DNA of 55,931 nucleotides from positions 1 to 55,931 of the IMG/VR virus record IMGVR_UViG_3300047443_000122; one strand, given 5' to 3'. Positions 1-55,931 of the stretch are shown here, piece after piece. The translations under genes and the position numbers were made by a program. The stretch is from a virus. The number at the start of each line of letters is the position of its first letter. Within the stretch, counting starts at the first letter, position 1. The notes beneath the pieces were generated by a model, which was given only the letters and a program-made list of their open reading frames with translations, made no database searches and was not told the DNA's origin.

Positions 1-88
1 GCCTTCGCCTTCTTCGCCTTCGACTCGGCGCGCTGGTGGGTGCCGTAGTCGAGGAGCGCGTCGAGGGCGTCGTCGTGCCGGTCGACGT
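1..88. repeat. Terminal direct repeat, left copy
   Basis: Bases 1-88 are identical to bases 55844-55931. Removing one copy closes the molecule to 55,843 bp and keeps the exonuclease gene open across the join. This means a circular or circularly permuted genome, or a k-mer overlap left by an assembler. A true 88-bp terminal redundancy is less likely, because the repeat lies inside a coding sequence. Confidence 0.95.
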
Positions 89-824
89 CCACCGCACCGG
101 AGCGGGTGGGGTGCAGGCGGCGGAACATCTTGGCGACCGCTTCGCCGTCACCCGAAGGGGCGGGCGGCACCTCGGCCTGCACGTGCTCGGTCCAGAACTT
201 GTCGACGGCGGTGGTGATGTCATCCATCACCTGCGTGTACTGGTCGGCGCGGATGACGCCCTGGTGGTACTCGTTGCCGCCGATCAGCACGGCGTAGTGC
301 ATGTGCTCGTAGCCGTTGACGATGATCTGCCACAGCACCTGTGCGGTGACGTCGTCCGGCGCCCCGGCATGCCACTGCGCGGCCTTGAACGCCGAGCGGG
401 TCTTCACTTCGAGGGCACAGGGGGCCTGCTCGTCCTCGGACAGCGGGCACTCAGTGACACGGCGGTCGAGGGTCGTCATCCAGTGCGGGTGCGTCTCGTG
501 GGCGACGAGGCCAACGCGGCGGATGACGGAGCGGGACTGCATGGCCCAACGGCGGGCGATGTTCTCCTCGTTGACGGTGCCCCAGTAGGCGGGCTCGCCT
601 GCGTCGTCGACGTCGTGGCCGAGCTTCTCGTAGTAGACCTTGATCGGGGGCTTCTGCTCGATGAGGCCGAGGATCGCGGGGACGTCGCTGGAGCCGATGC
701 CGGAGCGGCGGGCGGTGAGCCAGGCGGCGCGGTCGGCGTCGGCGGGGAGGATGAGTCGGCCGGTCGGTGTGACCCGGCGGCCGGCGGCCGGGCTGGTGGG
801 CCCGGCCGGGGCTGCGGTCGTCAT
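1..824 (-). CDS. YqaJ-type phage exonuclease, N-terminal part (cut by window edge)
   Basis: This is the N-terminal 274 codons of a YqaJ/lambda-exonuclease-like nuclease, which resects double-stranded ends to feed single-strand annealing. The start is ATG at 824-822, overlapping the previous stop as TGATG. Family signatures are visible: RSGIGSSDVPAILG (about residues 40-53), the E-x-K catalytic motif in ALEVKTR (about 140), and a Q-x-x-W-Q-I-I-V-x-G segment typical of this fold. There is no stop before base 1. The gene continues at 55843-55630 when the 88-bp repeat is collapsed, giving 345 residues, a normal length. It pairs with the ERF gene encoded just downstream, the usual exonuclease/annealase recombination module. 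Confidence 0.9.
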   Translation of the reverse strand, partial: MTTAAPAGPTSPAAGRRVTPTGRLILPADADRAAWLTARRSGIGSSDVPAILGLIEQKPPIKVYYEKLGHDVDDAGEPAYWGTVNEENIARRWAMQSRSVIRRVGLVAHETHPHWMTTLDRRVTECPLSEDEQAPCALEVKTRSAFKAAQWHAGAPDDVTAQVLWQIIVNGYEHMHYAVLIGGNEYHQGVIRADQYTQVMDDITTAVDKFWTEHVQAEVPPAPSGDGEAVAKMFRRLHPTRSGAVDVDRHDDALDALLDYGTHQRAESKAKKAK

Positions 825-1078
825 CAGGCGGTGCCGCCCTTCGTGCAGTAGGTGTAGTAGCGGCGGTTCGGCGCCTCGTGGAGGACTAGGTGGCCGGCCG
901 CGTGGAGGGCCGTGAGGTCGCGGCGCATCGTCACGCGGAGGATGTGGGTGGGCAGGTGCTTGCGGTAGAGGCGCTTGACCCGGCCGGTTGTCCACTCGCC
1001 GCGTTGGGTCTGGATGGCGGCGAGGAGGAGAGCGCGCGCTTCCGCGCGGGCGACGGGAGCCTGCGCGGTGGTGCTCAC
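824..1078 (-). CDS. Small winged-helix-like DNA-binding protein
   Basis: This 84-residue basic protein starts at GTG 1078, which forms a GTGA overlap with the upstream stop. It has a helix-rich first half, a second helix with TMRRDLTALHAAG, and a terminal hairpin (HEAPNRRYYTYCTKGG). That pattern suggests a winged helix that could contact DNA. It is coupled to the exonuclease gene that follows. A longer in-frame extension upstream exists but is arginine/proline rubbish antisense to the neighbouring genes. The function is inferred only from fold pattern; no family is recognised with certainty. Confidence 0.6.
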   Translation of the reverse strand: MSTTAQAPVARAEARALLLAAIQTQRGEWTTGRVKRLYRKHLPTHILRVTMRRDLTALHAAGHLVLHEAPNRRYYTYCTKGGTA

Positions 1079-1260
1079 GGGCGGCCGTCCTTCCGGGTGG
1101 GTGCGGGTGCGAGTGCGATGCCGATGAGGCAGACCCCGGCCGCGGCGAGGGTCCCGGCGGCGGATGCGGCGGTCCCGGTGAAGGGGATTGCGGCGGCGAT
1201 GCTGGTGATGGCGGCAGCGGTGGTGACGGTCGTCCAGTGGATGGCGAGGCGGAGGTTCAT
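1075..1260 (-). CDS. Small membrane protein with two TM segments
   Basis: A 61-residue protein begins at ATG 1260 in an ATGA overlap. It has two hydrophobic stretches, roughly residues 13-29 and 33-51, separated by a short glycine/serine turn, and ends in a basic tail (TRKDGRP). The shape is a helical hairpin in the inner membrane with both ends in the cytoplasm. Nothing identifies a function. The overlap with genes on both sides shows it belongs to the early operon and is unlikely to be a chance ORF. Confidence 0.6.
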   Translation of the reverse strand: MNLRLAIHWTTVTTAAAITSIAAAIPFTGTAASAAGTLAAAGVCLIGIALAPAPTRKDGRP

Positions 1261-1880
1261 GAGCGGTCACCGCTCTCGGTGACATCGGTCCAGCCGTCGT
1301 GTTCGCTCTCGCCGGTCGGGTCGACGAGGAGCAGACCGAGGGCCTCACGGTGTTCGTCGTCCAGGAGCAGCGCGACGGGCTGCCCGTCGTCGGTGAGGCA
1401 GCAGACGATCGTGTCGTCCGCGTCGCTTTCCGCGTGCCACACTTCGCGGTCCCAGCGGATGGTGAGCGGGTCTCCGCTTTGAGGAGTGGCCGTCGCCGAC
1501 TGCGCGTCGGTGGCCTTCTCCCGGGTCTCCTCGTGGTCAGTCAGGAGCCACTGCACTTGCGCCAGGTCGCCCTTGCGGAGGGCCGCGACCCGGAGTCCGA
1601 GGACCAGTGACCGCAGCCGCTGGAGCTCCCCGGGGTACGCCTCGTCGTCCGGGGTCTGGTAGTCGGCGATCTCTTCCAGCACGGTGATCGCGCTGTTCCA
1701 GCCGTCGCCGTACCAGACGGGCCCGGTGAGGGCGGTGCAGGTGACGGGGATGGCGCGGAGACGACCGACAGCCTTGGCCAACACCTCGGTGCGGTAGGCG
1801 TCGAGCGCCTCGTCGAGCATGCTCTCCGGCAGCACACATGGTGTCCCGGCGTAGGCGTACAGCTTGTCGCGGGCAGTCAT
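1257..1880 (-). CDS. Hypothetical early protein, 207 aa (paralogue of the next gene)
   Basis: The start ATG 1880 overlaps the preceding stop (ATGA). The protein is acidic and soluble and carries the segment LDAYRTEVLAKAVGRLRAI near residue 25. It has a Trp-rich middle (VWYGDGWNSAITVLEEIA) and ends near WTDVTESGD. The gene encoded just upstream shares DAxRTEVL and a terminal WTDVT segment, so the two look like an old tandem duplication. Such small proteins are common in the early regions of Streptomyces phages and have no known role. Confidence 0.7.
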   Translation of the reverse strand: MTARDKLYAYAGTPCVLPESMLDEALDAYRTEVLAKAVGRLRAIPVTCTALTGPVWYGDGWNSAITVLEEIADYQTPDDEAYPGELQRLRSLVLGLRVAALRKGDLAQVQWLLTDHEETREKATDAQSATATPQSGDPLTIRWDREVWHAESDADDTIVCCLTDDGQPVALLLDDEHREALGLLLVDPTGESEHDGWTDVTESGDRS

Positions 1881-2383
1881 CGGGCCGCCTCCGTCCCGGT
1901 GACGTCGGTCCAGCAAGCGGGCCACTCGTCCACCGGTTCGGCGTACGGCGTCCACGTCTTGTCGCCCTCGCCGCGGATCCATCCGAACGCCGCCAACTTC
2001 CCGGTGTCCGGATGGGTGGTCGTCGTGACGACGCGGAACAGGGTGATCAGTTCGGGCGCGGTGAAGCCTGTGGCGTCGTACGCATACGTGCGGCCGGGCT
2101 GGAAGAAGTCCGGGGCGCCAGCGGGTTCGTCGTTCCCGCTGGCCATGAGGCCGATCTCCCACTCGACGGTCCGGGCGCCAGCCGTACGGTCCAGCTGCTT
2201 GCGGGTGGTTCCGTCGCCCCAGAGCCGGGCGACGATCTCGCGCGCCTTGCCCTCGGCCTCGCGCAGTACCTCGGTGCGGTGGGCGTCGACCAGCTGCTCC
2301 GCATGGGCGACGTCGTGCAGGGTGGCGATTCCGCCCGTGCTGTCCTCGGACAGGGCGGCGATGATCTGACGGCGGGCACTCAT
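1877..2383 (-). CDS. Hypothetical early protein, 168 aa
   Basis: ATG 2383 overlaps the preceding stop by four bases (ATGA). An alpha-helical N-terminus contains QLVDAHRTEVLREAEGKAR, then a beta-rich C-terminal half contains DFFQPGRTYAYDATGF, GWIRGEGDKTW and a final CWTDVTG. The C-terminal half reads like a compact beta domain. Similarity to the downstream 207-residue protein is limited to the DAxRTEVL and WTDVT segments. Function unknown. Confidence 0.7.
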   Translation of the reverse strand: MSARRQIIAALSEDSTGGIATLHDVAHAEQLVDAHRTEVLREAEGKAREIVARLWGDGTTRKQLDRTAGARTVEWEIGLMASGNDEPAGAPDFFQPGRTYAYDATGFTAPELITLFRVVTTTTHPDTGKLAAFGWIRGEGDKTWTPYAEPVDEWPACWTDVTGTEAAR

Positions 2384-2814
2384 GCCGACCGCCGATCCGA
2401 CTGCTCCGGGAGCGGGTTCTTCGCGAGGTGCACACGCGTCGCCCGCATCGCCGGGTGCCGGATCTCCGACGCGCCCTTCGACCCGAACCGGAACAGGACC
2501 CGGGCCACCTCGCCGAGCTCGGCCAGCAGACGCCGTACATCCGACATGCGGACTTCGACCTGCGCGGTGTCCATCCCAGCGACGTCCTCGACCTGCTCGA
2601 TGGCCGCGTCGAGTTCGCCCTCCCGTGCCACTCCGGTGACGACTGCGGCGAGTTCGTCGAGGGCGGCGATCACGTCGTCCCGGGTGTCCTCGTCGCCCCA
2701 TCTGGCGACGAGCTGCACGAGGTCGTCAGTGCGGATCTGGTCGACGCGGAGGACACCGTGGAGGTGGTTGGCGCCGAGGCTGAACGACAGCCCGGGCTTC
2801 GAGGAGTGGTTCAC
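2380..2814 (-). CDS. Hypothetical early protein, 144 aa
   Basis: The start is GTG 2814 (GTGA overlap). The first 35 residues contain SFSLGANHLHGVLRVDQI. The rest is an acidic amphipathic helical region (about 40-110) followed by a short basic end. The helical region has no strict heptads and could pack as a helical bundle. No family was recognised. It is confidently coding because its frame is locked between two coupled neighbours. Confidence 0.65.
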   Translation of the reverse strand: MNHSSKPGLSFSLGANHLHGVLRVDQIRTDDLVQLVARWGDEDTRDDVIAALDELAAVVTGVAREGELDAAIEQVEDVAGMDTAQVEVRMSDVRRLLAELGEVARVLFRFGSKGASEIRHPAMRATRVHLAKNPLPEQSDRRSA

Positions 2815-3074
2815 CGGAGTGCGCCCTTCGTCGGAGCGGTGAGGAGCATGAGGAGCGCGGCCGCCGACAGCGCGGCATCCCGCACCGTGGCCTTCGCGTT
2901 GACCAGCTCGACGAGCAGCCAGTCCGCAGCGCGGGACTCCAGCAACGGCCGGCAGTCCGGCCACGCGAAGTGGTCCGCGTCGACGAGCAGCACGAACGGG
3001 ACGGTCGTGGCCGAGGCCATGGAGAGGCCGAGGGAGAGGAACGCGGCCCACTCGGCCGGGGTGGTGGTGTGCAT
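2811..3074 (-). CDS. Small hydrophobic protein, 87 aa
   Basis: ATG 3074 overlaps the preceding stop (TGATG). Two moderately hydrophobic stretches are present, around residues 8-30 (WAAFLSLGLSMASATTVPFVLL) and 66-80 (DAALSAAALLMLL), with a charged Trp-containing stretch between. It may be membrane-associated, although the middle third contains charged residues that argue for a soluble loop. The stop overlaps the GTG of the next gene. Confidence 0.55.
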   Translation of the reverse strand: MHTTTPAEWAAFLSLGLSMASATTVPFVLLVDADHFAWPDCRPLLESRAADWLLVELVNAKATVRDAALSAAALLMLLTAPTKGALR

Positions 3075-4006
3075 CAGGCACCGCCCATCTCGGGTAGGTC
3101 CCGGCCGAGCCGCCAGTTGTGGTGGAGAGGCGAGTCGTGCGGGTCCTCCCGCAGCGCCTGCAACGGAGCGATCCGCTGGGTGATCGCATCCGGCGCCCCG
3201 GTCAGCGCCGCCCTGAGCTCCCGCATCTCCGAAGAGCCCGGGCCCACCGCAGGCACGACCGTGTCGTACGGGCCCGGCTCATCGGCCAGCGGGCAGTCCA
3301 CGTCATGCGGCTCGCCACGGCCCGTGTCCGGGCACGTGCACCCGTCTTCGTCCTCGTTGACCAGGTCGTCCGGGTCCTCGCCCGTGAAATCGGGCGGGCA
3401 CGTGCACGGGGCTCCGGACTGGTGGACGGCGGCGCAGTCCGGGTGGTGCTTGCGGATACGAGGCGGCTCCGATTCGGCGGGCTCGTCCTTGCTGGCGGCC
3501 TGCGACGGGGCAGCAGCCTCGGGGCCGAGCGCGTCCTCCAGATCGATCGTGTCGACCGCGCTCCAGCCCTTGTCGATGGCCCGCTCCACGAGGGAGTGGA
3601 CATCAGCCCAGCGGTCGCGCTCCGCGTCCCGCCAGGCGACCCCGGCCGTCAGCTCCGAGATCTCGTCCCGGTTCGCGCGGAGGGCCTGCACCGCGTCGTC
3701 GAGCGCCTCGTTCGTCGAGTGCCGCTCCGCCAACAACTCCGCGACCTGGGAGCGCAGCTGTTCCAACTCGGTCCGGGGCGGCGGGAACGACGGCGCGCCC
3801 ACCGGGACGGGCAGCGCGAACGCCGACCCGACGATCCCCAACTCCGCGAGATCCGCCAGCGACACCAGCACCTCATCCGGGACACCAGCCACCGAACCCG
3901 CCAGCGCATACCAGCCACGCCCGTCACGCGACACCGCACGCCGCGTCCAACACGAGCCATCCGCCGTGTTCACCACCAGCGGGTGATGCGACACCGGGGC
4001 GCTCAT
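3074..4006 (-). CDS. Cys/His-rich coiled-coil early protein, 310 aa
   Basis: This protein begins at ATG 4006 (ATGA). The N-terminal domain (1-85) is Trp/beta rich. Residues about 90-150 form a coiled coil (ELEQLRSQVAELLAER and following). The C-terminal third has spaced cysteines and histidines (HHPDCAAVH, APCTCPPDF, DGCTCPDTG, DVDCPL) that could hold one or two zinc ions. The Cys-containing tail is rich in D and E. It resembles unassigned proteins of Streptomyces phages. It could be a scaffold or a nucleic-acid accessory protein, but this is inference. Confidence 0.65.
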   Translation of the reverse strand: MSAPVSHHPLVVNTADGSCWTRRAVSRDGRGWYALAGSVAGVPDEVLVSLADLAELGIVGSAFALPVPVGAPSFPPPRTELEQLRSQVAELLAERHSTNEALDDAVQALRANRDEISELTAGVAWRDAERDRWADVHSLVERAIDKGWSAVDTIDLEDALGPEAAAPSQAASKDEPAESEPPRIRKHHPDCAAVHQSGAPCTCPPDFTGEDPDDLVNEDEDGCTCPDTGRGEPHDVDCPLADEPGPYDTVVPAVGPGSSEMRELRAALTGAPDAITQRIAPLQALREDPHDSPLHHNWRLGRDLPEMGGA

Positions 4007-4320
4007 GCCGCCACCTGCGCAACCTGCGCCGCCGGGTACGACACCCACACGTCGACCGTCACGTCACGCCACACAGCGCGGACGCTGTCGCACATCCGGT
4101 GGTCACCGTTGCGCTCGAAGTCCGTCGTCCGGACAACGCCTCCGATCACCTCCGCGTACGCGGCGGCCACCGTCTCCCCGCTCGCGTCGGCCGCGAGGGT
4201 CGCGACGAGGGTGCCCGACTCTCCGATCGACCAGCTGACGGGCGGCAGTTCCGGGTGCTCGCGGAGCAGCTCGACGAGCGCCATCGCGGGGGCGAGTTGG
4301 GGGATAGAGTCACTGGTCAC
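4003..4320 (-). CDS. Hypothetical early protein, 105 aa
   Basis: It starts at GTG 4320, nine bases after an AGGAAGAGG ribosome-binding site. The protein is mixed alpha/beta, with an N-terminal helix (ALVELLREHPELPPVSW) and strands around GTLVATLAADASG and VTVDVWVSYPA. The 95 bp upstream hold no gene, and I see nothing else there. The pattern PELPPVSWSI...GTLVA is familiar from short Streptomyces hypothetical proteins. No function is assigned. Confidence 0.65.
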   Translation of the reverse strand: MTSDSIPQLAPAMALVELLREHPELPPVSWSIGESGTLVATLAADASGETVAAAYAEVIGGVVRTTDFERNGDHRMCDSVRAVWRDVTVDVWVSYPAAQVAQVAA

Positions 4321-4415
4321 GGGGACCTCTTCCTTCTCTGGTTGGTGGGTCGCCGAGTCGTGGGGTCGTCCGGGCCTGGCAGTCGGGACGGCCCTTCGGC
4401 GTGTTCAGGGATTGA

Positions 4416-4607
4416 TCAGGCGGCGTCGGCCGCGGGCCGGACGTCTACTGCCGGCCGGGGCGCCGGGATCTCGCCGGCGGGGTTCGTCATGATCCGGCGG
4501 AGTGCCTCGACGAGTTCGTCAGTCGGCTCTGGAGCGAGTGCCACTCGGGCGCGGATCGCGGCGACGGTTGCGGGGCCGAGGATCGCGAGGCGCTCTTCGC
4601 GGGTCAT
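4416..4607 (-). CDS. Small hypothetical protein, 63 aa
   Basis: ATG 4607 overlaps the stop of the Cro-like gene (ATGA), making this the second gene of the leftward early operon. The first 40 residues form one or two helices (REERLAILGPATVAAIRARV, ELVEALRRIM) and the tail is proline-rich. The small size and immediate coupling to a regulator suggest an early accessory factor, but no family is visible. Confidence 0.6.
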   Translation of the reverse strand: MTREERLAILGPATVAAIRARVALAPEPTDELVEALRRIMTNPAGEIPAPRPAVDVRPAADAA

Positions 4608-4828
4608 GCGGCGGCCTCGATGGCGACGCGCTTGATGACCGTGCGCAGGTCAACGTCATATGCCTCGGCGAGGCGCATGGCCGAGTTCAGGTCAGGCTGG
4701 GTCTCGCCGTTGAGGATCCGATAGACGGACGATTCGGTGATCCCGGTGCGGCGGAAGATGTCGGCTCGGGTGTTGTCGCCGTGGTGTGCGGCCACTTCGA
4801 GGACCTTGGCGATGTCCAGACGGAACAC
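4604..4828 (-). CDS. Cro-like HTH regulator, first gene of early operon
   Basis: A 74-residue XRE-type helix-turn-helix protein. The start GTG 4828 was chosen because a near-perfect GGAGGTGA site lies four bases upstream; a longer frame reaching 4930 lacks one. The HTH spans roughly residues 18-45, with recognition helix GITESSVYRILNG, followed by a third helix and IDLRT-like DVDLRTVIKR. It is divergent from the 148-residue repressor, whose recognition helix (GMTDSSVTRLWQG) is almost the same, so both should read the same operators. By analogy with lambda Cro it would commit the phage to lysis by shutting the repressor promoter. Confidence 0.8.
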   Translation of the reverse strand: MFRLDIAKVLEVAAHHGDNTRADIFRRTGITESSVYRILNGETQPDLNSAMRLAEAYDVDLRTVIKRVAIEAAA

Positions 4829-4885
4829 GTAGTCACCTCCCTCGGTGGGCGGTTGGCAGGGGTTGTCGCTGGTAGCAGGGTGTTC

Positions 4886-4901
4886 CTTGCTCACGAGGGA
4901 G
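4886..4901. promoter_or_regulatory. Degenerate operator copy (weak)
   Basis: CTTGCTCACGAGGGAG keeps one perfect half-site of the CTCCCT-N4-AGGGAG dyad and four of six bases of the other. Its centre lies 34 bp from the strong copy at 4920. It could be a low-affinity secondary site. Confidence 0.35.
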
Positions 4902-4918
4902 ACTCTTTCACGAAACAC

Positions 4919-4936
4919 CCTCCCTCGCAAGGGAGG
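4919..4936. promoter_or_regulatory. Operator O1, dyad CCTCCCT-N4-AGGGAGG
   Basis: A perfect 7+7 bp inverted repeat around CGCA lies about 91 bp upstream of the Cro-like start and on the leftward-promoter side. The 16-bp core CTCCCT-N4-AGGGAG recurs at 5055-5070. It is the most likely binding site of the repressor and the Cro-like protein. Confidence 0.75.
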
Positions 4937-5004
4937 AAATTGCCCGCAAGGTATGAATTTCCACTAGAACGCGCATTCGAATACAGGTGTGAGCTGTGTT
5001 AACG

Positions 5005-5019
5005 CAGGTCAGTGACCTG
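5005..5019. promoter_or_regulatory. Perfect 15-bp palindrome between O1 and O2
   Basis: CAGGTCA-G-TGACCTG lies between the two operators and differs in sequence from them. It could be a site for a third regulator or host factor. Its placement in the divergent promoter region makes chance less likely. Confidence 0.5.
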
Positions 5020-5024
5020 ATCGC

Positions 5025-5040
5025 GACTCTTGCGCGGGAG
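5025..5040. promoter_or_regulatory. Degenerate operator copy (weak)
   Basis: GACTCTTGCGCGGGAG retains five of six bases of the right half-site and three of the left. Its centre is 30 bp, about three helical turns, from O2. This spacing is suggestive of cooperative binding, but the match is poor. Confidence 0.3.
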
Positions 5041-5054
5041 GGATTTTCTGGCTA

Positions 5055-5070
5055 CTCCCTAACTAGGGAG
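5055..5070. promoter_or_regulatory. Operator O2, dyad CTCCCT-N4-AGGGAG
   Basis: A perfect 6+6 bp inverted repeat around AACT ends 15 bp before the repressor ATG at 5086. Binding here would block the repressor's own promoter or early transcript, as in autoregulated phage repressors. O1 and O2 centres are 135 bp apart. Confidence 0.75.
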
Positions 5071-5085
5071 GTACAGTTCCGGGAC

Positions 5086-5532
5086 ATGACCGATGCGACC
5101 CCCACACGCGCGCAACGATTCGCCGCCATCGTCGTGCCAGCTGCCGAACACGCCGGCTACACCGGCCACGGCGCCAAAGCGCGCTTCGCGCGGGACACCG
5201 GCATGACCGACAGCAGCGTCACCCGCCTGTGGCAAGGAACCGCCCTCCCCGAGGCGCGGTTCTACGAAGCCATCGCCACCGCAACAGGCATCGACCTCAG
5301 AACTCTCCTCGTGGAAGGTGGCGTTCTGTCGCCTGAATCCCTTCAGTCACTGTCCGAAACGGATCGATCGCAGGTAGGCTCTGGCCTCACGCCGGAGGAA
5401 GCGGCTGATCGACTAGGGATTCGGGACGAAGTGGGGCGCCAGCTTTTCTACGCAACCATCGAACGTCTCAAGCGTCTGCAAGACGACCACGCCGATCACG
5501 CTGAGCCCGGAGGGACAGCGGCACAGATGTGA
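5086..5532 (+). CDS. Phage immunity repressor (CI-like HTH protein)
   Basis: This 148-residue plus-strand gene begins at ATG 5086; an upstream GTG at 4996 would place both O2 and the 15-bp palindrome inside the gene and was rejected. The HTH lies near residues 30-55 (ARDTGMTDSSVTRLWQG). A flexible middle with LSPESLQSLSETDR follows, then a C-terminal helix (LFYATIERLKRLQDD) that may dimerise. It is divergent from the Cro-like gene, with operators between. The expected role is maintenance of lysogeny by repressing the leftward early operon. It stops 13 bp before the membrane-protein gene, implying one transcript from the prophage. Confidence 0.8.
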   Translation: MTDATPTRAQRFAAIVVPAAEHAGYTGHGAKARFARDTGMTDSSVTRLWQGTALPEARFYEAIATATGIDLRTLLVEGGVLSPESLQSLSETDRSQVGSGLTPEEAADRLGIRDEVGRQLFYATIERLKRLQDDHADHAEPGGTAAQM

Positions 5533-5545
5533 GGCGAGGGTGCAT

Positions 5546-6094
5546 ATGAATCTCACGGGCGGCAGACAGGCCACAGGAACAGCAACTCTGGCGGCCGTCG
5601 GGGGACTTGCACTCACCGTCCACGGACTCATGGGCGATAAGCCGCTGTGCTCTTTCAGCGGTGTCACCCTCGTCATGGTCGCGTTGACCGCCATCATCCT
5701 GACCATGATCCGGAAATGGGTCACCGACACCAGCGATGAACGACGTCTCCTCGCCGCAACCCAGCGTGAAGCCCAGGCCGAACGGAGCCGCTACCTCGCC
5801 GCGAAGGCGGCCCTCGTCAACGAACAAGCGCGCATGAGCAAGGACATAGCCGCGGAGCGCGCGGCACTCACCGCCCGGCTCAAGAGCGAACGTGATGCGA
5901 TGCAAGCCGAGTTTGATGCGGCGCTCGGTGAAGTTTCGTCCGATGCGGTGAATATCGCGATGTCCTGGGTTCTTGCTGGAAAGTTCGCCCCGCCGCAGCC
6001 CCAGCAGGGCAACCTCATCCAGTTCCCTCACCAGCAGCCGCAAGGCCAGCCGCAGCGTGAGCGGTCGCGGGAGCACGGAGTCGTCCGGCCCTGA
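5546..6094 (+). CDS. Membrane-anchored coiled-coil protein cotranscribed with the repressor
   Basis: ATG 5546 follows GAGGCGAGGG at good spacing; a GTG two codons earlier is possible. Two TM segments occupy about residues 12-28 and 38-54, then a long charged helix (about 65-140, AATQREAQAERSRYLAAKAA onward) and a Gln/Pro-rich cytoplasmic tail. Similar two-TM coil proteins sit beside phage repressors in Streptomyces. Expression with the repressor in the prophage makes a superinfection-exclusion or prophage membrane role plausible but unproven. Its last 80 bp run antisense to the end of the integrase gene. Confidence 0.7.
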   Translation: MNLTGGRQATGTATLAAVGGLALTVHGLMGDKPLCSFSGVTLVMVALTAIILTMIRKWVTDTSDERRLLAATQREAQAERSRYLAAKAALVNEQARMSKDIAAERAALTARLKSERDAMQAEFDAALGEVSSDAVNIAMSWVLAGKFAPPQPQQGNLIQFPHQQPQGQPQRERSREHGVVRP

Positions 6095-7661
6095 ACCCCG
6101 GCTCACCGAAGAACGCCAGCCGGATACGGCCGTCATCCAATGCGCGCCGGCCAGTCGACTTCACCTTGTGCAGACGCACCGTCACGATCTTCCGGATCAC
6201 CTCGCGTTTCTGATCCATCGTGAGCCCCGGCTCCGCAGGTTGGTCCGCAGTCTGGGGGCGTCCGTTCCATACGAGGTCGGGATCGTTCGACTCCAGCATC
6301 CGGAGCAGCAGTGGCGACACCCCCGTGAACGTCGTCAGCTTCTTCCGCTCCGTCTCCAGCTTCGGCTCCAGCCGCGACTCCATCGCCGCGAGCGAGCCCG
6401 CGGACAGTTTGAACCGGCCGGTTTCCTTGTCGAATTCATGGGCCAGAGCGCGAGCTTCGGCGAGCTGCTCCTCGTAGGCGTTGATCAGCTTCTGTGTGGC
6501 GGCCGCCTTCTCCTTGACCTTGTCGTCCGCCGGTACCAGCGCAGCCCGCGCCGTCTTCTTATCGCTGAACCAGTCGAGGACCGCTTCCTCGACGTAGGCG
6601 TCGAGCACGGCCATGACGATGGAGGTATCGAACTTCTCCTTGCAGACCAGCGTCGTCTTCCGCACGCCACTCGGAGCGAGGTAGCGCAAGACCGCGTGGT
6701 CGCCGCACTCGCCACACAGAGCGACGTACGACAGCAGGTGCTTCGGTTCGGTGCCGCGTTGCGTCCGGCGGGCTGGGTCGGTGAGCTTGGCCGTGACCCG
6801 GTTGAACATGGCCCGGCCCTGCGGGGTGTCGAGTCCCTTGATCGGAGCCCACACGGCTGGGATGTACGTGGTCAGGTGAAGACGTTCACCCAGGTAGGCC
6901 CGGTTCAGCAGCATCTGCCGGACCGCCTGCTCTTTCCACTCGCGACCGTCCGGGCGTGCCGCGTCCGTCTCGGAGCGCAGCCATCGCGTGAGGGCCCTGA
7001 GGGAGTGACCAGCGTCCATGCGCTCCAGGGCCTGGAGTACGTAGGTCCCGCGCACGGGATCTTCGGTCTGTCCCGTGCAGCGCTTGCGCCCGCTGACTGT
7101 CTGGTAGGTGCGGATGTAGCCGTAGATGGCTTTGCCGTGCGGCATGCCTGCCTGGGCTTGGGAGTTGGTGGTGCGGATGTTCCGGTCGCGGATGCCTTCG
7201 GCCTCGTCTTCGGCATCGATGGCGTGCATGGCCGTGGCCTTGCTGTCATCGCGTCGGCTGAGGTCGTAGATCTGGCCGTTGTAGCAGAGGAGGGTGCCGG
7301 TGTCCCGGCATGCTTTCCGGAAGCGGACGTAGGCTTCCAGGTCCCTGTAATAGCGGGATGCTTCGAAGGCGATCACGATGCGTCGCACGCCCCGGGGAGG
7401 GGGCTCCTCGGTCATGGAGGCGATCAGAGCCTCGAAGTCGTCGCGGACCTTGCGGCCGTGGCGGCTGGCTGAGACGTCTGTGTCGTTGAACTCGCGGCGG
7501 ATGCGCCAGTTGTGTCTGTTGCAGAGACCGCGCCCGTTGGCGAGTTGGTCTTCGACGGAGGCGCCGCTGCTTGTGGAGTCGTCGCTGTTGCGGCCGTAGA
7601 GCAGGGCTTCGAAGGTGACGCCGGGGATGACCAGGTGCAGGTATTCGGGCGCGTAGGGCAT
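6015..7661 (-). CDS. int: Large serine integrase
   Basis: This 548-residue site-specific recombinase inserts the phage genome into the host chromosome. The resolvase domain occupies about 15-170, with the nucleophile Ser26 in YGRNSDD and the downstream EASRYYRD active-site arginine region. A recombinase domain follows (about 185-300, GKAIYGYIRTYQ). A zinc-ribbon segment has paired cysteines (ALCGECGDHAV ... VCKEK, about 315-345). A long coiled coil (about 385-450) is the part that controls directionality in this family. The start ATG 7661 has no clear ribosome-binding site, so translation may be leaderless or begin slightly downstream. The probable attP is 24 bp upstream. Length is typical. 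Confidence 0.95.
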   Translation of the reverse strand: MPYAPEYLHLVIPGVTFEALLYGRNSDDSTSSGASVEDQLANGRGLCNRHNWRIRREFNDTDVSASRHGRKVRDDFEALIASMTEEPPPRGVRRIVIAFEASRYYRDLEAYVRFRKACRDTGTLLCYNGQIYDLSRRDDSKATAMHAIDAEDEAEGIRDRNIRTTNSQAQAGMPHGKAIYGYIRTYQTVSGRKRCTGQTEDPVRGTYVLQALERMDAGHSLRALTRWLRSETDAARPDGREWKEQAVRQMLLNRAYLGERLHLTTYIPAVWAPIKGLDTPQGRAMFNRVTAKLTDPARRTQRGTEPKHLLSYVALCGECGDHAVLRYLAPSGVRKTTLVCKEKFDTSIVMAVLDAYVEEAVLDWFSDKKTARAALVPADDKVKEKAAATQKLINAYEEQLAEARALAHEFDKETGRFKLSAGSLAAMESRLEPKLETERKKLTTFTGVSPLLLRMLESNDPDLVWNGRPQTADQPAEPGLTMDQKREVIRKIVTVRLHKVKSTGRRALDDGRIRLAFFGEPGFRAGRLRAPATAHAAAGLAAAGEGTG

Positions 7662-7684
7662 GCGTCGATGTTAGCGAAGTCTTG

Positions 7685-7730
7685 CCATCCCTAAATAGGC
7701 TTGTGGAGCCACAAAGTGGTTTAGGGGTGG
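7685..7730. other. Probable attP of the serine integrase
   Basis: A 46-bp imperfect inverted repeat is centred on the dinucleotide AG (7707-7708). Inner arms TTGTGG/CCACAA and outer arms CCCTAAA/TTTAGGG are perfect and exactly equidistant from the centre, and outermost bases CCAT/GTGG extend symmetry with one mismatch. Attachment sites of large serine integrases are imperfect dyads of about 50 bp with a 2-bp central crossover, usually next to the integrase gene, and this fits in both size and place. Confidence 0.75.
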
Positions 7731-7963
7731 TTATTTGTTGGGTCCGGCTGGTCCGGCGGGGTGGCGTCGCAGACCTCGTCGACGAGCTCCAGCGTCTCGT
7801 AGAGGCGGATGCGTAGCTGTTCGACGATCAGGATCAGGGACGCCGGCTCCAGCTGCGCAAGGTCCTCGGCCCGGAAGGTTTCCAGGTCGCGACGTGCGTA
7901 GTCGATCTGGGCCTTCTGGATGTCGGTCAGGCGCGCTGGTGGGCGTGGGGGGTCTTCGTGCAT
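7721..7963 (-). CDS. Small acidic helical protein next to attP
   Basis: An 80-residue protein starts at ATG 7963 behind AGGTG; a GTG four codons earlier is possible. It is mostly helical (LTDIQKAQIDYARRDLETF, LILIVEQLRIRLYETLELV), with Pro-rich ends. Its stop codon (7723-7721) lies inside the probable attP, so integration would leave it at the edge of the prophage. It is in the same orientation as the integrase and shares the divergent promoter region with the XRE repressor. It could be an accessory factor for integration or excision. No recombination directionality factor family is recognisable. Confidence 0.65.
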   Translation of the reverse strand: MHEDPPRPPARLTDIQKAQIDYARRDLETFRAEDLAQLEPASLILIVEQLRIRLYETLELVDEVCDATPPDQPDPTNNHP

Positions 7964-8089
7964 GGGGGCTTTCACCTGATGCTGGGCGCGGGATGGTGGG
8001 GGCGCGCCAGGGTGGGCGGCCGATGCATGGGTGGCACAGCTAATTGTGTGTTCAATATTTGCACACGCGCAATGACAGTTAACTCACAT

Positions 8090-8103
8090 CACTCGAACGA
8101 GTG
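8090..8103. promoter_or_regulatory. Palindrome CACTCG-AA-CGAGTG
   Basis: A perfect 14-bp dyad in the AT-richer 238-bp divergent region between the attP-side gene and the XRE gene. It is one of three unrelated dyads there and a candidate operator. Confidence 0.5.
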
Positions 8104-8121
8104 TTTTATTCGAAGTTGGTT

Positions 8122-8139
8122 GCGTTCTGGCCGGAACGC
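8122..8139. promoter_or_regulatory. Palindrome GCGTTC-N6-GAACGC
   Basis: A perfect 6+6 bp dyad spans 18 bp, 12 bp before the next palindrome. It is a candidate operator or promoter element in the divergent region. Confidence 0.45.
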
Positions 8140-8150
8140 GATCTCGCAAA

Positions 8151-8168
8151 TGTACCAACGATGGTACA
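8151..8168. promoter_or_regulatory. Palindrome TGTACCA-N4-TGGTACA
   Basis: A perfect 7+7 bp dyad with a 4-bp spacer ends 33 bp before the XRE gene start. It has the same geometry as the O1/O2 operators of the main switch but a different sequence, so it probably belongs to the XRE protein encoded beside it. Confidence 0.6.
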
Positions 8169-8201
8169 GACAATGATCACGCCCGCCACCAGCGTGTATG
8201 C

Positions 8202-8435
8202 GTGCCCACCGATCCCCTGCCCGCCCGGGTACTCGCCCGCCGACAGGCCATCGGAGACCGCATCCGCGCCGCCCGGACTGAGCGGAAGCTCACACAGGAG
8301 AAGCTCGGCGAGGCGACGGGCCTGGACCGCAAGACAATCAACCGGATCGAGAACGGCGCGTACGCGACGCTCATCGACCACCTGATCCTCATCGCCGACG
8401 CCCTCGACACCCCGCTCGTCGACCTCGTGAGGTGA
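8202..8435 (+). CDS. XRE-family HTH regulator
   Basis: This 77-residue protein is essentially one XRE helix-turn-helix domain (about residues 16-72), with GDRIRAARTERKLTQEKLG, recognition helix GLDRKTINRIENG and the usual IADALDTPLVDLV end. The start GTG 8202 has no obvious ribosome-binding site; no better in-frame start exists upstream. It faces away from the integrase side gene, with three palindromes between, so it probably represses itself and the leftward transcript toward the integrase. A double-hairpin terminator follows immediately. It could equally be a host-acquired regulator carried by the prophage. Confidence 0.8.
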   Translation: MPTDPLPARVLARRQAIGDRIRAARTERKLTQEKLGEATGLDRKTINRIENGAYATLIDHLILIADALDTPLVDLVR

Positions 8436-8500
8436 CCCGCCGCAAGCCCATCGGGAGCACTGCGGCGGGTCACGACGGCCACCGCTGACAAGCGGCCGTC
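8432..8500 (+). terminator. Double hairpin after the XRE gene
   Basis: A 13-bp perfect stem (8432-8444 with 8461-8473) overlaps the stop codon. It is followed at once by a second stem, GACGGCC/GGCCGTC (8474-8480 with 8494-8500). There is no T-run, which is normal for this GC content. Since the next gene is convergent, it may stop transcripts from both sides. Confidence 0.65.
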
Positions 8501-8555
8501 CTCATCCCACAGCCGGGCGTGGGGCGGTCCCGGCAGTGGAACGTCTTGCAAGGGG

Positions 8556-8753
8556 TCAGGCGCCGAGCGTCCCCGCCCTCACGCCCTGGAGGAACGCGCC
8601 CCAAGCGTCGCCCGAGGCGGCTGCGGCGGGAATGCCGCGGTCCTTGGTGTCACGGAAGAACGCCCCGCCGGTGGTCTTGGCGACCTCGACGCAGGCCCCG
8701 TTGCCGCCGGAGTAACTGGACGTGGCCCAGGTGAGGTCGTCGGTGTTGTGCAT
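8556..8753 (-). CDS. DUF397 domain protein
   Basis: A 65-residue protein has the DUF397 signature throughout: TWATSSYSGGNGACVEVA (about 7-24), FFRDTKDRG and DAWGAFLQGVRAG. Start ATG 8753 follows AAAGG. DUF397 genes are abundant in Streptomyces chromosomes, where they neighbour HTH regulators of the WhiJ/AbaA type that affect development and antibiotic production. Here it lies downstream of an HTH/TPR regulator and two small genes, so the phage carries a host-type regulatory cassette. The molecular role of DUF397 is not established; an antagonist role toward the partner HTH protein has been discussed for the host systems. Confidence 0.9.
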   Translation of the reverse strand: MHNTDDLTWATSSYSGGNGACVEVAKTTGGAFFRDTKDRGIPAAAASGDAWGAFLQGVRAGTLGA

Positions 8754-8781
8754 GGTGCGCCTTTCAGTAGTTGTTCTTGAC

Positions 8782-8818
8782 GGGTGGCCGTCTGTCCCGT
8801 CGGACCAGACGGCCACCC
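8782..8818 (-). terminator. Hairpin terminator before the DUF397 gene
   Basis: A perfect 13-bp stem (GGGTGGCCGTCTG with its complement at 8806-8818) has an 11-bp loop. It lies between the Cys-containing gene and the DUF397 gene on the minus strand, suggesting that DUF397 has a separate promoter in 8754-8781 or is reached by read-through. No T-run. Confidence 0.55.
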
Positions 8819-8923
8819 ACCCGCGGCGTCACGGTCTACCCAGCGCGCGCCGCGGGTTCACCGCTGCCGTTTGGCAACACAGGTCGGCAGCGGAGTCTTC
8901 AGTGGGGTAGAGACCGGGGGTCG

Positions 8924-9121
8924 TTATGACCACGTGCTCCCGGACGTGTCCGTGAGGCTGCGGCGGCCGTTGAAGCGGTCGACGTGCTTGCCGGCGTGAC
9001 CGGGCCGGAGTGTGCAGCGGCCCGCCTTGCGCGGGTTCCGTGCCCAGCAGTAGCCCGCCGCCCGCCCGGCTGCGCGGGACTTCTCCTCATTGTCCGGGAA
9101 CGCCGGCTTCCGCCCGCTCAT
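8924..9121 (-). CDS. Small Cys/His-containing protein, 65 aa
   Basis: ATG 9121 overlaps the previous stop (ATGA). A basic protein with YCWARNPRKAGRCTLRPGHAG and HVDRFNGR, an arrangement (two Cys, two His) that could bind a metal. Short Streptomyces proteins with C-T/L-x-x-x-G-H-x-G-x-H are frequent beside HTH regulators. Its role is unknown, but it is part of the cassette encoded from 9462 to 8556. Confidence 0.65.
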   Translation of the reverse strand: MSGRKPAFPDNEEKSRAAGRAAGYCWARNPRKAGRCTLRPGHAGKHVDRFNGRRSLTDTSGSTWS

Positions 9122-9462
9122 GCGGCTGCCCTGCCCTGCTTGGCGAGCTGCTGGAGCGCGTGCCCCTGGTCGCAGCCCGGGGCGGAGTCCTTGCATGTGT
9201 GGCAGTCCTGGGTGTGGTCCAGGAGGGCCCGATACGCGGCGCGGCGGGTGCAGGCGCGGCAGCCGCGCGGGTACCAGGACACGGGCTCCCCGGCGCGGCT
9301 CGCGCTTTGCACGCCAAGGTCGACCGCGGTCGCGGGCGTGAGGGCGATACCGTCCCACACGCAGGCCATCCCGCGGACCTGGTGCTCAGACAGTCCGGCG
9401 ACGCCAGGGATGGCTAACAGGTCGAGCACGCTGGCCTGGCTGGTGTGGGTTTCCGCTTGCAT
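9118..9462 (-). CDS. Cys-rich protein linked to the HTH/TPR regulator, 114 aa
   Basis: ATG 9462. The C-terminal half holds RGCRACTRRAAYRALLDHTQ followed by DCHTCKDSAPGCDQG, a C-x2-C / C-x2-C-x6-C array suited to zinc. The N-terminal half resembles a short helical domain. Proteins of this form occur as companions of large HTH/TPR regulators in Streptomyces, and here the regulator gene is the next one upstream, separated by 123 bp holding repeated operator-like sequence. Confidence 0.7.
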   Translation of the reverse strand: MQAETHTSQASVLDLLAIPGVAGLSEHQVRGMACVWDGIALTPATAVDLGVQSASRAGEPVSWYPRGCRACTRRAAYRALLDHTQDCHTCKDSAPGCDQGHALQQLAKQGRAAA

Positions 9463-9525
9463 GTCTCACGCCTCCGCGGTCACGGTGATCCGTCTCACAT
9501 CCGGGACCGTAAGGCGCAGCAGAAA

Positions 9526-9579
9526 GCCGAGGGGGTACACCTCCTACCCCCTCGGCCACGGGTACAGTTCCTACCCCCT
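9526..9579. promoter_or_regulatory. Dyad plus direct repeat between regulator and its partner gene
   Basis: A 12+12 bp inverted repeat GCCGAGGGGGTA/TACCCCCTCGGC (9526-9537 and 9545-9556) overlaps a 20-bp direct repeat matching 18/20 between 9533-9552 and 9560-9579 (GGGTACAxxTCCTACCCCCT). On the minus strand it follows the HTH/TPR stop and precedes the Cys-rich gene. The dyad alone could be a terminator of the regulator gene. The direct repeat points to an operator for it. Confidence 0.6.
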
Positions 9580-9585
9580 ACGTGA

Positions 9586-10839
9586 TCACACGGGCACACC
9601 CAGTTCCCGCGCCAGCCCCAACGCGTCATCCCGGACCATCCGCGGCCCCGACTTCACCAGCTCCGGCAGCACCGACCGGGTGTGCAAGTTGTACTGGATC
9701 GTCTCCGGAGACTCACGGAACGCCTTCCCCAGCAGCGACACCGCGGCCGTGCCCTCCCCAAGCATTCCGTGCGCCCGGGCCGACTCGATCAAGTGGTACG
9801 AGCGGCGCGTCGCCGATGGAATCTGGCCCAGGTCCAGCGCGTCCGCAACCTCCAGCGCCTTCGCGGGCTGCATCAGATCGTTGTGCATGGTGATCGCGTA
9901 CCCGTTGACGATGCCCCGCCCGAAGACCAACCAGGGGTGCGCGTAGTCGTCACCGAGCTGGCGGGCAGCGTCGTCGGCCTTGTCCCAGTACCGCCACGCA
10001 TCCCCCTGCTGGCCCGTCTTCGCGTACGACAGGGCCACCGCGAGATACAGCAGCCCGCGGCGGGCAATGTGTTCCGGGTCCTCTCTGTCCTGCAACAGGG
10101 CGGCGGCCTGCTCGGCGAGGTCGACGCGCGCCTCCGCGGCTTCTCCGGCGTCACGGTGGACGTGGTTCATGTACCAGGCGGCGGCCGCGATCGCGCGCGG
10201 GCTGTCCGCGTCCTGCGCAGCCGTCATGGCCCGGTCGCCGGTGAGGACGACGAGATCCGGCGCGGGCTGGAAGCTGAGGAACAGTTGAGCGAGGTGGTAG
10301 GTCTCCGCGAGCGAGACCAGCGCCCGCCGGCGCTCCGCCCCTTCAAGGGCGCGTGCCGCGTGCTGGGTGTCGGCGAGGAGGCTGGGCAGTAGGCCGACGA
10401 TGCGGGTGCGGTTCCCCTCCACCGTCGTCCCGTGGTTGGTGCGGGGGTCGCTGTCGTGCCACAGCTTCCATGCGGTCCGCAGCCGGGCGGCGAGGATCTC
10501 CGCGGACTCCGGCTCGCGGTCGTCGGGGGCGAGCTGGTAGGTGGTGAGAGCACGCTTCACGGTCGGCAGGGCGCCGTGCTCCGCCTTCGTGTAGGTGGCG
10601 GCTGCGAGGCGTTCTTCGCCGGTGAGTTCGGCGAGGTCTTCGATGCCGAGGACGTGCGCGAGCCTGAGTAGTTTCGGGAGGCGGGGCATTCCGATGCGGC
10701 CTGTCTCGATGGCTTTGACCCACTCGGCGGACTGGTCCATGAGGCCTGCGACGACGGCGCGGGTTTTCCCGGTGCGTAGGCGGGCGTGTTGGACGCGCTG
10801 GCCAAAGGTAGGGGGTGCGGTGTCGGTGTGCTCGGGCAT
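9586..10839 (-). CDS. HTH/TPR transcriptional regulator, 417 aa
   Basis: ATG 10839 follows GGAG at six bases. An N-terminal XRE HTH (about 12-70, FGQRVQHARLRTGKTRAVVA, MDQSAEWVKAIETGR) is fused to a helical repeat region of TPR type (about 150-417), with repeated A-x-x-Y motifs and ARDAGEAAEAR-like helices. This architecture is the common Streptomyces regulator type in which the TPR part senses a peptide, protein or stress signal. In a phage it is unusual. Its neighbours (Cys-rich protein, small Cys/His protein, DUF397) match host chromosomal cassettes, so lysogenic conversion of the host is the most attractive reading. Codon usage looks like that of its neighbours. Confidence 0.8.
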   Translation of the reverse strand: MPEHTDTAPPTFGQRVQHARLRTGKTRAVVAGLMDQSAEWVKAIETGRIGMPRLPKLLRLAHVLGIEDLAELTGEERLAAATYTKAEHGALPTVKRALTTYQLAPDDREPESAEILAARLRTAWKLWHDSDPRTNHGTTVEGNRTRIVGLLPSLLADTQHAARALEGAERRRALVSLAETYHLAQLFLSFQPAPDLVVLTGDRAMTAAQDADSPRAIAAAAWYMNHVHRDAGEAAEARVDLAEQAAALLQDREDPEHIARRGLLYLAVALSYAKTGQQGDAWRYWDKADDAARQLGDDYAHPWLVFGRGIVNGYAITMHNDLMQPAKALEVADALDLGQIPSATRRSYHLIESARAHGMLGEGTAAVSLLGKAFRESPETIQYNLHTRSVLPELVKSGPRMVRDDALGLARELGVPV

Positions 10840-10848
10840 ACTGGACTC

Positions 10849-10873
10849 CGTTCTGACCTAGACACTCAGAACG
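10849..10873. promoter_or_regulatory. Inverted repeat CGTTCTGA-N9-TCAGAACG
   Basis: A perfect 8+8 bp dyad lies 10 bp upstream of the HTH/TPR gene start and is a candidate autoregulatory operator. It is unlike the repeats downstream of that gene. Confidence 0.5.
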
Positions 10874-10907
10874 CTACTCCCCCTCCGCGTGGGGGATATG
10901 GCGGTTG

Positions 10908-10944
10908 CGCCCCCTGTTCGGCCTGCGGGCCTGTTCAGGGGGCG
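10908..10944. terminator. Hairpin CGCCCCCTG/CAGGGGGCG
   Basis: A 9-bp perfect stem with a 19-bp loop between two divergent genes. It has no T-run in either direction. It may be a transcript-leader structure for the plus-strand gene at 10979 rather than a terminator. Confidence 0.35.
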
Positions 10945-10978
10945 TGCCTATGTCCGCAGTGGCCCGTCGGCTTGTCTC

Positions 10979-11158
10979 ATGTCCCCCACCCCTCTGCCTA
11001 GCGGCGCTGTGCGGCCTGCTGCGGTCGTGAATGAGGACATCCGCGCCCTGTGGCCGCGCGCGCGGGCGGAGCTCACCGCGGAGGAACGCGAGGCGTACGA
11101 GCGGCTGTTGGTGGAGTGGGCGGCCGCGGTCCGGGCCGAGGTCGTCGAGGCCGCGTAG
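10979..11158 (+). CDS. Small plus-strand protein, 59 aa
   Basis: The likely start is ATG 10979, giving a helical protein with VNEDIRALWPRARAEL, EEREAYERLLVEWAAAVRAE. An ORF extending 30 codons upstream lacks helical character and was not used. A strong intrinsic terminator about 100 bp downstream on the same strand supports a real plus-strand transcript here, divergent from the HTH/TPR gene and opposite to all lysis genes. The function is unknown. Similar short W/E-rich helical proteins are common in Streptomyces. Confidence 0.6.
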   Translation: MSPTPLPSGAVRPAAVVNEDIRALWPRARAELTAEEREAYERLLVEWAAAVRAEVVEAA

Positions 11159-11255
11159 AACTTCGCTGAACTCCCCAGCCGTGGGGAGAAATCCCGGCGC
11201 CCCTCCGCTACCGTCGGGGTGCTGACGTTGCACCGTGGCCGGTCCGTACAGCAGT

Positions 11256-11284
11256 GCCCCCGGGGTGGTGCCCGGGGGCTTTTT
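11256..11284 (+). terminator. Intrinsic terminator with T-run
   Basis: GCCCCCGGG/CCCGGGGGC stem (11256-11264 and 11271-11279) with a 6-bp loop is followed by TTTTT at 11280-11284. It is oriented to end the plus-strand transcript from 10979. The late minus-strand operon ends at 11284 on its other side, so the hairpin may serve both. Confidence 0.85.
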
Positions 11285-11925
11285 CACAGGTACTTGCGGC
11301 GCGGGTCGAGGCCTGCGGCGAGTGGGGTCGGGGTGCTGCTGCTGCCCGGATCGGGGGCGCCATCGCGGCGGCACACCAGCGCATCCGGGTCGTACGAGGG
11401 CGCCTGAAGGCTGTATCCGTCCGGGCAGGTCTGCCCATCCTGCCCGTCACGTCCGTTCGTCCCGTCCTGCCCCGCAGGTCCAGCCGGTCCCTGCGCGCCC
11501 TGGGCTCCTGTGGGTCCGACAGGACCGGCCGGACCGACCGCTCCGGGACTGCCCGCGGACCCCGTCGCGCCCGCCTTCCCCGGAGACCCGGACGGCCCCG
11601 GAGAACCCGCCGGGCCCTGCGGCCCAGGGATCGGCACCGGGACCTCCGTTCGTGCGGGCAGATTGTCCACAGCCTTCGTCGGGTCCGGAGCCACCGGAGT
11701 CCCACCCCGCGCCTGCACCTGCGCCCGCAGCGCCCGCACATCCCCCGCCAGCGTGGACACCGCATCGCCCCGCTTGTTCGCCTCAGCCGCGGCCGCCGCA
11801 TAGTTGCGGTCCGAGGAGTCGATGCGATGCCACAACGCCCACGAGATCCCGAACAGGCAGAGGATCGCGCACAGGGTCGCGATACCCCGCCAGTGCAGGA
11901 CGATCGTGCGCTCGGTCCGGGTCAT
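11284..11925 (-). CDS. Membrane-anchored collagen-like protein in the lysis cassette
   Basis: This 213-residue protein begins at ATG 11925 (ATGA overlap). Residues about 12-32 form one TM helix (IATLCAILCLFGISWALW). Residues 36-72 form a charged helical stalk. Residues about 100-165 are Gly-X-Y triplets (GPQGPAGSPGPSGSPGKAG and on), a collagen-like triple-helix region. Then a short Cys-containing tail (TCPDGY, ALVCRRDG) and a Ser/Pro end. Phage collagen-like regions are usually in tail fibres; here the TM anchor and the position after holin and endolysin suggest an envelope-spanning role in late lysis or in host-surface modification. Last gene of the late operon. Confidence 0.8.
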   Translation of the reverse strand: MTRTERTIVLHWRGIATLCAILCLFGISWALWHRIDSSDRNYAAAAAEANKRGDAVSTLAGDVRALRAQVQARGGTPVAPDPTKAVDNLPARTEVPVPIPGPQGPAGSPGPSGSPGKAGATGSAGSPGAVGPAGPVGPTGAQGAQGPAGPAGQDGTNGRDGQDGQTCPDGYSLQAPSYDPDALVCRRDGAPDPGSSSTPTPLAAGLDPRRKYL

Positions 11926-12194
11926 GGGATCGGTGTTCCTCCGAGTCGGATGATCTCTATCTCAAGGTGCGTGATTCTGATGAGGTCGACGCGGCGCTGC
12001 TCCTGCAACGCGATGATCTGCGTGTCCCGATCGGCGAGCCGCTTCAGAAGACCGTCGCGTTCCTCTTGGACCTGGTCGATCTCCGAGTTGAAGCGCGACG
12101 TAGCGTTCTCGCCGCGCTTCCCCACGTACACCACCACCGAGCCGATCAGCCCAGCTACGCACGCGAGGACCGCGCCGATGGTGGTGGAATCCAA
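11922..12194 (-). CDS. Small TM-plus-coiled-coil protein beside holin
   Basis: The reading begins at TTG 12194, four bases after a GGGAGG site; no ATG or GTG fits, so this is a rare TTG start. One TM helix spans about residues 6-24 (IGAVLACVAGLIGSVVVYVG), followed by a long heptad-like helix (about 35-82, RFNSEIDQVQEERDGLLKRL and on). It stands where second holin or spanin-like accessory genes stand in other actinophages, and the next protein has the same TM-then-coil layout. The exact role is unknown. Confidence 0.65.
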   Translation of the reverse strand: MDSTTIGAVLACVAGLIGSVVVYVGKRGENATSRFNSEIDQVQEERDGLLKRLADRDTQIIALQEQRRVDLIRITHLEIEIIRLGGTPIP

Positions 12195-12223
12195 CAGACC
12201 TCCCAGCGCTTACGAGGGGCAGA

Positions 12224-12490
12224 TCAGACGCCCGAGGCGGTCGACGCGGAGTTCTTCGCACCGACGGAGCGCGCCACGATTCCCTTCACCAGGGACACCA
12301 CGGCGGCGCCACCAGCCACGCCGACTGACTGCCAGAAACTGGCGTGCAGCATGTCGGCAGGGCCCGCGGCTATCTCCACGGACGCGGTGGCGCCGAGGAA
12401 CGTCCAGATGACGCGCTCGGCGAGATCCTTTCCGTAGGTGGCCGCGGACTTCACCACGGTGTTCACATCGGGGAGAGAAGAGTCGGACAT
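12224..12490 (-). CDS. Holin
   Basis: An 88-residue protein starts at ATG 12490 after AAAGGA. Two hydrophobic segments, about 27-45 (VIWTFLGATASVEIAAG) and 52-72 (SFWQSVGVAGGAAVVSLVKG), flank a short turn, and the tail is polar. The pattern agrees with the small class II/III holins of actinophages, which form membrane lesions that release endolysin. The gene lies 20 bp downstream of the endolysin gene in the same direction. Confidence 0.8.
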   Translation of the reverse strand: MSDSSLPDVNTVVKSAATYGKDLAERVIWTFLGATASVEIAAGPADMLHASFWQSVGVAGGAAVVSLVKGIVARSVGAKNSASTASGV

Positions 12491-12510
12491 GGTCGTTTCC
12501 TTTCGATGGG

Positions 12511-13371
12511 TCAGACGTTCGGAACGTGGAGCTTGGACCAGCTCGACGGACCGGGCATGCCGTCCGCGGCCGAGCCGGTGTAGCCGAGCTTCCGCTGCCA
12601 GGCCGCGTAGGAGCGCTCGTCACCAGGGCCCCAGACATCGGCGTGGGACGAGCTCGCGTAGTGGTTGCAGCCGACCGCGACGAGCCTCCGGTGCATCGCC
12701 GCGACGATCGGGGACCTGTGGCCGGCCTTGAAGAACGACGTCCCCGGGAACGGCTCGTAGGTGGGCTTCTGCGCGGGCTTCGGCGCCTTGATGAACTCGG
12801 GCCACGAGCCCGGGTCGACGTGGCTGTTCTCGGGGACTTGGCTGTGCCCGTACCAGCCGCCTTCGGTCTCCCACACGTGCTCGCCGCGGTGCGGGGAGAA
12901 GTCCGTCGGGTGCCCCATGGGCCACGCCTGCGGGACGCCCCACGAGGTGACCCAGTTCTGTAGGGAGGACCAGCCCTTGCACGGAGTGTCGGCCAGCGTC
13001 GCGTAGACCTTGCCGTCGACCCGGCAGTACGGGAAGAACAGCGCTTCGACCTGGATCACGACCTTCCCCGCACGGTTCGTTCGCGTCCCGCCGGCCAAGT
13101 CGACGACGCTCTTGGACCGGGAGTCGGCCGGGTAGAACTGCGCGAACTCCCCCGTGAACGGCGACCACAGGATGTGCGGGGCCATGCCCACGCCACCACC
13201 GGTGAAGTAGGACTTGAGGTTGGCGAAGGGGACGAGATCCTGCGGCTTCGACGCGGTGGCGTTTTTGTCCCACGTGATGTGCGCGATCGCCTTCGCGGGG
13301 TACTGCGTGTCGCATGCGGCGTGGCCGCCGACGTCGGCCCGTATCGCCCCGGGCATCCACAGTTCGGCCAT
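12511..13371 (-). CDS. Endolysin: PGRP-type amidase with peptidoglycan-binding domain
   Basis: A 286-residue lysin starts at ATG 13371. Residues about 8-190 form an N-acetylmuramoyl-L-alanine amidase domain, with early AIAHITWDK and the characteristic GHSQVPENSHVDPG zinc-ligand region (about 172-187). Residues about 215-286 form a PG-binding_1 repeat (FKAGHRSPIVAAMHRRLVAV, DERSYAAWQRKLGY). It cleaves the amide bond between glycan and stem peptide in the host wall. There is no signal peptide, so export should depend on the holin just downstream. Confidence 0.9.
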   Translation of the reverse strand: MAELWMPGAIRADVGGHAACDTQYPAKAIAHITWDKNATASKPQDLVPFANLKSYFTGGGVGMAPHILWSPFTGEFAQFYPADSRSKSVVDLAGGTRTNRAGKVVIQVEALFFPYCRVDGKVYATLADTPCKGWSSLQNWVTSWGVPQAWPMGHPTDFSPHRGEHVWETEGGWYGHSQVPENSHVDPGSWPEFIKAPKPAQKPTYEPFPGTSFFKAGHRSPIVAAMHRRLVAVGCNHYASSSHADVWGPGDERSYAAWQRKLGYTGSAADGMPGPSSWSKLHVPNV

Positions 13372-13467
13372 GGTCAGACTCCCTTGCTGTCGCTACAGGA
13401 GACGATACGGTTCGTCTCGCCAACTTGCCTGAGCAGTCCCGGTGTGGATCTCCTCAGAAACCACGGG

Positions 13468-13665
13468 CTATATGACGGTGATGACCTGCTCGTACTGCTG
13501 CGCGACCACACTGCCCACACCAGCCGTACCAGCAAGGAACGCCCTCACAGCGTTCACCACGTCGATCTCCTGCACGACGGGCGTCTCCTGATCGATCGCG
13601 GTGATATTCACCGACACCACAGGCTGACCGCTCCCGTTTTTCCCAGTAATCACGTAAGTGGGCAC
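13468..13665 (-). CDS. Small virion-associated or tail protein, 65 aa
   Basis: GTG 13665 follows AGGAG at eight bases. A beta-rich N-terminus (PTYVITGKNGSGQPVVSVNI) leads into a helix (VNAVRAFLAG) and a beta end. It lies between the tail-tip genes and the endolysin. Short proteins like this follow tail-fibre genes in several Streptomyces phages. No function can be named. Confidence 0.6.
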   Translation of the reverse strand: MPTYVITGKNGSGQPVVSVNITAIDQETPVVQEIDVVNAVRAFLAGTAGVGSVVAQQYEQVITVI

Positions 13666-13678
13666 AGTCCCAACTCCT

Positions 13679-14233
13679 TTAGGCGATGCGCTGGAGGCGC
13701 AGCCAACTGTCGGTATAAAGAGTGGTGGCGGTCGCGGATGAGGTGCCTTGTGCCCAGTCCAGAGACACCGTCCCTGACGTCGGTCCGACGCGGATCGTTC
13801 CGTTGATGGTCACCACCAGCGTTGCTCCAGCCCCGAGGGCGCCATGGACTCGGCCCGCCCCCAGATCGGCGGATTCCGTACGGATCAAATAGCCCGTCCC
13901 GCCCGACGTGTTAAGAGTGAGGGTCGGCGTTGCGTTGGAGCCCACGACGTTGTTACCGGCTCCCAGTGCCATCCATTCGCCGAGCGCTTGAGAAGGTGCG
14001 GTCACCTGCAACTTGAAATCGCCAGCGGTATCACCGTCGTATTTGAGCCAGCCGTCCATGATGTACACGGCATTTGCGTCGACAGAGAATTGCAGATGAG
14101 GATCAGCGGATGTTGTCGTCGTTGCCGAACGTTGGGTGTCCGCAGTTTTGCGGGCCACCTGCGGCAGCATCGACCGCAGCAGTGCGGCGGCGAGTCGCTG
14201 CCCTGCGAGGGGCGTGGGATAGGCCTCCGGCAT
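13679..14233 (-). CDS. Minor tail / tail-tip protein, 184 aa
   Basis: ATG 14233 lies behind a strong AAGGAGG site. A short helical head (GQRLAAALLRSMLPQVARKT) is followed by a beta-sandwich-like domain with alternating small and hydrophobic residues (YIMDGWLKYDGDTAGDFKLQ, ATLVVTINGTIRV) ending LYTDSWLRLQRIA. Jelly-roll domains of this kind occur as tail-fibre or head-decoration proteins in actinophages. Position after the large tail protein favours a tail-tip or receptor-binding part. Confidence 0.65.
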   Translation of the reverse strand: MPEAYPTPLAGQRLAAALLRSMLPQVARKTADTQRSATTTTSADPHLQFSVDANAVYIMDGWLKYDGDTAGDFKLQVTAPSQALGEWMALGAGNNVVGSNATPTLTLNTSGGTGYLIRTESADLGAGRVHGALGAGATLVVTINGTIRVGPTSGTVSLDWAQGTSSATATTLYTDSWLRLQRIA

Positions 14234-14243
14234 GACAGCCTCC

Positions 14244-17200
14244 TTACTCGGCGAGAATCGTCGGATAGGCGAGACGGACGTCTTCGCCAGCAGAATGGGC
14301 TTTTACGACGCCGTTTGTAGAGCGGGTCACCGTGAAATTCTGCGGGTTCAGCAGTTGGAAGACGGCGTGCGTGAACAGCACGGGCAGTGTGTTCGTGTTG
14401 GTGGCGTCGAGGATCGAGCGGACGCCGACCGATCCGGCAGCCGTCTGTGAGGTGTCGGTGGCGGTCGCCTGCCAGATGGGCGGTTCGACTTGGCCGCGCG
14501 GCCACGCTTTGGCCCGAAGGGTGGACCCTTGCACCTGGAAGCGGAGGGTGAAATAGGCGCCCGCCGCGTGGGTTCCCGGAATGGGCACGGTGGCGAGATC
14601 GGTTTGGGCGCCGCCGGCACGCTTCTCCAGCACCAGTGTGAGCGTCTGATCTGGGTTGAAAGCGACGCGTGCGTTGTAGTGGTTGTTGACGTCGGTGGCG
14701 CGCGCGATGAGGTGTGTGTATTGCGGGCCGCCCGTGGCCAGAGCGCTCGTTGCCACATCCATTTGCAGGTCGATGTCCGCCGACGGGGACGGGACCATAG
14801 TGAAACGGTTCGAGTTGATGGCGCCCACGGAATGCACTGCCTCGGCGCCCTGGGTGAAGTAGTCGGACGCCGCGCCGCCCGATGTGGTCCACGCCTGTCC
14901 CGTGTCTGCGGATCCCCAGGTGTTCGCCTGGGTGCGAGTGAACGTGTCGAGGATCGCCGGGGTGATGGCGCCCGCCCGCATCACCTCGCCGCCCACGCGA
15001 ATGTCGAAGGGGAAGTCATCGCCGCTGGTGTCGCTGGCGAGACGGAAAATGATCTCGTCGGCGTAGAGGACGTCCGTCACGGGCGGGAAGTTCGGCACCG
15101 TCGGGGCCAGGTTCGCGTAGACGGCGGACGCTGGAGGTGTGGCGGTGAGCTGGAAGAACGTCCACACGTTGGCGGTGACCGCCTGGTCGTTGGACGTGGT
15201 CGTCAGATACCCGTGGGAGACATCGAACCAGTTGATGTTCAAATCGACATTGCGACTCGTGGCGCACAGCAGCCACCCGGACAGCACGTACTGCTGGCCC
15301 ACGGTCACGGCGATCTGTTCTGAGCCCGCGTTCGGGAACTGCGAGACTCCGTCTGGGGTGATCCGCATCGACCACGAGCCGCCGAACGACGGTGTGCCAG
15401 GCGTGGCCACACGGGCAATGCTGGCACCCGAAGCCACCCAGTTGGCCAAGTCGGTTTCGAAGGAGCGGTTCGTGTTGAGCTGCCCGGACTGGACCCAGCC
15501 CGGGCCCGAGGTGGTGGCCACGGTGACGCTGGTCGTGGTCGCGTCGAGGTCGGCGGCGAGCTGACTGCCGTCTGTGTCGATCCGGGCTGTCGTGGTGTCG
15601 AGGTAGCCGATCGTGTTGTACGGGCTCGCGGGAGCACAGGTGACCGTGATCCGGTGCTGGAAATGGGTGATGCTCTCGGAGAACCCGAGGACGAGTTGGT
15701 CAATCGTGTCCCCACCCAGCCACGCCGGCGGGTTGATGACCTGCACCCGGTCGCCCATCCGCAGTCCGAGGATCGCCCGCCGCATGTCCGGAGTGATCGA
15801 CGCGTGCGCCAAGTTGACGCTGATCTGCGGGTAGCGGGCTTCGTCCACGGTGCCCAAGTGGACACGCCATGCGGCCTGGTCCAGCAGTGTCGGCGTGCCC
15901 GAGGTGGCCAAGTTCAGGGCGAGCGGGGAGTTCGCGTTGGGCCCATAGACTCCGACCCCGGTCGGAGGGGGCGCCGTCGACAGGGGCCCGGACGTCTCCT
16001 CGTAGGTGGCCGTCACGCCGCCCACGCTGACGGTGACCCGGTTGGCGAGGTACCGGTCGTCCTCCACAGGGGTGGGGACCTGGGACAAGTTGAACCCGCT
16101 GTAGTTGAGCACCAAGGCCGGGTCCTGGTTGTACAGGCTGGCCCGGGTCCGGTAGCCGAGGCCGAGGGTCGCGAGGTTCTCGTACAGCAGCCCGTCGTCG
16201 GCGAGGACGGCCTCCTGCATCAAGGCGAGAGGGTTCTGCTTGCTCTGCGCGCCGAGGGCCACCGTGTCGTCGAGGTCGCCGACCCAGTCGAAAGGGATCC
16301 CGCTCTCGCCACACAGCCGCTGAATGCGGCGCCCGGATGCCTCGCCGACCGGGTTGAGGCGCACCCCGAGCGCGCCTACTGCGGTGATCGTGTTCTCTAC
16401 GGTGACGTGCCCGATGGCGACTCCGGGCAGGAACTGGGTCCCGTTTGGGCCGACCGCGGACCGGCTGGCCGGGCCGAACTGGACCTTCGTCACCCTCGAC
16501 AGCTGGGTCACGTTCGCCGTGTCGTTGACGGAATACGTGAGCCCCGTGTTGACGTCCGTGATCCGCACCGCGCGGGTGATTGCCGTCCCGGACTCCTGGA
16601 ACTCCACGCTGATGTACATCTGACGGCCGCGCACGTCGAGGGTGTGCGGTAGCTCGATGCCGAGGAGGGACCCGTCGGCCGCGCACATGCGCAGGGTGAG
16701 GCTGGTGGAGGTCGCGGAGTAGTACAGCTCCCAGAACTGGGCACTGCCGGCGCTGTAGTCGACCTGGTCGATCGAGCAGATCACCTTGCCGTCCGACAGC
16801 CCAGCCGCCGGGATGAACACCAGGAAGCGGACCTGCGTCGCGGTGGGGTCGGCGTATGCGGCAACGCCGCCGGACAGGTAGCTGGAGGTGAGGTCGGGGA
16901 GTGGGTCGGACGCGCCGAACCCGGAGTAGCTTGCCAGGGCCGGGGTGCCCGAGACGGTCATCGGGGAGCCGCTCGCCAGGGCCGACGCGATCGTCGTCGC
17001 ATCCGATGGGTCCTCGCACGACCAGTACGCAACGACCTGCGGGCCGATCGGGTCCGTGACCGCGTTGTAGATCACGCTGCGTTCGGGAGCCGGGCCCTGC
17101 ACGAGACGCTGCAAGAGCCCGTTCACGCTGACGTCGACCCACACGTCCGTGCCCGTCGGGTCCCACGACGCCGGCCAGCGCGGGATCTCCCCCTGGATGC

Positions 17201-17567
17201 GGTAGCTCTTGCCGCCCAACCCGTCCGGGACGGAGACCCTGATCGGCTGGTTGCGGCCGATAGTCCCGTACCAGACGCCCATGGGGTTCCTGGGGGTGAA
17301 TCTTCCGTCCGGGTTCTTCAACGGCAGCGTAGCGTTGCCCTGTTCGGTCTGGTTGCCCTCGTCGCGAATGCCTTTGGTGAGGGTGATCTGTCCCTGGTCG
17401 TCGCGGACCATGACGTACGAGGTGATGTCCACCCACGTTCCGTTGACGAGCAGCTCTACCGTCACGGGGGCGCCGGTCGAGGCTTCCCCGGACGCGCCGA
17501 GGGGACCGGCCGCGGTGCGCATACGCCGCTGCCAGCCCATCACATGCGCTGCGAGACCTCCAGGCAT
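14244..17567 (-). CDS. Large minor tail protein (tail tip / baseplate), 1107 aa
   Basis: ATG 17567. The N-terminal 130 residues (VTVELLVNGTWVDITSYV, ITLTKGIRDE, NPDGRFTPRNPMG) look like the actinophage baseplate/hub type. A lectin-like (LamG-like) domain follows at about 175-400 (VAYWSCEDPSDATTIASAL). A central hub-like region (about 400-690) has the ALMQEAVLADDGLLYENL segment. Beta-sandwich, carbohydrate-binding-like domains fill about 700-1060. It is encoded next but one after the tape measure, and probably forms the tail tip contacting the host wall. The end NGVVKAHSAGEDVRLAYP resembles other phage tail C-termini. Confidence 0.8.
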   Translation of the reverse strand: MPGGLAAHVMGWQRRMRTAAGPLGASGEASTGAPVTVELLVNGTWVDITSYVMVRDDQGQITLTKGIRDEGNQTEQGNATLPLKNPDGRFTPRNPMGVWYGTIGRNQPIRVSVPDGLGGKSYRIQGEIPRWPASWDPTGTDVWVDVSVNGLLQRLVQGPAPERSVIYNAVTDPIGPQVVAYWSCEDPSDATTIASALASGSPMTVSGTPALASYSGFGASDPLPDLTSSYLSGGVAAYADPTATQVRFLVFIPAAGLSDGKVICSIDQVDYSAGSAQFWELYYSATSTSLTLRMCAADGSLLGIELPHTLDVRGRQMYISVEFQESGTAITRAVRITDVNTGLTYSVNDTANVTQLSRVTKVQFGPASRSAVGPNGTQFLPGVAIGHVTVENTITAVGALGVRLNPVGEASGRRIQRLCGESGIPFDWVGDLDDTVALGAQSKQNPLALMQEAVLADDGLLYENLATLGLGYRTRASLYNQDPALVLNYSGFNLSQVPTPVEDDRYLANRVTVSVGGVTATYEETSGPLSTAPPPTGVGVYGPNANSPLALNLATSGTPTLLDQAAWRVHLGTVDEARYPQISVNLAHASITPDMRRAILGLRMGDRVQVINPPAWLGGDTIDQLVLGFSESITHFQHRITVTCAPASPYNTIGYLDTTTARIDTDGSQLAADLDATTTSVTVATTSGPGWVQSGQLNTNRSFETDLANWVASGASIARVATPGTPSFGGSWSMRITPDGVSQFPNAGSEQIAVTVGQQYVLSGWLLCATSRNVDLNINWFDVSHGYLTTTSNDQAVTANVWTFFQLTATPPASAVYANLAPTVPNFPPVTDVLYADEIIFRLASDTSGDDFPFDIRVGGEVMRAGAITPAILDTFTRTQANTWGSADTGQAWTTSGGAASDYFTQGAEAVHSVGAINSNRFTMVPSPSADIDLQMDVATSALATGGPQYTHLIARATDVNNHYNARVAFNPDQTLTLVLEKRAGGAQTDLATVPIPGTHAAGAYFTLRFQVQGSTLRAKAWPRGQVEPPIWQATATDTSQTAAGSVGVRSILDATNTNTLPVLFTHAVFQLLNPQNFTVTRSTNGVVKAHSAGEDVRLAYPTILAE

Positions 17568-17570
17568 CGA

Positions 17571-18086
17571 TCACTCGTCCCAAACGATCCAGCACGTCAT
17601 GTTGACCGCGGCGCCGAACGTCGCCCGCACTCGCAGAAACTTGGACACCGCGATGATGGGCCGCTCGTCCGGCATCCACTGGTACGTGTAGTTGATGTCC
17701 GTCGCCCCGGCGGTCGGCGGAACGAGGTTCGCGTCGAACGTGCGCGTGGCGGTGGTGGCGCCTTCCGTGGTGAAGGTGTAGCCCGTCAGCGCTGTGCCGA
17801 GCTGCACGAGGGACGCCGGGGCATTCGGGTCCAACGGCTGCACACCCGCGGCGACGTGCGCCGTACCGACCGAAGCAGCCACGTCGGTCTGGATGAGCTC
17901 CACCTGCCCGGCCGACCCCGGAACTCCGTCCAGGGTGAAGCCCCACGAAATGAGCTGCATCTGCCGCGTCGACGGCGGGGCGATCTGCAACATGGTCTTG
18001 ATGACCGTGCCAGTTGTCACCTTCTGCTGGGCCGCCGTTGTCGGTGCAGGCCCGTTGAAGCACTTGTAGCGATGGATACTGATCAC
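17571..18086 (-). CDS. Minor tail protein between tape measure and tail tip
   Basis: About 171 residues. The most plausible start is GTG 18086, four bases past the tape-measure stop; a TTG at 18110 would overlap that gene and has no ribosome-binding site. The start is uncertain because the available GAGGGA is too close. The protein is beta-rich throughout (MQLISWGFTLDGVPGSAG, TFDANLVPPTAGATDINYTY) and ends FGAAVNMTCWIVWDE. It may be a distal-tail or fibre component; sequence alone does not decide. Confidence 0.65.
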   Translation of the reverse strand: MISIHRYKCFNGPAPTTAAQQKVTTGTVIKTMLQIAPPSTRQMQLISWGFTLDGVPGSAGQVELIQTDVAASVGTAHVAAGVQPLDPNAPASLVQLGTALTGYTFTTEGATTATRTFDANLVPPTAGATDINYTYQWMPDERPIIAVSKFLRVRATFGAAVNMTCWIVWDE

Positions 18087-18090
18087 TCCC

Positions 18091-21000
18091 TCATTCGGGT
18101 CGCCCTGCAAGGACGAGTTGGACGTTGCCGCCGCGCACGCGAACGGCGCGGCGGATCATCATCAGAAGGAACTCGTCGGTCTCAGAGCCGCTCGACCGGA
18201 TCTCCAGCACCGCGTGCGCCGGGCCACCGCCACCTCCAGCGGCCATGCGGCGCGAGTCCGGCCCCGACCACACCCGCGACCCCACCGGCAGATCCAGGAG
18301 CTCCGGCTCGTGCTCGCCCACCCACGTCAACCCGCCCCGCAGACCGCCCGACGCGGCCGCGCCGACGATCCCGCCCGAGGCTTTCTTCCCGATGGCCTTC
18401 GAGATGGACTTCTCCATGACCGACGCGAGATGCGACATGGCCTTTTCCAACTTGGCCTGCTGGCCCTTCAGGGAGTCGACCAACTTCTGCTGCGCCTTGA
18501 TTGCCGCCCCGTACACCGCGTCCGCCGTGGTCGAGCCCGCGGACGAGGCAGCCTTCGCGATCTGGCCCTGAAGGGAGTTGATCGACGAGATCTCCGAACC
18601 CGAAGCCCCCAGCAGTGCGCCCGCAGTCTCCAGGCCGCCGCCGTTGACACCGGCCTCGCCGATCTGCTGGATCAGCCCCTTGTCGAGGCCCTTCGACTTC
18701 AGGCCCTTCAGGGCGTCGGCGAACGCGGTCGCCTTGTCCCTCGACTGGGTGAGGCCGCCCATGATCGAGGCGACCGTGATCGTGCTCCCGGACGCCCCCT
18801 GGGTGATGTTCGCCGACGACAGCACGTTGCTCTTCACGCTGTCCGACAGCTGCGAAGCCGAGTTCTTCAGGTCGTCCAGCTTGGACTTGGCCTTATCCAG
18901 CGACGCGCTGACGCTGTTGAGGTTCTTCTCGTACTTGATCAGGCTCTTGCCGACCGAGTTCAGCTCTTTCAGCAGGTGCGACTCCGTACGCCCCCGCGTC
19001 GCCGCCTTGATCTCCCCGCTCGCCTGGTTCAGCGCGGACACCAGACTGCTCAGATCGGACGGCGCGCCAAGGCTGTGCTCGAACGGGGTCCGCTGATACC
19101 CGGCCATCCGCCCGAACGCGGAGATACCGAACTGGCCCCGCAGGCTGCCCCTCGCATCCTTCTCCGCCTGCGACAGGCCGCCCTTCGCGAACTTGTCCAG
19201 CCGGTACCCGAACCGGTTGGCGACCTCGTCCAGGATCGCCATCGACCGCGGGCGCTTCGACGTGGCCAACGGGATGTACGCCTCGCCTCCGGTCTCCGGC
19301 TCGGCCCACAGGCGCATGGACGGCTGCGCAATCTCGGCCACGTGGTTCTCCACGCCGCCGTTCGCGTACGCCCGTCCGCGGAAGATGTTGCCGTTGGCGC
19401 TGCCGACCATGTCGTGGACACTCTTGCCGCCGGAGACGCTGTTGGAGGTCGAGTAGTTCGTCTTGATGTTGTGGAAAGTCCACGTCGTGGCGGTCTTACC
19501 GTTCAGCCGGCGCAGCGCTGCGGCGATGTTGTTGATCGCGGAGAGGGCGCCGCCCTTCGTGGAGACCGTGACCGACCCATTGGGCAGTCGTTTGACCTTC
19601 AGTCCGAACGACTCCAGCACCTGCTCGCCGCTCTTGGACAGCGTCTTGAGGGTGACGCTCTTCGCCCCGGGTGTCCGCTTCACCGCGGCGTTGAACGAGT
19701 TGAGGTCGTTCGTCGCGTCCTCGGTGTCCATCTTCACCCGGGCCGTCTTGTCCGGGATCCGCAGGATCTGATCGGCGAGTGCCTTCGCCTCGCCTTTACT
19801 CAGACCCATAGCCTGCGCCGACTTGATCAGCTCGGAACGGCCGCGGGCATAGATGGCGTTGGCGCCCTCCCACGAGTTGGTGCTCTCACGAGATGCCGCA
19901 GCGGCCGAGTCGGTCTTGTCCGCGAGGTCCTGCAACGCGCTGGCCGCGTTCCTGGCCTTCTCCGAGCCTAGGTTGAGGACCCCGTTCGTCATGCTCAGCG
20001 CGCCCGCGTTGTCCTTCGCCGCCTTCGACGCGGCATCGATGGCTCCCTCGAACCCGATCATCCCGCCCAAGCCCTGGCGCTGCACGTCATTCAGGGCCTG
20101 GATCGCACCGCGCAGCCCGTCAGCGCTGGCCTTCTGTGCCTCCAGCTTCGCCGCCGTGTCCTGAGCCGCCTGCCCGAACAGCCCCTGCGACTCAGCGGTG
20201 AGCTTCGCCTCCAATGCCTGATCGGCCAAGGCGGACTTGTAGTCGTCGAGACTGCTCTTGAGCTCCTTGAAGTCCTTCGGCTTGAGCTTCTTCCCAACCG
20301 CCTCCAGGGCCTTGGCGGCAATGTCCGCCTTACCTCCCTTGACGAGATCGGCCAGGGACTTATCGAGGGAGTCGATGTCGCCTTTCGCGGTCTTGACCTG
20401 CGTCGAGTCCGTTCCCAGGAACTTGGCCCAGCCCTGGAGGAACCCGTCAAAACCCTTGGGGTTAAGACGCGAGAGGCTCTCACTGAGCCCGTCAAAGTTC
20501 GTGCCCCAAGCCTTCACCGACTCGCCGGTGTTCTTCCCTGTCTCGGCCAGTCCCTTGAGGGACGTCGTCACCTTGTTGACGTCAGGCGGCGTCTTGTCCC
20601 CCATCGAAGACAGCATCCCGAGAGCAACGACGATGGCGCCGACGCCTGTGGTGATGAGGGCGGCACGCGCGCCGATGCTCAGAGACATGAACGCCGCCCG
20701 CAGACCCGCCAGCCCGCCACCCGCAGCAGCCGACGCCGCAGTCAGCCCCGCGATAGCCGCCCGGAGGGACGTGATGCCCTCCGCTGCCACGCCGATCCCC
20801 GCACCCGCCAACTTGATCAACTTGAACGCCGCGTACACCTGCATCAGGTTGCCGATCAGCGACGGAGGCACCGCCGCCACCAGCTTCGCGAACGCGTTGA
20901 CCAACGACAGCATCCCCGGGCCCGCCTGTGACGCACCCTGAAGCAGGTTGCTGACAGCCTTGGCCACGTTCGTCAGCAGCTCCTTGACGGCCGGGCCCTG

Positions 21001-21744
21001 AGCCTTGGCGTAGGCGAAGAACGACGCGATCGGGCCGGATGACTTCCCCTCCGACAGGACCCGCATGAAGTGGATCGCGCCGTCGGTGGCGTTCTTCAGG
21101 CTCTTGTTCGCGAAGTCCGACACCTTCGTCGACAAGGCGTTGAACCCGGACGTGTTGACCGCGCCCCCGGCCACCGACACCAGCCGGTCCAACTGCGTCG
21201 ACGCGCCGCGAGCCATCGGCGTCAGCTTCGGAATGATCTGCCCCAGCACCGCGAACGACTTCTCAACCGGAGCCATCGTGAACTTCGCGTTGCTGTCAGA
21301 GAACTCCCGGAACGTGTCCCGCAAATTCGAATACGCGGCAGACGCCCGCTGCGTCGCCGCAGGCATCGACGCCAACGAGTCCGCAACGAACTGCTGCGCC
21401 GCCATGGCCTGCTTCGACTGCGCCCCGTACTTCGTAACGGCCTGCGTGTACTTGTCCTGCGCGCCGGCCGCGTCCTTCAGATTCCCGATCTGCGGAATCA
21501 CGGCAGCACCGAACGCCGCGACCGCCAGCCCCGCCGCGCCCGCATGCACTGCGATCGGAGCCAACGCCGCAGCCACCGGGACCGCGGCCGGCGCCAGCGA
21601 CAGCATCGTCGCCCGAAGATCCTTGAACGCGCCCCCGCCGTCCTTCGCGGACCGGGCGAGTCCATCGACACGCCGTGTGACAGCGGTGATCCCCGGGCCG
21701 GTTGCGTCGCTGACGCGGACTGTGATCGTCACGTCATCGGCCAT
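18091..21744 (-). CDS. Tape measure protein, 1217 aa
   Basis: ATG 21744, coupled to the end of the frameshifted chaperone as TGATGG. The protein has the expected mix: coiled coils near residues 1-130 and 850-1010, several hydrophobic alanine/glycine segments (about 50-75, 270-380), and many QA/AK repeats. At about 0.15 nm per residue it predicts a tail near 180 nm, a siphovirus. Residues around 780-840 (YANGGVENHVAEIAQPSMRL, GEAYIPLATSKRPRSMAIL) form a motif common in actinophage tape measures. It sets tail length and is threaded into the host at DNA ejection. Confidence 0.92.
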   Translation of the reverse strand: MADDVTITVRVSDATGPGITAVTRRVDGLARSAKDGGGAFKDLRATMLSLAPAAVPVAAALAPIAVHAGAAGLAVAAFGAAVIPQIGNLKDAAGAQDKYTQAVTKYGAQSKQAMAAQQFVADSLASMPAATQRASAAYSNLRDTFREFSDSNAKFTMAPVEKSFAVLGQIIPKLTPMARGASTQLDRLVSVAGGAVNTSGFNALSTKVSDFANKSLKNATDGAIHFMRVLSEGKSSGPIASFFAYAKAQGPAVKELLTNVAKAVSNLLQGASQAGPGMLSLVNAFAKLVAAVPPSLIGNLMQVYAAFKLIKLAGAGIGVAAEGITSLRAAIAGLTAASAAAGGGLAGLRAAFMSLSIGARAALITTGVGAIVVALGMLSSMGDKTPPDVNKVTTSLKGLAETGKNTGESVKAWGTNFDGLSESLSRLNPKGFDGFLQGWAKFLGTDSTQVKTAKGDIDSLDKSLADLVKGGKADIAAKALEAVGKKLKPKDFKELKSSLDDYKSALADQALEAKLTAESQGLFGQAAQDTAAKLEAQKASADGLRGAIQALNDVQRQGLGGMIGFEGAIDAASKAAKDNAGALSMTNGVLNLGSEKARNAASALQDLADKTDSAAAASRESTNSWEGANAIYARGRSELIKSAQAMGLSKGEAKALADQILRIPDKTARVKMDTEDATNDLNSFNAAVKRTPGAKSVTLKTLSKSGEQVLESFGLKVKRLPNGSVTVSTKGGALSAINNIAAALRRLNGKTATTWTFHNIKTNYSTSNSVSGGKSVHDMVGSANGNIFRGRAYANGGVENHVAEIAQPSMRLWAEPETGGEAYIPLATSKRPRSMAILDEVANRFGYRLDKFAKGGLSQAEKDARGSLRGQFGISAFGRMAGYQRTPFEHSLGAPSDLSSLVSALNQASGEIKAATRGRTESHLLKELNSVGKSLIKYEKNLNSVSASLDKAKSKLDDLKNSASQLSDSVKSNVLSSANITQGASGSTITVASIMGGLTQSRDKATAFADALKGLKSKGLDKGLIQQIGEAGVNGGGLETAGALLGASGSEISSINSLQGQIAKAASSAGSTTADAVYGAAIKAQQKLVDSLKGQQAKLEKAMSHLASVMEKSISKAIGKKASGGIVGAAASGGLRGGLTWVGEHEPELLDLPVGSRVWSGPDSRRMAAGGGGGPAHAVLEIRSSGSETDEFLLMMIRRAVRVRGGNVQLVLAGRPE

Positions 21745-22303
21745 CAGGGATCACCTCCGTCGTCGTCGGGTCTGTCAGGGGTTCCGGCCTTCTCGATCGC
21801 CACAAGGCGCAGGAGCTCGGTGTCCTCCTGCATGAGGGTTTCGAGGGTGTAGCCGGGGAAGCGTTCGAGGAGCCCGAGCAGTAGCCGGGCTCGTCTCAGC
21901 TCGCGAGGGGCTCGGACAGGGGTTCCATCGGAATCGACAGCGCCGGGGACTGTTCGCCAGAGGTCGAGCTCTCGGGCAAAGGGTCAGCGTTGTGGACCCC
22001 CGTGAGGGTCTTGATCCACGCGTTGTTCATGGCCACGACCAGGTCGTGGTCAACCGACAGGACGCCCTTCTCGGTGGGCGGGACCGGTTCCCCGGTGTCC
22101 TCGTCTTCGAGGTTCCAGCTCACGAGGTGGCCGATGAAGTTCCGCAGGCTCCCGGCGTCCCCGTCGCCGTCGCCGCCGTCGAGGCCCGTGGCCTCCATGT
22201 ACTCGCCGAGTGACATGCCGCGGACCGTGGCCTCGGCCCCGTGGTGCTCGTGGCCTGGGCCGAACTTGATCGTGTAGGTCTTGACCTTGGTCTTGTAGCC
22301 CAT
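21744..22303 (-). CDS. Tail assembly chaperone GT fusion, made by -1 frameshift
   Basis: Reading starts at ATG 22303. After 109 codons ribosomes can slip back one base on the heptamer C-CCT-TTG (21983-21977) and continue with GCC CGA GAG. The new frame stays open for 77 further codons, encoding ARELDLWRTVPGAVD through ETLMQEDTELLRLVAIEKAG, and ends at the TGA overlapping the tape-measure ATG. The fusion is 186 residues. In long-tailed phages the G and GT proteins coat the tape measure before tail tube polymerisation, and the gene order here is canonical. The T frame has a stop 6 bp before the slip site, so it cannot be read any other way. Confidence 0.85.
21896..22303 (-). CDS. Tail assembly chaperone G (unshifted product)
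   Basis: This 135-residue product from ATG 22303 ends at TGA 21898-21896. It contains an N-terminal beta-rich part (MGYKTKVKTYTIKFGPGH), a SLGEYMEATGLDGGDGDGDAG helix-loop, and FIGHLVSWNLEDEDTGEP, typical of gpG-like proteins in actinophages. The Asp/Gly-rich loop is low complexity. It should be the major product because slippage is normally a minority event. Confidence 0.85.
   Translation of the reverse strand: MGYKTKVKTYTIKFGPGHEHHGAEATVRGMSLGEYMEATGLDGGDGDGDAGSLRNFIGHLVSWNLEDEDTGEPVPPTEKGVLSVDHDLVVAMNNAWIKTLTGVHNADPLPESSTSGEQSPALSIPMEPLSEPLAS
21977..21983 (-). other. Programmed -1 frameshift site CCCTTTG
   Basis: In the G frame the bases read gaC CCT TTG, an exact X-XXY-YYZ heptamer. Immediately upstream in the -1 frame is TGA (21987-21985), and downstream the -1 frame is open to the tape-measure start. 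No equally good slippery site lies in the overlap. Confidence 0.85.
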
Positions 22304-22316
22304 GTGCGTGTGCCTC

Positions 22317-22724
22317 TCAGGCCCAGGTGGGGACGGTGCCGTCGGCGAGGACTCCGGGCACCGACGCCGTGAGCTCGCCGGACGCGGACCGCTGCAGCGG
22401 GTAGTCCGTGTACAGCACCTCGTTCGCCAACGTCTTGCCAGCGACGGTGAGGGTCGTGCTCCGGGCGACGGAGGTGCTGGGGACGGTCTTGAACACGTCG
22501 TGGCTCGCGTTGGCCGCGAAGTTCGCCACGATGTTGAGCGTGATCGAAAAATCCGCGAGGAGCAGGAGCCGCTCGATCGCCGACTTGTCGATACCCGTGA
22601 TGTCCTGCACAGCGCGCGGGGTCGCGAACTGGAGGTTGGTGACGTCGTTGATGATGGCGCGGACGGTGCCGGCCGAATCATCCACGGAGCACACCGACCA
22701 CCCGAGACCCGATGTCTTGGCCAT
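22317..22724 (-). CDS. Tail-tube-like protein, short paralogue (135 aa)
   Basis: ATG 22724. It starts MAKTSGLGW and contains ITGIDKSAIERLLLL; the 253-residue protein encoded at 23182-23943 starts with AKTSGLG and has TTGIDKGAMERI, so both share the tail-tube-type N-terminal layout. The remainder is a beta-rich domain (FSITLNIVANFAAN, STTLTVAGKTL). It could be the major tail tube protein, with the longer relative being a second tube component, or the reverse. It directly precedes the chaperone genes, the usual place for a tube gene. Confidence 0.7.
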   Translation of the reverse strand: MAKTSGLGWSVCSVDDSAGTVRAIINDVTNLQFATPRAVQDITGIDKSAIERLLLLADFSITLNIVANFAANASHDVFKTVPSTSVARSTTLTVAGKTLANEVLYTDYPLQRSASGELTASVPGVLADGTVPTWA

Positions 22725-22730
22725 GGCTGG

Positions 22731-23165
22731 TTATCCCTTCTGCTGCAGGTCGACGAGGCGGACCTGGTTTTCGGTCATGTCCTCAACCCAGTCCGCTGGG
22801 CGGGTGTGTTGCCGCGTCCGGCCGGTCGGGTTCCCACGGTGATCCCCGTCGCGGACGAGGTAGATCTCCGGGCGGGTGCGGTGCTCTTCGAAACAGCGCT
22901 GGTGGGCCTCGAAGCGGAACACGGTCAGCCCGGCGTCCGTCTTCATCTCCCGGAACGCGCGCCGGGACTGGCCCCGGATGTACGCGGCCTGCTGCTGGCC
23001 GAGTTCGGTGCGTTCGTCGATGACGGAGTCCCAGCCGTTCAGCCACGCCGCGCACCCGACCTGCTCGCACGCGGCCACGATCGTGGTGTCCTGAGGCGCG
23101 GTGATGCTGTACGTCTGGTACTGGCTGACAGGCAGGTTCGGGTCGATCCGGTTGACCATCTGCAT
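22731..23165 (-). CDS. Hypothetical protein between tail-tube paralogues, 144 aa
   Basis: ATG 23165 (an ATG two codons later is equally possible). An alpha/beta protein with SQYQTYSITAPQDTTIVAAC, then GCAAWLNGWDSVIDERTELG and FRFEAHQRCFEEHRTRPEIY. Scattered cysteines and histidines suggest structure but not a clear metal site. Its place inside the tail cassette, flanked by two tube-like genes, suggests a tail or tail-assembly role. Confidence 0.65.
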   Translation of the reverse strand: MQMVNRIDPNLPVSQYQTYSITAPQDTTIVAACEQVGCAAWLNGWDSVIDERTELGQQQAAYIRGQSRRAFREMKTDAGLTVFRFEAHQRCFEEHRTRPEIYLVRDGDHRGNPTGRTRQHTRPADWVEDMTENQVRLVDLQQKG

Positions 23166-23181
23166 GAGAACCCCACCCCTC

Positions 23182-23943
23182 TCAGAAGGCCGTAGCCACG
23201 TCGTTGCGGATGGCGGTCACCGCGAAGGTGCACGAGGTGAAACCGCCAGTCGTTGTGGTCACGGCGCGGAGGTAGCGGCGGATCGTCGCCCCCGAAGCAG
23301 TAGCGATCCGCTGCGTCCCGGGCCCGGTCGTCACGGCTGTGAACGTCATGCCAGCGACGTCGGCAAAGGTCGCGTTGTCCGCGGAGTCCTGGACCTTGAT
23401 CGTCACATCGGTCCCGGTGAACGCGAACACCTGGAGATAGCACTGCGCCCCGAACAGGCCCTGCCCGTTGAACAGCGGCGGGCTGCCGAGACCGAAGTCC
23501 ACGCCAGTGCCGTTCGTCGCCACGGTGTCGACGCGCTTGCCCGCGGTGAGGAGATAGCCCCACTCCACGCCGAACCCGTTGGCCTGCATGGACACCGAAA
23601 ACGGGAAGGAGCCGTCCTGGCCGCGCTGCCCGTCGTAGTTGGGCTGCTTGCCGACGATGTTCGCCGCCGGGCTGCCGAGCGTCGTCCCGCGGCAGTACAT
23701 GCTGTGCACGTCCGCCGTCGGCAGCGCTGACAGCACCGGGTGGGACAGCGTCGGGTTGAACCACGCGGTGGCCTCCAGCCGGCCGTCACGGGCGCCGCCG
23801 ATCCGTTCCATCGCGCCCTTGTCGATACCCGTGGTTGTCAGCGGTGATGGGCCGCCGCCGACGTTGCCGATCGCGGTGAAGTCACCGCTCAGGTCGTTAC
23901 CTGCGATGAAAAGCGCATCACCCAGGCCGCTTGTCTTTGCCAC
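23182..23943 (-). CDS. Tail-tube-like protein, long paralogue (253 aa)
   Basis: The start is GTG 23943 (TAGTG overlap), giving VAKTSGLGDALFIAGNDLSG, the N-terminus typical of actinophage tail tube proteins. The tube-like half (1-150) includes TTGIDKGAMERIGGARDG and FNPTLSHPVLSALPTADVHS. The C-terminal half (about 160-253) is a beta-sandwich (YLQVFAFTGTDVTIKVQDS, GATIRRYLRAVTTTTGGFTS) that could decorate the tail surface. The shared N-terminal motifs with the 135-residue protein indicate duplication. Confidence 0.75.
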   Translation of the reverse strand: MAKTSGLGDALFIAGNDLSGDFTAIGNVGGGPSPLTTTGIDKGAMERIGGARDGRLEATAWFNPTLSHPVLSALPTADVHSMYCRGTTLGSPAANIVGKQPNYDGQRGQDGSFPFSVSMQANGFGVEWGYLLTAGKRVDTVATNGTGVDFGLGSPPLFNGQGLFGAQCYLQVFAFTGTDVTIKVQDSADNATFADVAGMTFTAVTTGPGTQRIATASGATIRRYLRAVTTTTGGFTSCTFAVTAIRNDVATAF

Positions 23944-24401
23944 TACGGGGCCTCCGTCCACACGTCGTTGATGATCAGGGGCACCGTGAGCGTGGCCACC
24001 CGGTACGTTGTCGAGTCGAGCCGCGTGTATCCGAACCGGGCCCGCAGGCTGGCGCCGTGCATGCCGAGCAGGTCCACGTTCGCGACCGTCCCGCCGAGCT
24101 CGAAGTCCCCGCTGTAGGCGTTCATCAGCCCGCTCACGGCGCCCGTGACCTGGGTGTCGACGTCCCCAAGTGGCTCGCTATCGGCGGGGTAATACACGCG
24201 GCCGCCCATCTCCAGCCGGGCCGACACGGAGGCGAGCCCAGACCGGTCGGGTACCGGTGCCACGTCGGTCACCCACAGCGCGTACGTCAGACCGCTGCCG
24301 GGCGCTGATACGGGCTCGTGGTCCAGCACTTGATCGAACAGGCCTAGGGCCTGCCCGTGCGACGCGAGCGCGCTGCGGTAGGAGCCGAGGTCAAGAGACA
24401 C
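23943..24401 (-). CDS. Probable tail terminator / tail completion protein
   Basis: GTG 24401, 152 residues. N-terminal helix (LGSYRSALASHGQALGLFDQ) then beta strands (TYALWVTDVAPVPDRSGL, VSARLEMGGRVYY, ATLTVPLIINDVWTEA) fit the small alpha/beta fold of tail terminator proteins. The assignment rests mostly on order: after the gp10-like gene and just before the tube protein. The terminator caps the growing tube and connects it to the head. Confidence 0.6.
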   Translation of the reverse strand: MSLDLGSYRSALASHGQALGLFDQVLDHEPVSAPGSGLTYALWVTDVAPVPDRSGLASVSARLEMGGRVYYPADSEPLGDVDTQVTGAVSGLMNAYSGDFELGGTVANVDLLGMHGASLRARFGYTRLDSTTYRVATLTVPLIINDVWTEAP

Positions 24402-24407
24402 GGGGCA

Positions 24408-24782
24408 TCACATCCGTCCCGTGTACCGGCGCAGGAGCCGCTCACCGATACCGACCTTGCGCGCGTTGAGCCTGTCCCGGGTGACAAGCCAGTGGTCGTA
24501 GCCCTTGAACTTGGTCACCGGGTAGTTCCGGGAGCCAATGCCGGCCAGCCACGGCCCGTAGATCACGCGGGAGTCGGAGATCTTGTGGCCTTCGATGACC
24601 TTGCAGCGGGACTCGTAGTAGCCGGTCGGGTTGCGGAACACGCGGTGCATCTCGCCGCGCAGGATGTTCAGGCCTTCTTCGGCGAGGTCGCGTTCCAACC
24701 GGTTGACGTAGGCGTTCGCGGCGGCGCGGGCCCGCCCGTCGAAGAGGGGGCCGCGGCTGCTGCTGGAGACGTCAAGGAGCAT
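24408..24782 (-). CDS. Head-tail joining protein (HK97 gp10-like)
   Basis: ATG 24782, 124 residues. N-terminal helices (AAANAYVNRLERDLAEEGLN) precede the motif VIYGPWLAGIGSRN, followed by TKFKGYDHW, which is common in neck proteins of actinophages. Basic C-terminus (VGIGERLLRRYTGRM). By synteny it belongs to the neck between connector and tail. It begins only three bases from the end of the connector gene. Confidence 0.65.
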   Translation of the reverse strand: MLLDVSSSSRGPLFDGRARAAANAYVNRLERDLAEEGLNILRGEMHRVFRNPTGYYESRCKVIEGHKISDSRVIYGPWLAGIGSRNYPVTKFKGYDHWLVTRDRLNARKVGIGERLLRRYTGRM

Positions 24783-24784
24783 GA

Positions 24785-25843
24785 CTAGACCGCCCTCGTC
24801 CGAGCCTTGCGGCCGTGGCTGGTGTACACGCGGTCGCGGAGATCCTTCAGCCCGCGGCCGGACGCCTCGCGCTCGTTCTCCCCGGAGCCCGCGGTCCGCG
24901 CGTACCCGGAGCGGCCCTGAAGGAGATCAGTGAGCGCCTCGGCGACGCACAGCTGCCGGACGCTTCCGGGCGCGTCCCACCGGTACACGCTCGCCCCGTT
25001 GCTGTGCGCGGCGGCCGTGGTGCCGAGGGCGCCGCGTGCGACGGTGAGGATCCGGGGTGCGAAGATCGCGGAGTCGGTGTGTGCGGCGAGGACGCTGCCG
25101 TCCCAGGCGCGGGTCACGGTGAGGAGGTTGCCTGCGATGTCGGTGATCAGCATCCGCTCGGAGTCCCGGAGGATGACCTCACCGACTGCGTACGCAGCCC
25201 CGTTCGCTGCGCCGATGGAGACGTCGTTGTTGGTCGCGGTCATCGAGTCGCCGAAGCCCTGCCCGGTGTCGAGTTGGGCGCGGCCGGTGACGATCATCCG
25301 CTCGTTGTCGATACGCAGCAGCGAACCGATACCCAGTGCGGCCGACGCGGGCCCGTCGACAGTGATGGTGGTGGCGCCCGCGGTCGCGACCTGCGCGGCG
25401 AGGGTGCCGGCCGGGGTCTCGTCGTTGCGGTAGCCGAACAGCCCGGTGACGGTGATGTCCTGCTGGTAGGTGCGGCCCCCGCTGAACGATGCGTTGGAGC
25501 CGAGGTTGACTTCGATGCGCGTGTACGGGGGTTCGGCCTTGTCGTCGGCCCGGCGTAGGAGGTAGTCCCCGGGGGCGATGGTGACGCTTCCGGAGGTGAG
25601 GGAGGTGACGGAGATCAACTCGTTTGCGTCGAGGCGCAGGATCCACGGGGTGGCCCCGGAGCGGGGCGGCCAGTCGAACTTGCGGGTGTCCTGCACCGGG
25701 TAGAACGTTCGGTGCGTCAGGCCCTCGACGGCCTCGGTCGCATCGGCCAGCGCGCGATCGATCCGCGCGTTGGAGCGTGCGGTTTCCTTCACGTCCAGCT
25801 CGGCTTTGATCTCCTCGCGGGTCGCATACCACGGGGTCGTCAT
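24785..25843 (-). CDS. Head-tail connector / adaptor protein, 352 aa
   Basis: ATG 25843 follows GGAGGTGA. The N-terminal 120 residues have the adaptor pattern (YATREEIKAELDVKETARSN, RIDRALADATEAVEGLTHRT) seen in gp6-like head completion proteins. A beta insertion occupies about 140-290 (AGATTITVDGPASAALGIGS, ERMLITDIAGNLLTVTRAWD), and the helix RQLCVAEALTDLLQGRSGYA returns to the adaptor fold at the end. The insertion makes it longer than usual (100-200 residues) and may be a surface-exposed domain in the neck. Confidence 0.75.
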   Translation of the reverse strand: MTTPWYATREEIKAELDVKETARSNARIDRALADATEAVEGLTHRTFYPVQDTRKFDWPPRSGATPWILRLDANELISVTSLTSGSVTIAPGDYLLRRADDKAEPPYTRIEVNLGSNASFSGGRTYQQDITVTGLFGYRNDETPAGTLAAQVATAGATTITVDGPASAALGIGSLLRIDNERMIVTGRAQLDTGQGFGDSMTATNNDVSIGAANGAAYAVGEVILRDSERMLITDIAGNLLTVTRAWDGSVLAAHTDSAIFAPRILTVARGALGTTAAAHSNGASVYRWDAPGSVRQLCVAEALTDLLQGRSGYARTAGSGENEREASGRGLKDLRDRVYTSHGRKARTRAV

Positions 25844-25881
25844 CTCTCGTCACCTCCTCTCGATGCGTGCTGTCGGGCGGG

Positions 25882-26127
25882 TCAGTCGGTGCGCTCGGGC
25901 CAGTGCCAGGAACCGCCGGGCGGCATGCCCGCGCCGTCCGGCTCGTACTGAGCACAGCTCTGGTTGAAGAACAGGCCCTCCGGGTTCAGGACCGCGAGCG
26001 AGACCGCCCGCCCCTCAGTGCCAGGGGCGACGGCCGTAACGATCGCCGCCCTGCACTGCGAGGTGTACTCGCCGCCCGGGGTGCCGTGGCTGACGTAGTG
26101 GACGATGCGGCCCACGCTGGGCTTCAC
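25882..26127 (-). CDS. Small head-region protein, 81 aa
   Basis: GTG 26127 (GTGA). A compact beta protein with VGRIVHYVSHGTP, CRAAIVTAVAPG, AVSLAVLNPEGLFFN and a terminal GGSWHWPER. This pattern is seen repeatedly in Streptomyces prophages. It looks like a small SH3-like barrel. It may be a structural accessory; no function is known. Confidence 0.65.
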   Translation of the reverse strand: MKPSVGRIVHYVSHGTPGGEYTSQCRAAIVTAVAPGTEGRAVSLAVLNPEGLFFNQSCAQYEPDGAGMPPGGSWHWPERTD

Positions 26128-26516
26128 GCGTCCTGCTCGTCAGCTGCCGACGTACCGGCCGCCTGGCCGCCACCCGTCTGAGGGGCAGAAGAGTCCTTGT
26201 CCGTCGCCGCCTTCTTTGAGCGGCTCCCCGTCGTTCGGGCACGCGACGGGCTCGCGCTGTCGCTCGTCTCGGGCGAGCTGCTGTCCTTCTCGGACGATGT
26301 CGAGGAGCTGCTCCCAGCTGATACGTCCTCACCGCCCTCCTGCTCGTCAGCGGCCGCATTGCTGGCGCCGCCGTGCACGGTGGTCTTGGCCATGTCCTGT
26401 TCCTCCTCCGGAGGTTGGGTCGCTTCGTTGACGCGAACGGTCGACCCGCAGTGCGGGCACTTCGGCGCGCCCACCGAGTACGCGGTGGTGCATTCCGCGC
26501 ACTGCCACAGAGCCAT
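26124..26516 (-). CDS. Zinc-ribbon protein with Ser-rich tail, 130 aa
   Basis: ATG 26516. The first 30 residues hold a zinc ribbon (WQCAECTTAYSVGAPKCPHC, C-x2-C-x10-C-x2-C). The remainder is a low-complexity Ser/Glu/Ala tail (about 55-130). An internal ATG (MAKTTVHGG) falls between the two. Such hybrid proteins occur in the head genes of Streptomyces phages. A role in capsid assembly is possible, because this gene separates the 146-residue candidate decoration protein from the connector. Confidence 0.65.
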   Translation of the reverse strand: MALWQCAECTTAYSVGAPKCPHCGSTVRVNEATQPPEEEQDMAKTTVHGGASNAAADEQEGGEDVSAGSSSSTSSEKDSSSPETSDSASPSRARTTGSRSKKAATDKDSSAPQTGGGQAAGTSAADEQDA

Positions 26517-26517
26517 G

Positions 26518-26958
26518 TCAGGCCCCCGTGGCGGGCAGGTTCTGCGGGGCGCGCTGCGCTCCCAGGTCGCGGGTGATCGCAGTGACCGTGCCCGCGCCGG
26601 TGCTGGTGAGCTTCACGTACTTGTAGGTGTCGGAGAGGCTGGTGCCTTCGACCTCGCACACCATGGCGTTCTGCGCGGCAGTTGCCGTGGTCACGACGGT
26701 CGCCGCCGCAGCCTGCGGCGTCCGGGTCCACGCGTCCGACCCGTTGCCGGTGCAGGTGTACCGCTCGGTGATCGCAGCGAGGTTCTGCGCGCCGGTGCCC
26801 GCGGAGTCCTTGGCCTCCTGGAGCGTGTAGGTGTCGCCGACCGCGCCCGCGAGGTAGCAGCTGAAGGTGACGCCGGCCGCGGCGCCCTTCAGGGCGATCC
26901 ACACGCCGTCGGCGGCGGGGGTGGTGTTGATGAGCCTGCCGAGTGCCTTCTGGGACAT
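26518..26958 (-). CDS. Probable head decoration or minor capsid protein, 146 aa
   Basis: ATG 26958. A beta-rich protein with early LINTTPAADGVWIALKGAAA, two cysteine-containing strands (FSCYLAGAV, RYTCTGNGSDAW) and a helical/Ala-rich linker (QAAAATVVTTATAAQNAMVC). It is the first gene after the major capsid gene, the usual slot for capsid decoration or cement proteins. No specific family is recognisable, so this is synteny-based. Confidence 0.55.
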   Translation of the reverse strand: MSQKALGRLINTTPAADGVWIALKGAAAGVTFSCYLAGAVGDTYTLQEAKDSAGTGAQNLAAITERYTCTGNGSDAWTRTPQAAAATVVTTATAAQNAMVCEVEGTSLSDTYKYVKLTSTGAGTVTAITRDLGAQRAPQNLPATGA

Positions 26959-27014
26959 CGGGTGTTCCTTCCGTCTGGGGGCCGCGCCGGGGCGACACTG
27001 CCGGGTCGGGTGGT

Positions 27015-27048
27015 GGCCGCCGCCGGGGCGTTACTGCCGACGGCGGCC
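27015..27048 (-). terminator. Possible hairpin after the major capsid gene
   Basis: GGCCGCCG/CGGCGGCC stem (27015-27022 with 27041-27048), 18-bp loop containing further GC complementarity, directly past the capsid stop codon. A leaky terminator here would raise capsid relative to downstream products. No T-run; low confidence at this GC content. Confidence 0.35.
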
Positions 27049-27056
27049 GAGGGGTG

Positions 27057-28430
27057 TTACAGGAGCTCGACGAACGGCGACAGCGTGGAGGTGCTGCCGT
27101 TGGCGGGGGTGATCGCGGACTGGATCCACGGGCGGCCGTCGACGCGCTGGATGATCCTGAAAGTTGTCTTGTCGGTGCCGAAGTTGTAGTCCGTGCTGGA
27201 GTCGGCGGTCATGATCTGGCGGTCACCCACCAGGTAGTACGACAAGTCGACGAACGCCAGGTCACCGCGGGAGCCGAGGATGCCGCCCTTCTCGGTGATG
27301 ATCAGCGGGCGGCCGAAGATGCTCATCGGCATCCCGGCGGCCGCGTTGACGACAAACACGCTGTTGCCGCCGGTGCCGACGGTGAGGGACAGCTGGAGCA
27401 GCTGCGGCAGCGCGTCCGGGGAGCACATCCACACGGCGTTGCCGAGCGAGGAGGGCAGCATGCGGGCGTACATGGCGATGACGTCCAGGTACTGGATCTT
27501 GCTGGCGGTGGTGCGGGTCACCGTGACCGCGGCCGAGTTGCCCGCGCCGCGGAAGCCGAGGGGTTCGCCGGTGCCGCTGCCGGTCTGGAACTTGTTGTCC
27601 TCCTCGAACGCGAGGGCCTTCGGCCACAGCGTCTCGATGAGCGCGGAGAACGAGGTGATGGAGTCCTGGAGCAGCTCGTTCGGCACTGCTGACAGACCAG
27701 TCAGTTTCTTCGCGTCGAGCTCGACCCTGCCGAACTTCGGGTTGGAGTCCTGGAACGCTGCGCCTTCCTCACCCCAGTACGCGACCATCCCGCCGAACAC
27801 GGAGCCCGCGTTCGTGGTGGTGTCGATCATCGGGAACGGGACCCTCGCGCTTTCCATGGGGACCACGGTGGCGAGCGGCCGGACGACGGCCTGCTCCAGC
27901 GCCAGCTGCAAGAGCTGCGAGCGGAGCGTCTCCGGGACGAGGAAACCACCGTCCGCCGGCGACACCGAGGAGGCCGCGTTGCGGAGCGCACCGAGCTTGT
28001 CCCCATCGGGGGACGGGTTCTTGTGCCAGATGTTGCGGACGTAGTCGATCGAGTTCTCGAAGTGCTTGTCGACCACCGCGCCCGGAGCGGTCGGGTTGTG
28101 GGCGGTGCCCTGCCGGTGGGAGGTGAGCATCCCGCCCTTGCGCTTGGCCTGCGGGTCGAGGTCGAGGCGCTTGATCGCGTTCGCGGCGTCCTTGGTGGTG
28201 GCGTCGGCCCCGTGGTCGCGGAGCATCGCGGCGAACTGGCGCTGCGTCTCTTCCGCCACGAGCTTGTTGATCTCGGTGCCGTCGCCCTGCTGCTGCGCGG
28301 CGTAGGCGTCCATGTGGTCCGCAAGGGTGTCCGGCGTCGCGAGGATCTCCTTACGCGCCGCAGGGTCGTGGAGCTGCTCGCGAAGTTCCTCGCTGTTGCG
28401 CGGTACGGCGATCTTGGTCGGTGTGGCCAC
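27057..28430 (-). CDS. Major capsid protein (HK97 fold)
   Basis: GTG 28430 follows AAGGAGG with good spacing, giving 457 residues. An N-terminal helical delta-like domain (about 8-110, SEELREQLHDPAARKEILA) is rich in Lys/Glu and Gln. The HK97 shell domain begins near 155 (SSVSPADGGFLVPETLRSQ), with E-loop and P-domain motifs (GMVAYWGEEGAAF, NELLQDSITSFSALIETLWP) and the ending IRFRIIQRVDGRPW-like FRIIQRVDGRPWI. A ClpP-like protease encoded just upstream probably removes the delta domain during maturation. Confidence 0.92.
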   Translation of the reverse strand: MATPTKIAVPRNSEELREQLHDPAARKEILATPDTLADHMDAYAAQQQGDGTEINKLVAEETQRQFAAMLRDHGADATTKDAANAIKRLDLDPQAKRKGGMLTSHRQGTAHNPTAPGAVVDKHFENSIDYVRNIWHKNPSPDGDKLGALRNAASSVSPADGGFLVPETLRSQLLQLALEQAVVRPLATVVPMESARVPFPMIDTTTNAGSVFGGMVAYWGEEGAAFQDSNPKFGRVELDAKKLTGLSAVPNELLQDSITSFSALIETLWPKALAFEEDNKFQTGSGTGEPLGFRGAGNSAAVTVTRTTASKIQYLDVIAMYARMLPSSLGNAVWMCSPDALPQLLQLSLTVGTGGNSVFVVNAAAGMPMSIFGRPLIITEKGGILGSRGDLAFVDLSYYLVGDRQIMTADSSTDYNFGTDKTTFRIIQRVDGRPWIQSAITPANGSTSTLSPFVELL

Positions 28431-28441
28431 AGTTGCCTCCT

Positions 28442-29485
28442 TCAGGCCGTCGCCGCGCTGGACGACGTGTCGGGCTCGATCAGGTTGGAGACGAGCGCCG
28501 ACCAGTTGTCGCCGTCGTCGGGGGTCAGGTGGGCGACCATGTCCGCCCACGCGTCTTCGGGCTCGGGTTCGACGACCGCGGCCGGCTCCGGGTGGGCCTG
28601 CTCCGCGATCTCGGGCGGCGTCTCCGACGTCTGCTCCGATGTGTGTCCGGCTGCCATCTCGCGGAGCCTCTTGACGATCTCCTCGTCGCCGAGCGCATTC
28701 TCGACGTTGATGATCAGCGTCGGTAGCGGATCCGGCTCGACGGCTGCGGGCTCTGGGGTCTCAGCCTGCTTGGGCCCGTCGTAGCCGTACGCGGTGAGGT
28801 CGAAGGCCTTCCGCATCTCGGGCTCGGCATCCGGCTCGGCCGCGGCGCCACGCTGCGCGCCCACCTCATCGGCGAGCCCCGCTTCCACCGCCCCGTCGGC
28901 GCTGTACCAGGTTTCGGCCTGCATGAGGGCCCGCCAGTCAGCCGCCGTGCCCCCGGCCTTCGCCGCATACGCGGAAGCGATGTTGTCCGAGATCGCGTCG
29001 AGGAGCCCGGCCATCTGCTGCATGTCTGCCGCATCGCCAAGGCACATGCCACTCGCGTCGTGGATCATGACCATGCTGTTCGGCTGCATCACAAGCCGGT
29101 CGCCCGCAAGGGCAATCACGGAGGCGATCGACGCTGCGAGGCCGTCGACCTGCACCGTGACGTCAGCCGGGTGGGAGCGCAGCGCATTGGCAATGGCGAT
29201 GCCCTCAAAGACGCTTCCGCCAGGGCTGTTGACCCGCACCTTCAGGCGGGGCGCGGTGATCTGCGCGAGTTCGTCGATGAACTCGTCGGCATACGCGCCG
29301 AACCAGCCACCCACCTCGTCGTACAGCATCACCTCCGCCTCGTCCGGGGAGGCAGCGTTGGTGATGCGGTACCAGCGCGGCGGTTCGACCCCGTACTGGG
29401 CACGCAGCTTGTCCGCCTGCTCGCGATGCCGCGCGGCGAACTGGGTGAGGTTGGCGGGCAGCATGAGGCCCGACATCCGGCTCAT
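28442..29485 (-). CDS. ClpP-like prohead protease
   Basis: ATG 29485 (ATGA overlap with portal). The ClpP-type serine protease domain spans about 30-215: VRVNSPGGSVFEGIAIANAL, the catalytic Ser119 in DGLAASIASVIA, and His142 in MVMIHDASG. The rest (about 230-347) is an acidic, Pro/Glu-rich segment with helices, which may act as a scaffolding domain. The fusion of protease and scaffold in one protein is common where no separate scaffold gene exists, and none is seen between here and the capsid gene. Confidence 0.88.
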   Translation of the reverse strand: MSRMSGLMLPANLTQFAARHREQADKLRAQYGVEPPRWYRITNAASPDEAEVMLYDEVGGWFGAYADEFIDELAQITAPRLKVRVNSPGGSVFEGIAIANALRSHPADVTVQVDGLAASIASVIALAGDRLVMQPNSMVMIHDASGMCLGDAADMQQMAGLLDAISDNIASAYAAKAGGTAADWRALMQAETWYSADGAVEAGLADEVGAQRGAAAEPDAEPEMRKAFDLTAYGYDGPKQAETPEPAAVEPDPLPTLIINVENALGDEEIVKRLREMAAGHTSEQTSETPPEIAEQAHPEPAAVVEPEPEDAWADMVAHLTPDDGDNWSALVSNLIEPDTSSSAATA

Positions 29486-31578
29486 TCGTTATCTCCCGTC
29501 GTGTCCCACGTCGCCACGACAGTCCCGCGGCAGCGAATCCCGCCCTGGCACAGCCGATACGGTCCGGCGCCGTACGCGGCACGAACCGCGTCCAAGTCGG
29601 CGAACTGAGTACCGTCGATCTCCGAGCAGGGCGCGCACCGGTTCGCGTCGTTCACTTCGCTGGCCGTGTACGTGGCAACCGGAGCGGCCTCCAGCGTCGC
29701 CACCCGGCCCAAGTTCGTGGCCCGGTGCAGCGCCCCACCCAGCTGATCGAGCTTCAAACGGTTCGACAGGCCCCGCAGGAAACTCTTCACCTGGCGTGCC
29801 ACGCCCGCGCCGTCCGCGCCAGGAGTGAGCAGCCGCAGCGCCTCACGCCCCGCAGTCGACGCCAGCCCGGACCCGAGGAGTCCAGCCGTCGCCGCAGCGA
29901 TCCCCACCAGCTCAGACCCGAACACAGCCCGCAGCGACCCGACATCCATCCGGTTCGTCACTGCCTCGTCCAACTCCGGTGCGTCCACGGCGACGCCCTG
30001 CGCCGCCGCCTCATCAACCATCCGGCCAGCCGCGCGCTTCGCCATCCCGCCGAGTGCCTCCCGCAGGACATCGGCCGCGTGGTCGCTGTCGACGGTGAGG
30101 GAGGCAAGGGCTGCGGTGTCGTCATCGTCGACGGCGGTACGGATCTGGTCGCCAAGGGCGTTGATCCACCGGTCCTCGATGGGAATCCACCGGTCGAGGA
30201 GCTGTGAGAGGGCGTCGTCGTGGTCGGCGCGGACTTGTTCCAGCGTGGTGGCGTTCTGGGTGTTGAGGAGTTGAGCCACCGCGATGTCCCACTCGGTCCG
30301 GGCCGCGGGGAGCGCTGCCAGCGGACGGTGGAGCAGCGCCGCCGGGGCGGGGCCGGCCGGGACCGGCGCAGCAGCGGGCGGCGTGAACGCAATGGCGGGG
30401 AGGCCGACCGCAGACAGGGTGCCCGCAGGGTCGAACCCGGCCTGCACCAGCGCCGCGGCAGCGTTCGAGCGGGAGGTCAGTTGGATGGCGTCCTTGTCGA
30501 CGTCCTCCGGGACCGGGTTGACGTAGTCGAACTCCAGGCCCGCCGCGGTCGGCCCGTACAGCGGCAGCAGCTGGTTGTTGAGCGCGTCTTTCATCGCTTC
30601 GAGGTCGGGGACGATGAGCCAGCGGGCGAACATGCGCTCCCCGGACTCGCCGTTGGCCCGGTTGACGTCGTCGGTGCTGCCGAGCATCGGTTTCGGGAAC
30701 CCGAAAGCTTCCCGGATGATCTCGCGGCCGACGTCGCGGAGTTCAACGAACTGCATGTCCCGCTGGCTGAACTTGCGGTCCTTCCACTGCCCGTGTTCGA
30801 GGATGGCGACGCGGTGGGCGCTGGCGACCCCTTTGTGCTGCTCGTTCCACCGGTCGCGGAGCTCGTTGAACTCGCCGTCGGACAGCCCGTTGGGGACCTC
30901 GATGATCCCGCCCGGCTCCGCGCTGTTCAGGAAGAAGTTCCGGTTCCACTCCGCGCTGTAGCGCACCGCGTCAAGGTCGGTGAGCAACGCCTGCACGGGG
31001 CCGATACCGCGGTACGGGTCCGTCGGGTGCGGGGTGCGGATGAAGATGACGTCCTCTTTGCGGAGCGCCACCTGCTGCCCGTCGGGGCCCGTGTACATGT
31101 ACCCCGACAGGAACGTCTCCGGGTCCGGGACTGGTGTCATCCGGTCCGGGCGCACCGGCCACAACTCCAGAGGAATCGTGGAGCGCTCGTTGTAGCCGAT
31201 CACCCACCACTGCTCGCCCGTGAGCTGCTTGTGCTGCGCCACAGCCTCCACGAACACCGACTGCGTGTAGAACGGGTTCGGCTTGTCCCACAGGTCGAGG
31301 GCCGCGTGCGAGGTGACCTGAACGCGGTCTTCCTTCTTCCCGGACTTCGCCTTCCGGTACAGCCCCCACTCGACGCCGGCCTCCGCCTTCGCGGTGCGGT
31401 TGACGATGGCGAAGAGGGTGGAGACGGAGCCCATGGCGCCGAGTTCGGCGGTGGTGCCTCGGTTGGAGCCGAAGAGGCTGTGTCCGTAGGACTGGTGGCG
31501 GGAGGCGAAGGGGACGGGGGTGGTGGTGGGGCGGGCGCGCAGAGCGTTGGCGAGGGAGCCGAAGAGGGTTTTGCCCAC
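29482..31578 (-). CDS. Portal protein with C-terminal MuF-like domain
   Basis: This 698-residue protein starts at GTG 31578 after AGGAGG. Residues about 1-400 are an HK97-type portal (STLFAIVNRTAKAEAGVEWG, DVIFIRTPHPTDPYRGIGP, FFLNSAEPGGII, REAFGFPKPMLG). The region about 440-620 is alpha-helical, and the end (about 630-695) has the MuF C-terminal pattern YTASEVNDANRCAPCSEIDG ... LCQGGIRCRGTVVATW. Portal and MuF are usually separate adjacent genes; here they are one polypeptide. The dodecameric portal is the DNA gate and terminase dock, while MuF modules are delivered or packaged inside the head. Confidence 0.88.
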   Translation of the reverse strand: MGKTLFGSLANALRARPTTTPVPFASRHQSYGHSLFGSNRGTTAELGAMGSVSTLFAIVNRTAKAEAGVEWGLYRKAKSGKKEDRVQVTSHAALDLWDKPNPFYTQSVFVEAVAQHKQLTGEQWWVIGYNERSTIPLELWPVRPDRMTPVPDPETFLSGYMYTGPDGQQVALRKEDVIFIRTPHPTDPYRGIGPVQALLTDLDAVRYSAEWNRNFFLNSAEPGGIIEVPNGLSDGEFNELRDRWNEQHKGVASAHRVAILEHGQWKDRKFSQRDMQFVELRDVGREIIREAFGFPKPMLGSTDDVNRANGESGERMFARWLIVPDLEAMKDALNNQLLPLYGPTAAGLEFDYVNPVPEDVDKDAIQLTSRSNAAAALVQAGFDPAGTLSAVGLPAIAFTPPAAAPVPAGPAPAALLHRPLAALPAARTEWDIAVAQLLNTQNATTLEQVRADHDDALSQLLDRWIPIEDRWINALGDQIRTAVDDDDTAALASLTVDSDHAADVLREALGGMAKRAAGRMVDEAAAQGVAVDAPELDEAVTNRMDVGSLRAVFGSELVGIAAATAGLLGSGLASTAGREALRLLTPGADGAGVARQVKSFLRGLSNRLKLDQLGGALHRATNLGRVATLEAAPVATYTASEVNDANRCAPCSEIDGTQFADLDAVRAAYGAGPYRLCQGGIRCRGTVVATWDTTGDNE

Positions 31579-31595
31579 GTGCCCCCTCCTTCACG

Positions 31596-31772
31596 TCAGT
31601 CGCTGTCGAGCACCCATTGCAGGACGCAGGTGAGGACTCCTCCGGAGATGAGACCAACCCCTGTACCGAAGATATTCCAGCATCCTGCTGTGATGAGTGT
31701 AAATCCTCCTGTCAACATGGATGCTGGCCGCAAATCTTTCAGCTTCTTGGGGTTCACTTGAAGGTTCCTCAT
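31596..31772 (-). CDS. Small membrane protein between terminase and portal, 58 aa
   Basis: ATG 31772, overlapping the terminase stop (TGATG). A basic N-terminus (RNLQVNPKKLKDLRPAS) precedes a hydrophobic, Gly-rich stretch of about 35 residues (GGFTLITAGCWNIFGTGVGL, SGGVLTCVLQWVL), enough for one or two TM passes. A membrane protein in this location is odd for a head cassette and could be a moron. Function unknown. Confidence 0.65.
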   Translation of the reverse strand: MRNLQVNPKKLKDLRPASMLTGGFTLITAGCWNIFGTGVGLISGGVLTCVLQWVLDSD

Positions 31773-33100
31773 CACAGCCACCTCACACGCGGACGACCCC
31801 CGAGATCCCGAGCGGCAACCATGTACCGCATCGCGTCCATCGAGTGATCGTTCTCCTTTACCGGCGCCTCTTTGAGGCCACCGCTGTTGCCCGGTTTCAC
31901 CGCCCACACATAGCCCGCGATCTCCTCCGCCCCGCAGGCCGGCAGGGACGCGGACTCCAGTTCCGGGTCCCGATCGACGAGGGCCCCGCGTGCGATGAGC
32001 AGGCGCGGCCGCCCGTCCTCCTGCACCCGCAGTCGGGCCTGCACCGCCTGAATCCCATCGCTGACTGTCTTCGTCGCAGGCTTCGTCGGTAGCCCCAAGT
32101 GGCGCTCCAGGGTGGCCCGGTCCTCCGCGTCGTGGTCCGCGTAGATCGCGCGTGGGAGCTGCCCGCGCGGCTGCCCGGACGGGTAGAACAGCAGGTCTTT
32201 GATGGTCTTCGCATGGTCCTCGACCAGGCGGCGCGTGTAATAGATCTCGTTGGCTAGGTACAGGCGGCCGTCCGGGTCCTCCCACCAGTCCTGATACACA
32301 AAGGGGTTCGTGAACCCGAAGTCGACCGTTCCCCAGCGGGACCACGCGGCCGTCGGCTTGACCGCGTCGACCATGTGGATCGCGTCGTCCCACGCCTCGT
32401 AGATCTGCCCCTCGGCCGCCGCCCACTTCCCATCGCGGTAGCGCAGACGTCGGACTCCCGTCAGGGCGTCGAGCTTCTTCATGTAGTCCACGCCGCGCTC
32501 AGTGAGCGTGCCATCGGCGTTAACAAGCAGCGGGTTGTCGGAGTGCCGCGAGTAGATCATGCGCATGATGCCCGCATCGCACCGCTTCTTGATCCAGTGC
32601 TGGGGGGCGTCCGGGTTGCAGGCCAAGACGATCTGACGGTAGGTGTCGGCGTTCCCGCGAAGGCGGGTGATCAGCGTCTCCAGCGCGGTGAGGGTGACCT
32701 GCGTGGCCTCGTCGACGTAGATCCGTGAGAACTCCGTCGACAGGAACTTCTCAGGACGGTCAAGGCCGCCGACCACGATCTCCGATCCGTTGGCGTACTG
32801 GTAGGCAGCTGGCTTGCGGGCAGAGCCCCCGAACCAACTGACCACGCCATGGGCAAGGGCGTCACGGATGACCTGCTGCTCGAACGTGACGAGCGTCGAC
32901 CCGGTCAGCGATGCGTGTGTCTGGCGGACGATCAGCGATCGGCAGCCGGGAACCATGAGGCTCGTGTAGTGGGCTTTCTGAAGCATGGCCAGGCTCTTGC
33001 CGGTGCCTGCGGGGCCCGCGATGCAGGCTTCCTGATCGCGGCCGGTCAGAAGTTCCTTCGCGCCGCCCCTTGGCTCGTACCGCACGACCGTCTCAGTCAC
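31772..33100 (-). CDS. terL: Terminase large subunit
   Basis: The start is placed at GTG 33100, eight bases past the small-subunit stop, giving 442 residues; the ribosome-binding site is weak. ATPase domain: Walker A GPAGTGKS (about 27-34), an adenine/Q-motif-like segment before it, and Walker B RIYVDEAT (about 128-135). Nuclease domain: acidic residues in TVDFGFTNPF (about 250), YADHDAEDRA (about 320) and NDHSMDAMRY (near 425). It packages DNA through the portal. The compact size is within the range for headful-packaging actinophage terminases. Confidence 0.93.
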   Translation of the reverse strand: MTETVVRYEPRGGAKELLTGRDQEACIAGPAGTGKSLAMLQKAHYTSLMVPGCRSLIVRQTHASLTGSTLVTFEQQVIRDALAHGVVSWFGGSARKPAAYQYANGSEIVVGGLDRPEKFLSTEFSRIYVDEATQVTLTALETLITRLRGNADTYRQIVLACNPDAPQHWIKKRCDAGIMRMIYSRHSDNPLLVNADGTLTERGVDYMKKLDALTGVRRLRYRDGKWAAAEGQIYEAWDDAIHMVDAVKPTAAWSRWGTVDFGFTNPFVYQDWWEDPDGRLYLANEIYYTRRLVEDHAKTIKDLLFYPSGQPRGQLPRAIYADHDAEDRATLERHLGLPTKPATKTVSDGIQAVQARLRVQEDGRPRLLIARGALVDRDPELESASLPACGAEEIAGYVWAVKPGNSGGLKEAPVKENDHSMDAMRYMVAARDLGGRPRVRWL

Positions 33101-33107
33101 GGGCAGC

Positions 33108-33668
33108 TCACGTGAGGTCCGCGGGGTCGACCCCGACGACTTCGTACCGAACGCCACCGGATAGTGCGACCTTCGCAGGCTGGTCAAGGCCCATGAGCTT
33201 GCGGAACGACTCCATCGTGGCGCGCGCTTCACGGATCGCGGCGAGCTTCGGCCCGTTGTCGGTGAGGGGCTTCTCCATCCCGGTCTCCGGGTCGGCCATG
33301 GTGACGACCTTCCCGTGGGACACCATCACGTGTTCGGCTTCCAGCACTTCCAGCGCTGCTTCGTACAGGGTTTCCAGGCGTTCGACGTGGAGTGTGAGGA
33401 GCTTCTCCGCAGGCCCGCGGACGATTTCACGCAGCGCTCCGCGGATGGCCTTACGGGCGACGCTTTTGTCGTAGTAGCCGAGCTCGTCGGCGATCGCTTG
33501 CAGGGTCCAGCCTTCGGCGCGGAGTTCGGCTGCGCGGGCGTCACGTGCTGCGTTTGCGGGGGTGCGGACGAAGCGGTTGAGGCTGTCGCGGGCGCGCCCG
33601 TCACCGGTGGGGTGGCCGGCGGTGGGTTCGGGCTCGGCCGGTACTGGTGGATTGTTACCGGTAACCAT
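33108..33668 (-). CDS. terS: Terminase small subunit
   Basis: ATG 33668; no ribosome-binding site precedes it, so initiation may be leaderless or start slightly elsewhere. Residues about 45-85 form an HTH (AELRAEGWTLQAIADELGYY, KSVARKAIRGALREIV), followed by helices (LLTLHVERLETLYEAALEVL) suited to oligomerisation. The first 40 residues are Pro/Thr-rich and disordered. It recognises the packaging start on phage DNA. It is encoded just before the large subunit. The 127 bp upstream hold a hairpin and presumably the late promoter. Confidence 0.82.
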   Translation of the reverse strand: MVTGNNPPVPAEPEPTAGHPTGDGRARDSLNRFVRTPANAARDARAAELRAEGWTLQAIADELGYYDKSVARKAIRGALREIVRGPAEKLLTLHVERLETLYEAALEVLEAEHVMVSHGKVVTMADPETGMEKPLTDNGPKLAAIREARATMESFRKLMGLDQPAKVALSGGVRYEVVGVDPADLT

Positions 33669-33720
33669 GGTGTGATGGTAGCGAGGGTGTGCAACTGGTG
33701 GACGGTGGTGCACAGCAGAG

Positions 33721-33750
33721 GGCCCGCACTCCTGGGCGTGAGTGCGGGCC
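33721..33750 (-). terminator. 11-bp hairpin upstream of the terminase genes
   Basis: GGCCCGCACTC/GAGTGCGGGCC perfect stem with an 8-bp loop. On the minus strand it lies after the 106-residue gene and about 50 bp before the terminase small subunit. It could end the upstream transcript so that the late operon has its own promoter at 33669-33720. Confidence 0.6.
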
Positions 33751-33795
33751 TTCGGCGTGCGCGGGGTCAGGCGGCGAGTAGGGCGTGAACTGAGC

Positions 33796-34116
33796 TCACG
33801 ATGCAGGGTCGTGGCTGGGCTGCAACAGGTGGTCGATCTCCGCAACCAGCCACTGATACTGCGGTCCGGGTAGTACCAGCTCCTCGCCCGCGCCCTGCGG
33901 GTGGCCGGGCGGCCGGATCTCCCACCGCACGCCGTCCTCCGTGGGCCACACGTACAGGCGGTCACCCCTTTTCGCCGCGGCCTGCTGCCCGGTCGCCTCG
34001 ATGGGGATGCGGACCTCGATGTAGTCGCCGGTTGCGGTCGCTGTCCAGCCGAGGCGGGCGAGGTGGTTGGTGACCCGGGCGGTGAACTCGGGGGCAAACA
34101 CGGTGAGGTTGGCCAT
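33796..34116 (-). CDS. Hypothetical protein, 106 aa
   Basis: ATG 34116 after GGAG. An alpha/beta protein: LTVFAPEFTARVTNHLARLG, then DYIEVRIPIEATGQQAAAKR, then Trp-containing strands (LYVWPTEDGVRWEIRPPGHP) and a helical end (WLVAEIDHLL). Small proteins of this arrangement occur in Streptomyces phages near terminase genes. No function assigned. Confidence 0.65.
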   Translation of the reverse strand: MANLTVFAPEFTARVTNHLARLGWTATATGDYIEVRIPIEATGQQAAAKRGDRLYVWPTEDGVRWEIRPPGHPQGAGEELVLPGPQYQWLVAEIDHLLQPSHDPAS

Positions 34117-34192
34117 GCGGGCTCCTAAGCGGCAAGGGCGGGGCGGGCCGCCGGGGTGCGTCGGCCCTGAGACGTGGCGGTCAGGCGGCGAG

Positions 34193-34262
34193 GGCGTCGG
34201 CGAGGAGCTGGACGCGGGTGGTGGCGGGGCAGACGGGGTCAGTTGGTGCGAGCCGGGCACTT
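34193..34262 (-). pseudogene. Out-of-frame remnant resembling the WYL-protein tail
   Basis: In a frame with no start codon, the minus strand encodes VCPATTRVQLLADALAA followed by a stop. The 129-residue WYL protein ends DCPIAQRIDLLASALAA; 11 of 17 positions agree, and the stop is at the same place. The overlapping real gene ends KCPARTN in another frame. This looks like a decayed second copy of that C-terminus or of a related gene. Confidence 0.4.
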
Positions 34263-34478
34263 GTGCGGCAGGCGTGCGAGGACGAAGTAGCGGCGGAATG
34301 TCGGGTTCTCGCGGGTGGCGTAGCGGCCGCAGGCTTGGACGTCGCAGAGGTACCACTGGCCGGTGCGCGCGGACTGCTTCCATGCGAGCTTGTCGTCGCC
34401 GCACCGGTTGCAGCGGGCCAGCTTCGTGACCTCGGCGGCGTTGTTCTGCGGTGAGTCGGTGGCGGTGAAGTGCTCCAT
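34239..34478 (-). CDS. Zinc-finger-like small protein, 79 aa
   Basis: ATG 34478. LARCNRCGDDKLAWKQSART and WYLCDVQACGRYATRE provide four cysteines (C-x2-C and C-x4-C) with aromatic residues between, followed by a basic tail (FRRYFVLARLPHKC). Start is 10 bp past the WYL gene stop. Such zinc-binding proteins occur widely among Streptomyces phage accessory genes. The function is unknown; DNA or RNA binding is possible. Confidence 0.65.
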   Translation of the reverse strand: MEHFTATDSPQNNAAEVTKLARCNRCGDDKLAWKQSARTGQWYLCDVQACGRYATRENPTFRRYFVLARLPHKCPARTN

Positions 34479-34487
34479 GACGGTTCC

Positions 34488-34877
34488 TTACGCGGCGAGG
34501 GCTGAGGCCAGCAGGTCGATGCGCTGAGCGATGGGGCAGTCGACGGGGTAGAGGACGGTGACCGTCGCGAGGCCGTGGGCGGGGCGCGCCTTCGGCTCGT
34601 CGGCGGCCGGCCGGTCGACGGTGTAGGCGGTGCGGTGGGTGGTGTAGGAGACGAGGCGGTCCAGCCGGAAGGAGCGTGCTTCCTGGCTGTCGCGGTCCAT
34701 GCCCTTCAGGAGGATGTCGCCGGCGGCGCTGACGACGATGTCGTACAGCTCGACGGTGCGGATCGTTTCCGACCCGTCGGCCTTGGTGTAGGTGATGGTG
34801 ACGGGGTGGCGCTTGTCGAGGGCTTTGATGAGGCGGGTGAGGGTCTGGGTGGTGGTCTCGTTCGCCGTGTGCCTCAT
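34488..34877 (-). CDS. Stand-alone WYL-domain protein, 129 aa
   Basis: ATG 34877 follows AAGGGGGA. Residues about 22-90 read as a WYL domain: HPVTITYTKADGSETIRTVE, LYDIVVSAAGDILLKGMDR, RSFRLDRLVSYTTH. WYL domains bind nucleic-acid or nucleotide ligands and usually follow an HTH in regulators, including regulators of defence systems; here no HTH is present. The gene diverges from an RHH regulator across an 11+11 bp dyad, so both are probably co-regulated. It might modulate host sensing. The domain call is moderately sure and the role is speculation. Confidence 0.65.
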   Translation of the reverse strand: MRHTANETTTQTLTRLIKALDKRHPVTITYTKADGSETIRTVELYDIVVSAAGDILLKGMDRDSQEARSFRLDRLVSYTTHRTAYTVDRPAADEPKARPAHGLATVTVLYPVDCPIAQRIDLLASALAA

Positions 34878-34900
34878 CGGGTCCCCCTTGCTCGTTTCCT

Positions 34901-34935
34901 TGTAGCCACACAGTATCGCTAACCGTGTGGCTACA
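34901..34935. promoter_or_regulatory. 11+11 bp operator between WYL and RHH genes
   Basis: TGTAGCCACAC (34901-34911) and GTGTGGCTACA (34925-34935) are perfect inverted repeats with a 13-bp spacer. A third, 9/11 half-site, CTGTGGCAACA, lies at 34958-34968, touching the RHH start codon. Direct and inverted half-sites in such spacing are typical of ribbon-helix-helix operators. Confidence 0.75.
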
Positions 34936-34967
34936 CAAGCTGTTCGGGTAAGAAACTCTGTGGCAAC

Positions 34968-35225
34968 ATGGATCGCATGCCAGATGCCACCGACCACACC
35001 TTCGTCACCCGCTTCCGCATTCCCCGCCGACTGTGGGACGCCTACGGAACAGCCGCTGCTCGCGAGGGCGTTGACCGGAGCGCCGACCTCGTCGACCACG
35101 TCCGCGGCTTCATCAAGGAACACGGCAACGAGCAGGAGCGCGCCGAGCTCGCGGCCGCCGAGCAGGAGTTGGCCGAGCGGCGGGCGCGCAAGGGCGGCCG
35201 GCCGAAGAAGGAGCCGAGCGCATGA
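34968..35225 (+). CDS. Ribbon-helix-helix-type regulator, 85 aa
   Basis: ATG 34968 (an ATG three codons later is also possible). A short strand (HTFVTRFRIPRRL) then helices (WDAYGTAAAREGVDRSADLV, DHVRGFIKEHG) fit an RHH/Arc-like fold, ending in a basic Ala/Glu helix and GGRPKKEPSA. It heads a four-gene plus-strand operon, each overlapping the next by four bases, and the half-site touching its start codon implies autoregulation. Confidence 0.65.
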   Translation: MDRMPDATDHTFVTRFRIPRRLWDAYGTAAAREGVDRSADLVDHVRGFIKEHGNEQERAELAAAEQELAERRARKGGRPKKEPSA

Positions 35226-35509
35226 GCGACCGCCCGGAGCCCATCACACCGGAAGAGCAGATCGACAACCTCAAGCAGCGCGTGCAGCAGCTGGAAGACA
35301 CCGTCCACTACCTGTCCAGCACGCTCGCCATACACGGGATCCTCAACGAGACCGAGGCGTCCGTGGCGAAGAAGATGCGTCGAGACGGGCAAGAGATCCT
35401 CGCGGGAGAGCAGCGCCGCCTTCGCTGGAGCTTCCGCATCCGTGAAGCGAACAAGGAGCGCTACCTCAGCGCGGGTCCGGTGCGTCCGGGCGAGGAGCCG
35501 ACCACATGA
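35222..35509 (+). CDS. Coiled-coil protein, 95 aa
   Basis: ATGA overlap with the RHH gene. Residues about 8-50 form a coiled coil (EEQIDNLKQRVQQLEDTVHY) and then a helical basic region (EQRRLRWSFRIREANKERYL). It may partner with the RHH protein or be a small scaffold. No family recognised. Confidence 0.65.
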   Translation: MSDRPEPITPEEQIDNLKQRVQQLEDTVHYLSSTLAIHGILNETEASVAKKMRRDGQEILAGEQRRLRWSFRIREANKERYLSAGPVRPGEEPTT

Positions 35510-35742
35510 GCGAGCGGCAAGGAACGCACTTCTTCTTCATGTCGTTCCTCAACCCGGTTGGGAACGGCATGTTCAAAACTTTTCACCGATCTGGCACCTT
35601 CACACCGTCGCAAGGATCAACCCGGACAGACATGTTCGACAGTCTTCTCAGCACGGTGCAGCAACAGAGCCCTGAGCTGGAAGGTGCAGTGGTGATGTCT
35701 TTCGACATCCAGCCGAACCGCATCGAACCGCCCACCACATGA
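35506..35742 (+). CDS. Small protein of accessory operon, 78 aa
   Basis: ATGA overlap. Aromatic N-terminus (GTHFFFMSFLNPVGNGMF), then FHRSGTFTPSQGSTRTDMFD and a helix/strand end (GAVVMSFDIQPNRIEPP). Soluble and of mixed composition. No family recognised. Conservation of coupling with both neighbours supports coding. Confidence 0.6.
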   Translation: MSERQGTHFFFMSFLNPVGNGMFKTFHRSGTFTPSQGSTRTDMFDSLLSTVQQQSPELEGAVVMSFDIQPNRIEPPTT

Positions 35743-35981
35743 GCGAGACGATCCGCCGCCGCAGCCTCCCCGACAGCCTCCGATGGCTCGCCGACAAACT
35801 CGACTCGGGGACTCTCTCTGAAGCCGAGCAGGCCGGTGTCGCCGTGACGCTGCGCATGCTCGCCGACGAGATCAACCTGCCAGCCCCGCCGTGCAACTGC
35901 GGTGCGCCGCAGGGCGGCGACGAAGGAGACGCAGACACGCGCCGCCTCTGGCAGCATTCACGGTCATGCCCTCAGGGCTGA
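35739..35981 (+). CDS. Small protein with Cys pair, 80 aa
   Basis: ATGA overlap; last gene of the plus-strand operon. A helical N-terminus (RRSLPDSLRWLADKLDSGTL, EAEQAGVAVTLRMLADEIN) leads to PPCNCGAPQGG and WQHSRSCPQG, possibly a small metal site formed by three cysteines and a histidine. It resembles short Streptomyces phage proteins with an L-R-W-L-A-D helix. Two terminators lie downstream. Confidence 0.6.
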   Translation: MSETIRRRSLPDSLRWLADKLDSGTLSEAEQAGVAVTLRMLADEINLPAPPCNCGAPQGGDEGDADTRRLWQHSRSCPQG

Positions 35982-36085
35982 CCCACCGCATGACGAAGGC
36001 CCCGCCCGAACCCTGCACGGACCGCCTGTCCAGCCGGTAGCCTGCCGTCGACACTCCTTTTGGTGTCGGCCTTCCATCCGGAAGA

Positions 36086-36120
36086 GTGTCCTCCCCCGTG
36101 CCGACCTGTGGGGAGGACAC
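36086..36120 (+). terminator. Terminator after the RHH operon (T1)
   Basis: GTGTCCTCCCC/GGGGAGGACAC, a perfect 11-bp stem with a 13-bp loop, about 105 bp after the last gene of the plus-strand operon. It is followed by a second hairpin, so the pair should stop transcription strongly. Confidence 0.75.
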
Positions 36121-36127
36121 AACAACA

Positions 36128-36154
36128 GCCCCGCCCGGACACCCGGAGCGGGGC
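36128..36154 (+). terminator. Second terminator hairpin (T2)
   Basis: GCCCCGC/GCGGGGC stem (36128-36134, 36148-36154) with an inner CCGG pair. It is tandem to T1 and insulates the small membrane-protein gene that follows. Confidence 0.65.
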
Positions 36155-36183
36155 CGCTTCACGTCACGACTCCGTCACACGCC

Positions 36184-36212
36184 TTCACGCACCGCACACG
36201 CCACGCCACAAT
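36184..36212 (+). promoter_or_regulatory. Possible leaderless promoter
   Basis: TTCACG (36184-36189), 17 bp, CACAAT (36207-36212), with the ATG 7 bp further at 36220. The boxes match consensus only partly. Correct spacing and absence of any ribosome-binding site suggest a leaderless transcript, common in Streptomyces. Confidence 0.4.
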
Positions 36213-36219
36213 CACGCGC

Positions 36220-36453
36220 ATGTCAGACACCACGGCCGCCCGCAGCTGGCGCCCCACCCGCATGCAGAAAACCATCGCCGCCGTCGTCCTCCTCATCGTC
36301 TGGACGATGATGGCCAACTCCTGGGCAGACAAGGGCTGCACCCTGCCCCAGGGGTATTCGTTCGTCATCAGCCACGGCGGCACACCGGATCACGACCAGG
36401 GGTGTGAGGACGAGCCGGGCGGCCCGGAGTACACGGACCAGTACTACAGATGA
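36220..36453 (+). CDS. Small single-TM protein, 77 aa
   Basis: ATG 36220. A basic start (RSWRPTRMQKTIAAVVLLIV) runs into a TM helix (about 16-36, IAAVVLLIVWTMMANSW), followed by an outward-facing polar domain with two cysteines (KGCTLPQGYSFVISHGG, QGCEDEPGGPEY) that could form a disulfide. It has terminators on both sides and probably its own promoter, typical of a moron expressed from the prophage. A surface or superinfection role is possible. Confidence 0.65.
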   Translation: MSDTTAARSWRPTRMQKTIAAVVLLIVWTMMANSWADKGCTLPQGYSFVISHGGTPDHDQGCEDEPGGPEYTDQYYR

Positions 36454-36462
36454 CCACGCGAA

Positions 36463-36496
36463 GGCCCCGCCACGAGGGGGGATTCGCGGCGGGGCC
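36463..36496. terminator. Terminator hairpin (T3)
   Basis: GGCCCCGCC/GGCGGGGCC, 9-bp stem with a 16-bp loop. It lies between the plus-strand membrane gene and a convergent minus-strand gene. The flank GAAGGCCCCGCC is repeated at T4. Confidence 0.65.
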
Positions 36497-36545
36497 AGGG
36501 TGCCGGGCGCTACCCGGCGTGCAGCCTCCAGTGTGGCAGGCGCGG

Positions 36546-36725
36546 TCAGTCGTCGTCCTCCGCGAGCGCAATCTCAACCTGCTTGATCTTCCCGCTCGTC
36601 GACAGCTCCGCACGGATCGGGTTGTCCCGCGGCACGCCGGCCTTCCGGGCTGCGTCGACGAACGCGGCGAGCTCGTCGAGCGTCATGTCCTTGTCTTCCC
36701 CGGTGAACTTCAGCGCGGCAGGCAT
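36546..36725 (-). CDS. Small acidic protein, 59 aa
   Basis: The chosen start is ATG 36725; a GTG at 36743 lies inside the upstream hairpin side and looks too early. MTLDELAAFVDAARKAGVPR and NPIRAELSTSGKIKQVEIAL give a helix-turn-strand layout. Convergent to the TM gene and flanked by two hairpins, it is probably an independent unit. Proteins with the DELxxFVxxAxxAGVP pattern are common in actinobacterial genomes but uncharacterised. Confidence 0.6.
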   Translation of the reverse strand: MPAALKFTGEDKDMTLDELAAFVDAARKAGVPRDNPIRAELSTSGKIKQVEIALAEDDD

Positions 36726-36746
36726 GAGCTCAGGATGACGCACGAA

Positions 36747-36779
36747 GGCCCCGCCGCGGGAGGGGTTCGCGGCGGGGCC
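36747..36779. terminator. Terminator hairpin (T4)
   Basis: A perfect 12-bp stem GGCCCCGCCGCG/CGCGGCGGGGCC with a 9-bp loop. It separates the membrane module (minus strand, ending at 36799) from the 59-residue gene. No T-run. Confidence 0.7.
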
Positions 36780-36798
36780 CGGACGAGGTGGGGCAGCG

Positions 36799-36969
36799 TC
36801 ACGCGTGTGGAAGCTCCAGCTCCTCGAACTCCGCGCGGACGTCAGCCGGGTCCATCCGGCCCTCCGCCAGTTCGTAGATCAGTCCCACGGCATGCCACAC
36901 GTCGCCGTCGGTCGCGTCGCGCAGTGCAGACGCGATGGTCTTGATCAGTGCGAGGCGTTCGGTCTCCAT
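36799..36969 (-). CDS. Small acidic helical protein, 56 aa
   Basis: ATG 36969 after GAGGAG. The whole protein is helical (RLALIKTIASALRDATDGDV, WHAVGLIYELAEGRMDP, VRAEFEELEL). It is the last gene of the membrane/plasmid-like module. Unknown function. Confidence 0.6.
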   Translation of the reverse strand: METERLALIKTIASALRDATDGDVWHAVGLIYELAEGRMDPADVRAEFEELELPHA

Positions 36970-36979
36970 CGTGGGCTCC

Positions 36980-37645
36980 TCAGTCGCGGACTTGGTGGTG
37001 TCGAATCGAGTCGGCGGGGTCGTGCACGATGGCCCCGGCCTGCCCAATGTGCTCTACACGCAACCCCTTCTCTGGGGTTGGCGCCGAGGCGTTGTTGTTG
37101 TCGTTGTTGGCGGGCTGACCTGCACCAACGACACCCCCCGGGGTCGATCGGGGAGTGGGGAGAGCGTCGCCCTTCACACCCGTGGATGAGCCCCTGCCCT
37201 GCATGCGTACGGCCTCCACCTGAACGCCGCACGCGTCGAGCGCCTCACGCACCCGCTCGGGCGTCGTGCCCAAGTCGTGGGCGAGGACGGCGATGTGCGC
37301 GTGCGGCGTACCCACGCGGGCGAGGGACTCGCACAGCTCGTGGAACGTCGGGACGCGCCACGTCTCGGCGGCACCAGCCACCGTCTCATCGGCCTCCGGC
37401 TCGGGCTCACTGGCCTCGTCCTCGCCGCGTCGGCCGATCCAGCCACGGGCTTTCTCCCAGCCGCGGCACGCCATGATCCCGGCCACGAAATACGCGGTCT
37501 CTGGAAGAACGGCGACGATCCCCCACATCGCCAGCAGGCCGACAGTGAGCAGCACGATCTTCGCCGTGCGCTCGCTCATCCCGGCCGACTCCCCCGGCTC
37601 TTCGAGGTCGTCGGCCTCCACCTCCGGCTCCTCCGCAGCGCTCAT
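36980..37645 (-). CDS. Two-TM protein with C-terminal HTH-like domain (plasmid/ICE type)
   Basis: ATG 37645 (ATGA), 221 residues. Acidic start, then a hydrophobic pair (about 28-60, KIVLLTVGLLAMWGIVAVLP, AYFVAGIMACRGW), an acidic linker, and a C-terminal region (about 95-165) with PTFHELCESLARVGTPHAHI, LAHDLGTTPERVREALDACG and GRGSSTGVKGD. The C-terminal pattern is known from Streptomyces integrative elements and plasmids, where it lies next to DUF2637 genes as here. The tail has an Asn/Pro-rich stretch. Its function in those elements is not established. Confidence 0.65.
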   Translation of the reverse strand: MSAAEEPEVEADDLEEPGESAGMSERTAKIVLLTVGLLAMWGIVAVLPETAYFVAGIMACRGWEKARGWIGRRGEDEASEPEPEADETVAGAAETWRVPTFHELCESLARVGTPHAHIAVLAHDLGTTPERVREALDACGVQVEAVRMQGRGSSTGVKGDALPTPRSTPGGVVGAGQPANNDNNNASAPTPEKGLRVEHIGQAGAIVHDPADSIRHHQVRD

Positions 37646-38148
37646 CCGAACGCGCCCGTGAACCCGGATCCCAGCATGTTCGCCGCACTGCCAAGCGGCA
37701 CCGCGGCGACCCCCGCCACGCCGCCGGACAGGGCCAGGCAAATCCCGGAGAAGGCGCCCGCGATCAACTTTCCGTTCGGCACCTTGGGCGCCCACTTGAT
37801 CAGGGCAATGAACACGAGCGTGAACAGGAACACGATCACGAACCCGCCGTCGGTGAGCGCGACCGGGTTCCCGCGGGTCACGTCGCGGTCGTTGCCGCCG
37901 ACGCCCCAGACGAGGCCGAGGTATCCGGCGGCGTTCGCAGCCCAGATGACGGCCCAGGTGACGATGCCGAGTGCAGATGCTGCGCCGAACGTGGCGAGCG
38001 CGGCAAGCAGCCCATAGATGTGGGACAGGACGAACGGGACGAGGGCGGTCCACTGGCGCTTCTCCTTGAACCACCAGCGGATGAGGTACATGAGGATGAT
38101 GCCGACGCCGACGGCGACACCACCCAGGCTGATCATCGTGTACGGCAT
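37642..38148 (-). CDS. Multi-TM membrane protein, 168 aa
   Basis: ATG 38148 after GGAG. Four or five hydrophobic segments: about 6-22, 32-55, 58-78, 100-118 and 130-155, with basic loops (RWWFKEKRQW). The final segment is Gly-rich (SGGVAGVAAVPLGSAANMLG). Similar proteins accompany DUF2637 genes in Streptomyces mobile elements. A role at the cell membrane in transfer, spread or exclusion is conceivable. Confidence 0.7.
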   Translation of the reverse strand: MPYTMISLGGVAVGVGIILMYLIRWWFKEKRQWTALVPFVLSHIYGLLAALATFGAASALGIVTWAVIWAANAAGYLGLVWGVGGNDRDVTRGNPVALTDGGFVIVFLFTLVFIALIKWAPKVPNGKLIAGAFSGICLALSGGVAGVAAVPLGSAANMLGSGFTGAFG

Positions 38149-38149
38149 T

Positions 38150-38314
38150 TCAGTGGCTCCAGATCGTGGCGACGTACGCGGTAGGCAGGGCGAGGAGGAC
38201 GACGGTGCAGGCGGCCGGCCACAGGTAGAGGCCGGGGGCGCGGCGGGGCGCAATGCGGTGGAGGCCGATCGCGGCGAGGAGCGCAGCCAGCGGGCAGAGG
38301 ACGGTGAGGATCAT
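38150..38314 (-). CDS. Very small membrane protein, 54 aa
   Basis: ATG 38314 overlaps the DUF2637 stop (ATGA). Two TM segments: LTVLCPLAALLAAIGLH and LWPAACTVVLLALPTAYVA, joined by RIAPRRAPGLY. The stop lies two bases before the next start. Operon position and overlap support coding despite the small size. Confidence 0.65.
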   Translation of the reverse strand: MILTVLCPLAALLAAIGLHRIAPRRAPGLYLWPAACTVVLLALPTAYVATIWSH

Positions 38315-39441
38315 GGGTAGAACCCCGTCCCGTCGCTGAGCCGCCCGTGCGCAGCCTTGAGCCGACGGCCGGCGGTGGCCGGGCTCACGCCGAGGAGTTG
38401 AGCCGCGGTGTCCTTCGTGAGCCGCTCCCCGTCCCTGAGCCGGGACGCGAGGGTGACGATCTGCTGCTCGATGCGGTCGCCTTCGGGCTCAGGGTCCGGC
38501 TCACTCGGCTCAGGGCGGCTCACGAGGGTGGGCTCAGCCGGGCTCAAGACGGGCTCACGTGAGACGTGCTGGTCAACGGGCTGGGTGGGCGGCGGAGTCG
38601 AGGGCGGGGCAGGCTCGGGCGCGGCGACGATGAGCGCGGTCTGCACAGTCGTCTCAAAGCCCGGCTCACGCTCGGGCTCACGGTCTGAGCCGGGCTCAGG
38701 CTCACGGATCACCGGCTCAGCCGGGGGCAGTGCAGGCTGAGCCGGGGCGTGCTCGATGTCGAGGACACCTGAGACCGGGGCCAGGGCCCGCCCGTAGCGG
38801 GTCAGGCGCAGCGCCATGACAGCCGACACCGGAGCCTTGCGGCGCCAGGCGCGGCCGTACCTGGCGCGCAGTCGGGCCCGCTCGACGAGCCGGGACTGCT
38901 CCAGCTTGATCACTTGGTCGTAGGAGCGCAGCTCCCACAGCTTCATCCGGCGCCACATCCGGAACGTGGAGATCGGATCGAGGAACCAGCGCGCCATGCG
39001 GACGGAGTCCATGTGGCGTCCGGCCGTGATGTCGGCGGTCCGTCCGATCGCGTGGCGGGCTGCCTCGACGACAACGACGAACAGGACCGGGATGACGGCG
39101 TGCATGCCGGTGCCGATGGGGTCGGGCCAGGCGGCTGCGGCGTTGAACGCGATCGTCGCTGTGGTGAGGAGCCATGCGGTGTGGCGGAGCATGGCGAGCG
39201 GCATGAGCAGCCACGTGAGGAGGAGGTCGAGGGCGAGCAGGACGAGGATTCCGGCGTCGATGCCGATGGGGAAGGCGTGCGCGAAGGCGCCGAAGCCTTT
39301 GACCTTGGCGAGCTTGGCGACCGCGGCGTAGGAGCCGACGAAGCCGATCGCCGCGATCAGGGTCGCTCCGGTGGCGACGGCGATGATGAGTCGGCGCTGC
39401 AAGGTCGTGAGCTTGGGGCGGTCGCCGTTGGGCGTCTTCAC
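38311..39441 (-). CDS. DUF2637 family membrane protein with C-terminal HTH
   Basis: GTG 39441 behind CGGAGA; 376 residues. Four TM helices in the first 125 residues (AVATGATLIAAIGFVGSYAA, FPIGIDAGILVLLALDLLL, ATIAFNAAAAWPDPIG, AVIPVLFVVVVEAARHA) match DUF2637, a family of Streptomyces plasmid and ICE proteins linked to intermycelial spread (Spd-like). Then a basic helix region (130-200), a Glu/Pro-rich linker (about 215-325) and a C-terminal HTH (KDTAAQLLGVSPATAGRRLK). A homologous module in a phage may derive from recombination with a conjugative element. Confidence 0.85.
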   Translation of the reverse strand: MKTPNGDRPKLTTLQRRLIIAVATGATLIAAIGFVGSYAAVAKLAKVKGFGAFAHAFPIGIDAGILVLLALDLLLTWLLMPLAMLRHTAWLLTTATIAFNAAAAWPDPIGTGMHAVIPVLFVVVVEAARHAIGRTADITAGRHMDSVRMARWFLDPISTFRMWRRMKLWELRSYDQVIKLEQSRLVERARLRARYGRAWRRKAPVSAVMALRLTRYGRALAPVSGVLDIEHAPAQPALPPAEPVIREPEPGSDREPEREPGFETTVQTALIVAAPEPAPPSTPPPTQPVDQHVSREPVLSPAEPTLVSRPEPSEPDPEPEGDRIEQQIVTLASRLRDGERLTKDTAAQLLGVSPATAGRRLKAAHGRLSDGTGFYP

Positions 39442-39478
39442 GAGGGTCTCCGGGTGGCGAGGAGAGGGGCGGTGCGGG

Positions 39479-39817
39479 TTAGCGCTGTGCGCACTTCGCT
39501 TCGACGAGGACGGCGGCTCTGTCCCAGTCGACGGATTCGTTGCCGGCGCCGATGCGCATCTGCTCGGCCGCCCATGCGGTGCCGAACATGGCGATGCCGC
39601 CGCACATGGCGTTCTTGTCGGCTTCGGTCTGCTGCGCCCACGAGAGGTCGACGACGGTTTGCGTCATGTCGTCGGCCGTGGGGGTGGCGTCGGTGGTTTC
39701 GATGACGGTGGTGGTCGCGGGGTCGTCGCTGCTGTCACTGCTGCCTGCGGATGTGCAGGCGGTGAGGGCGAACACGGCGGCGGCGAGTATGACGGTGAGG
39801 GCGCGGCGAGTGTTCAT
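39479..39817 (-). CDS. Small lipoprotein, 112 aa
   Basis: ATG 39817 after GGAGACC. The signal peptide (RRALTVILAAAVFALTAC) ends in the lipobox LTAC, so Cys21 would be lipidated and the protein tethered outside the membrane. A Ser/Asp/Thr-rich linker follows, then a small domain (DMTQTVVDLSWAQQTEADKN, MCGGIAMFGTAWAAEQMRIG, VLVEAKCAQR). Phage lipoproteins often block superinfection; this is a reasonable guess here. Confidence 0.75.
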   Translation of the reverse strand: MNTRRALTVILAAAVFALTACTSAGSSDSSDDPATTTVIETTDATPTADDMTQTVVDLSWAQQTEADKNAMCGGIAMFGTAWAAEQMRIGAGNESVDWDRAAVLVEAKCAQR

Positions 39818-39841
39818 GAACTCTGGTCTCCAGGAGATGGG

Positions 39842-39887
39842 GCCGCGCCCCGCGGCCGTGGGGGAGATGGCTGACGCGGGGCGCGGC
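39842..39887 (-). terminator. Terminator hairpin upstream of the lipoprotein gene
   Basis: A 13-bp perfect stem GCCGCGCCCCGCG/CGCGGGGCGCGGC with a 20-bp loop between the 26-residue gene and the lipoprotein gene. It probably ends the small-gene operon and gives the lipoprotein its own promoter. Confidence 0.6.
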
Positions 39888-39900
39888 GGTCTGGGGTGGG

Positions 39901-39981
39901 TCAGCTGGTGCCGTGGTAGATCGCGAAGGCGAGGGCCGCGAAGGATGCGGCGATACCGAGGGCGTAGAGGAAGCGCTCCAT
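39901..39981 (-). CDS. Micro-protein with one TM helix, 26 aa
   Basis: ATG 39981 overlaps the preceding stop (TGATG) after GAGGAGGGG. The whole protein is almost one TM helix (FLYALGIAASFAALAFAIYH). At this size the call rests on the strong ribosome-binding site and the coupling. It could be a membrane micro-protein modulating a partner. Confidence 0.45.
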   Translation of the reverse strand: MERFLYALGIAASFAALAFAIYHGTS

Positions 39982-40184
39982 CAGCGGCCCCTCCTCGTCC
40001 GTCGGCCGGTCTCGCGGTCGCGGTCGGCGTCTTCCCACGCCTGGCCTTGACGGGCGGTCCGGGTGACGTTCTTGCGGTAGTTCTGCCGGCGTTCCCGGGC
40101 GGCGGTGTCGCTCGCGGACTCGCGTCCGGGGCGGGCGGCGGCGCGTTCGTGGTCGTTGCCGAGGAGGCGATCGAACAGGCCCAT
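39981..40184 (-). CDS. Small basic protein, 67 aa
   Basis: ATG 40184 (TGATG). An amphipathic start (GLFDRLLGNDH) is followed by an Arg/Asp/Ala-rich disordered stretch (RESASDTAARERRQNYRKNV) to the end. Such short arginine-rich proteins in accessory regions sometimes contact RNA or DNA. No family recognised. Confidence 0.5.
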   Translation of the reverse strand: MGLFDRLLGNDHERAAARPGRESASDTAARERRQNYRKNVTRTARQGQAWEDADRDRETGRRTRRGR

Positions 40185-40345
40185 CAGATGCTCCCGTCCT
40201 GCTCGTCGTCGGACGCGTCGAGTTGGGCGTCGAGGAGAGCGGGTTCGATGGACGCGGTGCCTTGGCCGCGGTAGTCGCCGCGCTCGATGGCCGCGTACAC
40301 GGCTTCGCTGCCGGCGTTCATGCGGTCCTGGAACGTCTCGCCCAT
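40184..40345 (-). CDS. Small acidic protein, 53 aa
   Basis: ATG 40345 (TGATG overlaps on both ends). GETFQDRMNAGSEAVYAAIE and GQGTASIEPALLDAQLDASD. Acidic and helical; unknown. The overlaps on both sides make it part of the same polycistron. Confidence 0.5.
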   Translation of the reverse strand: MGETFQDRMNAGSEAVYAAIERGDYRGQGTASIEPALLDAQLDASDDEQDGSI

Positions 40346-40494
40346 CAGTGGCGACCCTTCGCGTCTTGCTGCGCCATGGTCTGGCGGACGTCGGCGCTGG
40401 CCTGATAGTCGGCGCGGCAGTTCTCGATGGTCGCGGGGACTGCGAGGATCTCGTTCGGCTGCGGGGTGAGGTCCCGCTCCTGCTGCTCGCTCAT
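40345..40494 (-). CDS. Small protein, 49 aa
   Basis: ATG 40494 (ATGA). Glu/Gln-rich start (SEQQERDLTPQPNEILAVPA) and a helix (ADYQASADVRQTMAQQDAKG). An upstream extension of the frame is arginine/proline-rich and was rejected. Unknown function. Confidence 0.5.
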   Translation of the reverse strand: MSEQQERDLTPQPNEILAVPATIENCRADYQASADVRQTMAQQDAKGRH

Positions 40495-40745
40495 GCGGTC
40501 ACCGCCGGGCGGGGCAGGGCGCGGCACTTCTCCGCGTGGCCTTGGGCGAGTTCGTTGGCGCGGCGCTCGTTCCACCAGAGGCCGGGGGTGTCACCGTTGC
40601 CGCAGCCGGTGCAGCGCGTGCGGGTGTAGTCGCCGCCGCCGGTGAGGTCGACGGTGGCGCCTGCGACGGTGAGGTAGCGGGCGATGACTCCGTCGGGCCA
40701 AGGTGCGGGGCTGGGTTGTTGGGGCTGCTGATCGGTACGCTCCAC
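40491..40745 (-). CDS. Zinc-knuckle-like small protein, 84 aa
   Basis: GTG 40745. The C-terminal half holds YTRTRCTGCGNGDTPGLWWN and GHAEKCRALPRP: C-x2-C with H-x3-C fits a treble-clef or zinc knuckle. Proteins of this CTGCG...HA..CRA type recur in Streptomyces phages. First gene of the small-gene operon, directly downstream of a hairpin. Confidence 0.6.
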   Translation of the reverse strand: MERTDQQPQQPSPAPWPDGVIARYLTVAGATVDLTGGGDYTRTRCTGCGNGDTPGLWWNERRANELAQGHAEKCRALPRPAVTA

Positions 40746-40781
40746 GTGGGCCTGCCATTTCGTCGCTGTAGTGGTGGGTCC

Positions 40782-40822
40782 GCCCCCGGCCCATATGGCG
40801 TTCGCAGCGCCGGGCCGGGGGC
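40782..40822. terminator. Hairpin GCCCCCGGCCC/GGGCCGGGGGC
   Basis: An 11-bp stem with a 19-bp loop and TTTGT after it on the plus strand. It lies between divergent operons, upstream of both. It may be a remnant of a terminator from an earlier gene order. Confidence 0.5.
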
Positions 40823-40831
40823 TTTGTGCTT

Positions 40832-40847
40832 AGTAGCTCGGGCTACT
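40832..40847. promoter_or_regulatory. Palindrome AGTAGC-N4-GCTACT
   Basis: A perfect 6+6 bp dyad in the divergent region. Its centre is 26 bp from the 18-bp palindrome at 40857, so the two may bind protein on nearby faces. Confidence 0.5.
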
Positions 40848-40856
40848 TCCTAGGAC

Positions 40857-40874
40857 TGTACGGGGCCCCGTACA
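40857..40874. promoter_or_regulatory. Perfect 18-bp palindrome over a -10-like box
   Basis: TGTACGGGGCCCCGTACA is uninterrupted and overlaps TACACT (40871-40876), a plausible -10 box for the plus-strand HTH gene starting at 40915. Repressor binding would block that promoter. Confidence 0.65.
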
Positions 40875-40914
40875 CTCTGGGCAAGCGGCCCGCCCGAAGA
40901 ATGTGAGGCCGGGT

Positions 40915-41205
40915 GTGACCGAGGAGGCTCAGCGCGTGATCGACGCCATGGACGCCGTGGAGGCGATGACCGACCCGGAACAACGCGCGAAGGCGATCGG
41001 CGAGGTGATGGCCGATCAGGCGAAGCGGGGGAAGCGTTGGCGGGAGATGCGCCGTCAGGTGGTGCTCGACATGCGGGCGCAGACCCCGCCTGTCTCGTAC
41101 AGGAGGATCGCTGCTGCGCTCGGAGTGGGGCTGGCCACGGTGCAGGACATCGAGCGGGGCTACACGGGGTCAGGGAAGAACCGGCCGAGGAAGAGCGAGG
41201 AGTGA
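40915..41205 (+). CDS. HTH protein of accessory operon, 96 aa
   Basis: GTG 40915 (a GTG four codons earlier is possible). Residues about 5-45 form helices (EEAQRVIDAMDAVEAMTDPE, RAKAIGEVMADQAKRGKRW). A C-terminal HTH (VSYRRIAAALGVGLATVQDI) is followed by a basic tail (GSGKNRPRKSEE). It is a sigma-like or MerR-like small DNA-binding protein widely seen in Streptomyces, and two palindromes precede it. Likely autoregulated. The next gene overlaps by four bases. Confidence 0.7.
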   Translation: MTEEAQRVIDAMDAVEAMTDPEQRAKAIGEVMADQAKRGKRWREMRRQVVLDMRAQTPPVSYRRIAAALGVGLATVQDIERGYTGSGKNRPRKSEE

Positions 41206-41633
41206 GCGGCGTGGATCTTGTGCAGTGGCTTGGCGGGCAGCTCGACGAGGAGGAGCGGATCGCACGGGAGGCAACGCCCGGACCGTGGCAGAACGCGCCG
41301 ACGGCTCGTCACCACACCACTGCATCCGGGCGGAGCGAGGAGGCAGTGTTCGCGTCTCCGCCCGATGTGGGTGCCATGGTCGTGGCCAGCACCGGGAAGC
41401 CCAGCGCGCGGCAGAACCTGGTCAACGCCGAGTTCATCGCCGCGCATGATCCGGCCCGGGTGCTGCGCGAGATCGACGCCAAGCGGGATCTGCTGCGTCT
41501 CGCGGAGCGGGCCCACGACTACCACGAGACGTTCACGAGCGGCTTCGCGTCTGCGCTGGAAGGGGCGCTGCGCCTGTTCGCCCTGGCCTACGCTGACAGG
41601 CCGGGATACCGAGCAGAGGAGTGGGCGCCGTGA
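41202..41633 (+). CDS. DUF6221 family protein, 143 aa
   Basis: GTG 41202 overlaps the preceding stop (GTGA); GTG 41211 is a second option. VDLVQWLGGQLDEEERIARE at the start, and IAAHDPARVLREIDAKRDLL near the middle, are the signature of DUF6221, a family common in Streptomyces chromosomes and phages. The helical HDPARVLREI segment is its most conserved part. Function unknown. It is coupled with an HTH gene, as often seen in hosts. Confidence 0.8.
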   Translation: MSGVDLVQWLGGQLDEEERIAREATPGPWQNAPTARHHTTASGRSEEAVFASPPDVGAMVVASTGKPSARQNLVNAEFIAAHDPARVLREIDAKRDLLRLAERAHDYHETFTSGFASALEGALRLFALAYADRPGYRAEEWAP

Positions 41634-41668
41634 GCGACACCGCCTGGGGCTGAAACCCCACACCACCC

Positions 41669-41702
41669 GAGCCCCCGCTCTGCGCGCCGCAGTCGGGGGC
41701 TC
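41669..41702 (+). terminator. Terminator after the DUF6221 gene
   Basis: GAGCCCCCG/CGGGGGCTC, 9-bp stem with a 16-bp loop, 36 bp past the stop. Ends the two-gene operon. Confidence 0.7.
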
Positions 41703-41729
41703 CCGTGTGTCCCGGCCTACACTCCCGCA

Positions 41730-41966
41730 GTGAACATTCCCGATGATCTGATCAACCTGGAACACGCCGCCGAAGAGCAGCGGGCCCAACTCGCGGGCCT
41801 GACCGGCACGGAGTATGAGGAGCAGTGGCGGGCGTGGCGTACCGCGTCCGAGAAGGTGCAGGCCGCGATCACCGAGTACGCCGGCGCGGCTGGTGAGAAC
41901 CGGTACGAGGTGGAGCAGGCGGTGAAGGCCGCGGTGCGGCATGGCGATGAGGATCCGGCCGAGTAG
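41730..41966 (+). CDS. Small helical protein, 78 aa, probably leaderless
   Basis: GTG 41730 has no ribosome-binding site but TACACT stands at 41718-41723, seven bases upstream, so transcription may start at the GTG. The protein is acidic and helical (NLEHAAEEQRAQLAGLTGTE, EEQWRAWRTASEKVQAAITE, RYEVEQAVKAAVRHG). Homologous-looking short proteins are frequent in Streptomyces. Function unknown. Confidence 0.65.
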   Translation: MNIPDDLINLEHAAEEQRAQLAGLTGTEYEEQWRAWRTASEKVQAAITEYAGAAGENRYEVEQAVKAAVRHGDEDPAE

Positions 41967-41975
41967 CCGTACGTG

Positions 41976-42010
41976 ACGAAGCCCGCCGAGGAGAGTTCGG
42001 CGGGCTTCGT
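41976..42010. terminator. Terminator with 14-bp stem
   Basis: ACGAAGCCCGCCGA/TCGGCGGGCTTCGT, perfect, 7-bp loop, directly after the plus-strand gene. The convergent early operon ends at 42139, so it may act in both directions. Confidence 0.75.
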
Positions 42011-42074
42011 GCTGTCGGTCATCTTCCGCTACCCGGCTGGTCGGGCGTACGGTCGCGGATGCCCTTGGAGGCAC

Positions 42075-42112
42075 GCGGCCCGCTGTTCCCGGGGTACGGG
42101 ATGGCGGGCCGC
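42075..42112 (-). terminator. Terminator at the end of the early operon
   Basis: GCGGCCCGC/GCGGGCCGC stem with a 20-bp loop, 26 bp past the last minus-strand gene. No other gene lies in 41967-42138; these two hairpins are all I see there. Confidence 0.55.
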
Positions 42113-42138
42113 GGCATGTCCGGACGCACGAGCGCCCG

Positions 42139-42363
42139 TCAAACCGGTCCGTTGAGGGTGCGGATGGTGGGGCACGGGGACGGCACGAGGTTGCCGTCCG
42201 GCCCGGTGCATTCGGCGCAGGACCCGTAGTCCTCCCGGTGCAGCTTCCGGATGCGGCGGACTCGGGCGCTGGCCGCGGCGAGCATTTCGGCGAGTTGGAG
42301 TTCGTCGAACGCGGCGAGGAGGGCGCGGGCGGGCTCGCTGGCGTCGTCGTAGCGGTCAGGCAC
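42139..42363 (-). CDS. Small protein with Cys pair, 74 aa
   Basis: GTG 42363, overlapping the upstream gene by eight bases. A helical N-terminal part (ARALLAAFDELQLAEMLAAA, SARVRRIRKLHRE) is followed by GSCAECTGPDGNLVPSPCPT, three cysteines that may bind zinc. Last gene of the early transcript. The CAEC...PSPCPT pattern recurs in Streptomyces phages. Confidence 0.6.
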   Translation of the reverse strand: MPDRYDDASEPARALLAAFDELQLAEMLAAASARVRRIRKLHREDYGSCAECTGPDGNLVPSPCPTIRTLNGPV

Positions 42364-42481
42364 TGGGCTGCTCCTTGATCCATGTGGCGGGCTTGAGAAT
42401 GAGTCGGCCGCCGGTGCGGGCCCACCAGTACGGCTTGCCGAACAGCCAGACGGTGCGGAGGGCGTCGGGGTCCCGGATCAC
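42356..42481 (-). CDS. Very small protein, 41 aa
   Basis: GTG 42481 (GTGA). IRDPDALRTVWLFGKPYWWA and GGRLILKPATWIKEQPSA: a Trp/basic peptide, possibly a small beta structure. The coupling on both sides supports it. Unknown function. Confidence 0.5.
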   Translation of the reverse strand: MIRDPDALRTVWLFGKPYWWARTGGRLILKPATWIKEQPSA

Positions 42482-42843
42482 GGCTGCTCCTCTCTGCTCG
42501 CGGCCGTGCGGCGTAGCGCGGTGCACTGGCGGCAGGTGCAGTGCTTGACGCAGCGGACCCCGTTCCAGCACCCGCATGCCTGCTCGTCGTCGACCGGGCG
42601 CAGCTCTGTCACGGGGTGCGCGCCCTGATTGTTGCCGTGCATCCGCACCCACCGCGCCCGGATTTCCTCGACTTCGGCCTCGGTCAGCGGCTTTCGGGAA
42701 GTGAGCATGCCGTGGCCGTTGAGGTACTCAACACGCCAGCGGGGCGCCTCACGTCGGGCGCGGCGTGCGAGGACGAGCGCGGTGATGGCCACGAGGGCGG
42801 CGGTCCATGCGATGGCGCAGGCGAGGATCTGGCTGGTCGTCAC
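42478..42843 (-). CDS. Single-TM protein with Cys-rich tail, 121 aa
   Basis: GTG 42843 (GTGA). An N-terminal TM helix (about 6-27, LACAIAWTAALVAITALVLA) followed by basic residues puts the rest in the cytoplasm. A helix (KPLTEAEVEEIRARWVRMHG) precedes a Cys cluster (ACGCWNGVRCVKHCTCRQC) with seven cysteines near the end, probably a metal site. No family recognised. Confidence 0.6.
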   Translation of the reverse strand: MTTSQILACAIAWTAALVAITALVLARRARREAPRWRVEYLNGHGMLTSRKPLTEAEVEEIRARWVRMHGNNQGAHPVTELRPVDDEQACGCWNGVRCVKHCTCRQCTALRRTAASREEQP

Positions 42844-43256
42844 CGCTGCTCCTTCGGCAGTACGGCGGTCCAGCGGGCGATGTCGGCCGGGTCGGTTGGC
42901 TGGCCGCCGCCGAGGACGATGCAGTCGATGGCTTCACGGAGGGCGGCGGCAAGCTGGCCACGCTCCTGGAGGAGCTGCTCGCGGGTCGGCTTCTCGTACG
43001 GGGTCCACCACTCGGGCGGCTCGACCTGCAACGGAACGTTGACAACCATGAGGGCCACGCGCTCCCCCCGCTCGTCGACTTGAAGGCGCCCGTCGGGGCT
43101 GCGGTCGAACACCTCGCAGCGCAGAAACCGGCCGGTGGGCCCCTTGTCGATGGTCATGTCGGCGTCCGCGGGAACGTCATGGGGGTTGATGCCGTTCTCG
43201 GTGAGCCAGCCGCAGAGTGCGGTGCGCCGGCCTTCGGGAAGGGTGTGCTTGGCCAT
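42840..43256 (-). CDS. Hypothetical protein, 138 aa
   Basis: ATG 43256 (TGATG). The first 50 residues (LPEGRRTALCGWLTENGINP, DADMTIDKGPTGRFLRCEVF) form an alpha/beta head, then VALMVVNVPLQVEPPEWW strands, then a helix (PTREQLLQERGQLAAALREA). The R-x-x-x-C-x-W-L-x-x-x-G-I-x-P segment recurs in Streptomyces phage proteins. Unknown function. Confidence 0.65.
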   Translation of the reverse strand: MAKHTLPEGRRTALCGWLTENGINPHDVPADADMTIDKGPTGRFLRCEVFDRSPDGRLQVDERGERVALMVVNVPLQVEPPEWWTPYEKPTREQLLQERGQLAAALREAIDCIVLGGGQPTDPADIARWTAVLPKEQR

Positions 43257-44377
43257 CAGTGCTGCTCCCTGGGGTCGGTGCCGTAGTCGCCGGCGGCGAG
43301 GCGTTCGGGCTGGTTGCAGACGTCCCAGTCGCAGGGGGTGTCGGACTCGGTGTGCCAGCACTGCACGGGCGGGTCGTCTGGGTCGGCGTCCGCCTGCTGT
43401 GCGGGCTCGGTCGCTTCGGTCGCTGCCGCAGCGTCGGGTTCCGGCACCCCGTCGAGGGCAGCCCGGATCCGGGCCAGTGACGGGCCGCCGATCCCGGGGA
43501 CGGCGAGGAGTTCGGCGTAGGTCATGGTCCGTACGGCGTTCAGGGTGTGCCCGTGGACGGTGAGGGTGTGGGCGATCGTTTGGGCGGTGCGGTCACCGCC
43601 GAGGGCGTGCACGAGGTCCTGCTCCTCGGTCGCTGCCGGGCCAGGCGCTCCGTGCTCCTCGGTGACGTGCCGGTCGCGGGCCCGCTCGGCGGACTGTTCG
43701 CTGTAGTGGTCGAGGGATAGCCAGCCGTCGCAGGTGTCGGTGCCCCAGCAGCGGAACACCCAGACGTTCTCGCCTCGGTCGTTGCGGTACGGCTGGACGA
43801 CGAGGCCGGTGTGCGGCTCGGTCGCTTCGGCCGCTGCCCGGCCGGGCGCGGGCTGGTTGAGGGCGGCGAACACGTTCACCGCGCAAGCCCGATATCCGCG
43901 CTGCCAGTCGGTCACGTCCTCGTCGTCTGCGATGTGAACAGCGGCGCGGACGCTGGCGATAACAACCTCAGCGCGCCCCGGGCTCGCGGTCAGCCTCCGC
44001 AGCCGCGCGTACTTCTCCTCCGTGGTGTGCCCGTCCCACACGTTGTACACGGCTGGCACGAGGCGTACGTGCTCGAACAGGTCGCGGTCGCGTTCGGCGA
44101 TGTGCCAACTCATCTGCCCGGTCGGGGTCTCGATGGTGACGACAAGCCAGTCGACGGCGACGGGGTCGGTGTATCCGATGTGGGAGGGGTGGAGCGCGGC
44201 GAGGAGTGCGACGAGGTGGGCGCGTTCGCGGTACGCGCCGTCACGCTCCTGCTCTGCGCGGAGGCGGGGTTCGCGTTCGTGGCAGTGGGCGAGCGTCTCG
44301 CGGAGTTCTTCGATCTCGTCGTACAGCTGGTCGAGTGTGTCGCTGTTGATCGTGTCGGCGGTGTGGCGGTCGGTCAT
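43256..44377 (-). CDS. Hypothetical 373-aa protein with helix-hairpin-helix segment
   Basis: ATG 44377 (ATGA). Coiled start (LDQLYDEIEELRETLAHCHE), then a beta domain (VDWLVVTIETPTGQMSWHIA, HVRLVPAVYNVWDG) and TEEKYARLRRL, a motif shared with many Streptomyces phage proteins. Residues about 190-245 hold a Cys/His region (FRCWGTDTCDGWLSLDHYSE). Residues about 285-325 have AELLAVPGIGGPSLARIRAA, a helix-hairpin-helix that binds DNA non-specifically. A final Cys-containing segment (CWHTESDTPCDWDVC) may bind metal. It may be a multi-domain DNA-associated protein. Confidence 0.65.
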   Translation of the reverse strand: MTDRHTADTINSDTLDQLYDEIEELRETLAHCHEREPRLRAEQERDGAYRERAHLVALLAALHPSHIGYTDPVAVDWLVVTIETPTGQMSWHIAERDRDLFEHVRLVPAVYNVWDGHTTEEKYARLRRLTASPGRAEVVIASVRAAVHIADDEDVTDWQRGYRACAVNVFAALNQPAPGRAAAEATEPHTGLVVQPYRNDRGENVWVFRCWGTDTCDGWLSLDHYSEQSAERARDRHVTEEHGAPGPAATEEQDLVHALGGDRTAQTIAHTLTVHGHTLNAVRTMTYAELLAVPGIGGPSLARIRAALDGVPEPDAAAATEATEPAQQADADPDDPPVQCWHTESDTPCDWDVCNQPERLAAGDYGTDPREQH

Positions 44378-44607
44378 TTGTTCCTCCGTGCTGCGCGCTG
44401 CATGGCGCGCCGGGTGGCGCGGTTCGGTCGGCGAGGGGCCGGCTCGTTCAGCTCCGGGGTGGGTGGGTCAAGGTCGCGGGAGGCAAAGCGGGGCGTGTCG
44501 CCAGACCTGTCGATGAGGATCTCGCCGTGCAGGATGAGCTGCGCTTCCCAGTTGGTGCCCGGGGCGGGCGTGTGCTCGCCCCGGGGTGTGCTGCTCGGAT
44601 CGGTCAT
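44374..44607 (-). CDS. Small basic-tailed protein, 77 aa
   Basis: ATG 44607 (ATGA). A short structured part (NWEAQLILHGEILIDRSGDT) is flanked by disordered Pro/Thr, and the end is strongly basic (RRPNRATRRAMQRAARRNK), which suggests nucleic-acid contact. Unknown function. Confidence 0.55.
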   Translation of the reverse strand: MTDPSSTPRGEHTPAPGTNWEAQLILHGEILIDRSGDTPRFASRDLDPPTPELNEPAPRRPNRATRRAMQRAARRNK

Positions 44608-44984
44608 GCGGCTGTGTCCTCGTCGTAGTGCGCGGTGATCTCTTCGAGTGCCTGCTGCTCGGCGAGGCTGAGGCTCGTGCGGGCGGCCGGTGGGCGGGTG
44701 CAGTCGTGCCCGTGGGCGGCGCCGTCTGAGGACAGCCAGAACTGGCAGCAGGGTTGCGGATATTCGATGACGGCCTCACCGCGGGCCAGCCGTTCCAGCC
44801 GGACGGCGATCTCCCGCTCCCGGGCGCGGCGGTGATGCCGTTCCCGGGACGCGCCCTCGGTGAGGAACGCGGCGACGCCGAGGAACACGGTGGATTCCCA
44901 CCACAGGTGGTGGCTGGCGGCGGCGATGCCGGCGGCCGCGAGGGTTGCGGCGCCGAGGGTGAGTGCGGCTTCGAGTCTGGTCAC
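44604..44984 (-). CDS. Membrane protein with cytoplasmic Cys/His tail, 126 aa
   Basis: GTG 44984 (GTGA). Two hydrophobic segments at about 3-24 and 28-45 (ALTLGAATLAAAGIAAASHH, STVFLGVAAFLTEGA), then a basic helix (RHHRRAREREIAVRLERLAR), then CCQFWLSSDGAAHGHDC, a possible metal site. Unknown function. Confidence 0.6.
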   Translation of the reverse strand: MTRLEAALTLGAATLAAAGIAAASHHLWWESTVFLGVAAFLTEGASRERHHRRAREREIAVRLERLARGEAVIEYPQPCCQFWLSSDGAAHGHDCTRPPAARTSLSLAEQQALEEITAHYDEDTAA

Positions 44985-45172
44985 GTCTGCTCCCGGGCTG
45001 CTTGGCGGGCGGTGTCGCGGATGCCTGCGATGAGCTCCTCGACGCGGTCGAGGGGGACGGCGAGGATGACGCGGTGCAGGGTGACGGCGTCGAGTGCGTC
45101 GAGCTTGATCGTGTTGATGGCGGGACGTACGTGAAGTCGGTCGCCGTCGGGGTCGGTGTAGCGGAACGTCAT
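44981..45172 (-). CDS. Small alpha/beta protein, 63 aa
   Basis: ATG 45172 after GGAGC. TFRYTDPDGDRLHVRPAINT strands, then KLDALDAVTLHRVILAVPLD and a helix (RVEELIAGIRDTARQAA). The layout is that of a tiny beta-beta-alpha protein. Similar Streptomyces proteins exist; no function. Confidence 0.6.
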   Translation of the reverse strand: MTFRYTDPDGDRLHVRPAINTIKLDALDAVTLHRVILAVPLDRVEELIAGIRDTARQAAREQT

Positions 45173-45306
45173 CGGTTGCTCCTGCGGCTGCGGATCGCGT
45201 GGGTGAGGGCGCGCCCGCCCCGCCGGATGGCGAGGAGGGCGCAGAACGCGAAGGGCCAGAGGACGATGGCGACTCCGAGGACCCAGCCCCAATCGACGCG
45301 GCTCAC
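45169..45306 (-). CDS. Very small single-TM protein, 45 aa
   Basis: GTG 45306 overlaps the HNH stop (GTGA) and its own stop overlaps the next start (ATGA). WGWVLGVAIVLWPFAFCALL is one TM helix, then a strongly basic tail (RRGGRALTHAIRSRRSNR) on the cytoplasmic side. Double coupling supports coding in spite of size. Confidence 0.55.
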   Translation of the reverse strand: MSRVDWGWVLGVAIVLWPFAFCALLAIRRGGRALTHAIRSRRSNR

Positions 45307-45668
45307 GACCCACCGCCGAGGGTGAGCTGTCCGGCCGCCTCGACAGCCGCGCGGCGCGTGGCCGCTGCGGTCTCACGGTGGTGGTCGCGGTCGTAGTGGA
45401 GGTGGCAGCCGTTGCACATGGCGCGGAGGTTGCTGTCGTCCACGTTCTCCGGGGTGTGGTCGAGGTGGGCCACGGTGAGCACGACTTTGCTGCCGGTGCC
45501 GTAGGCCGGGCTGCCGTTGCGGTTGGGGCAGCGGCCGTCGTGGGTGCCGCGGCCGCACTCGCCGAGGCATTCGCAGCGGCCGGCGGCGCGCACGGTTCGG
45601 ATGCGGAGGCTGATGTCCCGCCAGTTGCTGGGGTAGCGCCCGCGGTTCTCGGGGCGGATCGGGCTCAC
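45303..45668 (-). CDS. HNH endonuclease-like protein, 121 aa
   Basis: GTG 45668 with GGGAGG before it. The HNH fold is visible: AGRCECLGECGRGTH (first Cys pair), VVLTVAHLDHTPENVDDSNL (catalytic His in HLDH and the N residue), and RAMCNGCHLHYDRDHH (second Cys pair and last H). Such single-domain HNH proteins cut or nick DNA, and in phages serve packaging, mobility or host DNA attack. This copy is far from the terminase genes, so a packaging role is less likely. Confidence 0.8.
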   Translation of the reverse strand: MSPIRPENRGRYPSNWRDISLRIRTVRAAGRCECLGECGRGTHDGRCPNRNGSPAYGTGSKVVLTVAHLDHTPENVDDSNLRAMCNGCHLHYDRDHHRETAAATRRAAVEAAGQLTLGGGS

Positions 45669-45955
45669 GCTGCCTCCCGGTAGGTGTGTGTCTCTGTGGG
45701 CTCGTTGTGGCGCCTGGTGCGGGTGTGTGCGTGGATTCGGGCGCGGAGTCTCCCGCGTCGCCAGGACGGCCCTGCTGCGCCCCTCGTGACGGCCTGCCAG
45801 GCTGCGCGTCCCACCCGCCAGGTGAGGCAGCACACGGTCCACGCGGTGATGAGCAGCGTGTACAGGGCGAGCGTGGCGGCGGCTGCGGTGAGGATGATCC
45901 AGGCGACGATGGCCCAGCCGATGGTGTACGCGGTGTCTATGGCCTCAGCGATCAC
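45665..45955 (-). CDS. Two-TM membrane protein, 96 aa
   Basis: GTG 45955 (GTGA). TM segments at about 10-31 and 34-52 (TIGWAIVAWIILTAAAATLA, LYTLLITAWTVCCLTW), then a basic tail (RGRLRARIHAHTRTRRHN). Unknown function. The tail overlaps the HNH start. Confidence 0.55.
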   Translation of the reverse strand: MIAEAIDTAYTIGWAIVAWIILTAAAATLALYTLLITAWTVCCLTWRVGRAAWQAVTRGAAGPSWRRGRLRARIHAHTRTRRHNEPTETHTYREAA

Positions 45956-46164
45956 GAGGTGGACTCCTCGGCTGCGCCGTGCACGGTGACCTCGATGGGC
46001 AGCGTCGCGGCGAGGTGCTCGCCGAGGCCGTCGCGGGCCCTTTCTCGGAACGCCTCGCGGGTCGTCTCGTCCGCCACCTGCCAGGAGCGTGCGGAGACGG
46101 CGATGTGGTGGCTGTAGCGGACGCCGTCGATTTCGATCGCGGCGGCAATGCCGACGGTGGCCAT
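45952..46164 (-). CDS. Small alpha/beta protein, 70 aa
   Basis: ATG 46164. AAIEIDGVRYSHHIAVSARS strands, a helix (DETTREAFRERARDGLGEHL), and a last strand (LPIEVTVHGA). A neat beta-alpha-beta arrangement. Unknown function. Confidence 0.6.
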   Translation of the reverse strand: MATVGIAAAIEIDGVRYSHHIAVSARSWQVADETTREAFRERARDGLGEHLAATLPIEVTVHGAAEESTS

Positions 46165-46167
46165 GGG

Positions 46168-47034
46168 TCAGGCCTCCTTGCCGGGCTGGGACACGGCGGC
46201 GTGGTGGCCGCAATGGCAGATCTCGGCGGGGCACTTGCAGACAAACGTCGGCGTCTCGGGCTGCTGCGCCTCGCCGGCCACACGGCTCGGGTCGGGCGCT
46301 GGCGCCTGGTCGGCCATGAGCGCCGCGGTGATCAGCCCCCTGTAGTCGAGAGCGCTTCGGCCTACGACGGCTTCCGACTCCAGCACGGAACGAACCCGCT
46401 CGACGGCGGCCTCGGCCTTCTCCGCGCGCAGGCACTGGCCCATCAGGTCTCGGTGGCAGCCCCGGTGCGCGAGGGCGTCAGTAGCGGTGGACTCCATGGC
46501 GCGCTCCATCGCCTCGGCGCGCTTGCGCTGCTCGGTGTATCCCTCGCCGAGCCGTTCGAGGCGCTCGCGGTAGATCTGGACGTCGCGCTTGGCTGTCTCG
46601 GCGCGCTCTGCCGCACGGGCCCGTTCGGCCTCGGCCCGGTTGGACGTCTCGTGCGCCACCTTGAGGAGATCCTCAGCCTGCTCGGCGCGGGTGTACTCGC
46701 GGGTGTAGAGGCGTTCGAAGCGGGCGCGTTCCTGCTCGGCCCACTCGGCCTCGGTGAGGTCGGCGCGCTGCTTGACGGGAGCGGCGGCGGCCCGGTCGGC
46801 GGGCACAGACGGTGCGGCGGCGTCGGTCGCCCCGAGATCGGCGAGGCTGAACCGCTCCCGCGCCGTGGTGATCCGGTCGAAGCGGATCTCAGCGATCGTC
46901 GACACGGGCACGATCAGCTCGGCGGCGGCCAGGACGTCGGGCACGGTGCGGTGGCCGGTGGACCAGTCGATCCAGCGGTCGGTGTCTTCGATCCGAACGA
47001 CGATGGTCCACGCAACGTCGGTGGTCTCGGTCAT
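46168..47034 (-). CDS. Long coiled-coil protein with terminal Cys motif, 288 aa
   Basis: ATG 47034 after AAGGAGC. N-terminal alpha/beta part (WTIVVRIEDTDRWIDWSTGH, ELIVPVSTIAEIRFDRI), then a very long charged coil (about 95-235, AEWAEQERARFERLYTREYT on). The end, TFVCKCPAEICHCGHH, has four cysteines and histidines and is a probable zinc site. Architecture suggests a scaffold or DNA-associated structural protein. Frequent in Streptomyces phages, without known role. Confidence 0.65.
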   Translation of the reverse strand: MTETTDVAWTIVVRIEDTDRWIDWSTGHRTVPDVLAAAELIVPVSTIAEIRFDRITTARERFSLADLGATDAAAPSVPADRAAAAPVKQRADLTEAEWAEQERARFERLYTREYTRAEQAEDLLKVAHETSNRAEAERARAAERAETAKRDVQIYRERLERLGEGYTEQRKRAEAMERAMESTATDALAHRGCHRDLMGQCLRAEKAEAAVERVRSVLESEAVVGRSALDYRGLITAALMADQAPAPDPSRVAGEAQQPETPTFVCKCPAEICHCGHHAAVSQPGKEA

Positions 47035-47067
47035 GGTGCTCCTTGATCGTGCGAGAGGATTGGGGGG

Positions 47068-47098
47068 CCGGCCGCCCCGAGTCCCGCGGGGCGGCCGG
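47068..47098 (-). terminator. Terminator between two early genes
   Basis: CCGGCCGCCCC/GGGGCGGCCGG, an 11-bp perfect stem with a 9-bp loop. It splits the minus-strand early transcript between the 191-residue gene and the coiled-coil gene, so downstream genes may depend on another promoter or antitermination. Confidence 0.65.
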
Positions 47099-47109
47099 TG
47101 CTGTGCGGG

Positions 47110-47685
47110 TCAGGCGCAGATGACGCACCGGTGATCGGCGCTCTCGTTGTCGTGGCAGCGGTCGACGCAGCCGCGGCAGTACGGCGTCAGGTAGTGGCGG
47201 GCCTGTCCGTCGAAGCGGGTGTCGGCCGGGTCGAACGGCTGCTTGCACTTGCCGCACGCCTCGGACGCGTCGGCGGTCGGCTGCTCGTCGGCGTACTCGA
47301 AGATGAACTTCGGGTCGATGGCGAGCAGGTGCTCGTGCCCCGGCACGTCGAGCATGCGCCCCATCGAGGCGCCGATGTACCGGCCCACGACGGGCGGGTG
47401 GCCCTCGATACGCAGCTCGGCGCGAAGGCCTTCGAGGGACGGGGTACGACCGATGTGCATGAACGCCGTGCGGGCCTCGGTGAACTCAGGGGCCGCGCTC
47501 TGCCGTTCGGCCTGGAGCCGGCGGATCTCGGCGATCAGCGCGGGCACGTCGGTCCGGGCGAGCTCCTCCCATCCGGCAGTTCGGGTGTCCGTGGGGTCGC
47601 CGTACTCGTGCAGGTGCGCGGCGCGGGTTTCGATCTCGTCGAGCTGCTGATCGGTGAGCGGGTCGGGGGTGTTGTTGCTGGTCAC
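47110..47685 (-). CDS. Hypothetical protein with zinc-ribbon end, 191 aa
   Basis: GTG 47685 after CAGGAGC. DPLTDQQLDEIETRAAHLHE begins a helical head common in Streptomyces phage proteins (E-x-R-A-x-x-x). A middle with PALIAEIRRLQAERQSAA follows, and a C-terminal double Cys motif (ACGKCKQPFDPADTRF, YCRGCVDRCHDNE, DHRCVIC) holds seven or more cysteines. Probably binds two zincs. Unknown function. Confidence 0.65.
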   Translation of the reverse strand: MTSNNTPDPLTDQQLDEIETRAAHLHEYGDPTDTRTAGWEELARTDVPALIAEIRRLQAERQSAAPEFTEARTAFMHIGRTPSLEGLRAELRIEGHPPVVGRYIGASMGRMLDVPGHEHLLAIDPKFIFEYADEQPTADASEACGKCKQPFDPADTRFDGQARHYLTPYCRGCVDRCHDNESADHRCVICA

Positions 47686-47693
47686 GGGTGCTG

Positions 47694-47747
47694 CTCCTGA
47701 CTCGTTGTTCAGTACGGGCGGTGGTGTTACTGACCGGTTGTTCAGTA
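47694..47747 (-). promoter_or_regulatory. Tandem operator-like repeat upstream of 191-aa gene
   Basis: On the minus strand, TACTGAACAAC plus GTCAG occurs twice, starting at 47747 and 47714, 33 bp (about three turns) apart. The first copy is also part of an inverted repeat (TACTGA/TCAGTA). It lies just before the gene's ribosome-binding site in a 129-bp gap with no gene, and may be a regulator site for an internal early promoter. Confidence 0.55.
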
Positions 47748-47814
47748 GTGGACGGGGGCTGGTGGCGGGCCGGTGGGCTGTGTGTGGGGGGTTGCGTGTG
47801 CGCGGGGTGCGCGG

Positions 47815-48279
47815 TCAGAGCGCGTCGGCGATCGCCTCGCCGATTCCCTCGACAAGGGCTGAGCGCATCTCGTCTGACATCCCGGGTTCGAAGGCGAAGT
47901 GGATGCGGGCGATCGGGTGGCCGTCGCCCTGGACGGTGATCTGGTGGTCTTCGGGCTCCAGGCCGTCGGCGCCGAGGTTGATCGCCCACTCAGACACGTC
48001 GGCCGCCCCAGTGATCAGGTCGTAGATCCCGTTCTGCGCCAGGTCGTAGGCCTCGCAGTCGTCGGCCTCGGGCGGCAGGAGCTGGCTCCAGGTGACGCCG
48101 TCCGCGTCGTTGGGCTGGCCGTCGATGTCCTCGGCGGTGTGCTGCGGGGCGAGGCTGGCGACTTCGGAGTCCTGCATCATCTCGCCGACGCCCATGAAGT
48201 CGGGGTCCTTGATGAGGGTGGCGTGCTGCCGTGCGGCTTCGGTGCGGAGGTCGGTGTCGGTGTACGGCTGGTTGTCCAT
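47815..48279 (-). CDS. Hypothetical acidic protein, 154 aa
   Basis: ATG 48279 after CAGGAG. N-terminal helices (DLRTEAARQHATLIKDPDFM), an acidic middle, then a beta domain (DHQITVQGDGHPIARIHFAF) and end helix (SDEMRSALVEGIGEAIADAL). Directly downstream of the helicase gene. No family seen. It might be a helicase accessory. Confidence 0.65.
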   Translation of the reverse strand: MDNQPYTDTDLRTEAARQHATLIKDPDFMGVGEMMQDSEVASLAPQHTAEDIDGQPNDADGVTWSQLLPPEADDCEAYDLAQNGIYDLITGAADVSEWAINLGADGLEPEDHQITVQGDGHPIARIHFAFEPGMSDEMRSALVEGIGEAIADAL

Positions 48280-48297
48280 GCGGGTCTCCTGGGTGGG

Positions 48298-50205
48298 TTA
48301 TGCGGCGCCGTGGTGGTGGTCTGCGTGGCTGTGGTCGGGCCGGTCGGGGTGGCTGCCGGTGGCGGGGTCGCAGCCGATGTGGGTGTCGTATCCGCGGCTT
48401 GCCCAGTCGGTGGTCATGGGGTGGCGGCAGATGGTGCAGGGGGGTCCGTCGGGGGTGGTGTTTTCCCTTGTCTCCCCCGCACCTCCCCCCTCCCTAGAGG
48501 AGGGGCGGGGGGAGGGAGGTGCTGCTAGGGCATCCCCCCGACCTCCCCCCGTGCTCGGGGGGAGGTCTGACCTGGGGTTTTGTTCAAACTCCCCCGGCCT
48601 CCCCCCAAGATCGTGGGGGAGGTGGTCGTTCAAGATCGCGGGGGAGGTTTGGGGGGAGGTATTTAGGGGCGAATCGGACACCCCTGAGACCGATGTGCCC
48701 GGCCTGTCATCCCCCGTCCCGATATAGGCGCCCGGGATGTCATCCCCCGTCCCTATTTGCGCCTCATCGAAAGAGTCCCGGCTCTTCCGCAGGCGGACGG
48801 CTTCCTCGATCTTGTCCTTGCGCATCTGGATCCGGTACTCAGCGCACCACTTGTGCACCCGCGGACTGCCCCACGTCAGCGGAACCTTCGCCTTGTCGAG
48901 GACCGAGACGAGCCACTCCGGACTGCCCTTCACGACCTCGGCGGGGCGCATGTCGAGCGACTCCAGCACGACCGAGGTGACGGGCCGGCCGTCGGGCTTC
49001 GTCTCGCCGTCGAGGGTGATCACCTTCAGGCCGAACTGAAGGTCGCCGCCCTCCTCGTCGTCCTTCTGCTTGCCGGTCTTCAGCGTGACCACGATGTTCC
49101 GGGCGTTGTCGCCCTTCTTCGACACGTGGAGCTCGGACTGCAAGGCGCCTTTGGCGGACGAGCTGCCTCGGCCGTGCTCGCCGACGTGCCCGGTGTGGTG
49201 GATGACGAGGACGCACGCGCCGGTCGCGGCACGGAGCTGCTCCATGCGGTCGACGACGAGGCCGAGTTCCTTCGCGGAGTTCTCCTCGACGCCGACGGAC
49301 ACGCGGGCCTGGGTGTCGATGACGACCATCGACGGGGCGAGGCGGCGCATCGCCTCGATGAGGGTGTCCCACTCGGGGCTCATCGCCTGGACGGGCCGGG
49401 GCAGGAACAGGACGTCGGTCATCTTGATGCCGTGGTGCTTCTCCCACGCGCGGACCCGCTTGCGGATACCGCGGGCGCCTTCGGCGACGAGGTAGACGAC
49501 GGTGCCCTGCCGCACGTGGTGGCCGTGCCACTGCATGCCGGTGCCGACGTGCCCGGCGAAGTCGATGACCATGAACGACTTCATGTGGCCGGACGGTCCG
49601 ACGACCCGGGCCAGGCTGTCGAGGTGGAGCAGGTCGCCGACCAGCGGTTCGAGGGTGGGCATGTTGTCGAGGCTGGACGCGTCGAGGAGTTCGGCCAGCA
49701 GCGCGTCTGCGGGGTCGCCGGAGCGGCCGAGGCTGCGCTCCTTCTGCCGCTGGAGGTAGTCGTCGATGAAGGTGACGGCGGCGCCCGGTTCGGCGTCGGG
49801 GGCGGTGGCCTGCTGGACGATGCGGCGGCCGAGGTCGGCTTCGGCGCGGAGGTCGGCCGCCTTACGGACAAGGCCAGCGTGGTACTCGGCGTCGAGTGCC
49901 CAGTCGCCGAGCTGGTTGATGTAGGCGAGGCCGCCGGCGAGCTGGAGTTCTTTGCGCTGTTCCAGCTCGACGCGCAGGGTGAACGGGGTGATCTCGGTGC
50001 CGTGGTCGTAGAGGTGACCGAGGGCGTTCCAGATCCGTTCGTGCTGCGGGAGGGCGAAGTCCGTTCCGGCGATGAGTGCGCGGACGGCGGGGATGTCCCT
50101 GGGTCGGTGCATGGAGCCGCCGAGGACGTACCGCTCGGCGTCGTACTGCTCGGAGCCGTGCGGGTCCGCCTGGTCGTCGCGCTGCATGTGGCGGACGTTG
50201 GTCAC
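48298..50205 (-). CDS. Replicative helicase-like protein: DnaB-N plus RepA/AAA_25 ATPase
   Basis: GTG 50205 after GAGGAGA; 635 residues. The DnaB-like N-terminal domain covers about 22-105 (AERYVLGGSMHRPRDIPAVR, ERIWNALGHLYDHGTEITPF). A RecA-like ATPase covers about 175-400, with Walker A GPSGHMKS (203-210; M where consensus has G), Walker B MVVIDTQA (293-300), and HHTGH (336-340) then GSSSAKGAL, matching RepA/AAA_25. The last 180 residues are Pro/Gly/Asp-rich linker with 11-residue repeats and end in a zinc-type segment (PPCTICRHPM ... HIGC). It should load or be the helicase at the origin. The DNA encoding the linker contains a repeat cluster. Confidence 0.85.
   Translation of the reverse strand: MTNVRHMQRDDQADPHGSEQYDAERYVLGGSMHRPRDIPAVRALIAGTDFALPQHERIWNALGHLYDHGTEITPFTLRVELEQRKELQLAGGLAYINQLGDWALDAEYHAGLVRKAADLRAEADLGRRIVQQATAPDAEPGAAVTFIDDYLQRQKERSLGRSGDPADALLAELLDASSLDNMPTLEPLVGDLLHLDSLARVVGPSGHMKSFMVIDFAGHVGTGMQWHGHHVRQGTVVYLVAEGARGIRKRVRAWEKHHGIKMTDVLFLPRPVQAMSPEWDTLIEAMRRLAPSMVVIDTQARVSVGVEENSAKELGLVVDRMEQLRAATGACVLVIHHTGHVGEHGRGSSSAKGALQSELHVSKKGDNARNIVVTLKTGKQKDDEEGGDLQFGLKVITLDGETKPDGRPVTSVVLESLDMRPAEVVKGSPEWLVSVLDKAKVPLTWGSPRVHKWCAEYRIQMRKDKIEEAVRLRKSRDSFDEAQIGTGDDIPGAYIGTGDDRPGTSVSGVSDSPLNTSPQTSPAILNDHLPHDLGGRPGEFEQNPRSDLPPSTGGGRGDALAAPPSPRPSSREGGGAGETRENTTPDGPPCTICRHPMTTDWASRGYDTHIGCDPATGSHPDRPDHSHADHHHGAA
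48481..48660. repeat. Cluster of ACCTCCCCC/GGGGGAGGT repeats (possible origin)
   Basis: Within 180 bp, about eight copies of a 9-bp motif occur in both orientations (48481, 48541, 48598 direct; 48512, 48557, 48615, 48640, 48651 inverted, some with one mismatch). They include a perfect 10+10 dyad (48541-48550 with 48557-48566) and a tandem 18-bp repeat CAAGATCG(T/C)GGGGGAGGT at 48606-48623 and 48631-48648. Iterons inside a replication gene are a known phage origin layout (lambda O). The same bases encode a low-complexity linker, which is a competing explanation. Confidence 0.55.
48705..48753. repeat. 16-bp tandem repeat in helicase linker
   Basis: TGTCATCCCCCGTCCC occurs exactly at 48705-48720 and 48738-48753, 33 bp apart, and encodes repeated IGTGDDxPG units. 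It is probably a duplication in the linker, adjacent to the iteron-like cluster. Confidence 0.7.
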
Positions 50206-50216
50206 GAGCGGTCTCC

Positions 50217-50516
50217 TCAGAAGAGCGGTTGCGTCGGGCACTTGTGCGTTGTGAGGTGCTGGTGGGGGCAGTCGGGTGGGTGTCGGCTGCTGGTCCAGCG
50301 GAGGCGTAGGGCCCGGTGCGGTAGGCGGGGCAGGCACCAGACGAGGTCGTTCGCTGTCTGGTCTTGTGCTGCCTGCGGGTAGGGGAGGCGGTCCTCGGGT
50401 GGGTGGAGGGTGACGGTCGCTTTGATGGCGGCGATGTCTCCGACCCACTGGCTGAGGAGGGGGTGGCCGCACGCGGGACAGCGGGAGTCGGCGCCGCCCC
50501 GCGCGCGGCCCGCCAT
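50217..50516 (-). CDS. Zinc-binding small protein upstream of helicase, 99 aa
   Basis: ATG 50516 (TGATG). SRCPACGHPLLSQWVGDIAA gives C-x2-C-x1-H, and PDCPHQHLTTHKCP at the end adds two cysteines and three histidines. Between them, KATVTLHPPEDRLPYPQAAQ and LVWCLPRLPHRALRLRW. Proteins of this pattern sit between DUF2303 and helicase genes in related phages. Possibly a helicase loader or DNA-binding accessory. Confidence 0.65.
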   Translation of the reverse strand: MAGRARGGADSRCPACGHPLLSQWVGDIAAIKATVTLHPPEDRLPYPQAAQDQTANDLVWCLPRLPHRALRLRWTSSRHPPDCPHQHLTTHKCPTQPLF

Positions 50517-51328
50517 CAGGCCGGGGTCCCGTTCAGGATCGGCGTGTCCACGCCCTCGCTGATCGCCTTGAGGACGTCGGCGAACGCGGCCTTCGCGCGC
50601 TCCTCGGGCTGCTCCAGCTTGAAGCCGAGGGCGAGTTGCCCGCCGCCGAGCCGGTACTTGAACCGGGCGGTCATCGAGTAGGCGTCGGCGCCCTCGAACG
50701 GCGGCACGGCGATCTTGAAGGTCTCCGGGATCGCGAGGTCGCCCTTCGCGCCCGCGCTGGCCTTCGTGTCCTCGATGAACGCGAACTTCCGCTCCCCGGA
50801 CTGGAGTCGGCTGCTGCTCTGGAACTCGGCCTTGGTGGTGGCCTTGATGGACTGCGCGATCTCCAGCATCGTCGCCGCGTCCGGGTCGACGAGGTTGGGG
50901 AGGTGGTCCTCCAGGAAGTTCGCGAACCGGTCCTGGTCGACGAGCTGCCCGTCGAGGTTGAGCCACTCCTGCCAGGCCTTGGTGCGGCGCAGCGCGAGCT
51001 GGAGGCGGTGCTCGCCGAAGCCGGGCTCGTCCGCGGCGTGCGCGTCGAGGACCGCGGTGACGGACAGCTTCTCGACGTCGGAGTAGACCTCGCTCGCGTC
51101 GTCCTTGTGCTTGCCGTAGTAGGTAAGGAAGGAGGCGGCGTCACGGACGATGGTGTTGCCGGTCTTCCGGGCGATGGTGCCGGTGTGCTCGGGTCCGGTG
51201 AGGTCGACGCGCTCGACGTGGCCGGTGGCGGTGGCGACGAGGTAGATCCCGCCGGGCTGGACCTCCTTGGGGGCGAGGGCCTGCTGTGCGAGCGCGGCGA
51301 TGGGCGTGACGGTGTCGGTGTTGGTCAT
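50516..51328 (-). CDS. DUF2303 family protein
   Basis: ATG 51328; 270 residues. The family pattern is clear: NTIVRDAASFLTYYGKHKDD (about 58-77), LSVTAVLDAHAADEPGFGEH, LALRRTKAWQEWLNLDGQLV, NFLEDHLPNLVDPDAATMLE, and the last part FKIAVPPFEGADAYSMTARF with YRLGGGQLALGFKLEQPEE. DUF2303 proteins are common in phage replication regions beside helicase and recombination genes. Their biochemical activity is unknown. Length is normal. Confidence 0.88.
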   Translation of the reverse strand: MTNTDTVTPIAALAQQALAPKEVQPGGIYLVATATGHVERVDLTGPEHTGTIARKTGNTIVRDAASFLTYYGKHKDDASEVYSDVEKLSVTAVLDAHAADEPGFGEHRLQLALRRTKAWQEWLNLDGQLVDQDRFANFLEDHLPNLVDPDAATMLEIAQSIKATTKAEFQSSSRLQSGERKFAFIEDTKASAGAKGDLAIPETFKIAVPPFEGADAYSMTARFKYRLGGGQLALGFKLEQPEERAKAAFADVLKAISEGVDTPILNGTPA

Positions 51329-51330
51329 GG

Positions 51331-51696
51331 TCAGATTTCCTTGATCTCGCCGGTGGCGGTGTTGATGTCGCGCACGTCGAACGCGGCGATCTGGCGGGGG
51401 TCGTTGCGGGTGGGCCGGCCGTCGTCGTCGACGAAGTACATGGACGGCGAGGCGATCGGGCGGGGCGCCTTCAGCTCGGACTCGACAGAGACGAGGAGGG
51501 GCTGGCCGTCGACGTGGCCCTTGGGCGGCTCGACGTTGACCTTGATGACGAGGGAGCCCTTGCGGCCGTGCTCCTGGACGGCGGTGAGGAGTTCGCGGAG
51601 TTCGCCGCTGATCTGTGCGTGGGCCTCGCCGCGGCTGTGCTGGGTGAGGAAGAAGGCGAACTCGTCGTCGTGCTGGGTGTCGGGCTGAATGGTCAT
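51331..51696 (-). CDS. Conserved partner of DUF2303 gene, 121 aa
   Basis: ATG 51696 (ATGA). Helical head (DEFAFFLTQHSRGEAHAQIS, ELRELLTAVQEHGRKGSLVI), then strands (VIKVNVEPPKGHVDGQPLLV) and FDVRDINTATGEIKE at the end, a motif typical of small phage replication-region proteins. It is two bases from the DUF2303 gene. Unknown function. Confidence 0.65.
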   Translation of the reverse strand: MTIQPDTQHDDEFAFFLTQHSRGEAHAQISGELRELLTAVQEHGRKGSLVIKVNVEPPKGHVDGQPLLVSVESELKAPRPIASPSMYFVDDDGRPTRNDPRQIAAFDVRDINTATGEIKEI

Positions 51697-51959
51697 GCGG
51701 CGATGGCTCCTTGCTGGTTGGTGGTGGTGTGGATGGCCGGGCATACGGCCCGGTGGTCGGTGGGTTCGTTGGCCACGAAGTCGCGGACGGCGGCGGGGCC
51801 GGTGACTGTCGGGGAGGCGTAGCCGCAGCGGACGCATTCGAAGCGGGCGCGGGGCTGGCGGGTGTACTTGATCTGTCCGGCGCGGTCGCCGTCCTTGATC
51901 TCGAATCCCTCGCCGAGGTCGACGAACAGGGCGTCGGCGACAGTCAGGCGGCCGGTCAC
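51693..51959 (-). CDS. Small zinc-ribbon-like protein, 88 aa
   Basis: GTG 51959 (GTGA). N-terminal beta part (LFVDLGEGFEIKDGDRAGQI), then ARFECVRCGYASPTVTGPAA and HRAVCPAIHTTTN, giving C-x2-C with C and H further on. Such proteins may contact DNA. It is encoded between WhiB and the DUF2303 pair. Confidence 0.6.
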   Translation of the reverse strand: MTGRLTVADALFVDLGEGFEIKDGDRAGQIKYTRQPRARFECVRCGYASPTVTGPAAVRDFVANEPTDHRAVCPAIHTTTNQQGAIAA

Positions 51960-52249
51960 GGGAGCCTCCCGGAGTCGCGCAGCTTCACGTACAGGCGGAC
52001 CCGCTGCCGTGGGGTGAGGCCCCCGTACACGCCCCACCTCGACAGGGACGACCGGCCGCCCTCGTGACGGATGCAGTCCGTCAGGCACGCGAGACGTACC
52101 GGGCAGCTGTCGCAGACCGCTTTCGCGGCGGCGATCTCGTTCGCGTTGGTGTCGGGGAACATGACGTCGCCGAGTCCGCGGCATGCGGCGCGGGTGCGCC
52201 AGTCGATGGGGCGCTTGGTGGCGGGGACGGCCCCGGTGGACTGGGTCAT
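51956..52249 (-). CDS. WhiB-like iron-sulfur regulator
   Basis: ATG 52249 (ATGA); 97 residues. Four cysteines in the WhiB order: Cys23 (RAACRG), Cys46 and Cys49 (VCDSCPV), Cys55 (LACLTDC), which hold a [4Fe-4S] cluster. The following WGVYGGLTPRQR (about 72-83) is the WhiB G-x-Y-G-G turn and basic end. WhiB-like proteins regulate sporulation and redox response in Streptomyces by binding the principal sigma factor; phage copies, such as that of mycobacteriophage TM4, can inhibit host WhiB genes. In the early operon it may redirect host transcription. Confidence 0.93.
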   Translation of the reverse strand: MTQSTGAVPATKRPIDWRTRAACRGLGDVMFPDTNANEIAAAKAVCDSCPVRLACLTDCIRHEGGRSSLSRWGVYGGLTPRQRVRLYVKLRDSGRLP

Positions 52250-52824
52250 GACGCCACCGCCTGACGCTCGGCCCGCTTCCGGACGACCTTGCACGCCTCG
52301 CAGTACGCCGTCCCGTCCTGCTCGTACCGGCCGTGCTCGGCCTGGTCGTGGTCGTGGACACAGAACGGCTTCCGCTCCCGGCCACCGGTCAGATACCGGA
52401 GCTGCTCGCGATTCCGCAGACGGCCGGCCTCGTCCTCCACGTGCTCGGGTGCGACGCAGTGCTGCATGCCGCAGTCGGCGATCGCGTAGCCCTGCGGGTC
52501 GCGGCCGGTGCGGATACGGAAGGCGACGGCGGCCGCGCTGTAGTGCTTCTCCTTGTAGGACACGAGCGGGGTGCCACCGGTGGCGCGCTCGCCTGCCCAC
52601 TCCACGTGGCCGCTGTCGAGGGGCCGGGTGTCGATTGCCCACTTCTCCTCGAGCGTGCGGGTCTGCTCGATGGGCACGAACGTCGGGAGGGCGAGTTCGT
52701 TTCGGATCCGACGGACGCGCTGCTTGTCGACGCGGAGTTCGCGGACGATACGACTGTTGCTGTGGCCGTCGCGGAGCATGCCGATGATGTCGGTGCGGGT
52801 GGCGTTGACAGGGCGTGGGCTCAT
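52246..52824 (-). CDS. HTH-HNH protein, 192 aa
   Basis: ATG 52824 (ATGA). The N-terminal 45 residues contain an HTH (IIGMLRDGHSNSRIVRELRV, KQRVRRIRNELALPTF). The middle (about 85-135) has PLVSYKEKHYSAAAVAFRIR, RTGRDPQGYAIADCGMQH and CVAPEHVEDEAGR, a pattern known from actinophage HNH-like proteins with a C...C-x-x-P-x-H centre. The end holds Cys/His residues (FCVHDHDQAEHG, YCEACKVV). Either a homing-type nuclease fused to a binding domain or a regulator that retains the HNH fold. Confidence 0.65.
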   Translation of the reverse strand: MSPRPVNATRTDIIGMLRDGHSNSRIVRELRVDKQRVRRIRNELALPTFVPIEQTRTLEEKWAIDTRPLDSGHVEWAGERATGGTPLVSYKEKHYSAAAVAFRIRTGRDPQGYAIADCGMQHCVAPEHVEDEAGRLRNREQLRYLTGGRERKPFCVHDHDQAEHGRYEQDGTAYCEACKVVRKRAERQAVAS

Positions 52825-53453
52825 CGGGCCACCGCCACGGTGGTCGTCGGCCAGGCCACGCCCTTCAGCGCCCGGGAGTGGGTCTCCGGGACCTCGGCCA
52901 GCGAGTAGCCGAGCCAGTCCATGCCCATCGCCATCAGTACGTAGGCGTCGGCCTCGTCGTAGCGGGCCGTACCACTGAAGTCCTGCTGGTAGCGGAGGGA
53001 CGCCTCGTCACGGACCTTGCCCTTGACCTGCTTCGGGGTGAGCTTCCTCCCCTCCTCGTCCTTCCAGCGGGCGCGCCCCGTGGCGTAGATGGTGCGCGAG
53101 TCGGGGGTGACGACGGCGAAGGGGATACCGCGGCACCAGAGGTCGCAGCGGATCATCCATCGGGCGGCGGACATCTCGTCGTGGCCGACCTGCTTGGCCA
53201 TGGAGTAGGCGGCGCCCTCGATGAGGACGAAGTCGGCGTTGCGGTAGAAGGTGGCTGCGGTCTCGACGATGTGGGTGAGGCGCTGTTCCCCGCGGCGGTC
53301 GCCGGTGCGGAAGTGGTCGGCCCATCCGGGGCCGGCCACGCCGGAGGTGATGAGGGCGATGTCGAGGCCGACGACGAGGGGCCGGGTCTCGAGCACAGGC
53401 GGTGCCAGGAGGGCCGGTGTGGTGGTGTCGAAGAGGGTGGGTGCGGTGGTCAC
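52821..53453 (-). CDS. RuvC-like Holliday-junction resolvase
   Basis: GTG 53453 (GTGA); 210 residues. The RNase H-fold core starts at LVVGLDIALITSGVA (Asp31), followed by DFVLIEGAAYSM (catalytic Glu near 77), and ends with ARYDEADAYVLMAMG (Asp residues near 170), the RuvC layout. The ARWKDEEGRKLTPKQVKGKV segment is a probable DNA-binding loop. It resolves branched recombination intermediates made by the exonuclease and ERF proteins encoded upstream in the same operon. Confidence 0.82.
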   Translation of the reverse strand: MTTAPTLFDTTTPALLAPPVLETRPLVVGLDIALITSGVAGPGWADHFRTGDRRGEQRLTHIVETAATFYRNADFVLIEGAAYSMAKQVGHDEMSAARWMIRCDLWCRGIPFAVVTPDSRTIYATGRARWKDEEGRKLTPKQVKGKVRDEASLRYQQDFSGTARYDEADAYVLMAMGMDWLGYSLAEVPETHSRALKGVAWPTTTVAVAR

Positions 53454-53704
53454 TTGGGTCCCTCCGTGGAGAAGTGGCCGCAGGAGCGGCAGATCAGTTC
53501 GTTCGTCACCCGGGTCCGCGCATGGACCGTGTCGCGGCCCTCGGCCCGGCAGCGCGTCGTCACCTGTACGAGGGCTTCCACCGGCCGGAGCAGCGGGGCC
53601 CGGTGTGGGCCGCGGACGGTCGCAGGCCACACCCGGGCCACGGCGGTGAGTCCGGCGAGGCTGACCATGAGCGCGCACGCCCCTACAGCGATCTGCTCGG
53701 TCAC
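53450..53704 (-). CDS. Small membrane-tethered Cys protein, 84 aa
   Basis: GTG 53704 (GTGA). EQIAVGACALMVSLAGLTAV at residues 3-22 is a TM helix, followed by a basic region (PATVRGPHRAPLLRPVEALV) and NELICRSCGHFSTEGP, a C-x2-C-G-H zinc motif. The TM/zinc combination is unexplained. The gene overlaps the resolvase start. Confidence 0.55.
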   Translation of the reverse strand: MTEQIAVGACALMVSLAGLTAVARVWPATVRGPHRAPLLRPVEALVQVTTRCRAEGRDTVHARTRVTNELICRSCGHFSTEGPK

Positions 53705-54027
53705 GAGGTGCTCCCCTCGCGGAGGTCGCGGAGTTCCCGGGCCTGCGCCTCGTTCGAGGACTGCAAGGTGCGGCACTGCTGGTCCAGCGATGCCGAGGCC
53801 CGCCGCGCAAGGTGCAGCTGGCGGCGCAGTTCCGCGTCGCCCTGAACGGGCCGGGGCTGCGGCAGCGGGGTGTCCGGGGTGTGGTCGCGGAGCCGGGTGA
53901 TCTCGGCGGCCTGGCGGGTGATGGTCGACAGGCGTTCCGCGGCGAGCTTTACGGCCTCGTCGCGTTCTTCGACGACCTGCTGATAGCGGGCGCGGAGGGC
54001 GGCGTATCGGGGGCGGGCAACGAACAT
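53701..54027 (-). CDS. Coiled-coil protein, 108 aa
   Basis: The start is ATG 54027 (TGATG); GTG 54030 is an alternative. Two coiled-coil regions (about 8-48, LRARYQQVVEERDEAVKLAA; about 70-105, RRQLHLARRASASLDQQCRT) joined by a Pro-rich hinge. Could be a scaffold for recombination proteins. No family recognised. Confidence 0.6.
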   Translation of the reverse strand: MFVARPRYAALRARYQQVVEERDEAVKLAAERLSTITRQAAEITRLRDHTPDTPLPQPRPVQGDAELRRQLHLARRASASLDQQCRTLQSSNEAQARELRDLREGSTS

Positions 54028-54845
54028 CACGCCTCACCGCCGACCGGGCGCAGCGGCCACCGGCCGTCGATCACGGCCTCCGGATCGCGCTTCCCCTCAG
54101 GGGCCTTCGCCCGCAACCACTCCTGGAAGGAGGCCGCGTTGTCCCACGCCCACCGGGCTTGCATCTGGTGCAGGTCCTCAACCGACACTCCGGCCAGCGA
54201 GTCGAAGCGCTGCGTCCGCATCTGGTGCACCCACACCGGACGTTCAGCCCGCGGCCGGTGAGCGATCGCACCCATGCGGTACGCGGCCCGCGCCGACATC
54301 AGCGCGTCGTACTCCGCGCCGTGCGCTGCCTTCTCGTCCCAGCCGAGCCCGTACACCTCGGCGGTGGTCCGCATCTGGTACGGGCCCTGTGTCTCGGAGA
54401 CGCGGCGGCGGAACGGGGCGACCTGCTTGTCGAGGATCATCGTGTCGATGACCCGGGTGAGGGGTTCGCGGCAGATGCCTTCGAGGCTGTCGCCGAGGTG
54501 GCGGCGGGATTCGCGGTCGAGGAGGTTGAGGTCGTAGCCGCCGATGTTGTGCCCGACCAGCGGGACCCCGCCGGCCACCACCTCGGCGACGGCCTTCGCG
54601 ATCTCGGCCACGCCCTGCTCGGCGGCTTGGCCGTGTTCGGCGAGGTGCTCGTCCGTGAGGCCGTGGACGGCGATCGCTCCGGGTTCCTGCGCGATACCAG
54701 GGTTGAGCAGCCAGGTACGGGTGTCGGTGTCGAGTCCGCCGCCGACGAGGATGAGGGCGCAAGAGACGATGCGGGCAGTCTCGGGGTCCTTGTCGCTGCT
54801 CTCGAAGTCGAGGGCGGCCATGCGCTGGAGGTGCCAGGGGGTCAC
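54027..54845 (-). CDS. DnaQ-like 3'-5' exonuclease (DEDD superfamily)
   Basis: GTG 54845 (GTGA); 272 residues. Exo I motif LDFESSD (Asp13, Glu15), Exo II-type VGHNIGGYDLNLLDRE (about 100), and Exo III HGAEYDALMSARAAYRMG (about 175-192) with Asp. HGLTDEHLAEHG between them is the conserved loop. Residues about 205-272 add an extra helical C-terminal domain (RTQRFDSLAGVSVEDLHQMQ). It degrades or trims single-stranded 3' ends, probably in recombination or proofreading with the host polymerase; no phage DNA polymerase is present in the window. Confidence 0.88.
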   Translation of the reverse strand: MTPWHLQRMAALDFESSDKDPETARIVSCALILVGGGLDTDTRTWLLNPGIAQEPGAIAVHGLTDEHLAEHGQAAEQGVAEIAKAVAEVVAGGVPLVGHNIGGYDLNLLDRESRRHLGDSLEGICREPLTRVIDTMILDKQVAPFRRRVSETQGPYQMRTTAEVYGLGWDEKAAHGAEYDALMSARAAYRMGAIAHRPRAERPVWVHQMRTQRFDSLAGVSVEDLHQMQARWAWDNAASFQEWLRAKAPEGKRDPEAVIDGRWPLRPVGGEA

Positions 54846-55630
54846 TGGTTGCCCCCCGCTGCGCGCTCCTTGCCGATGCGGACGACCATGGCGCCGATCT
54901 GCTCCTCGTCGCCCACCTCGTTCGTGACCAGCGCCCCCAACTGGCGTGTGCTGCCCAGCTCGTGGTGGATCTGCCGCAGCCGTCCAGCGCTCGTCTGCGG
55001 GTTGCAGATCTCGTCGAGGTAGGTGGCCGCCGGACGGATCGGGTTCTCGCCTCGCTCGACGTGCACGCTGTCCGGGTCCTTGTCGTGCGTCGGAGTGAGG
55101 CCGCCCGTCAGCAGCAGGACCCGCAGCGCCACGGACTGCGCCTTCGCGGTGCCCTTGTCAGCGGAATCGAGGGCCTCACCGCGGCTCTTCAGGAGCATCG
55201 GCAGGGTGTCGCCCTTCGGGCCCATGACCAGCCACGAGACGGTCGCGGTGCACTCGCGCATCTTGTTGCCCTTGGACGTGGTGGTGTCGCGGTGCTCCGC
55301 TTCCACGCCGACCGGGAAGATGTTGATGCCGTGCTTCAACGTGACCGGGCCGAACGTGTTGACGACGGTGTCCACGCCGCGGAAGTTGTAGCGGGTCCCT
55401 GCCGCGTTGTACTGCTCCGACTTGGAGATGGCGCGGACTTCCTTGCGGACGCGGAGCCACGCGATGTGGACCGGGACCATCTCGGGGTCGTCGTCGCCCG
55501 GCTCGTACCCGGCCATCGGGTCCGGCGCGGGGAACTGGTCGACGAACTCGGGCGGGAGCTGCAAGTCGTCGTGCTGCTCGTCGGTCAGGGTGCGGCCGGC
55601 GGCCGCGGCTGCGTTCTCTCGCAGGCCCAT
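54842..55630 (-). CDS. ERF-family single-strand annealing protein
   Basis: ATG 55630 (TGATG). ERF signatures: YNFRGVDTVVNTFGPVTLKH (about 80-99), KGNKMRECTATVSWLVMGPK, and LKSRGEALDSADKGTAKAQS with VALRVLLLTGG, matching the GEx-x-D-x-x-DK-A motif of the family. The first 65 residues are acidic and may be disordered. ERF forms rings that anneal complementary single strands exposed by the exonuclease. Gene order with YqaJ, DnaQ-like and RuvC-like genes makes a full recombination operon. Confidence 0.88.
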   Translation of the reverse strand: MGLRENAAAAAGRTLTDEQHDDLQLPPEFVDQFPAPDPMAGYEPGDDDPEMVPVHIAWLRVRKEVRAISKSEQYNAAGTRYNFRGVDTVVNTFGPVTLKHGINIFPVGVEAEHRDTTTSKGNKMRECTATVSWLVMGPKGDTLPMLLKSRGEALDSADKGTAKAQSVALRVLLLTGGLTPTHDKDPDSVHVERGENPIRPAATYLDEICNPQTSAGRLRQIHHELGSTRQLGALVTNEVGDEEQIGAMVVRIGKERAAGGNQ

Positions 55631-55931
55631 CAGGAGTCCCCCTTGTACTGCTTGGCGATGTCGATGCGTTCGGTCGGGTTCGGGGCGACGCACGCGGCGT
55701 AGGCGTCGGGGTAGTGCTCGGCCATGAGCTCCAGGTCGACCTTCGGGGCGGCGTTGCTGGGTTCCAGGGAGTAGGCGCGCTCGCCGCCGATGAGGGCGGA
55801 CTGTGCGCTGCCGAGGGCGGCGATCATGCGGGCCTTCGCTGCGGCCTTCGCCTTCTTCGCCTTCGACTCGGCGCGCTGGTGGGTGCCGTAGTCGAGGAGC
55901 GCGTCGAGGGCGTCGTCGTGCCGGTCGACGT
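55630..55931 (-). CDS. YqaJ-type phage exonuclease, C-terminal part (cut by window edge)
   Basis: Continuation of the gene that starts at 824. Unique bases 55630-55843 carry the last 71 codons (with AARMIAALGSAQSALIGGER and ending DIAKQYKGDS) and the stop overlaps the ERF start (TGATG); bases 55844-55931 are the repeated copy of 1-88. An internal ATG at 55827 is not a start. Joined, the product has 345 residues. Confidence 0.9.
   Translation of the reverse strand, partial: VDRHDDALDALLDYGTHQRAESKAKKAKAAAKARMIAALGSAQSALIGGERAYSLEPSNAAPKVDLELMAEHYPDAYAACVAPNPTERIDIAKQYKGDS
55844..55931. repeat. Terminal direct repeat, right copy
   Basis: Exact copy of bases 1-88. The number of bases after removing it is in frame with the exonuclease gene (824 + 214 = 1038 = 346 codons including stop), a strong internal check on circular closure. 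Confidence 0.95.

Follow-up and report, generated by a model that had tools for sequence, protein, structure and literature searches.

A predicted CI/Cro-like immunity region with four conserved operators in a temperate phage, very probably of Streptomyces

Whether two divergently encoded helix-turn-helix (HTH) proteins of a phage act on the same operators, as CI and Cro do in lambda, is the question raised by a locus in IMG/VR record IMGVR_UViG_3300047443_000122, all 55,931 nucleotides of which were analyzed here and are called the window. An initial annotation had proposed such competition, citing a recognition-helix core common to both proteins, two strong and two weak dyads between their genes, and a 15-bp palindrome. 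Our analysis indicates that the locus probably governs immunity in a temperate phage of Streptomyces, and that its two proteins would form a CI/Cro-like switch by acting on the same operators. This reading is supported in its main line, the basis being a single evolutionary event together with analogy.

The locus and its two regulators

The features on which the argument draws are as follows (window coordinates):

4607-4828, minus strand: Cro-like protein, 74 aa; GTG 4826-4828, stop 4604-4606; helix GITESSVYRILNG, with E32 first
4833-4843, minus strand: Shine-Dalgarno (SD) of cro, GAGGGAGGTGA, from sequence
4886-4901: operator B, CTTGCTCACGAGGGAG, over the predicted cro start; 97% mean conservation; matrix rank 3
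4902-4907, minus strand: predicted cro -10, AAGAGT (CAGAGT in most relatives), placed by conservation
4920-4935: operator C, CTCCCTCGCAAGGGAG; contains the predicted cro -35, TTGCGA (4925-4930, minus strand)
4965-4980: LexA-like (SOS) box, TAGAACGCGCATTCGA, a degenerate copy matching CGAAC-N4-GTTCG at 8/10 bases
4994-5016: conserved block with no assigned role, TGTGTTAACGCAGGTCAGTGACC / TGTGTTAAYGCAGGTCAGTGRCC; includes the left arm of the 15-bp palindrome
5029-5044: operator D, CTTGCGCGGGAGGGAT; position conserved; matrix rank 4, score marginal
5049-5054, plus strand: possible weak repressor -35, TGGCTA, placed by spacing only
5055-5070: operator E, CTCCCTAACTAGGGAG; occupies the repressor promoter spacer
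5072-5077, plus strand: repressor -10, TACAGT, directly before ATG 5086
5086-5532, plus strand: lysogeny repressor, 148 aa; ATG 5086; helix GMTDSSVTRLWQG, with D42 first
6015-7661, minus strand: serine integrase, on the strand opposite to the repressor

The 55,931-base record carries an 88-base direct repeat at both ends (1-88 and 55844-55931), which fits a circular assembly, and its minus strand holds the terminase, portal, capsid, and tape-measure genes. Since near relatives of the switch region were found in Streptomyces genomes, the host is very probably Streptomyces. Among phage records, there were no near DNA relatives of 4000-6200, and the sole match to the first 25 kb was ~370 bases of phage Chymera. 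An XRE-type regulator (9586-10839, minus strand), the region of which has a 75% DNA match to Chymera, lies near a small DUF397-like protein (8556-8816, minus strand), a pair typical of Streptomyces. Loci were sampled from viral contigs and Streptomyces genomes, yielding ~30 close and ~30 distant relatives, and a homologous repressor (E <= 1e-10) was present in 49 of the 394 Streptomyces genomes sampled. An RNA family was also sought at 4500-5600, and none was found.

We identified the 74-aa protein as Cro because it is encoded on the packaging/structural-gene strand and its homologues are annotated Cro. The 148-aa protein was identified as the repressor from its SV1-type phage homologues, which carry annotations of immunity or transcriptional repressor. 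For cro, a TTG start at 4930 was rejected in favor of GTG 4828, which has a strong SD. A GTG at 4996 was likewise rejected as the repressor start, as its frame is broken by stops or by a one-base insertion in relatives and a -10 element precedes ATG 5086. A search of the 148-aa repressor for a peptidase or self-cleaving domain matched HTH families only. Structures were predicted from the window and locus proteins as sole input, and placed the recognition helix of Cro at residues 32-39 (mean pLDDT 93) and that of the repressor at 42-50, within an HTH domain of mean pLDDT about 95. Foldseek matched both models to small XRE/Cro-type HTH proteins, including 434 Cro, P22 c2, and SinR for Cro, and SinR and lambda repressor for the repressor. 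Neither model had a confident full-length PDB match and, since no E-value fell below 0.001, only the fold class is claimed for the two proteins. Cro C-termini end in AA, VA, PA, or TA in 54 of 59 loci, 35 of them in AAA (4607-4615 in the window); these ends resemble an ssrA-like degradation tag, and Cro may be short-lived.

Operators and promoters

The two strong dyads that had been reported, CTCCCT-N4-AGGGAG, are exact copies at 4920-4935 and 5055-5070, with no further exact copy in the whole window, and the two "weak versions" are the sites at 4886-4901 and 5029-5044, both of which occupy conserved positions in relatives. There are thus four conserved operators arranged in two promoter-linked pairs, with start-to-start spacings of 34, 109, and 26 bp, a correction of the initial annotation, which had also overlooked the LexA-like box and the probable lack of a leader on the repressor mRNA. 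When up to two mismatches were allowed, 4886 was the only addition in the window, and since three sites are what chance would also produce, their number by itself proves nothing. The identity and closeness of the two exact copies do count as evidence: perfect 6-4-6 dyads number 27 in the window, of which 4920 and 5055 are the sole pair with identical arms within 300 bp. As an independent test, we scored all 55,931 bases with a symmetric site matrix derived from 22 relatives, excluding the window itself and its near twin, L017. The top four positions were 5055, 4920, 4886, and 5029, with scores of 18.9, 18.9, 18.1, and 12.4, respectively; the next best place scored 12.3, and the best score in random sequence of window length was 13.6 on average. 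Operator D, with its marginal score (12.4 vs. 12.3), is therefore supported by its position and conservation and not by its score.

In an alignment of 22 upstream regions, operators B, C, D, and E were all present, at near-fixed positions in close relatives, with conservation of 0.97, 0.89, 0.83, and 0.94, respectively, compared to 0.71 across the remaining intergenic sequence. Each operator is 16 bp long and built from half-sites of CTCCCT, or of CTTGC plus T or G. In the window, E and C are symmetric CTCCCT sites and B and D are hybrids with a CTTGC half, and half-site types swap among the sites of relatives, e.g., CTTGCG/AGCAAG is found at C of L020 and L021, and the halves of B are exchanged in L053. 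A pattern built from DNA only (E, -10, and ATG) retrieved 26 stretches from 2.9 million viral contigs, 25 of them with the repressor gene. Seven loci (L018, L024, L026, L032, L046, L048, and L052) have a fifth operator (CTTGC...AGGGAG) that abuts C at about -151 from the repressor ATG; the window has no such site.

The 15-bp palindrome reported between the strong dyads, CAGGTCAGTGACCTG (5005-5019), does exist. As an element it was discarded, since nine perfect palindromes of its shape occur in the window and its symmetry is lost in relatives, a pattern expected of chance. The conserved block that includes its left arm, TGTGTTAAYGCAGGTCAGTGRCC, keeps a constant distance to the start of the repressor gene.

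A TANNNT motif is found at the place of the repressor -10 in 58 of 63 loci, as opposed to 0-3 in control windows. Because the ATG immediately follows this conserved -10, the repressor mRNA very probably lacks a leader, its predicted start being at about 5084-5086. The AGGGAGG in operator E is therefore not its ribosome site. On the other strand, the likely cro -35 within operator C would be separated from the predicted -10 by a spacer of 17 bp. Operator D was considered as a lambda-like activator site and rejected, as it is centered near -49 from the presumed repressor start.

That the dyads are instead translation or termination signals, with AGGGAGG resembling a ribosome site and the repeats forming hairpins, is highly improbable. 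The right arm of operator E does place AGGGAGG 14 bases before the ATG; however, conservation extends to both dyad arms, each of the four copies sits at a promoter, one clade shows a symmetric change of the two arms to TTCCCT/AGGGAA, the dyads are not followed by a run of T, and the repressor mRNA very probably has no leader.

With the dyads read as operators, the proteins, presumably as dimers, would act on two promoters. Cro would head the leftward transcript on the packaging/structural-gene strand, from a predicted promoter carrying C and B, and repressor bound to B and C would keep cro off. Operator E would occupy the repressor promoter (-10 at 5072), with D just upstream, so that either protein bound to E would shut this promoter, resulting in autoregulation by the repressor or, in lytic growth, repression by Cro.

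Recognition helices and the sharing of operators

The helix core that the initial annotation put forward is present in both proteins (GMTDSSVTRLWQG and GITESSVYRILNG), but it is weak as proof of shared specificity: the two helices are identical at 7/13 positions, and the Cro helix of the window matches repressor helices of distant families at 6.3/13 on average (maximum 8). Since this identity is near background, the shared core comes near to being a generic mark of this fold. More pertinent is the first residue of each predicted recognition helix, which is acidic in both proteins (D42 in the repressor, E32 in Cro) and which, from our own alignment, we take to be the equivalent of lambda Gln44 and 434 Gln28. 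In the proposed mechanism, D42 and E32 would read the outermost operator base.

Comparison among relatives revealed that this residue co-varies with the operators. In seven loci (L054, L057, L099, L103, L105, L109, and L119), the half-sites of operators B and E, and of most copies of D, are TTCCCT/AGGGAA. Position 1 of the repressor helix in these seven is K, once S; among the six Cro proteins compared, that position of the Cro helix is I, V, or T. In CTCCCT-type loci, the repressor has D or E at this position in 23 of 24 cases (the exception is T in L052), and Cro has E in 24 of 24. Since the seven TTCCCT loci group together as a single clade in the repressor tree and again in the Cro tree, the co-variation constitutes a single event, and Fisher values must therefore not be counted as independent trials; it could also have come about through hitchhiking. 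Elsewhere the trees disagree, as the repressors of L095, L097, and L104 are nearest to the TTCCCT clade and their Cro proteins and operators are CTCCCT-type. The two genes therefore recombine while each locus keeps one helix/operator class. These results support, without proving, that both proteins read the same operators.

The main competing explanation is that the proteins divide the four operators, each having its own subset, and do not compete for all of them. There is precedent in Staphylococcus aureus phage Phi11, which has the same gene layout and where CI occupies O1 and O2 alone and O3 is the sole site bound by Cro (PMC3991615). Moreover, since B and D are hybrid and E and C symmetric, operator affinities probably differ, and each protein might have preferences of its own. 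Against such a division, the TTCCCT clade shows a concerted change of the two helices and of operators near each promoter, and half-site types swap between sites, as noted above for C and B. We consider a division of this kind rather unlikely and favor shared operators. What sustains the CI/Cro-like proposal is the concerted change of helices and operators (one event), the conserved four-site architecture, and homologous pairs annotated as Cro and immunity repressor; the helix core is largely a signature of the fold, and the central palindrome is not a conserved element.

A LexA-like box and comparison with known systems

Midway between the operator pairs lies the LexA-like box, which would offer a possible route for an SOS signal. 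Since the repressor has no peptidase domain, host LexA is a plausible, and possible, means of SOS induction of the window's switch. Taken alone, the window's copy has a shuffle p of 0.14, and no strict CGAAC-N4-GTTCG occurs elsewhere in the window. In close relatives, CGAAC-N4-GTTCG precedes the repressor ATG by 118 to 121 bases; at least 9/10 bases are matched in 18 of 30 close loci and the box is perfect in 11 of 30, scores reached by dinucleotide shuffles of box-bearing loci in 0 to 2% of trials. The relatives' box equals the Streptomyces venezuelae LexA consensus, tCGAAC-N4-GNNCGa (PMC9380542). In SV1-type phages, the box comes directly after a strong TTGACA promoter that points to the repressor. 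Yet the chances appear evenly balanced that in the window's phage the box is not a working LexA site, being either a remnant in decay or a site for a different regulator, considering that the copy matches at only 8/10 bases, that no clear promoter lies beside it in the window's family, that four loci (L033, L095, L097, and L104) have another dyad in its stead, and that Streptomyces prophage Samy was not induced by mitomycin C (PMC11302927). The substitute dyad, GTGAACTTTCAC, lies ~125 bp upstream of the repressor ATG and is perhaps the site of another regulator.

The SV1-type branch (L060-L087) also has a leader ORF with a strong SD, ~50 to 85 bases before the repressor ATG, which overlaps the leaderless repressor start and, for most of the group, is read in one and the same alternative frame; in the window's family, no conserved SD-led small ORF was found after the box. 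One speculative scenario, which we regard as doubtful, is that this lineage adds host LexA to a CI/Cro-type switch, with the LexA-box promoter and leader ORF of SV1 silencing the repressor. In the SV1 branch, DNA damage would cause transcription and translation to run over the repressor gene, or a leader peptide to be made, and so silence the repressor, which would allow the SOS response to induce the phage with the repressor left uncleaved; in the window's branch, a weakened box would be retained.

For a large group of Streptomyces prophages, the locus supplies a defined immunity switch. It is also a natural experiment on how DNA is recognized, in which two proteins and their operators change together, and a lead on DNA-damage sensing by Streptomyces prophages, which is little studied, one such prophage having been reported to be SOS-independent (PMC11302927). 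The switch would add a member to the known CI/Cro kind, and its LexA input is the part that could be new.

Like lambda and 434, the window has a divergent HTH repressor and Cro, with several operators of the same kind overlapping both presumed promoters. The cI mRNA of lambda transcribed from PRM is leaderless, as is predicted for the window's repressor mRNA, and helix position 1 is placed as Gln28 of 434. However, lambda and 434 have three adjacent operators, the middle one shared, whereas the window has two pairs 109 bp apart; repressors of the lambda family have a RecA-stimulated, self-cleaving C-terminal domain that the 148-aa repressor does not have; and operator D is not positioned for lambda-like activation. 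Phi11 resembles the window in its divergent CI and Cro, Gram-positive host, and homologous operators between the genes (PMC3991615), but its three operators, which are split between CI and Cro, are 15 bp long, as opposed to four of 16 bp.

The SV1-type phages (cluster BC: SV1, Picard, Raleigh, Darolandstone, Tubberson, ToastyFinz, and Ididsumtinwong), whose homologues are already annotated Cro and repressor, share with the window a homologous repressor (30-36% identity) and Cro in the same divergent order, a small gene after cro, a small putative membrane protein after the repressor, and a serine integrase near by. Their operators differ (e.g., CTTTCA-N4-TGAAAG), their repressor, membrane protein, and integrase form one rightward run, whereas the window's integrase is on the minus strand, and their LexA-like box, unlike the window's, is on a strong promoter towards the repressor. 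For Tubberson, a BPs-type, integration-dependent immunity with attP inside the repressor gene has been proposed (PMC12243558). Finally, as in LexA-controlled phages such as GIL01 (PMC4551915), a host LexA-like box lies inside the lysogeny control region; unlike GIL01, the window has a full repressor/Cro pair with operators of its own, to which LexA would be an additional input.

Follow-up and report, generated by a model that had tools for sequence, protein, structure and literature searches.

A predicted moron-like phage operon with an HTH/TPR regulator, tandem palindromes and a BldB-family DUF397 gene

A block of four genes beside the integrase of this temperate Streptomyces phage looks like a transcription unit of its own, judging from the signals that surround it. 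We favor the explanation, which we rate at about an even chance, that the block is an accessory, independently transcribed, moron-like operon whose HTH/TPR regulator would control both itself and the promoter behind its gene, and whose DUF397 protein would act on the host in trans. As read from the DNA, a predicted hairpin parts the regulator gene from the late genes, a palindrome lies over the gene's own start, and tandem palindromes stand behind the gene with constant spacing to a -10-like box.

Phage DUF397 genes are already present in databases, and the regulator belongs to an existing PHROG. In the literature searched, we found no paper that describes these HTH/TPR regulators or phage DUF397 proteins in detail. 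To our knowledge, three things are new to that literature: the conserved tandem element and its constant geometry, the swapping of effector genes behind it, and a phage DUF397 group that is accompanied by small Cys genes.

Layout and boundaries of the block

The stretch analyzed, here called the window, spans all 55,931 bases of an IMG/VR virus record. A serine integrase gene (phrog_95 profile match) occupies 6015-7661, the lysis genes lie at ~11.3-13.4 kb, and tail genes follow beyond them. Four minus-strand genes, in the order HTH/TPR, Cys-rich, Cys/His and DUF397, lie in the slot that separates the lysis genes from the integrase. The features of this region are as follows.

10979-11158, plus strand: neighboring divergent ORF of 59 aa, kept upstream of the regulator in related phages
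10908-10944, minus strand: hairpin, probable terminator, upstream of the regulator promoter (z -4.2)
10871-10876, minus strand: TAGCGT, a -10-like box overlapped by the start palindrome
10850-10872, no strand: perfect palindrome GTTCTGA-N9-TCAGAAC at the regulator's own start
9586-10839, minus strand: HTH/TPR regulator, 417 aa (PF13560, E 3e-10; phrog_5823, E 4e-101)
9560-9576, no strand: palindrome 1, GGGTA-N7-TACCC, 12 bases past the start of the regulator stop codon
9533-9549, no strand: palindrome 2, GGGTA-N7-TACCC, exactly 27 bp from palindrome 1, with a 12-bp hairpin stem here
9506-9511, minus strand: TACGGT in conserved columns, a -10-like box for the downstream operon, +77 relative to the regulator stop
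9118-9462, minus strand: Cys-rich protein, 114 aa, first gene of the downstream operon, with homologues that adjoin HTH/TPR-type regulators
8924-9121, minus strand: small Cys/His protein, 65 aa, with a 4-base overlap with the Cys-rich gene
8782-8818, minus strand: strong hairpin ahead of the DUF397 ribosome-binding site (z -4.1)
8556-8753, minus strand: DUF397 (BldB-family) protein, 65 aa from its ATG (PF04149, E 1e-15)
8432-8473, no strand: perfect 13-bp inverted repeat where DUF397 and xre77 converge (z -5.8)
8202-8435, plus strand: xre77, a 77-aa Cro/C1-type HTH protein, convergent neighbor outside the operon, followed by the integrase

The sequence-only reading was right that the four genes share one orientation. 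All four are conserved in relatives and are therefore genes. Purifying selection is strong on the regulator (dN/dS ~0.15-0.22) but far weaker on the small genes, which give values of ~0.5 in most comparisons of the Cys-rich gene, 0.4-1.0 for Cys/His and 0.5-1.3 for DUF397. The values for DUF397 fit fast adaptation, but they fit weak constraint as well. The divergent 59-aa ORF gives 0.35-0.44, and the 77-aa Cro/C1-type HTH gene is kept in relatives between the operon and the integrase.

An earlier claim that a terminator accompanies the genes stands in part. The hairpins at 10908-10944, 8782-8818 and 8432-8473 bound the block, but the T-run terminator located by a consensus scan (11256-11279) falls outside the four genes and points in the opposite direction. 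The hairpin upstream of the regulator recurs at the same place in relatives with a different sequence, and it is a probable terminator that would shield the regulator from the late/lysis operon. The inverted repeat at 8432-8473 is probably a bidirectional terminator. Ahead of DUF397, GC-rich hairpin-capable sequence of other composition is also present in loci L011 and L118-L123. A consensus scan found no sigma-70 consensus promoters, as is expected at such G+C content. The block resembles a moron in that hairpins and promoter-like boxes are present as candidates for its own promoter and terminators, and in that its regulator slot is swapped among related phages.

The regulator and its palindromes

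Profile search and an AlphaFold2 model (pLDDT 90.3) agree that the regulator combines an HTH_31 domain with a TPR superhelix, and the phrog_5823 profile matches it over its full length (residues 9-416). Homologues were found in 21 phage records, all from Streptomyces phages, at 23 IMG/VR loci, and at no fewer than 80 loci in actinobacterial genomes. The homologue adjoins lysis genes at most of the IMG/VR loci, as do the phrog_5823 regulators Chymera gp24, OnionKnight gp26, Ignacio gp25 and SF3 gp260. Chymera gp24 is 68% identical to the regulator of the window, and Chymera also has the start palindrome and the tandem palindromes seen in this phage. Unlike the window, the regions examined around these four regulators yielded no DUF397 gene. 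Copies in Streptomyces chromosomes are 75-84% identical and flanked by ordinary host genes, which bears out the earlier description of the regulator as host-type. In the regulator tree, at least 7-8 moves between phage and genome are needed to explain the starred branches alone, where the ‘genome’ label was set by neighboring genes and some copies at contig ends may be prophages. As judged from these sequences, the regulator is common to actinobacterial chromosomes and phages and repeatedly switches between them.

The operator-like repeats that had been noticed near the regulator are real and are kept in relatives. They comprise tandem palindromic repeats at 9533-9579 and the separate palindrome at 10850-10872, and the two differ in sequence. 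The start palindrome, which is retained in close phage relatives, in Chymera and in several chromosomal copies, is a probable auto-operator of the regulator. The succession of hairpin, TAGCGT box and palindrome ahead of the regulator recurs in relatives.

Within the tandem element, 9533-9552 and 9560-9579 are direct repeats, each of which is itself palindromic. A pair spaced by 27 bp is present in 40 of the 65 aligned family members when at most 3 mismatches of 20 are allowed, and shuffled sequences contain none. Every other spacing from 20 to 35 gives 0 or 1 pair, and single GGGTA-N7-TACCC sites elsewhere in the same loci occur at a background of 0.007 per equivalent stretch. The core columns are invariant alike in both copies, and paired columns covary in a manner that is destroyed when the pairing is slid. 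Most Streptomyces-type members have the TACGGT box at +77 and the next start codon at ~+125, and the geometry of the element is conserved across genera and several actinobacterial families.

A pattern-only scan of 150 Streptomyces genomes for the strict pair returned just five places, four of them directly behind an HTH/TPR homologue (48-82% identity; one is locus L034). The fifth follows a C5-methyltransferase gene, apparently in a mobile element, rather than an HTH/TPR gene. At some chromosomal loci the gene next to the element is convergent and therefore cannot be served by it. Nothing clear emerged from the family comparison when co-variation between the recognition helix and the operator was sought.

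The tandem palindromes also fold as hairpins, and this property raises the alternative that they are only terminators of the regulator gene, with the following genes read from an ordinary promoter. They begin 12 bp past the stop codon, their stems covary, and the second forms a terminator-like 12-bp stem followed by UUU. However, terminators need neither the exact 27-bp spacing seen across genera, nor an identical core in both copies, nor a fixed distance to the -10 box, and these properties count against a purely terminating function, which we regard as unlikely.

The HTH-then-TPR layout predicted by the model is shared with the RRNPP regulators ComR, PlcR, Rap and the arbitrium protein AimR. 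Fold matches to the regulator include ComR (E 4e-4) and Rap and PlcR (~1e-3 to 3e-3), but generic TPR proteins such as Tom71 and LGN match equally well, and all TM-scores are below 0.5 by query length. Confident assignment to the RRNPP group is unsupported on these grounds, and peptide sensing by this protein is best treated as a lead rather than as membership. A gene for a secreted propeptide was not found beside the regulator (signal peptides were judged by eye), as the next gene encodes the 114-aa Cys-rich protein. Short peptide genes behind the tandem element in relatives were considered and set aside, as most candidates run to 50-200 aa and show no relationship to one another.

Sensors of the HTH+TPR kind, arbitrium AimR among them, serve as lysis-lysogeny switches, and the regulator could likewise be an immunity repressor or such a switch, with the downstream genes as its lysogeny operon. 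Its proximity to the integrase, its operator-like sites and its membership in the phage-wide family phrog_5823 agree with this possibility. However, a separate repressor-type gene (4996-5532, phrog_3949) adjoins the integrase, OnionKnight carries a homologue in addition to an annotated immunity repressor, other regulators take its place in related phages, and chromosomal copies exist without a surrounding prophage. An immunity function is therefore quite improbable in our estimation.

Effector genes and the DUF397 protein

The gene found behind the tandem element varies by locus and can encode a Cys-rich protein, a DUF6415 protein, an HATPase_c_2 (AbaA-like) protein, a member of a 150-aa family, or a small Cys protein. 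The Cys-rich protein of the window carries the motifs CVWD...CRAC and H...CHTC...C and is probably zinc-binding by these motifs. Searches with it gave no Pfam, PHROG, NCBIfam, PADLOC or convincing solved-structure match, and its structural model (pLDDT 83) gave no fold match. In host chromosomes, too, Cys-rich genes adjoin HTH/TPR-type regulators, some of them divergent, with no phage genes nearby. OnionKnight has homologues of both the Cys-rich and the Cys/His gene.

The DUF397 protein keeps the family-conserved W..SSYSGGNGACVEV...RDTK...W..F, and by alignment it has the S-Y-S, C-V-E-V, R-D-(T/S)-K and W..F positions, such that it appears from its sequence to be a bona fide BldB-family protein. 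No solved-structure relative was found for it. Comparison of the viral loci that carry the same DUF397 group (L115-L123; 68-100% identical) places the protein, in other phages too, after Cys-rich and/or small Cys genes. The regulator slot ahead of the group is occupied by an XRE-DUF5753 and DUF6879 pair in L115 and L119, an HTH_31 and CYTH pair in L121, a GntR gene in L118, and a 24%-identical HTH/TPR protein in L120, with domains checked by profile in L119, L121 and L118 and assigned by resemblance in L115. The Cys-rich, Cys/His and DUF397 genes thus form a unit behind several unrelated regulators. Nine phage DUF397 sequences lie on one side of a branch with support of 93 (branch not starred), and the best host match among 150 Streptomyces genomes is 54% identical. 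DUF397 matches are present in 145 of these 150 genomes, so a possible network of trans partners exists in nearly all hosts.

The sequence-only reading proposed that the phage carries the whole set of a host-type developmental cassette. Some of this proposal holds, in that the regulator/Cys-rich pair exists in host chromosomes, the block has the look of its own unit, and DUF397 belongs to the BldB family, but the four genes are not a fixed set. Among 22 distinct phage loci with the HTH/TPR regulator, only two (the window lineage and L011) have DUF397, and the idea that it is a fixed partner of this regulator was rejected on that count. The reading was said to fail if relatives lack the cassette; they do largely lack DUF397, but they keep the regulator. 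An XRE-DUF5753 gene sits beside 23 of the best 30 host DUF397 matches, and this usual partner was not found for the proposed set: a profile search of the window with PF19054 gave no match, although the control genomes also came up empty (hmmscan finds PF19054 in L119 and L029). The genes directly upstream of DUF397 here are instead the Cys/His and Cys-rich genes.

These observations bear on the alternative that the phage took over a development cassette from a host and that DUF397 within it partners the HTH/TPR regulator directly. The genes are adjacent and on the same strand, and Streptomyces XRE-DUF397 pairs, when overexpressed or deleted, change antibiotic production and development, including differentiation (PMC10364602). 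Against this stand the lack of a DUF5753 match, the rarity of DUF397 at regulator loci, and its position behind other regulators elsewhere; recent capture from a host XRE-DUF397 pair is also rejected for the sampled genomes, given the best identity of 54%. We consider such an origin more doubtful still than an immunity function. Host DUF397 genes within 1 kb of chromosomal HTH/TPR genes, seen at L065 and L090, were too few to stand out from chance, as a genome holds about 20 or more DUF397 genes. An addiction or toxin-antitoxin pair with DUF397 as toxin and the HTH protein as antitoxin, as predicted for DUF397-Xre pairs (PMC2701414), is highly improbable, as such behavior was seen for none of the 14 pairs studied in S. 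coelicolor (PMC10364602), the two genes are non-adjacent here, and DUF397 often occurs without this HTH protein.

Proposed mechanism and its reach

For the accessory operon that we favor, the signals described above suggest that the HTH/TPR protein probably governs its own expression together with the promoter that follows its gene. It would repress its own promoter via the start palindrome, whose position suggests autorepression, and it would bind the tandem palindromes, whose centers fall at about -64 and -37 relative to the expected start site. From there it would control the downstream promoter, more likely as an activator touching RNA polymerase, because no -35 box was recognized, the spacing is rigid, and the sites lie at about -64/-37. 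The tandem element may instead serve a repressor or terminator role. A single HTH would not necessarily recognize both the start palindrome and the tandem ones, given their differing sequences. A ligand or protein in the TPR groove would set the response of the regulator.

The Cys-rich and Cys/His proteins would be small effectors, probably zinc-binding, and the DUF397 protein would be a BldB paralogue peculiar to phages. That its group is found alongside several unrelated phage regulators makes a conserved host protein of BldB or WhiJ type a likelier partner than the neighboring regulator, and in the lysogen it would probably work in trans through such proteins to influence host gene control. 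BldB is known to hetero-oligomerize with its paralogues (PMC10294661). The same promiscuity favors a second suggestion of the earlier reading, namely a decoy that titrates host partners.

The closest known systems are the Streptomyces XRE-DUF397 pairs and the whiJ-bldB-(abaA, iosA) loci, which likewise join an XRE-type regulator, a small effector and DUF397 in one locus, and WhiJ9 binds repeats, activates a neighboring gene and represses itself (PMC10294661). Here, in contrast, the regulator is HTH+TPR with no DUF5753 by Pfam profile, DUF397 lies apart from it and falls in a phage group, and the operator-like sites take the form of two palindromes past the end of the regulator gene. By analogy, the locus may function in the manner of a whiJ-effector-bldB locus, although it is not one. 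Actinophage DUF397 genes have been sequenced and partly annotated before, as in the XRE-DUF5753 and DUF397 pair of Ididsumtinwong and the HTH_31 and DUF397 pair of PIS 136. In both of these phages the two genes overlap in host style, unlike here, and the proteins fall outside the DUF397 group of the window.

A broader proposal, which we advance tentatively and at well below an even chance, is that the HTH/TPR protein and its 27-bp tandem palindromes constitute an undescribed actinobacterial switch that is exchanged between phages and chromosomes and drives a different small effector in each copy, coupled in this group of phages to a phage-adapted BldB paralogue that joins the BldB/WhiJ network of the host in trans. 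With a rigid cis element found across several actinobacterial families, the DNA site, the promoter and the target gene can be predicted for many regulators that have yet to be studied. BldB is among the least understood regulators of Streptomyces development, and the effects of temperate phages on development and antibiotics are largely unknown. A phage-specific BldB paralogue that keeps constant company with small Cys genes while its regulators change would permit a direct test of phage reach into the BldB network, and the arrangement suggests that a dormant phage may be able to touch the development network of its host.

Genes near the regulator and the lysis genes

A short divergent reading frame is kept upstream of the HTH/TPR regulator in many related phages, across which its identity ranges from 52 to 100%, and it is followed by a T-run terminator (11256-11279). 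Immediately after the putative holin genes lies a gene for a collagen-like protein that is kept in several related phages.

10979-11158, plus strand: 59-aa divergent ORF
11284-11925, minus strand: collagen-like membrane-anchored protein, phrog_1806 (collagen-like minor tail)

Candidate attP and immunity repressor

The imperfect palindrome CCTAAATAGGCTTGTGGAGCCACAAAGTGGTTTAGG (7680-7735), which is located immediately before the serine integrase start, looks by eye like attP. A gene near the integrase is a likelier immunity repressor for this phage than the HTH/TPR regulator.

4996-5532, plus strand: repressor-like gene (phrog_3949, HTH_31)

Regulator and tandem element in other loci

At the loci L057, L067, L087, L102 and L106, a HATPase-type (anti-sigma/AbaA-like) gene is present directly or closely behind the chromosomal HTH/TPR regulator, with the Pfam check of this assignment covering L067. 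A strict tandem GGGTA-N7-TACCC copy also occurs in locus L171 (1480-1545), shortly behind a DNA C5-methyltransferase gene and with no HTH/TPR gene beside it, in surroundings that resemble a mobile element.

In two sister phages, the same slot between the lysis genes and the integrase is occupied by a phage-borne cassette encoding XRE-DUF5753, DUF6879 and a small protein, which is a host-type regulator set.

L119 3565-5211, opposite strand: XRE-DUF5753, DUF6879 and small-protein cassette
L115 3493-5276, opposite strand: the same type of cassette
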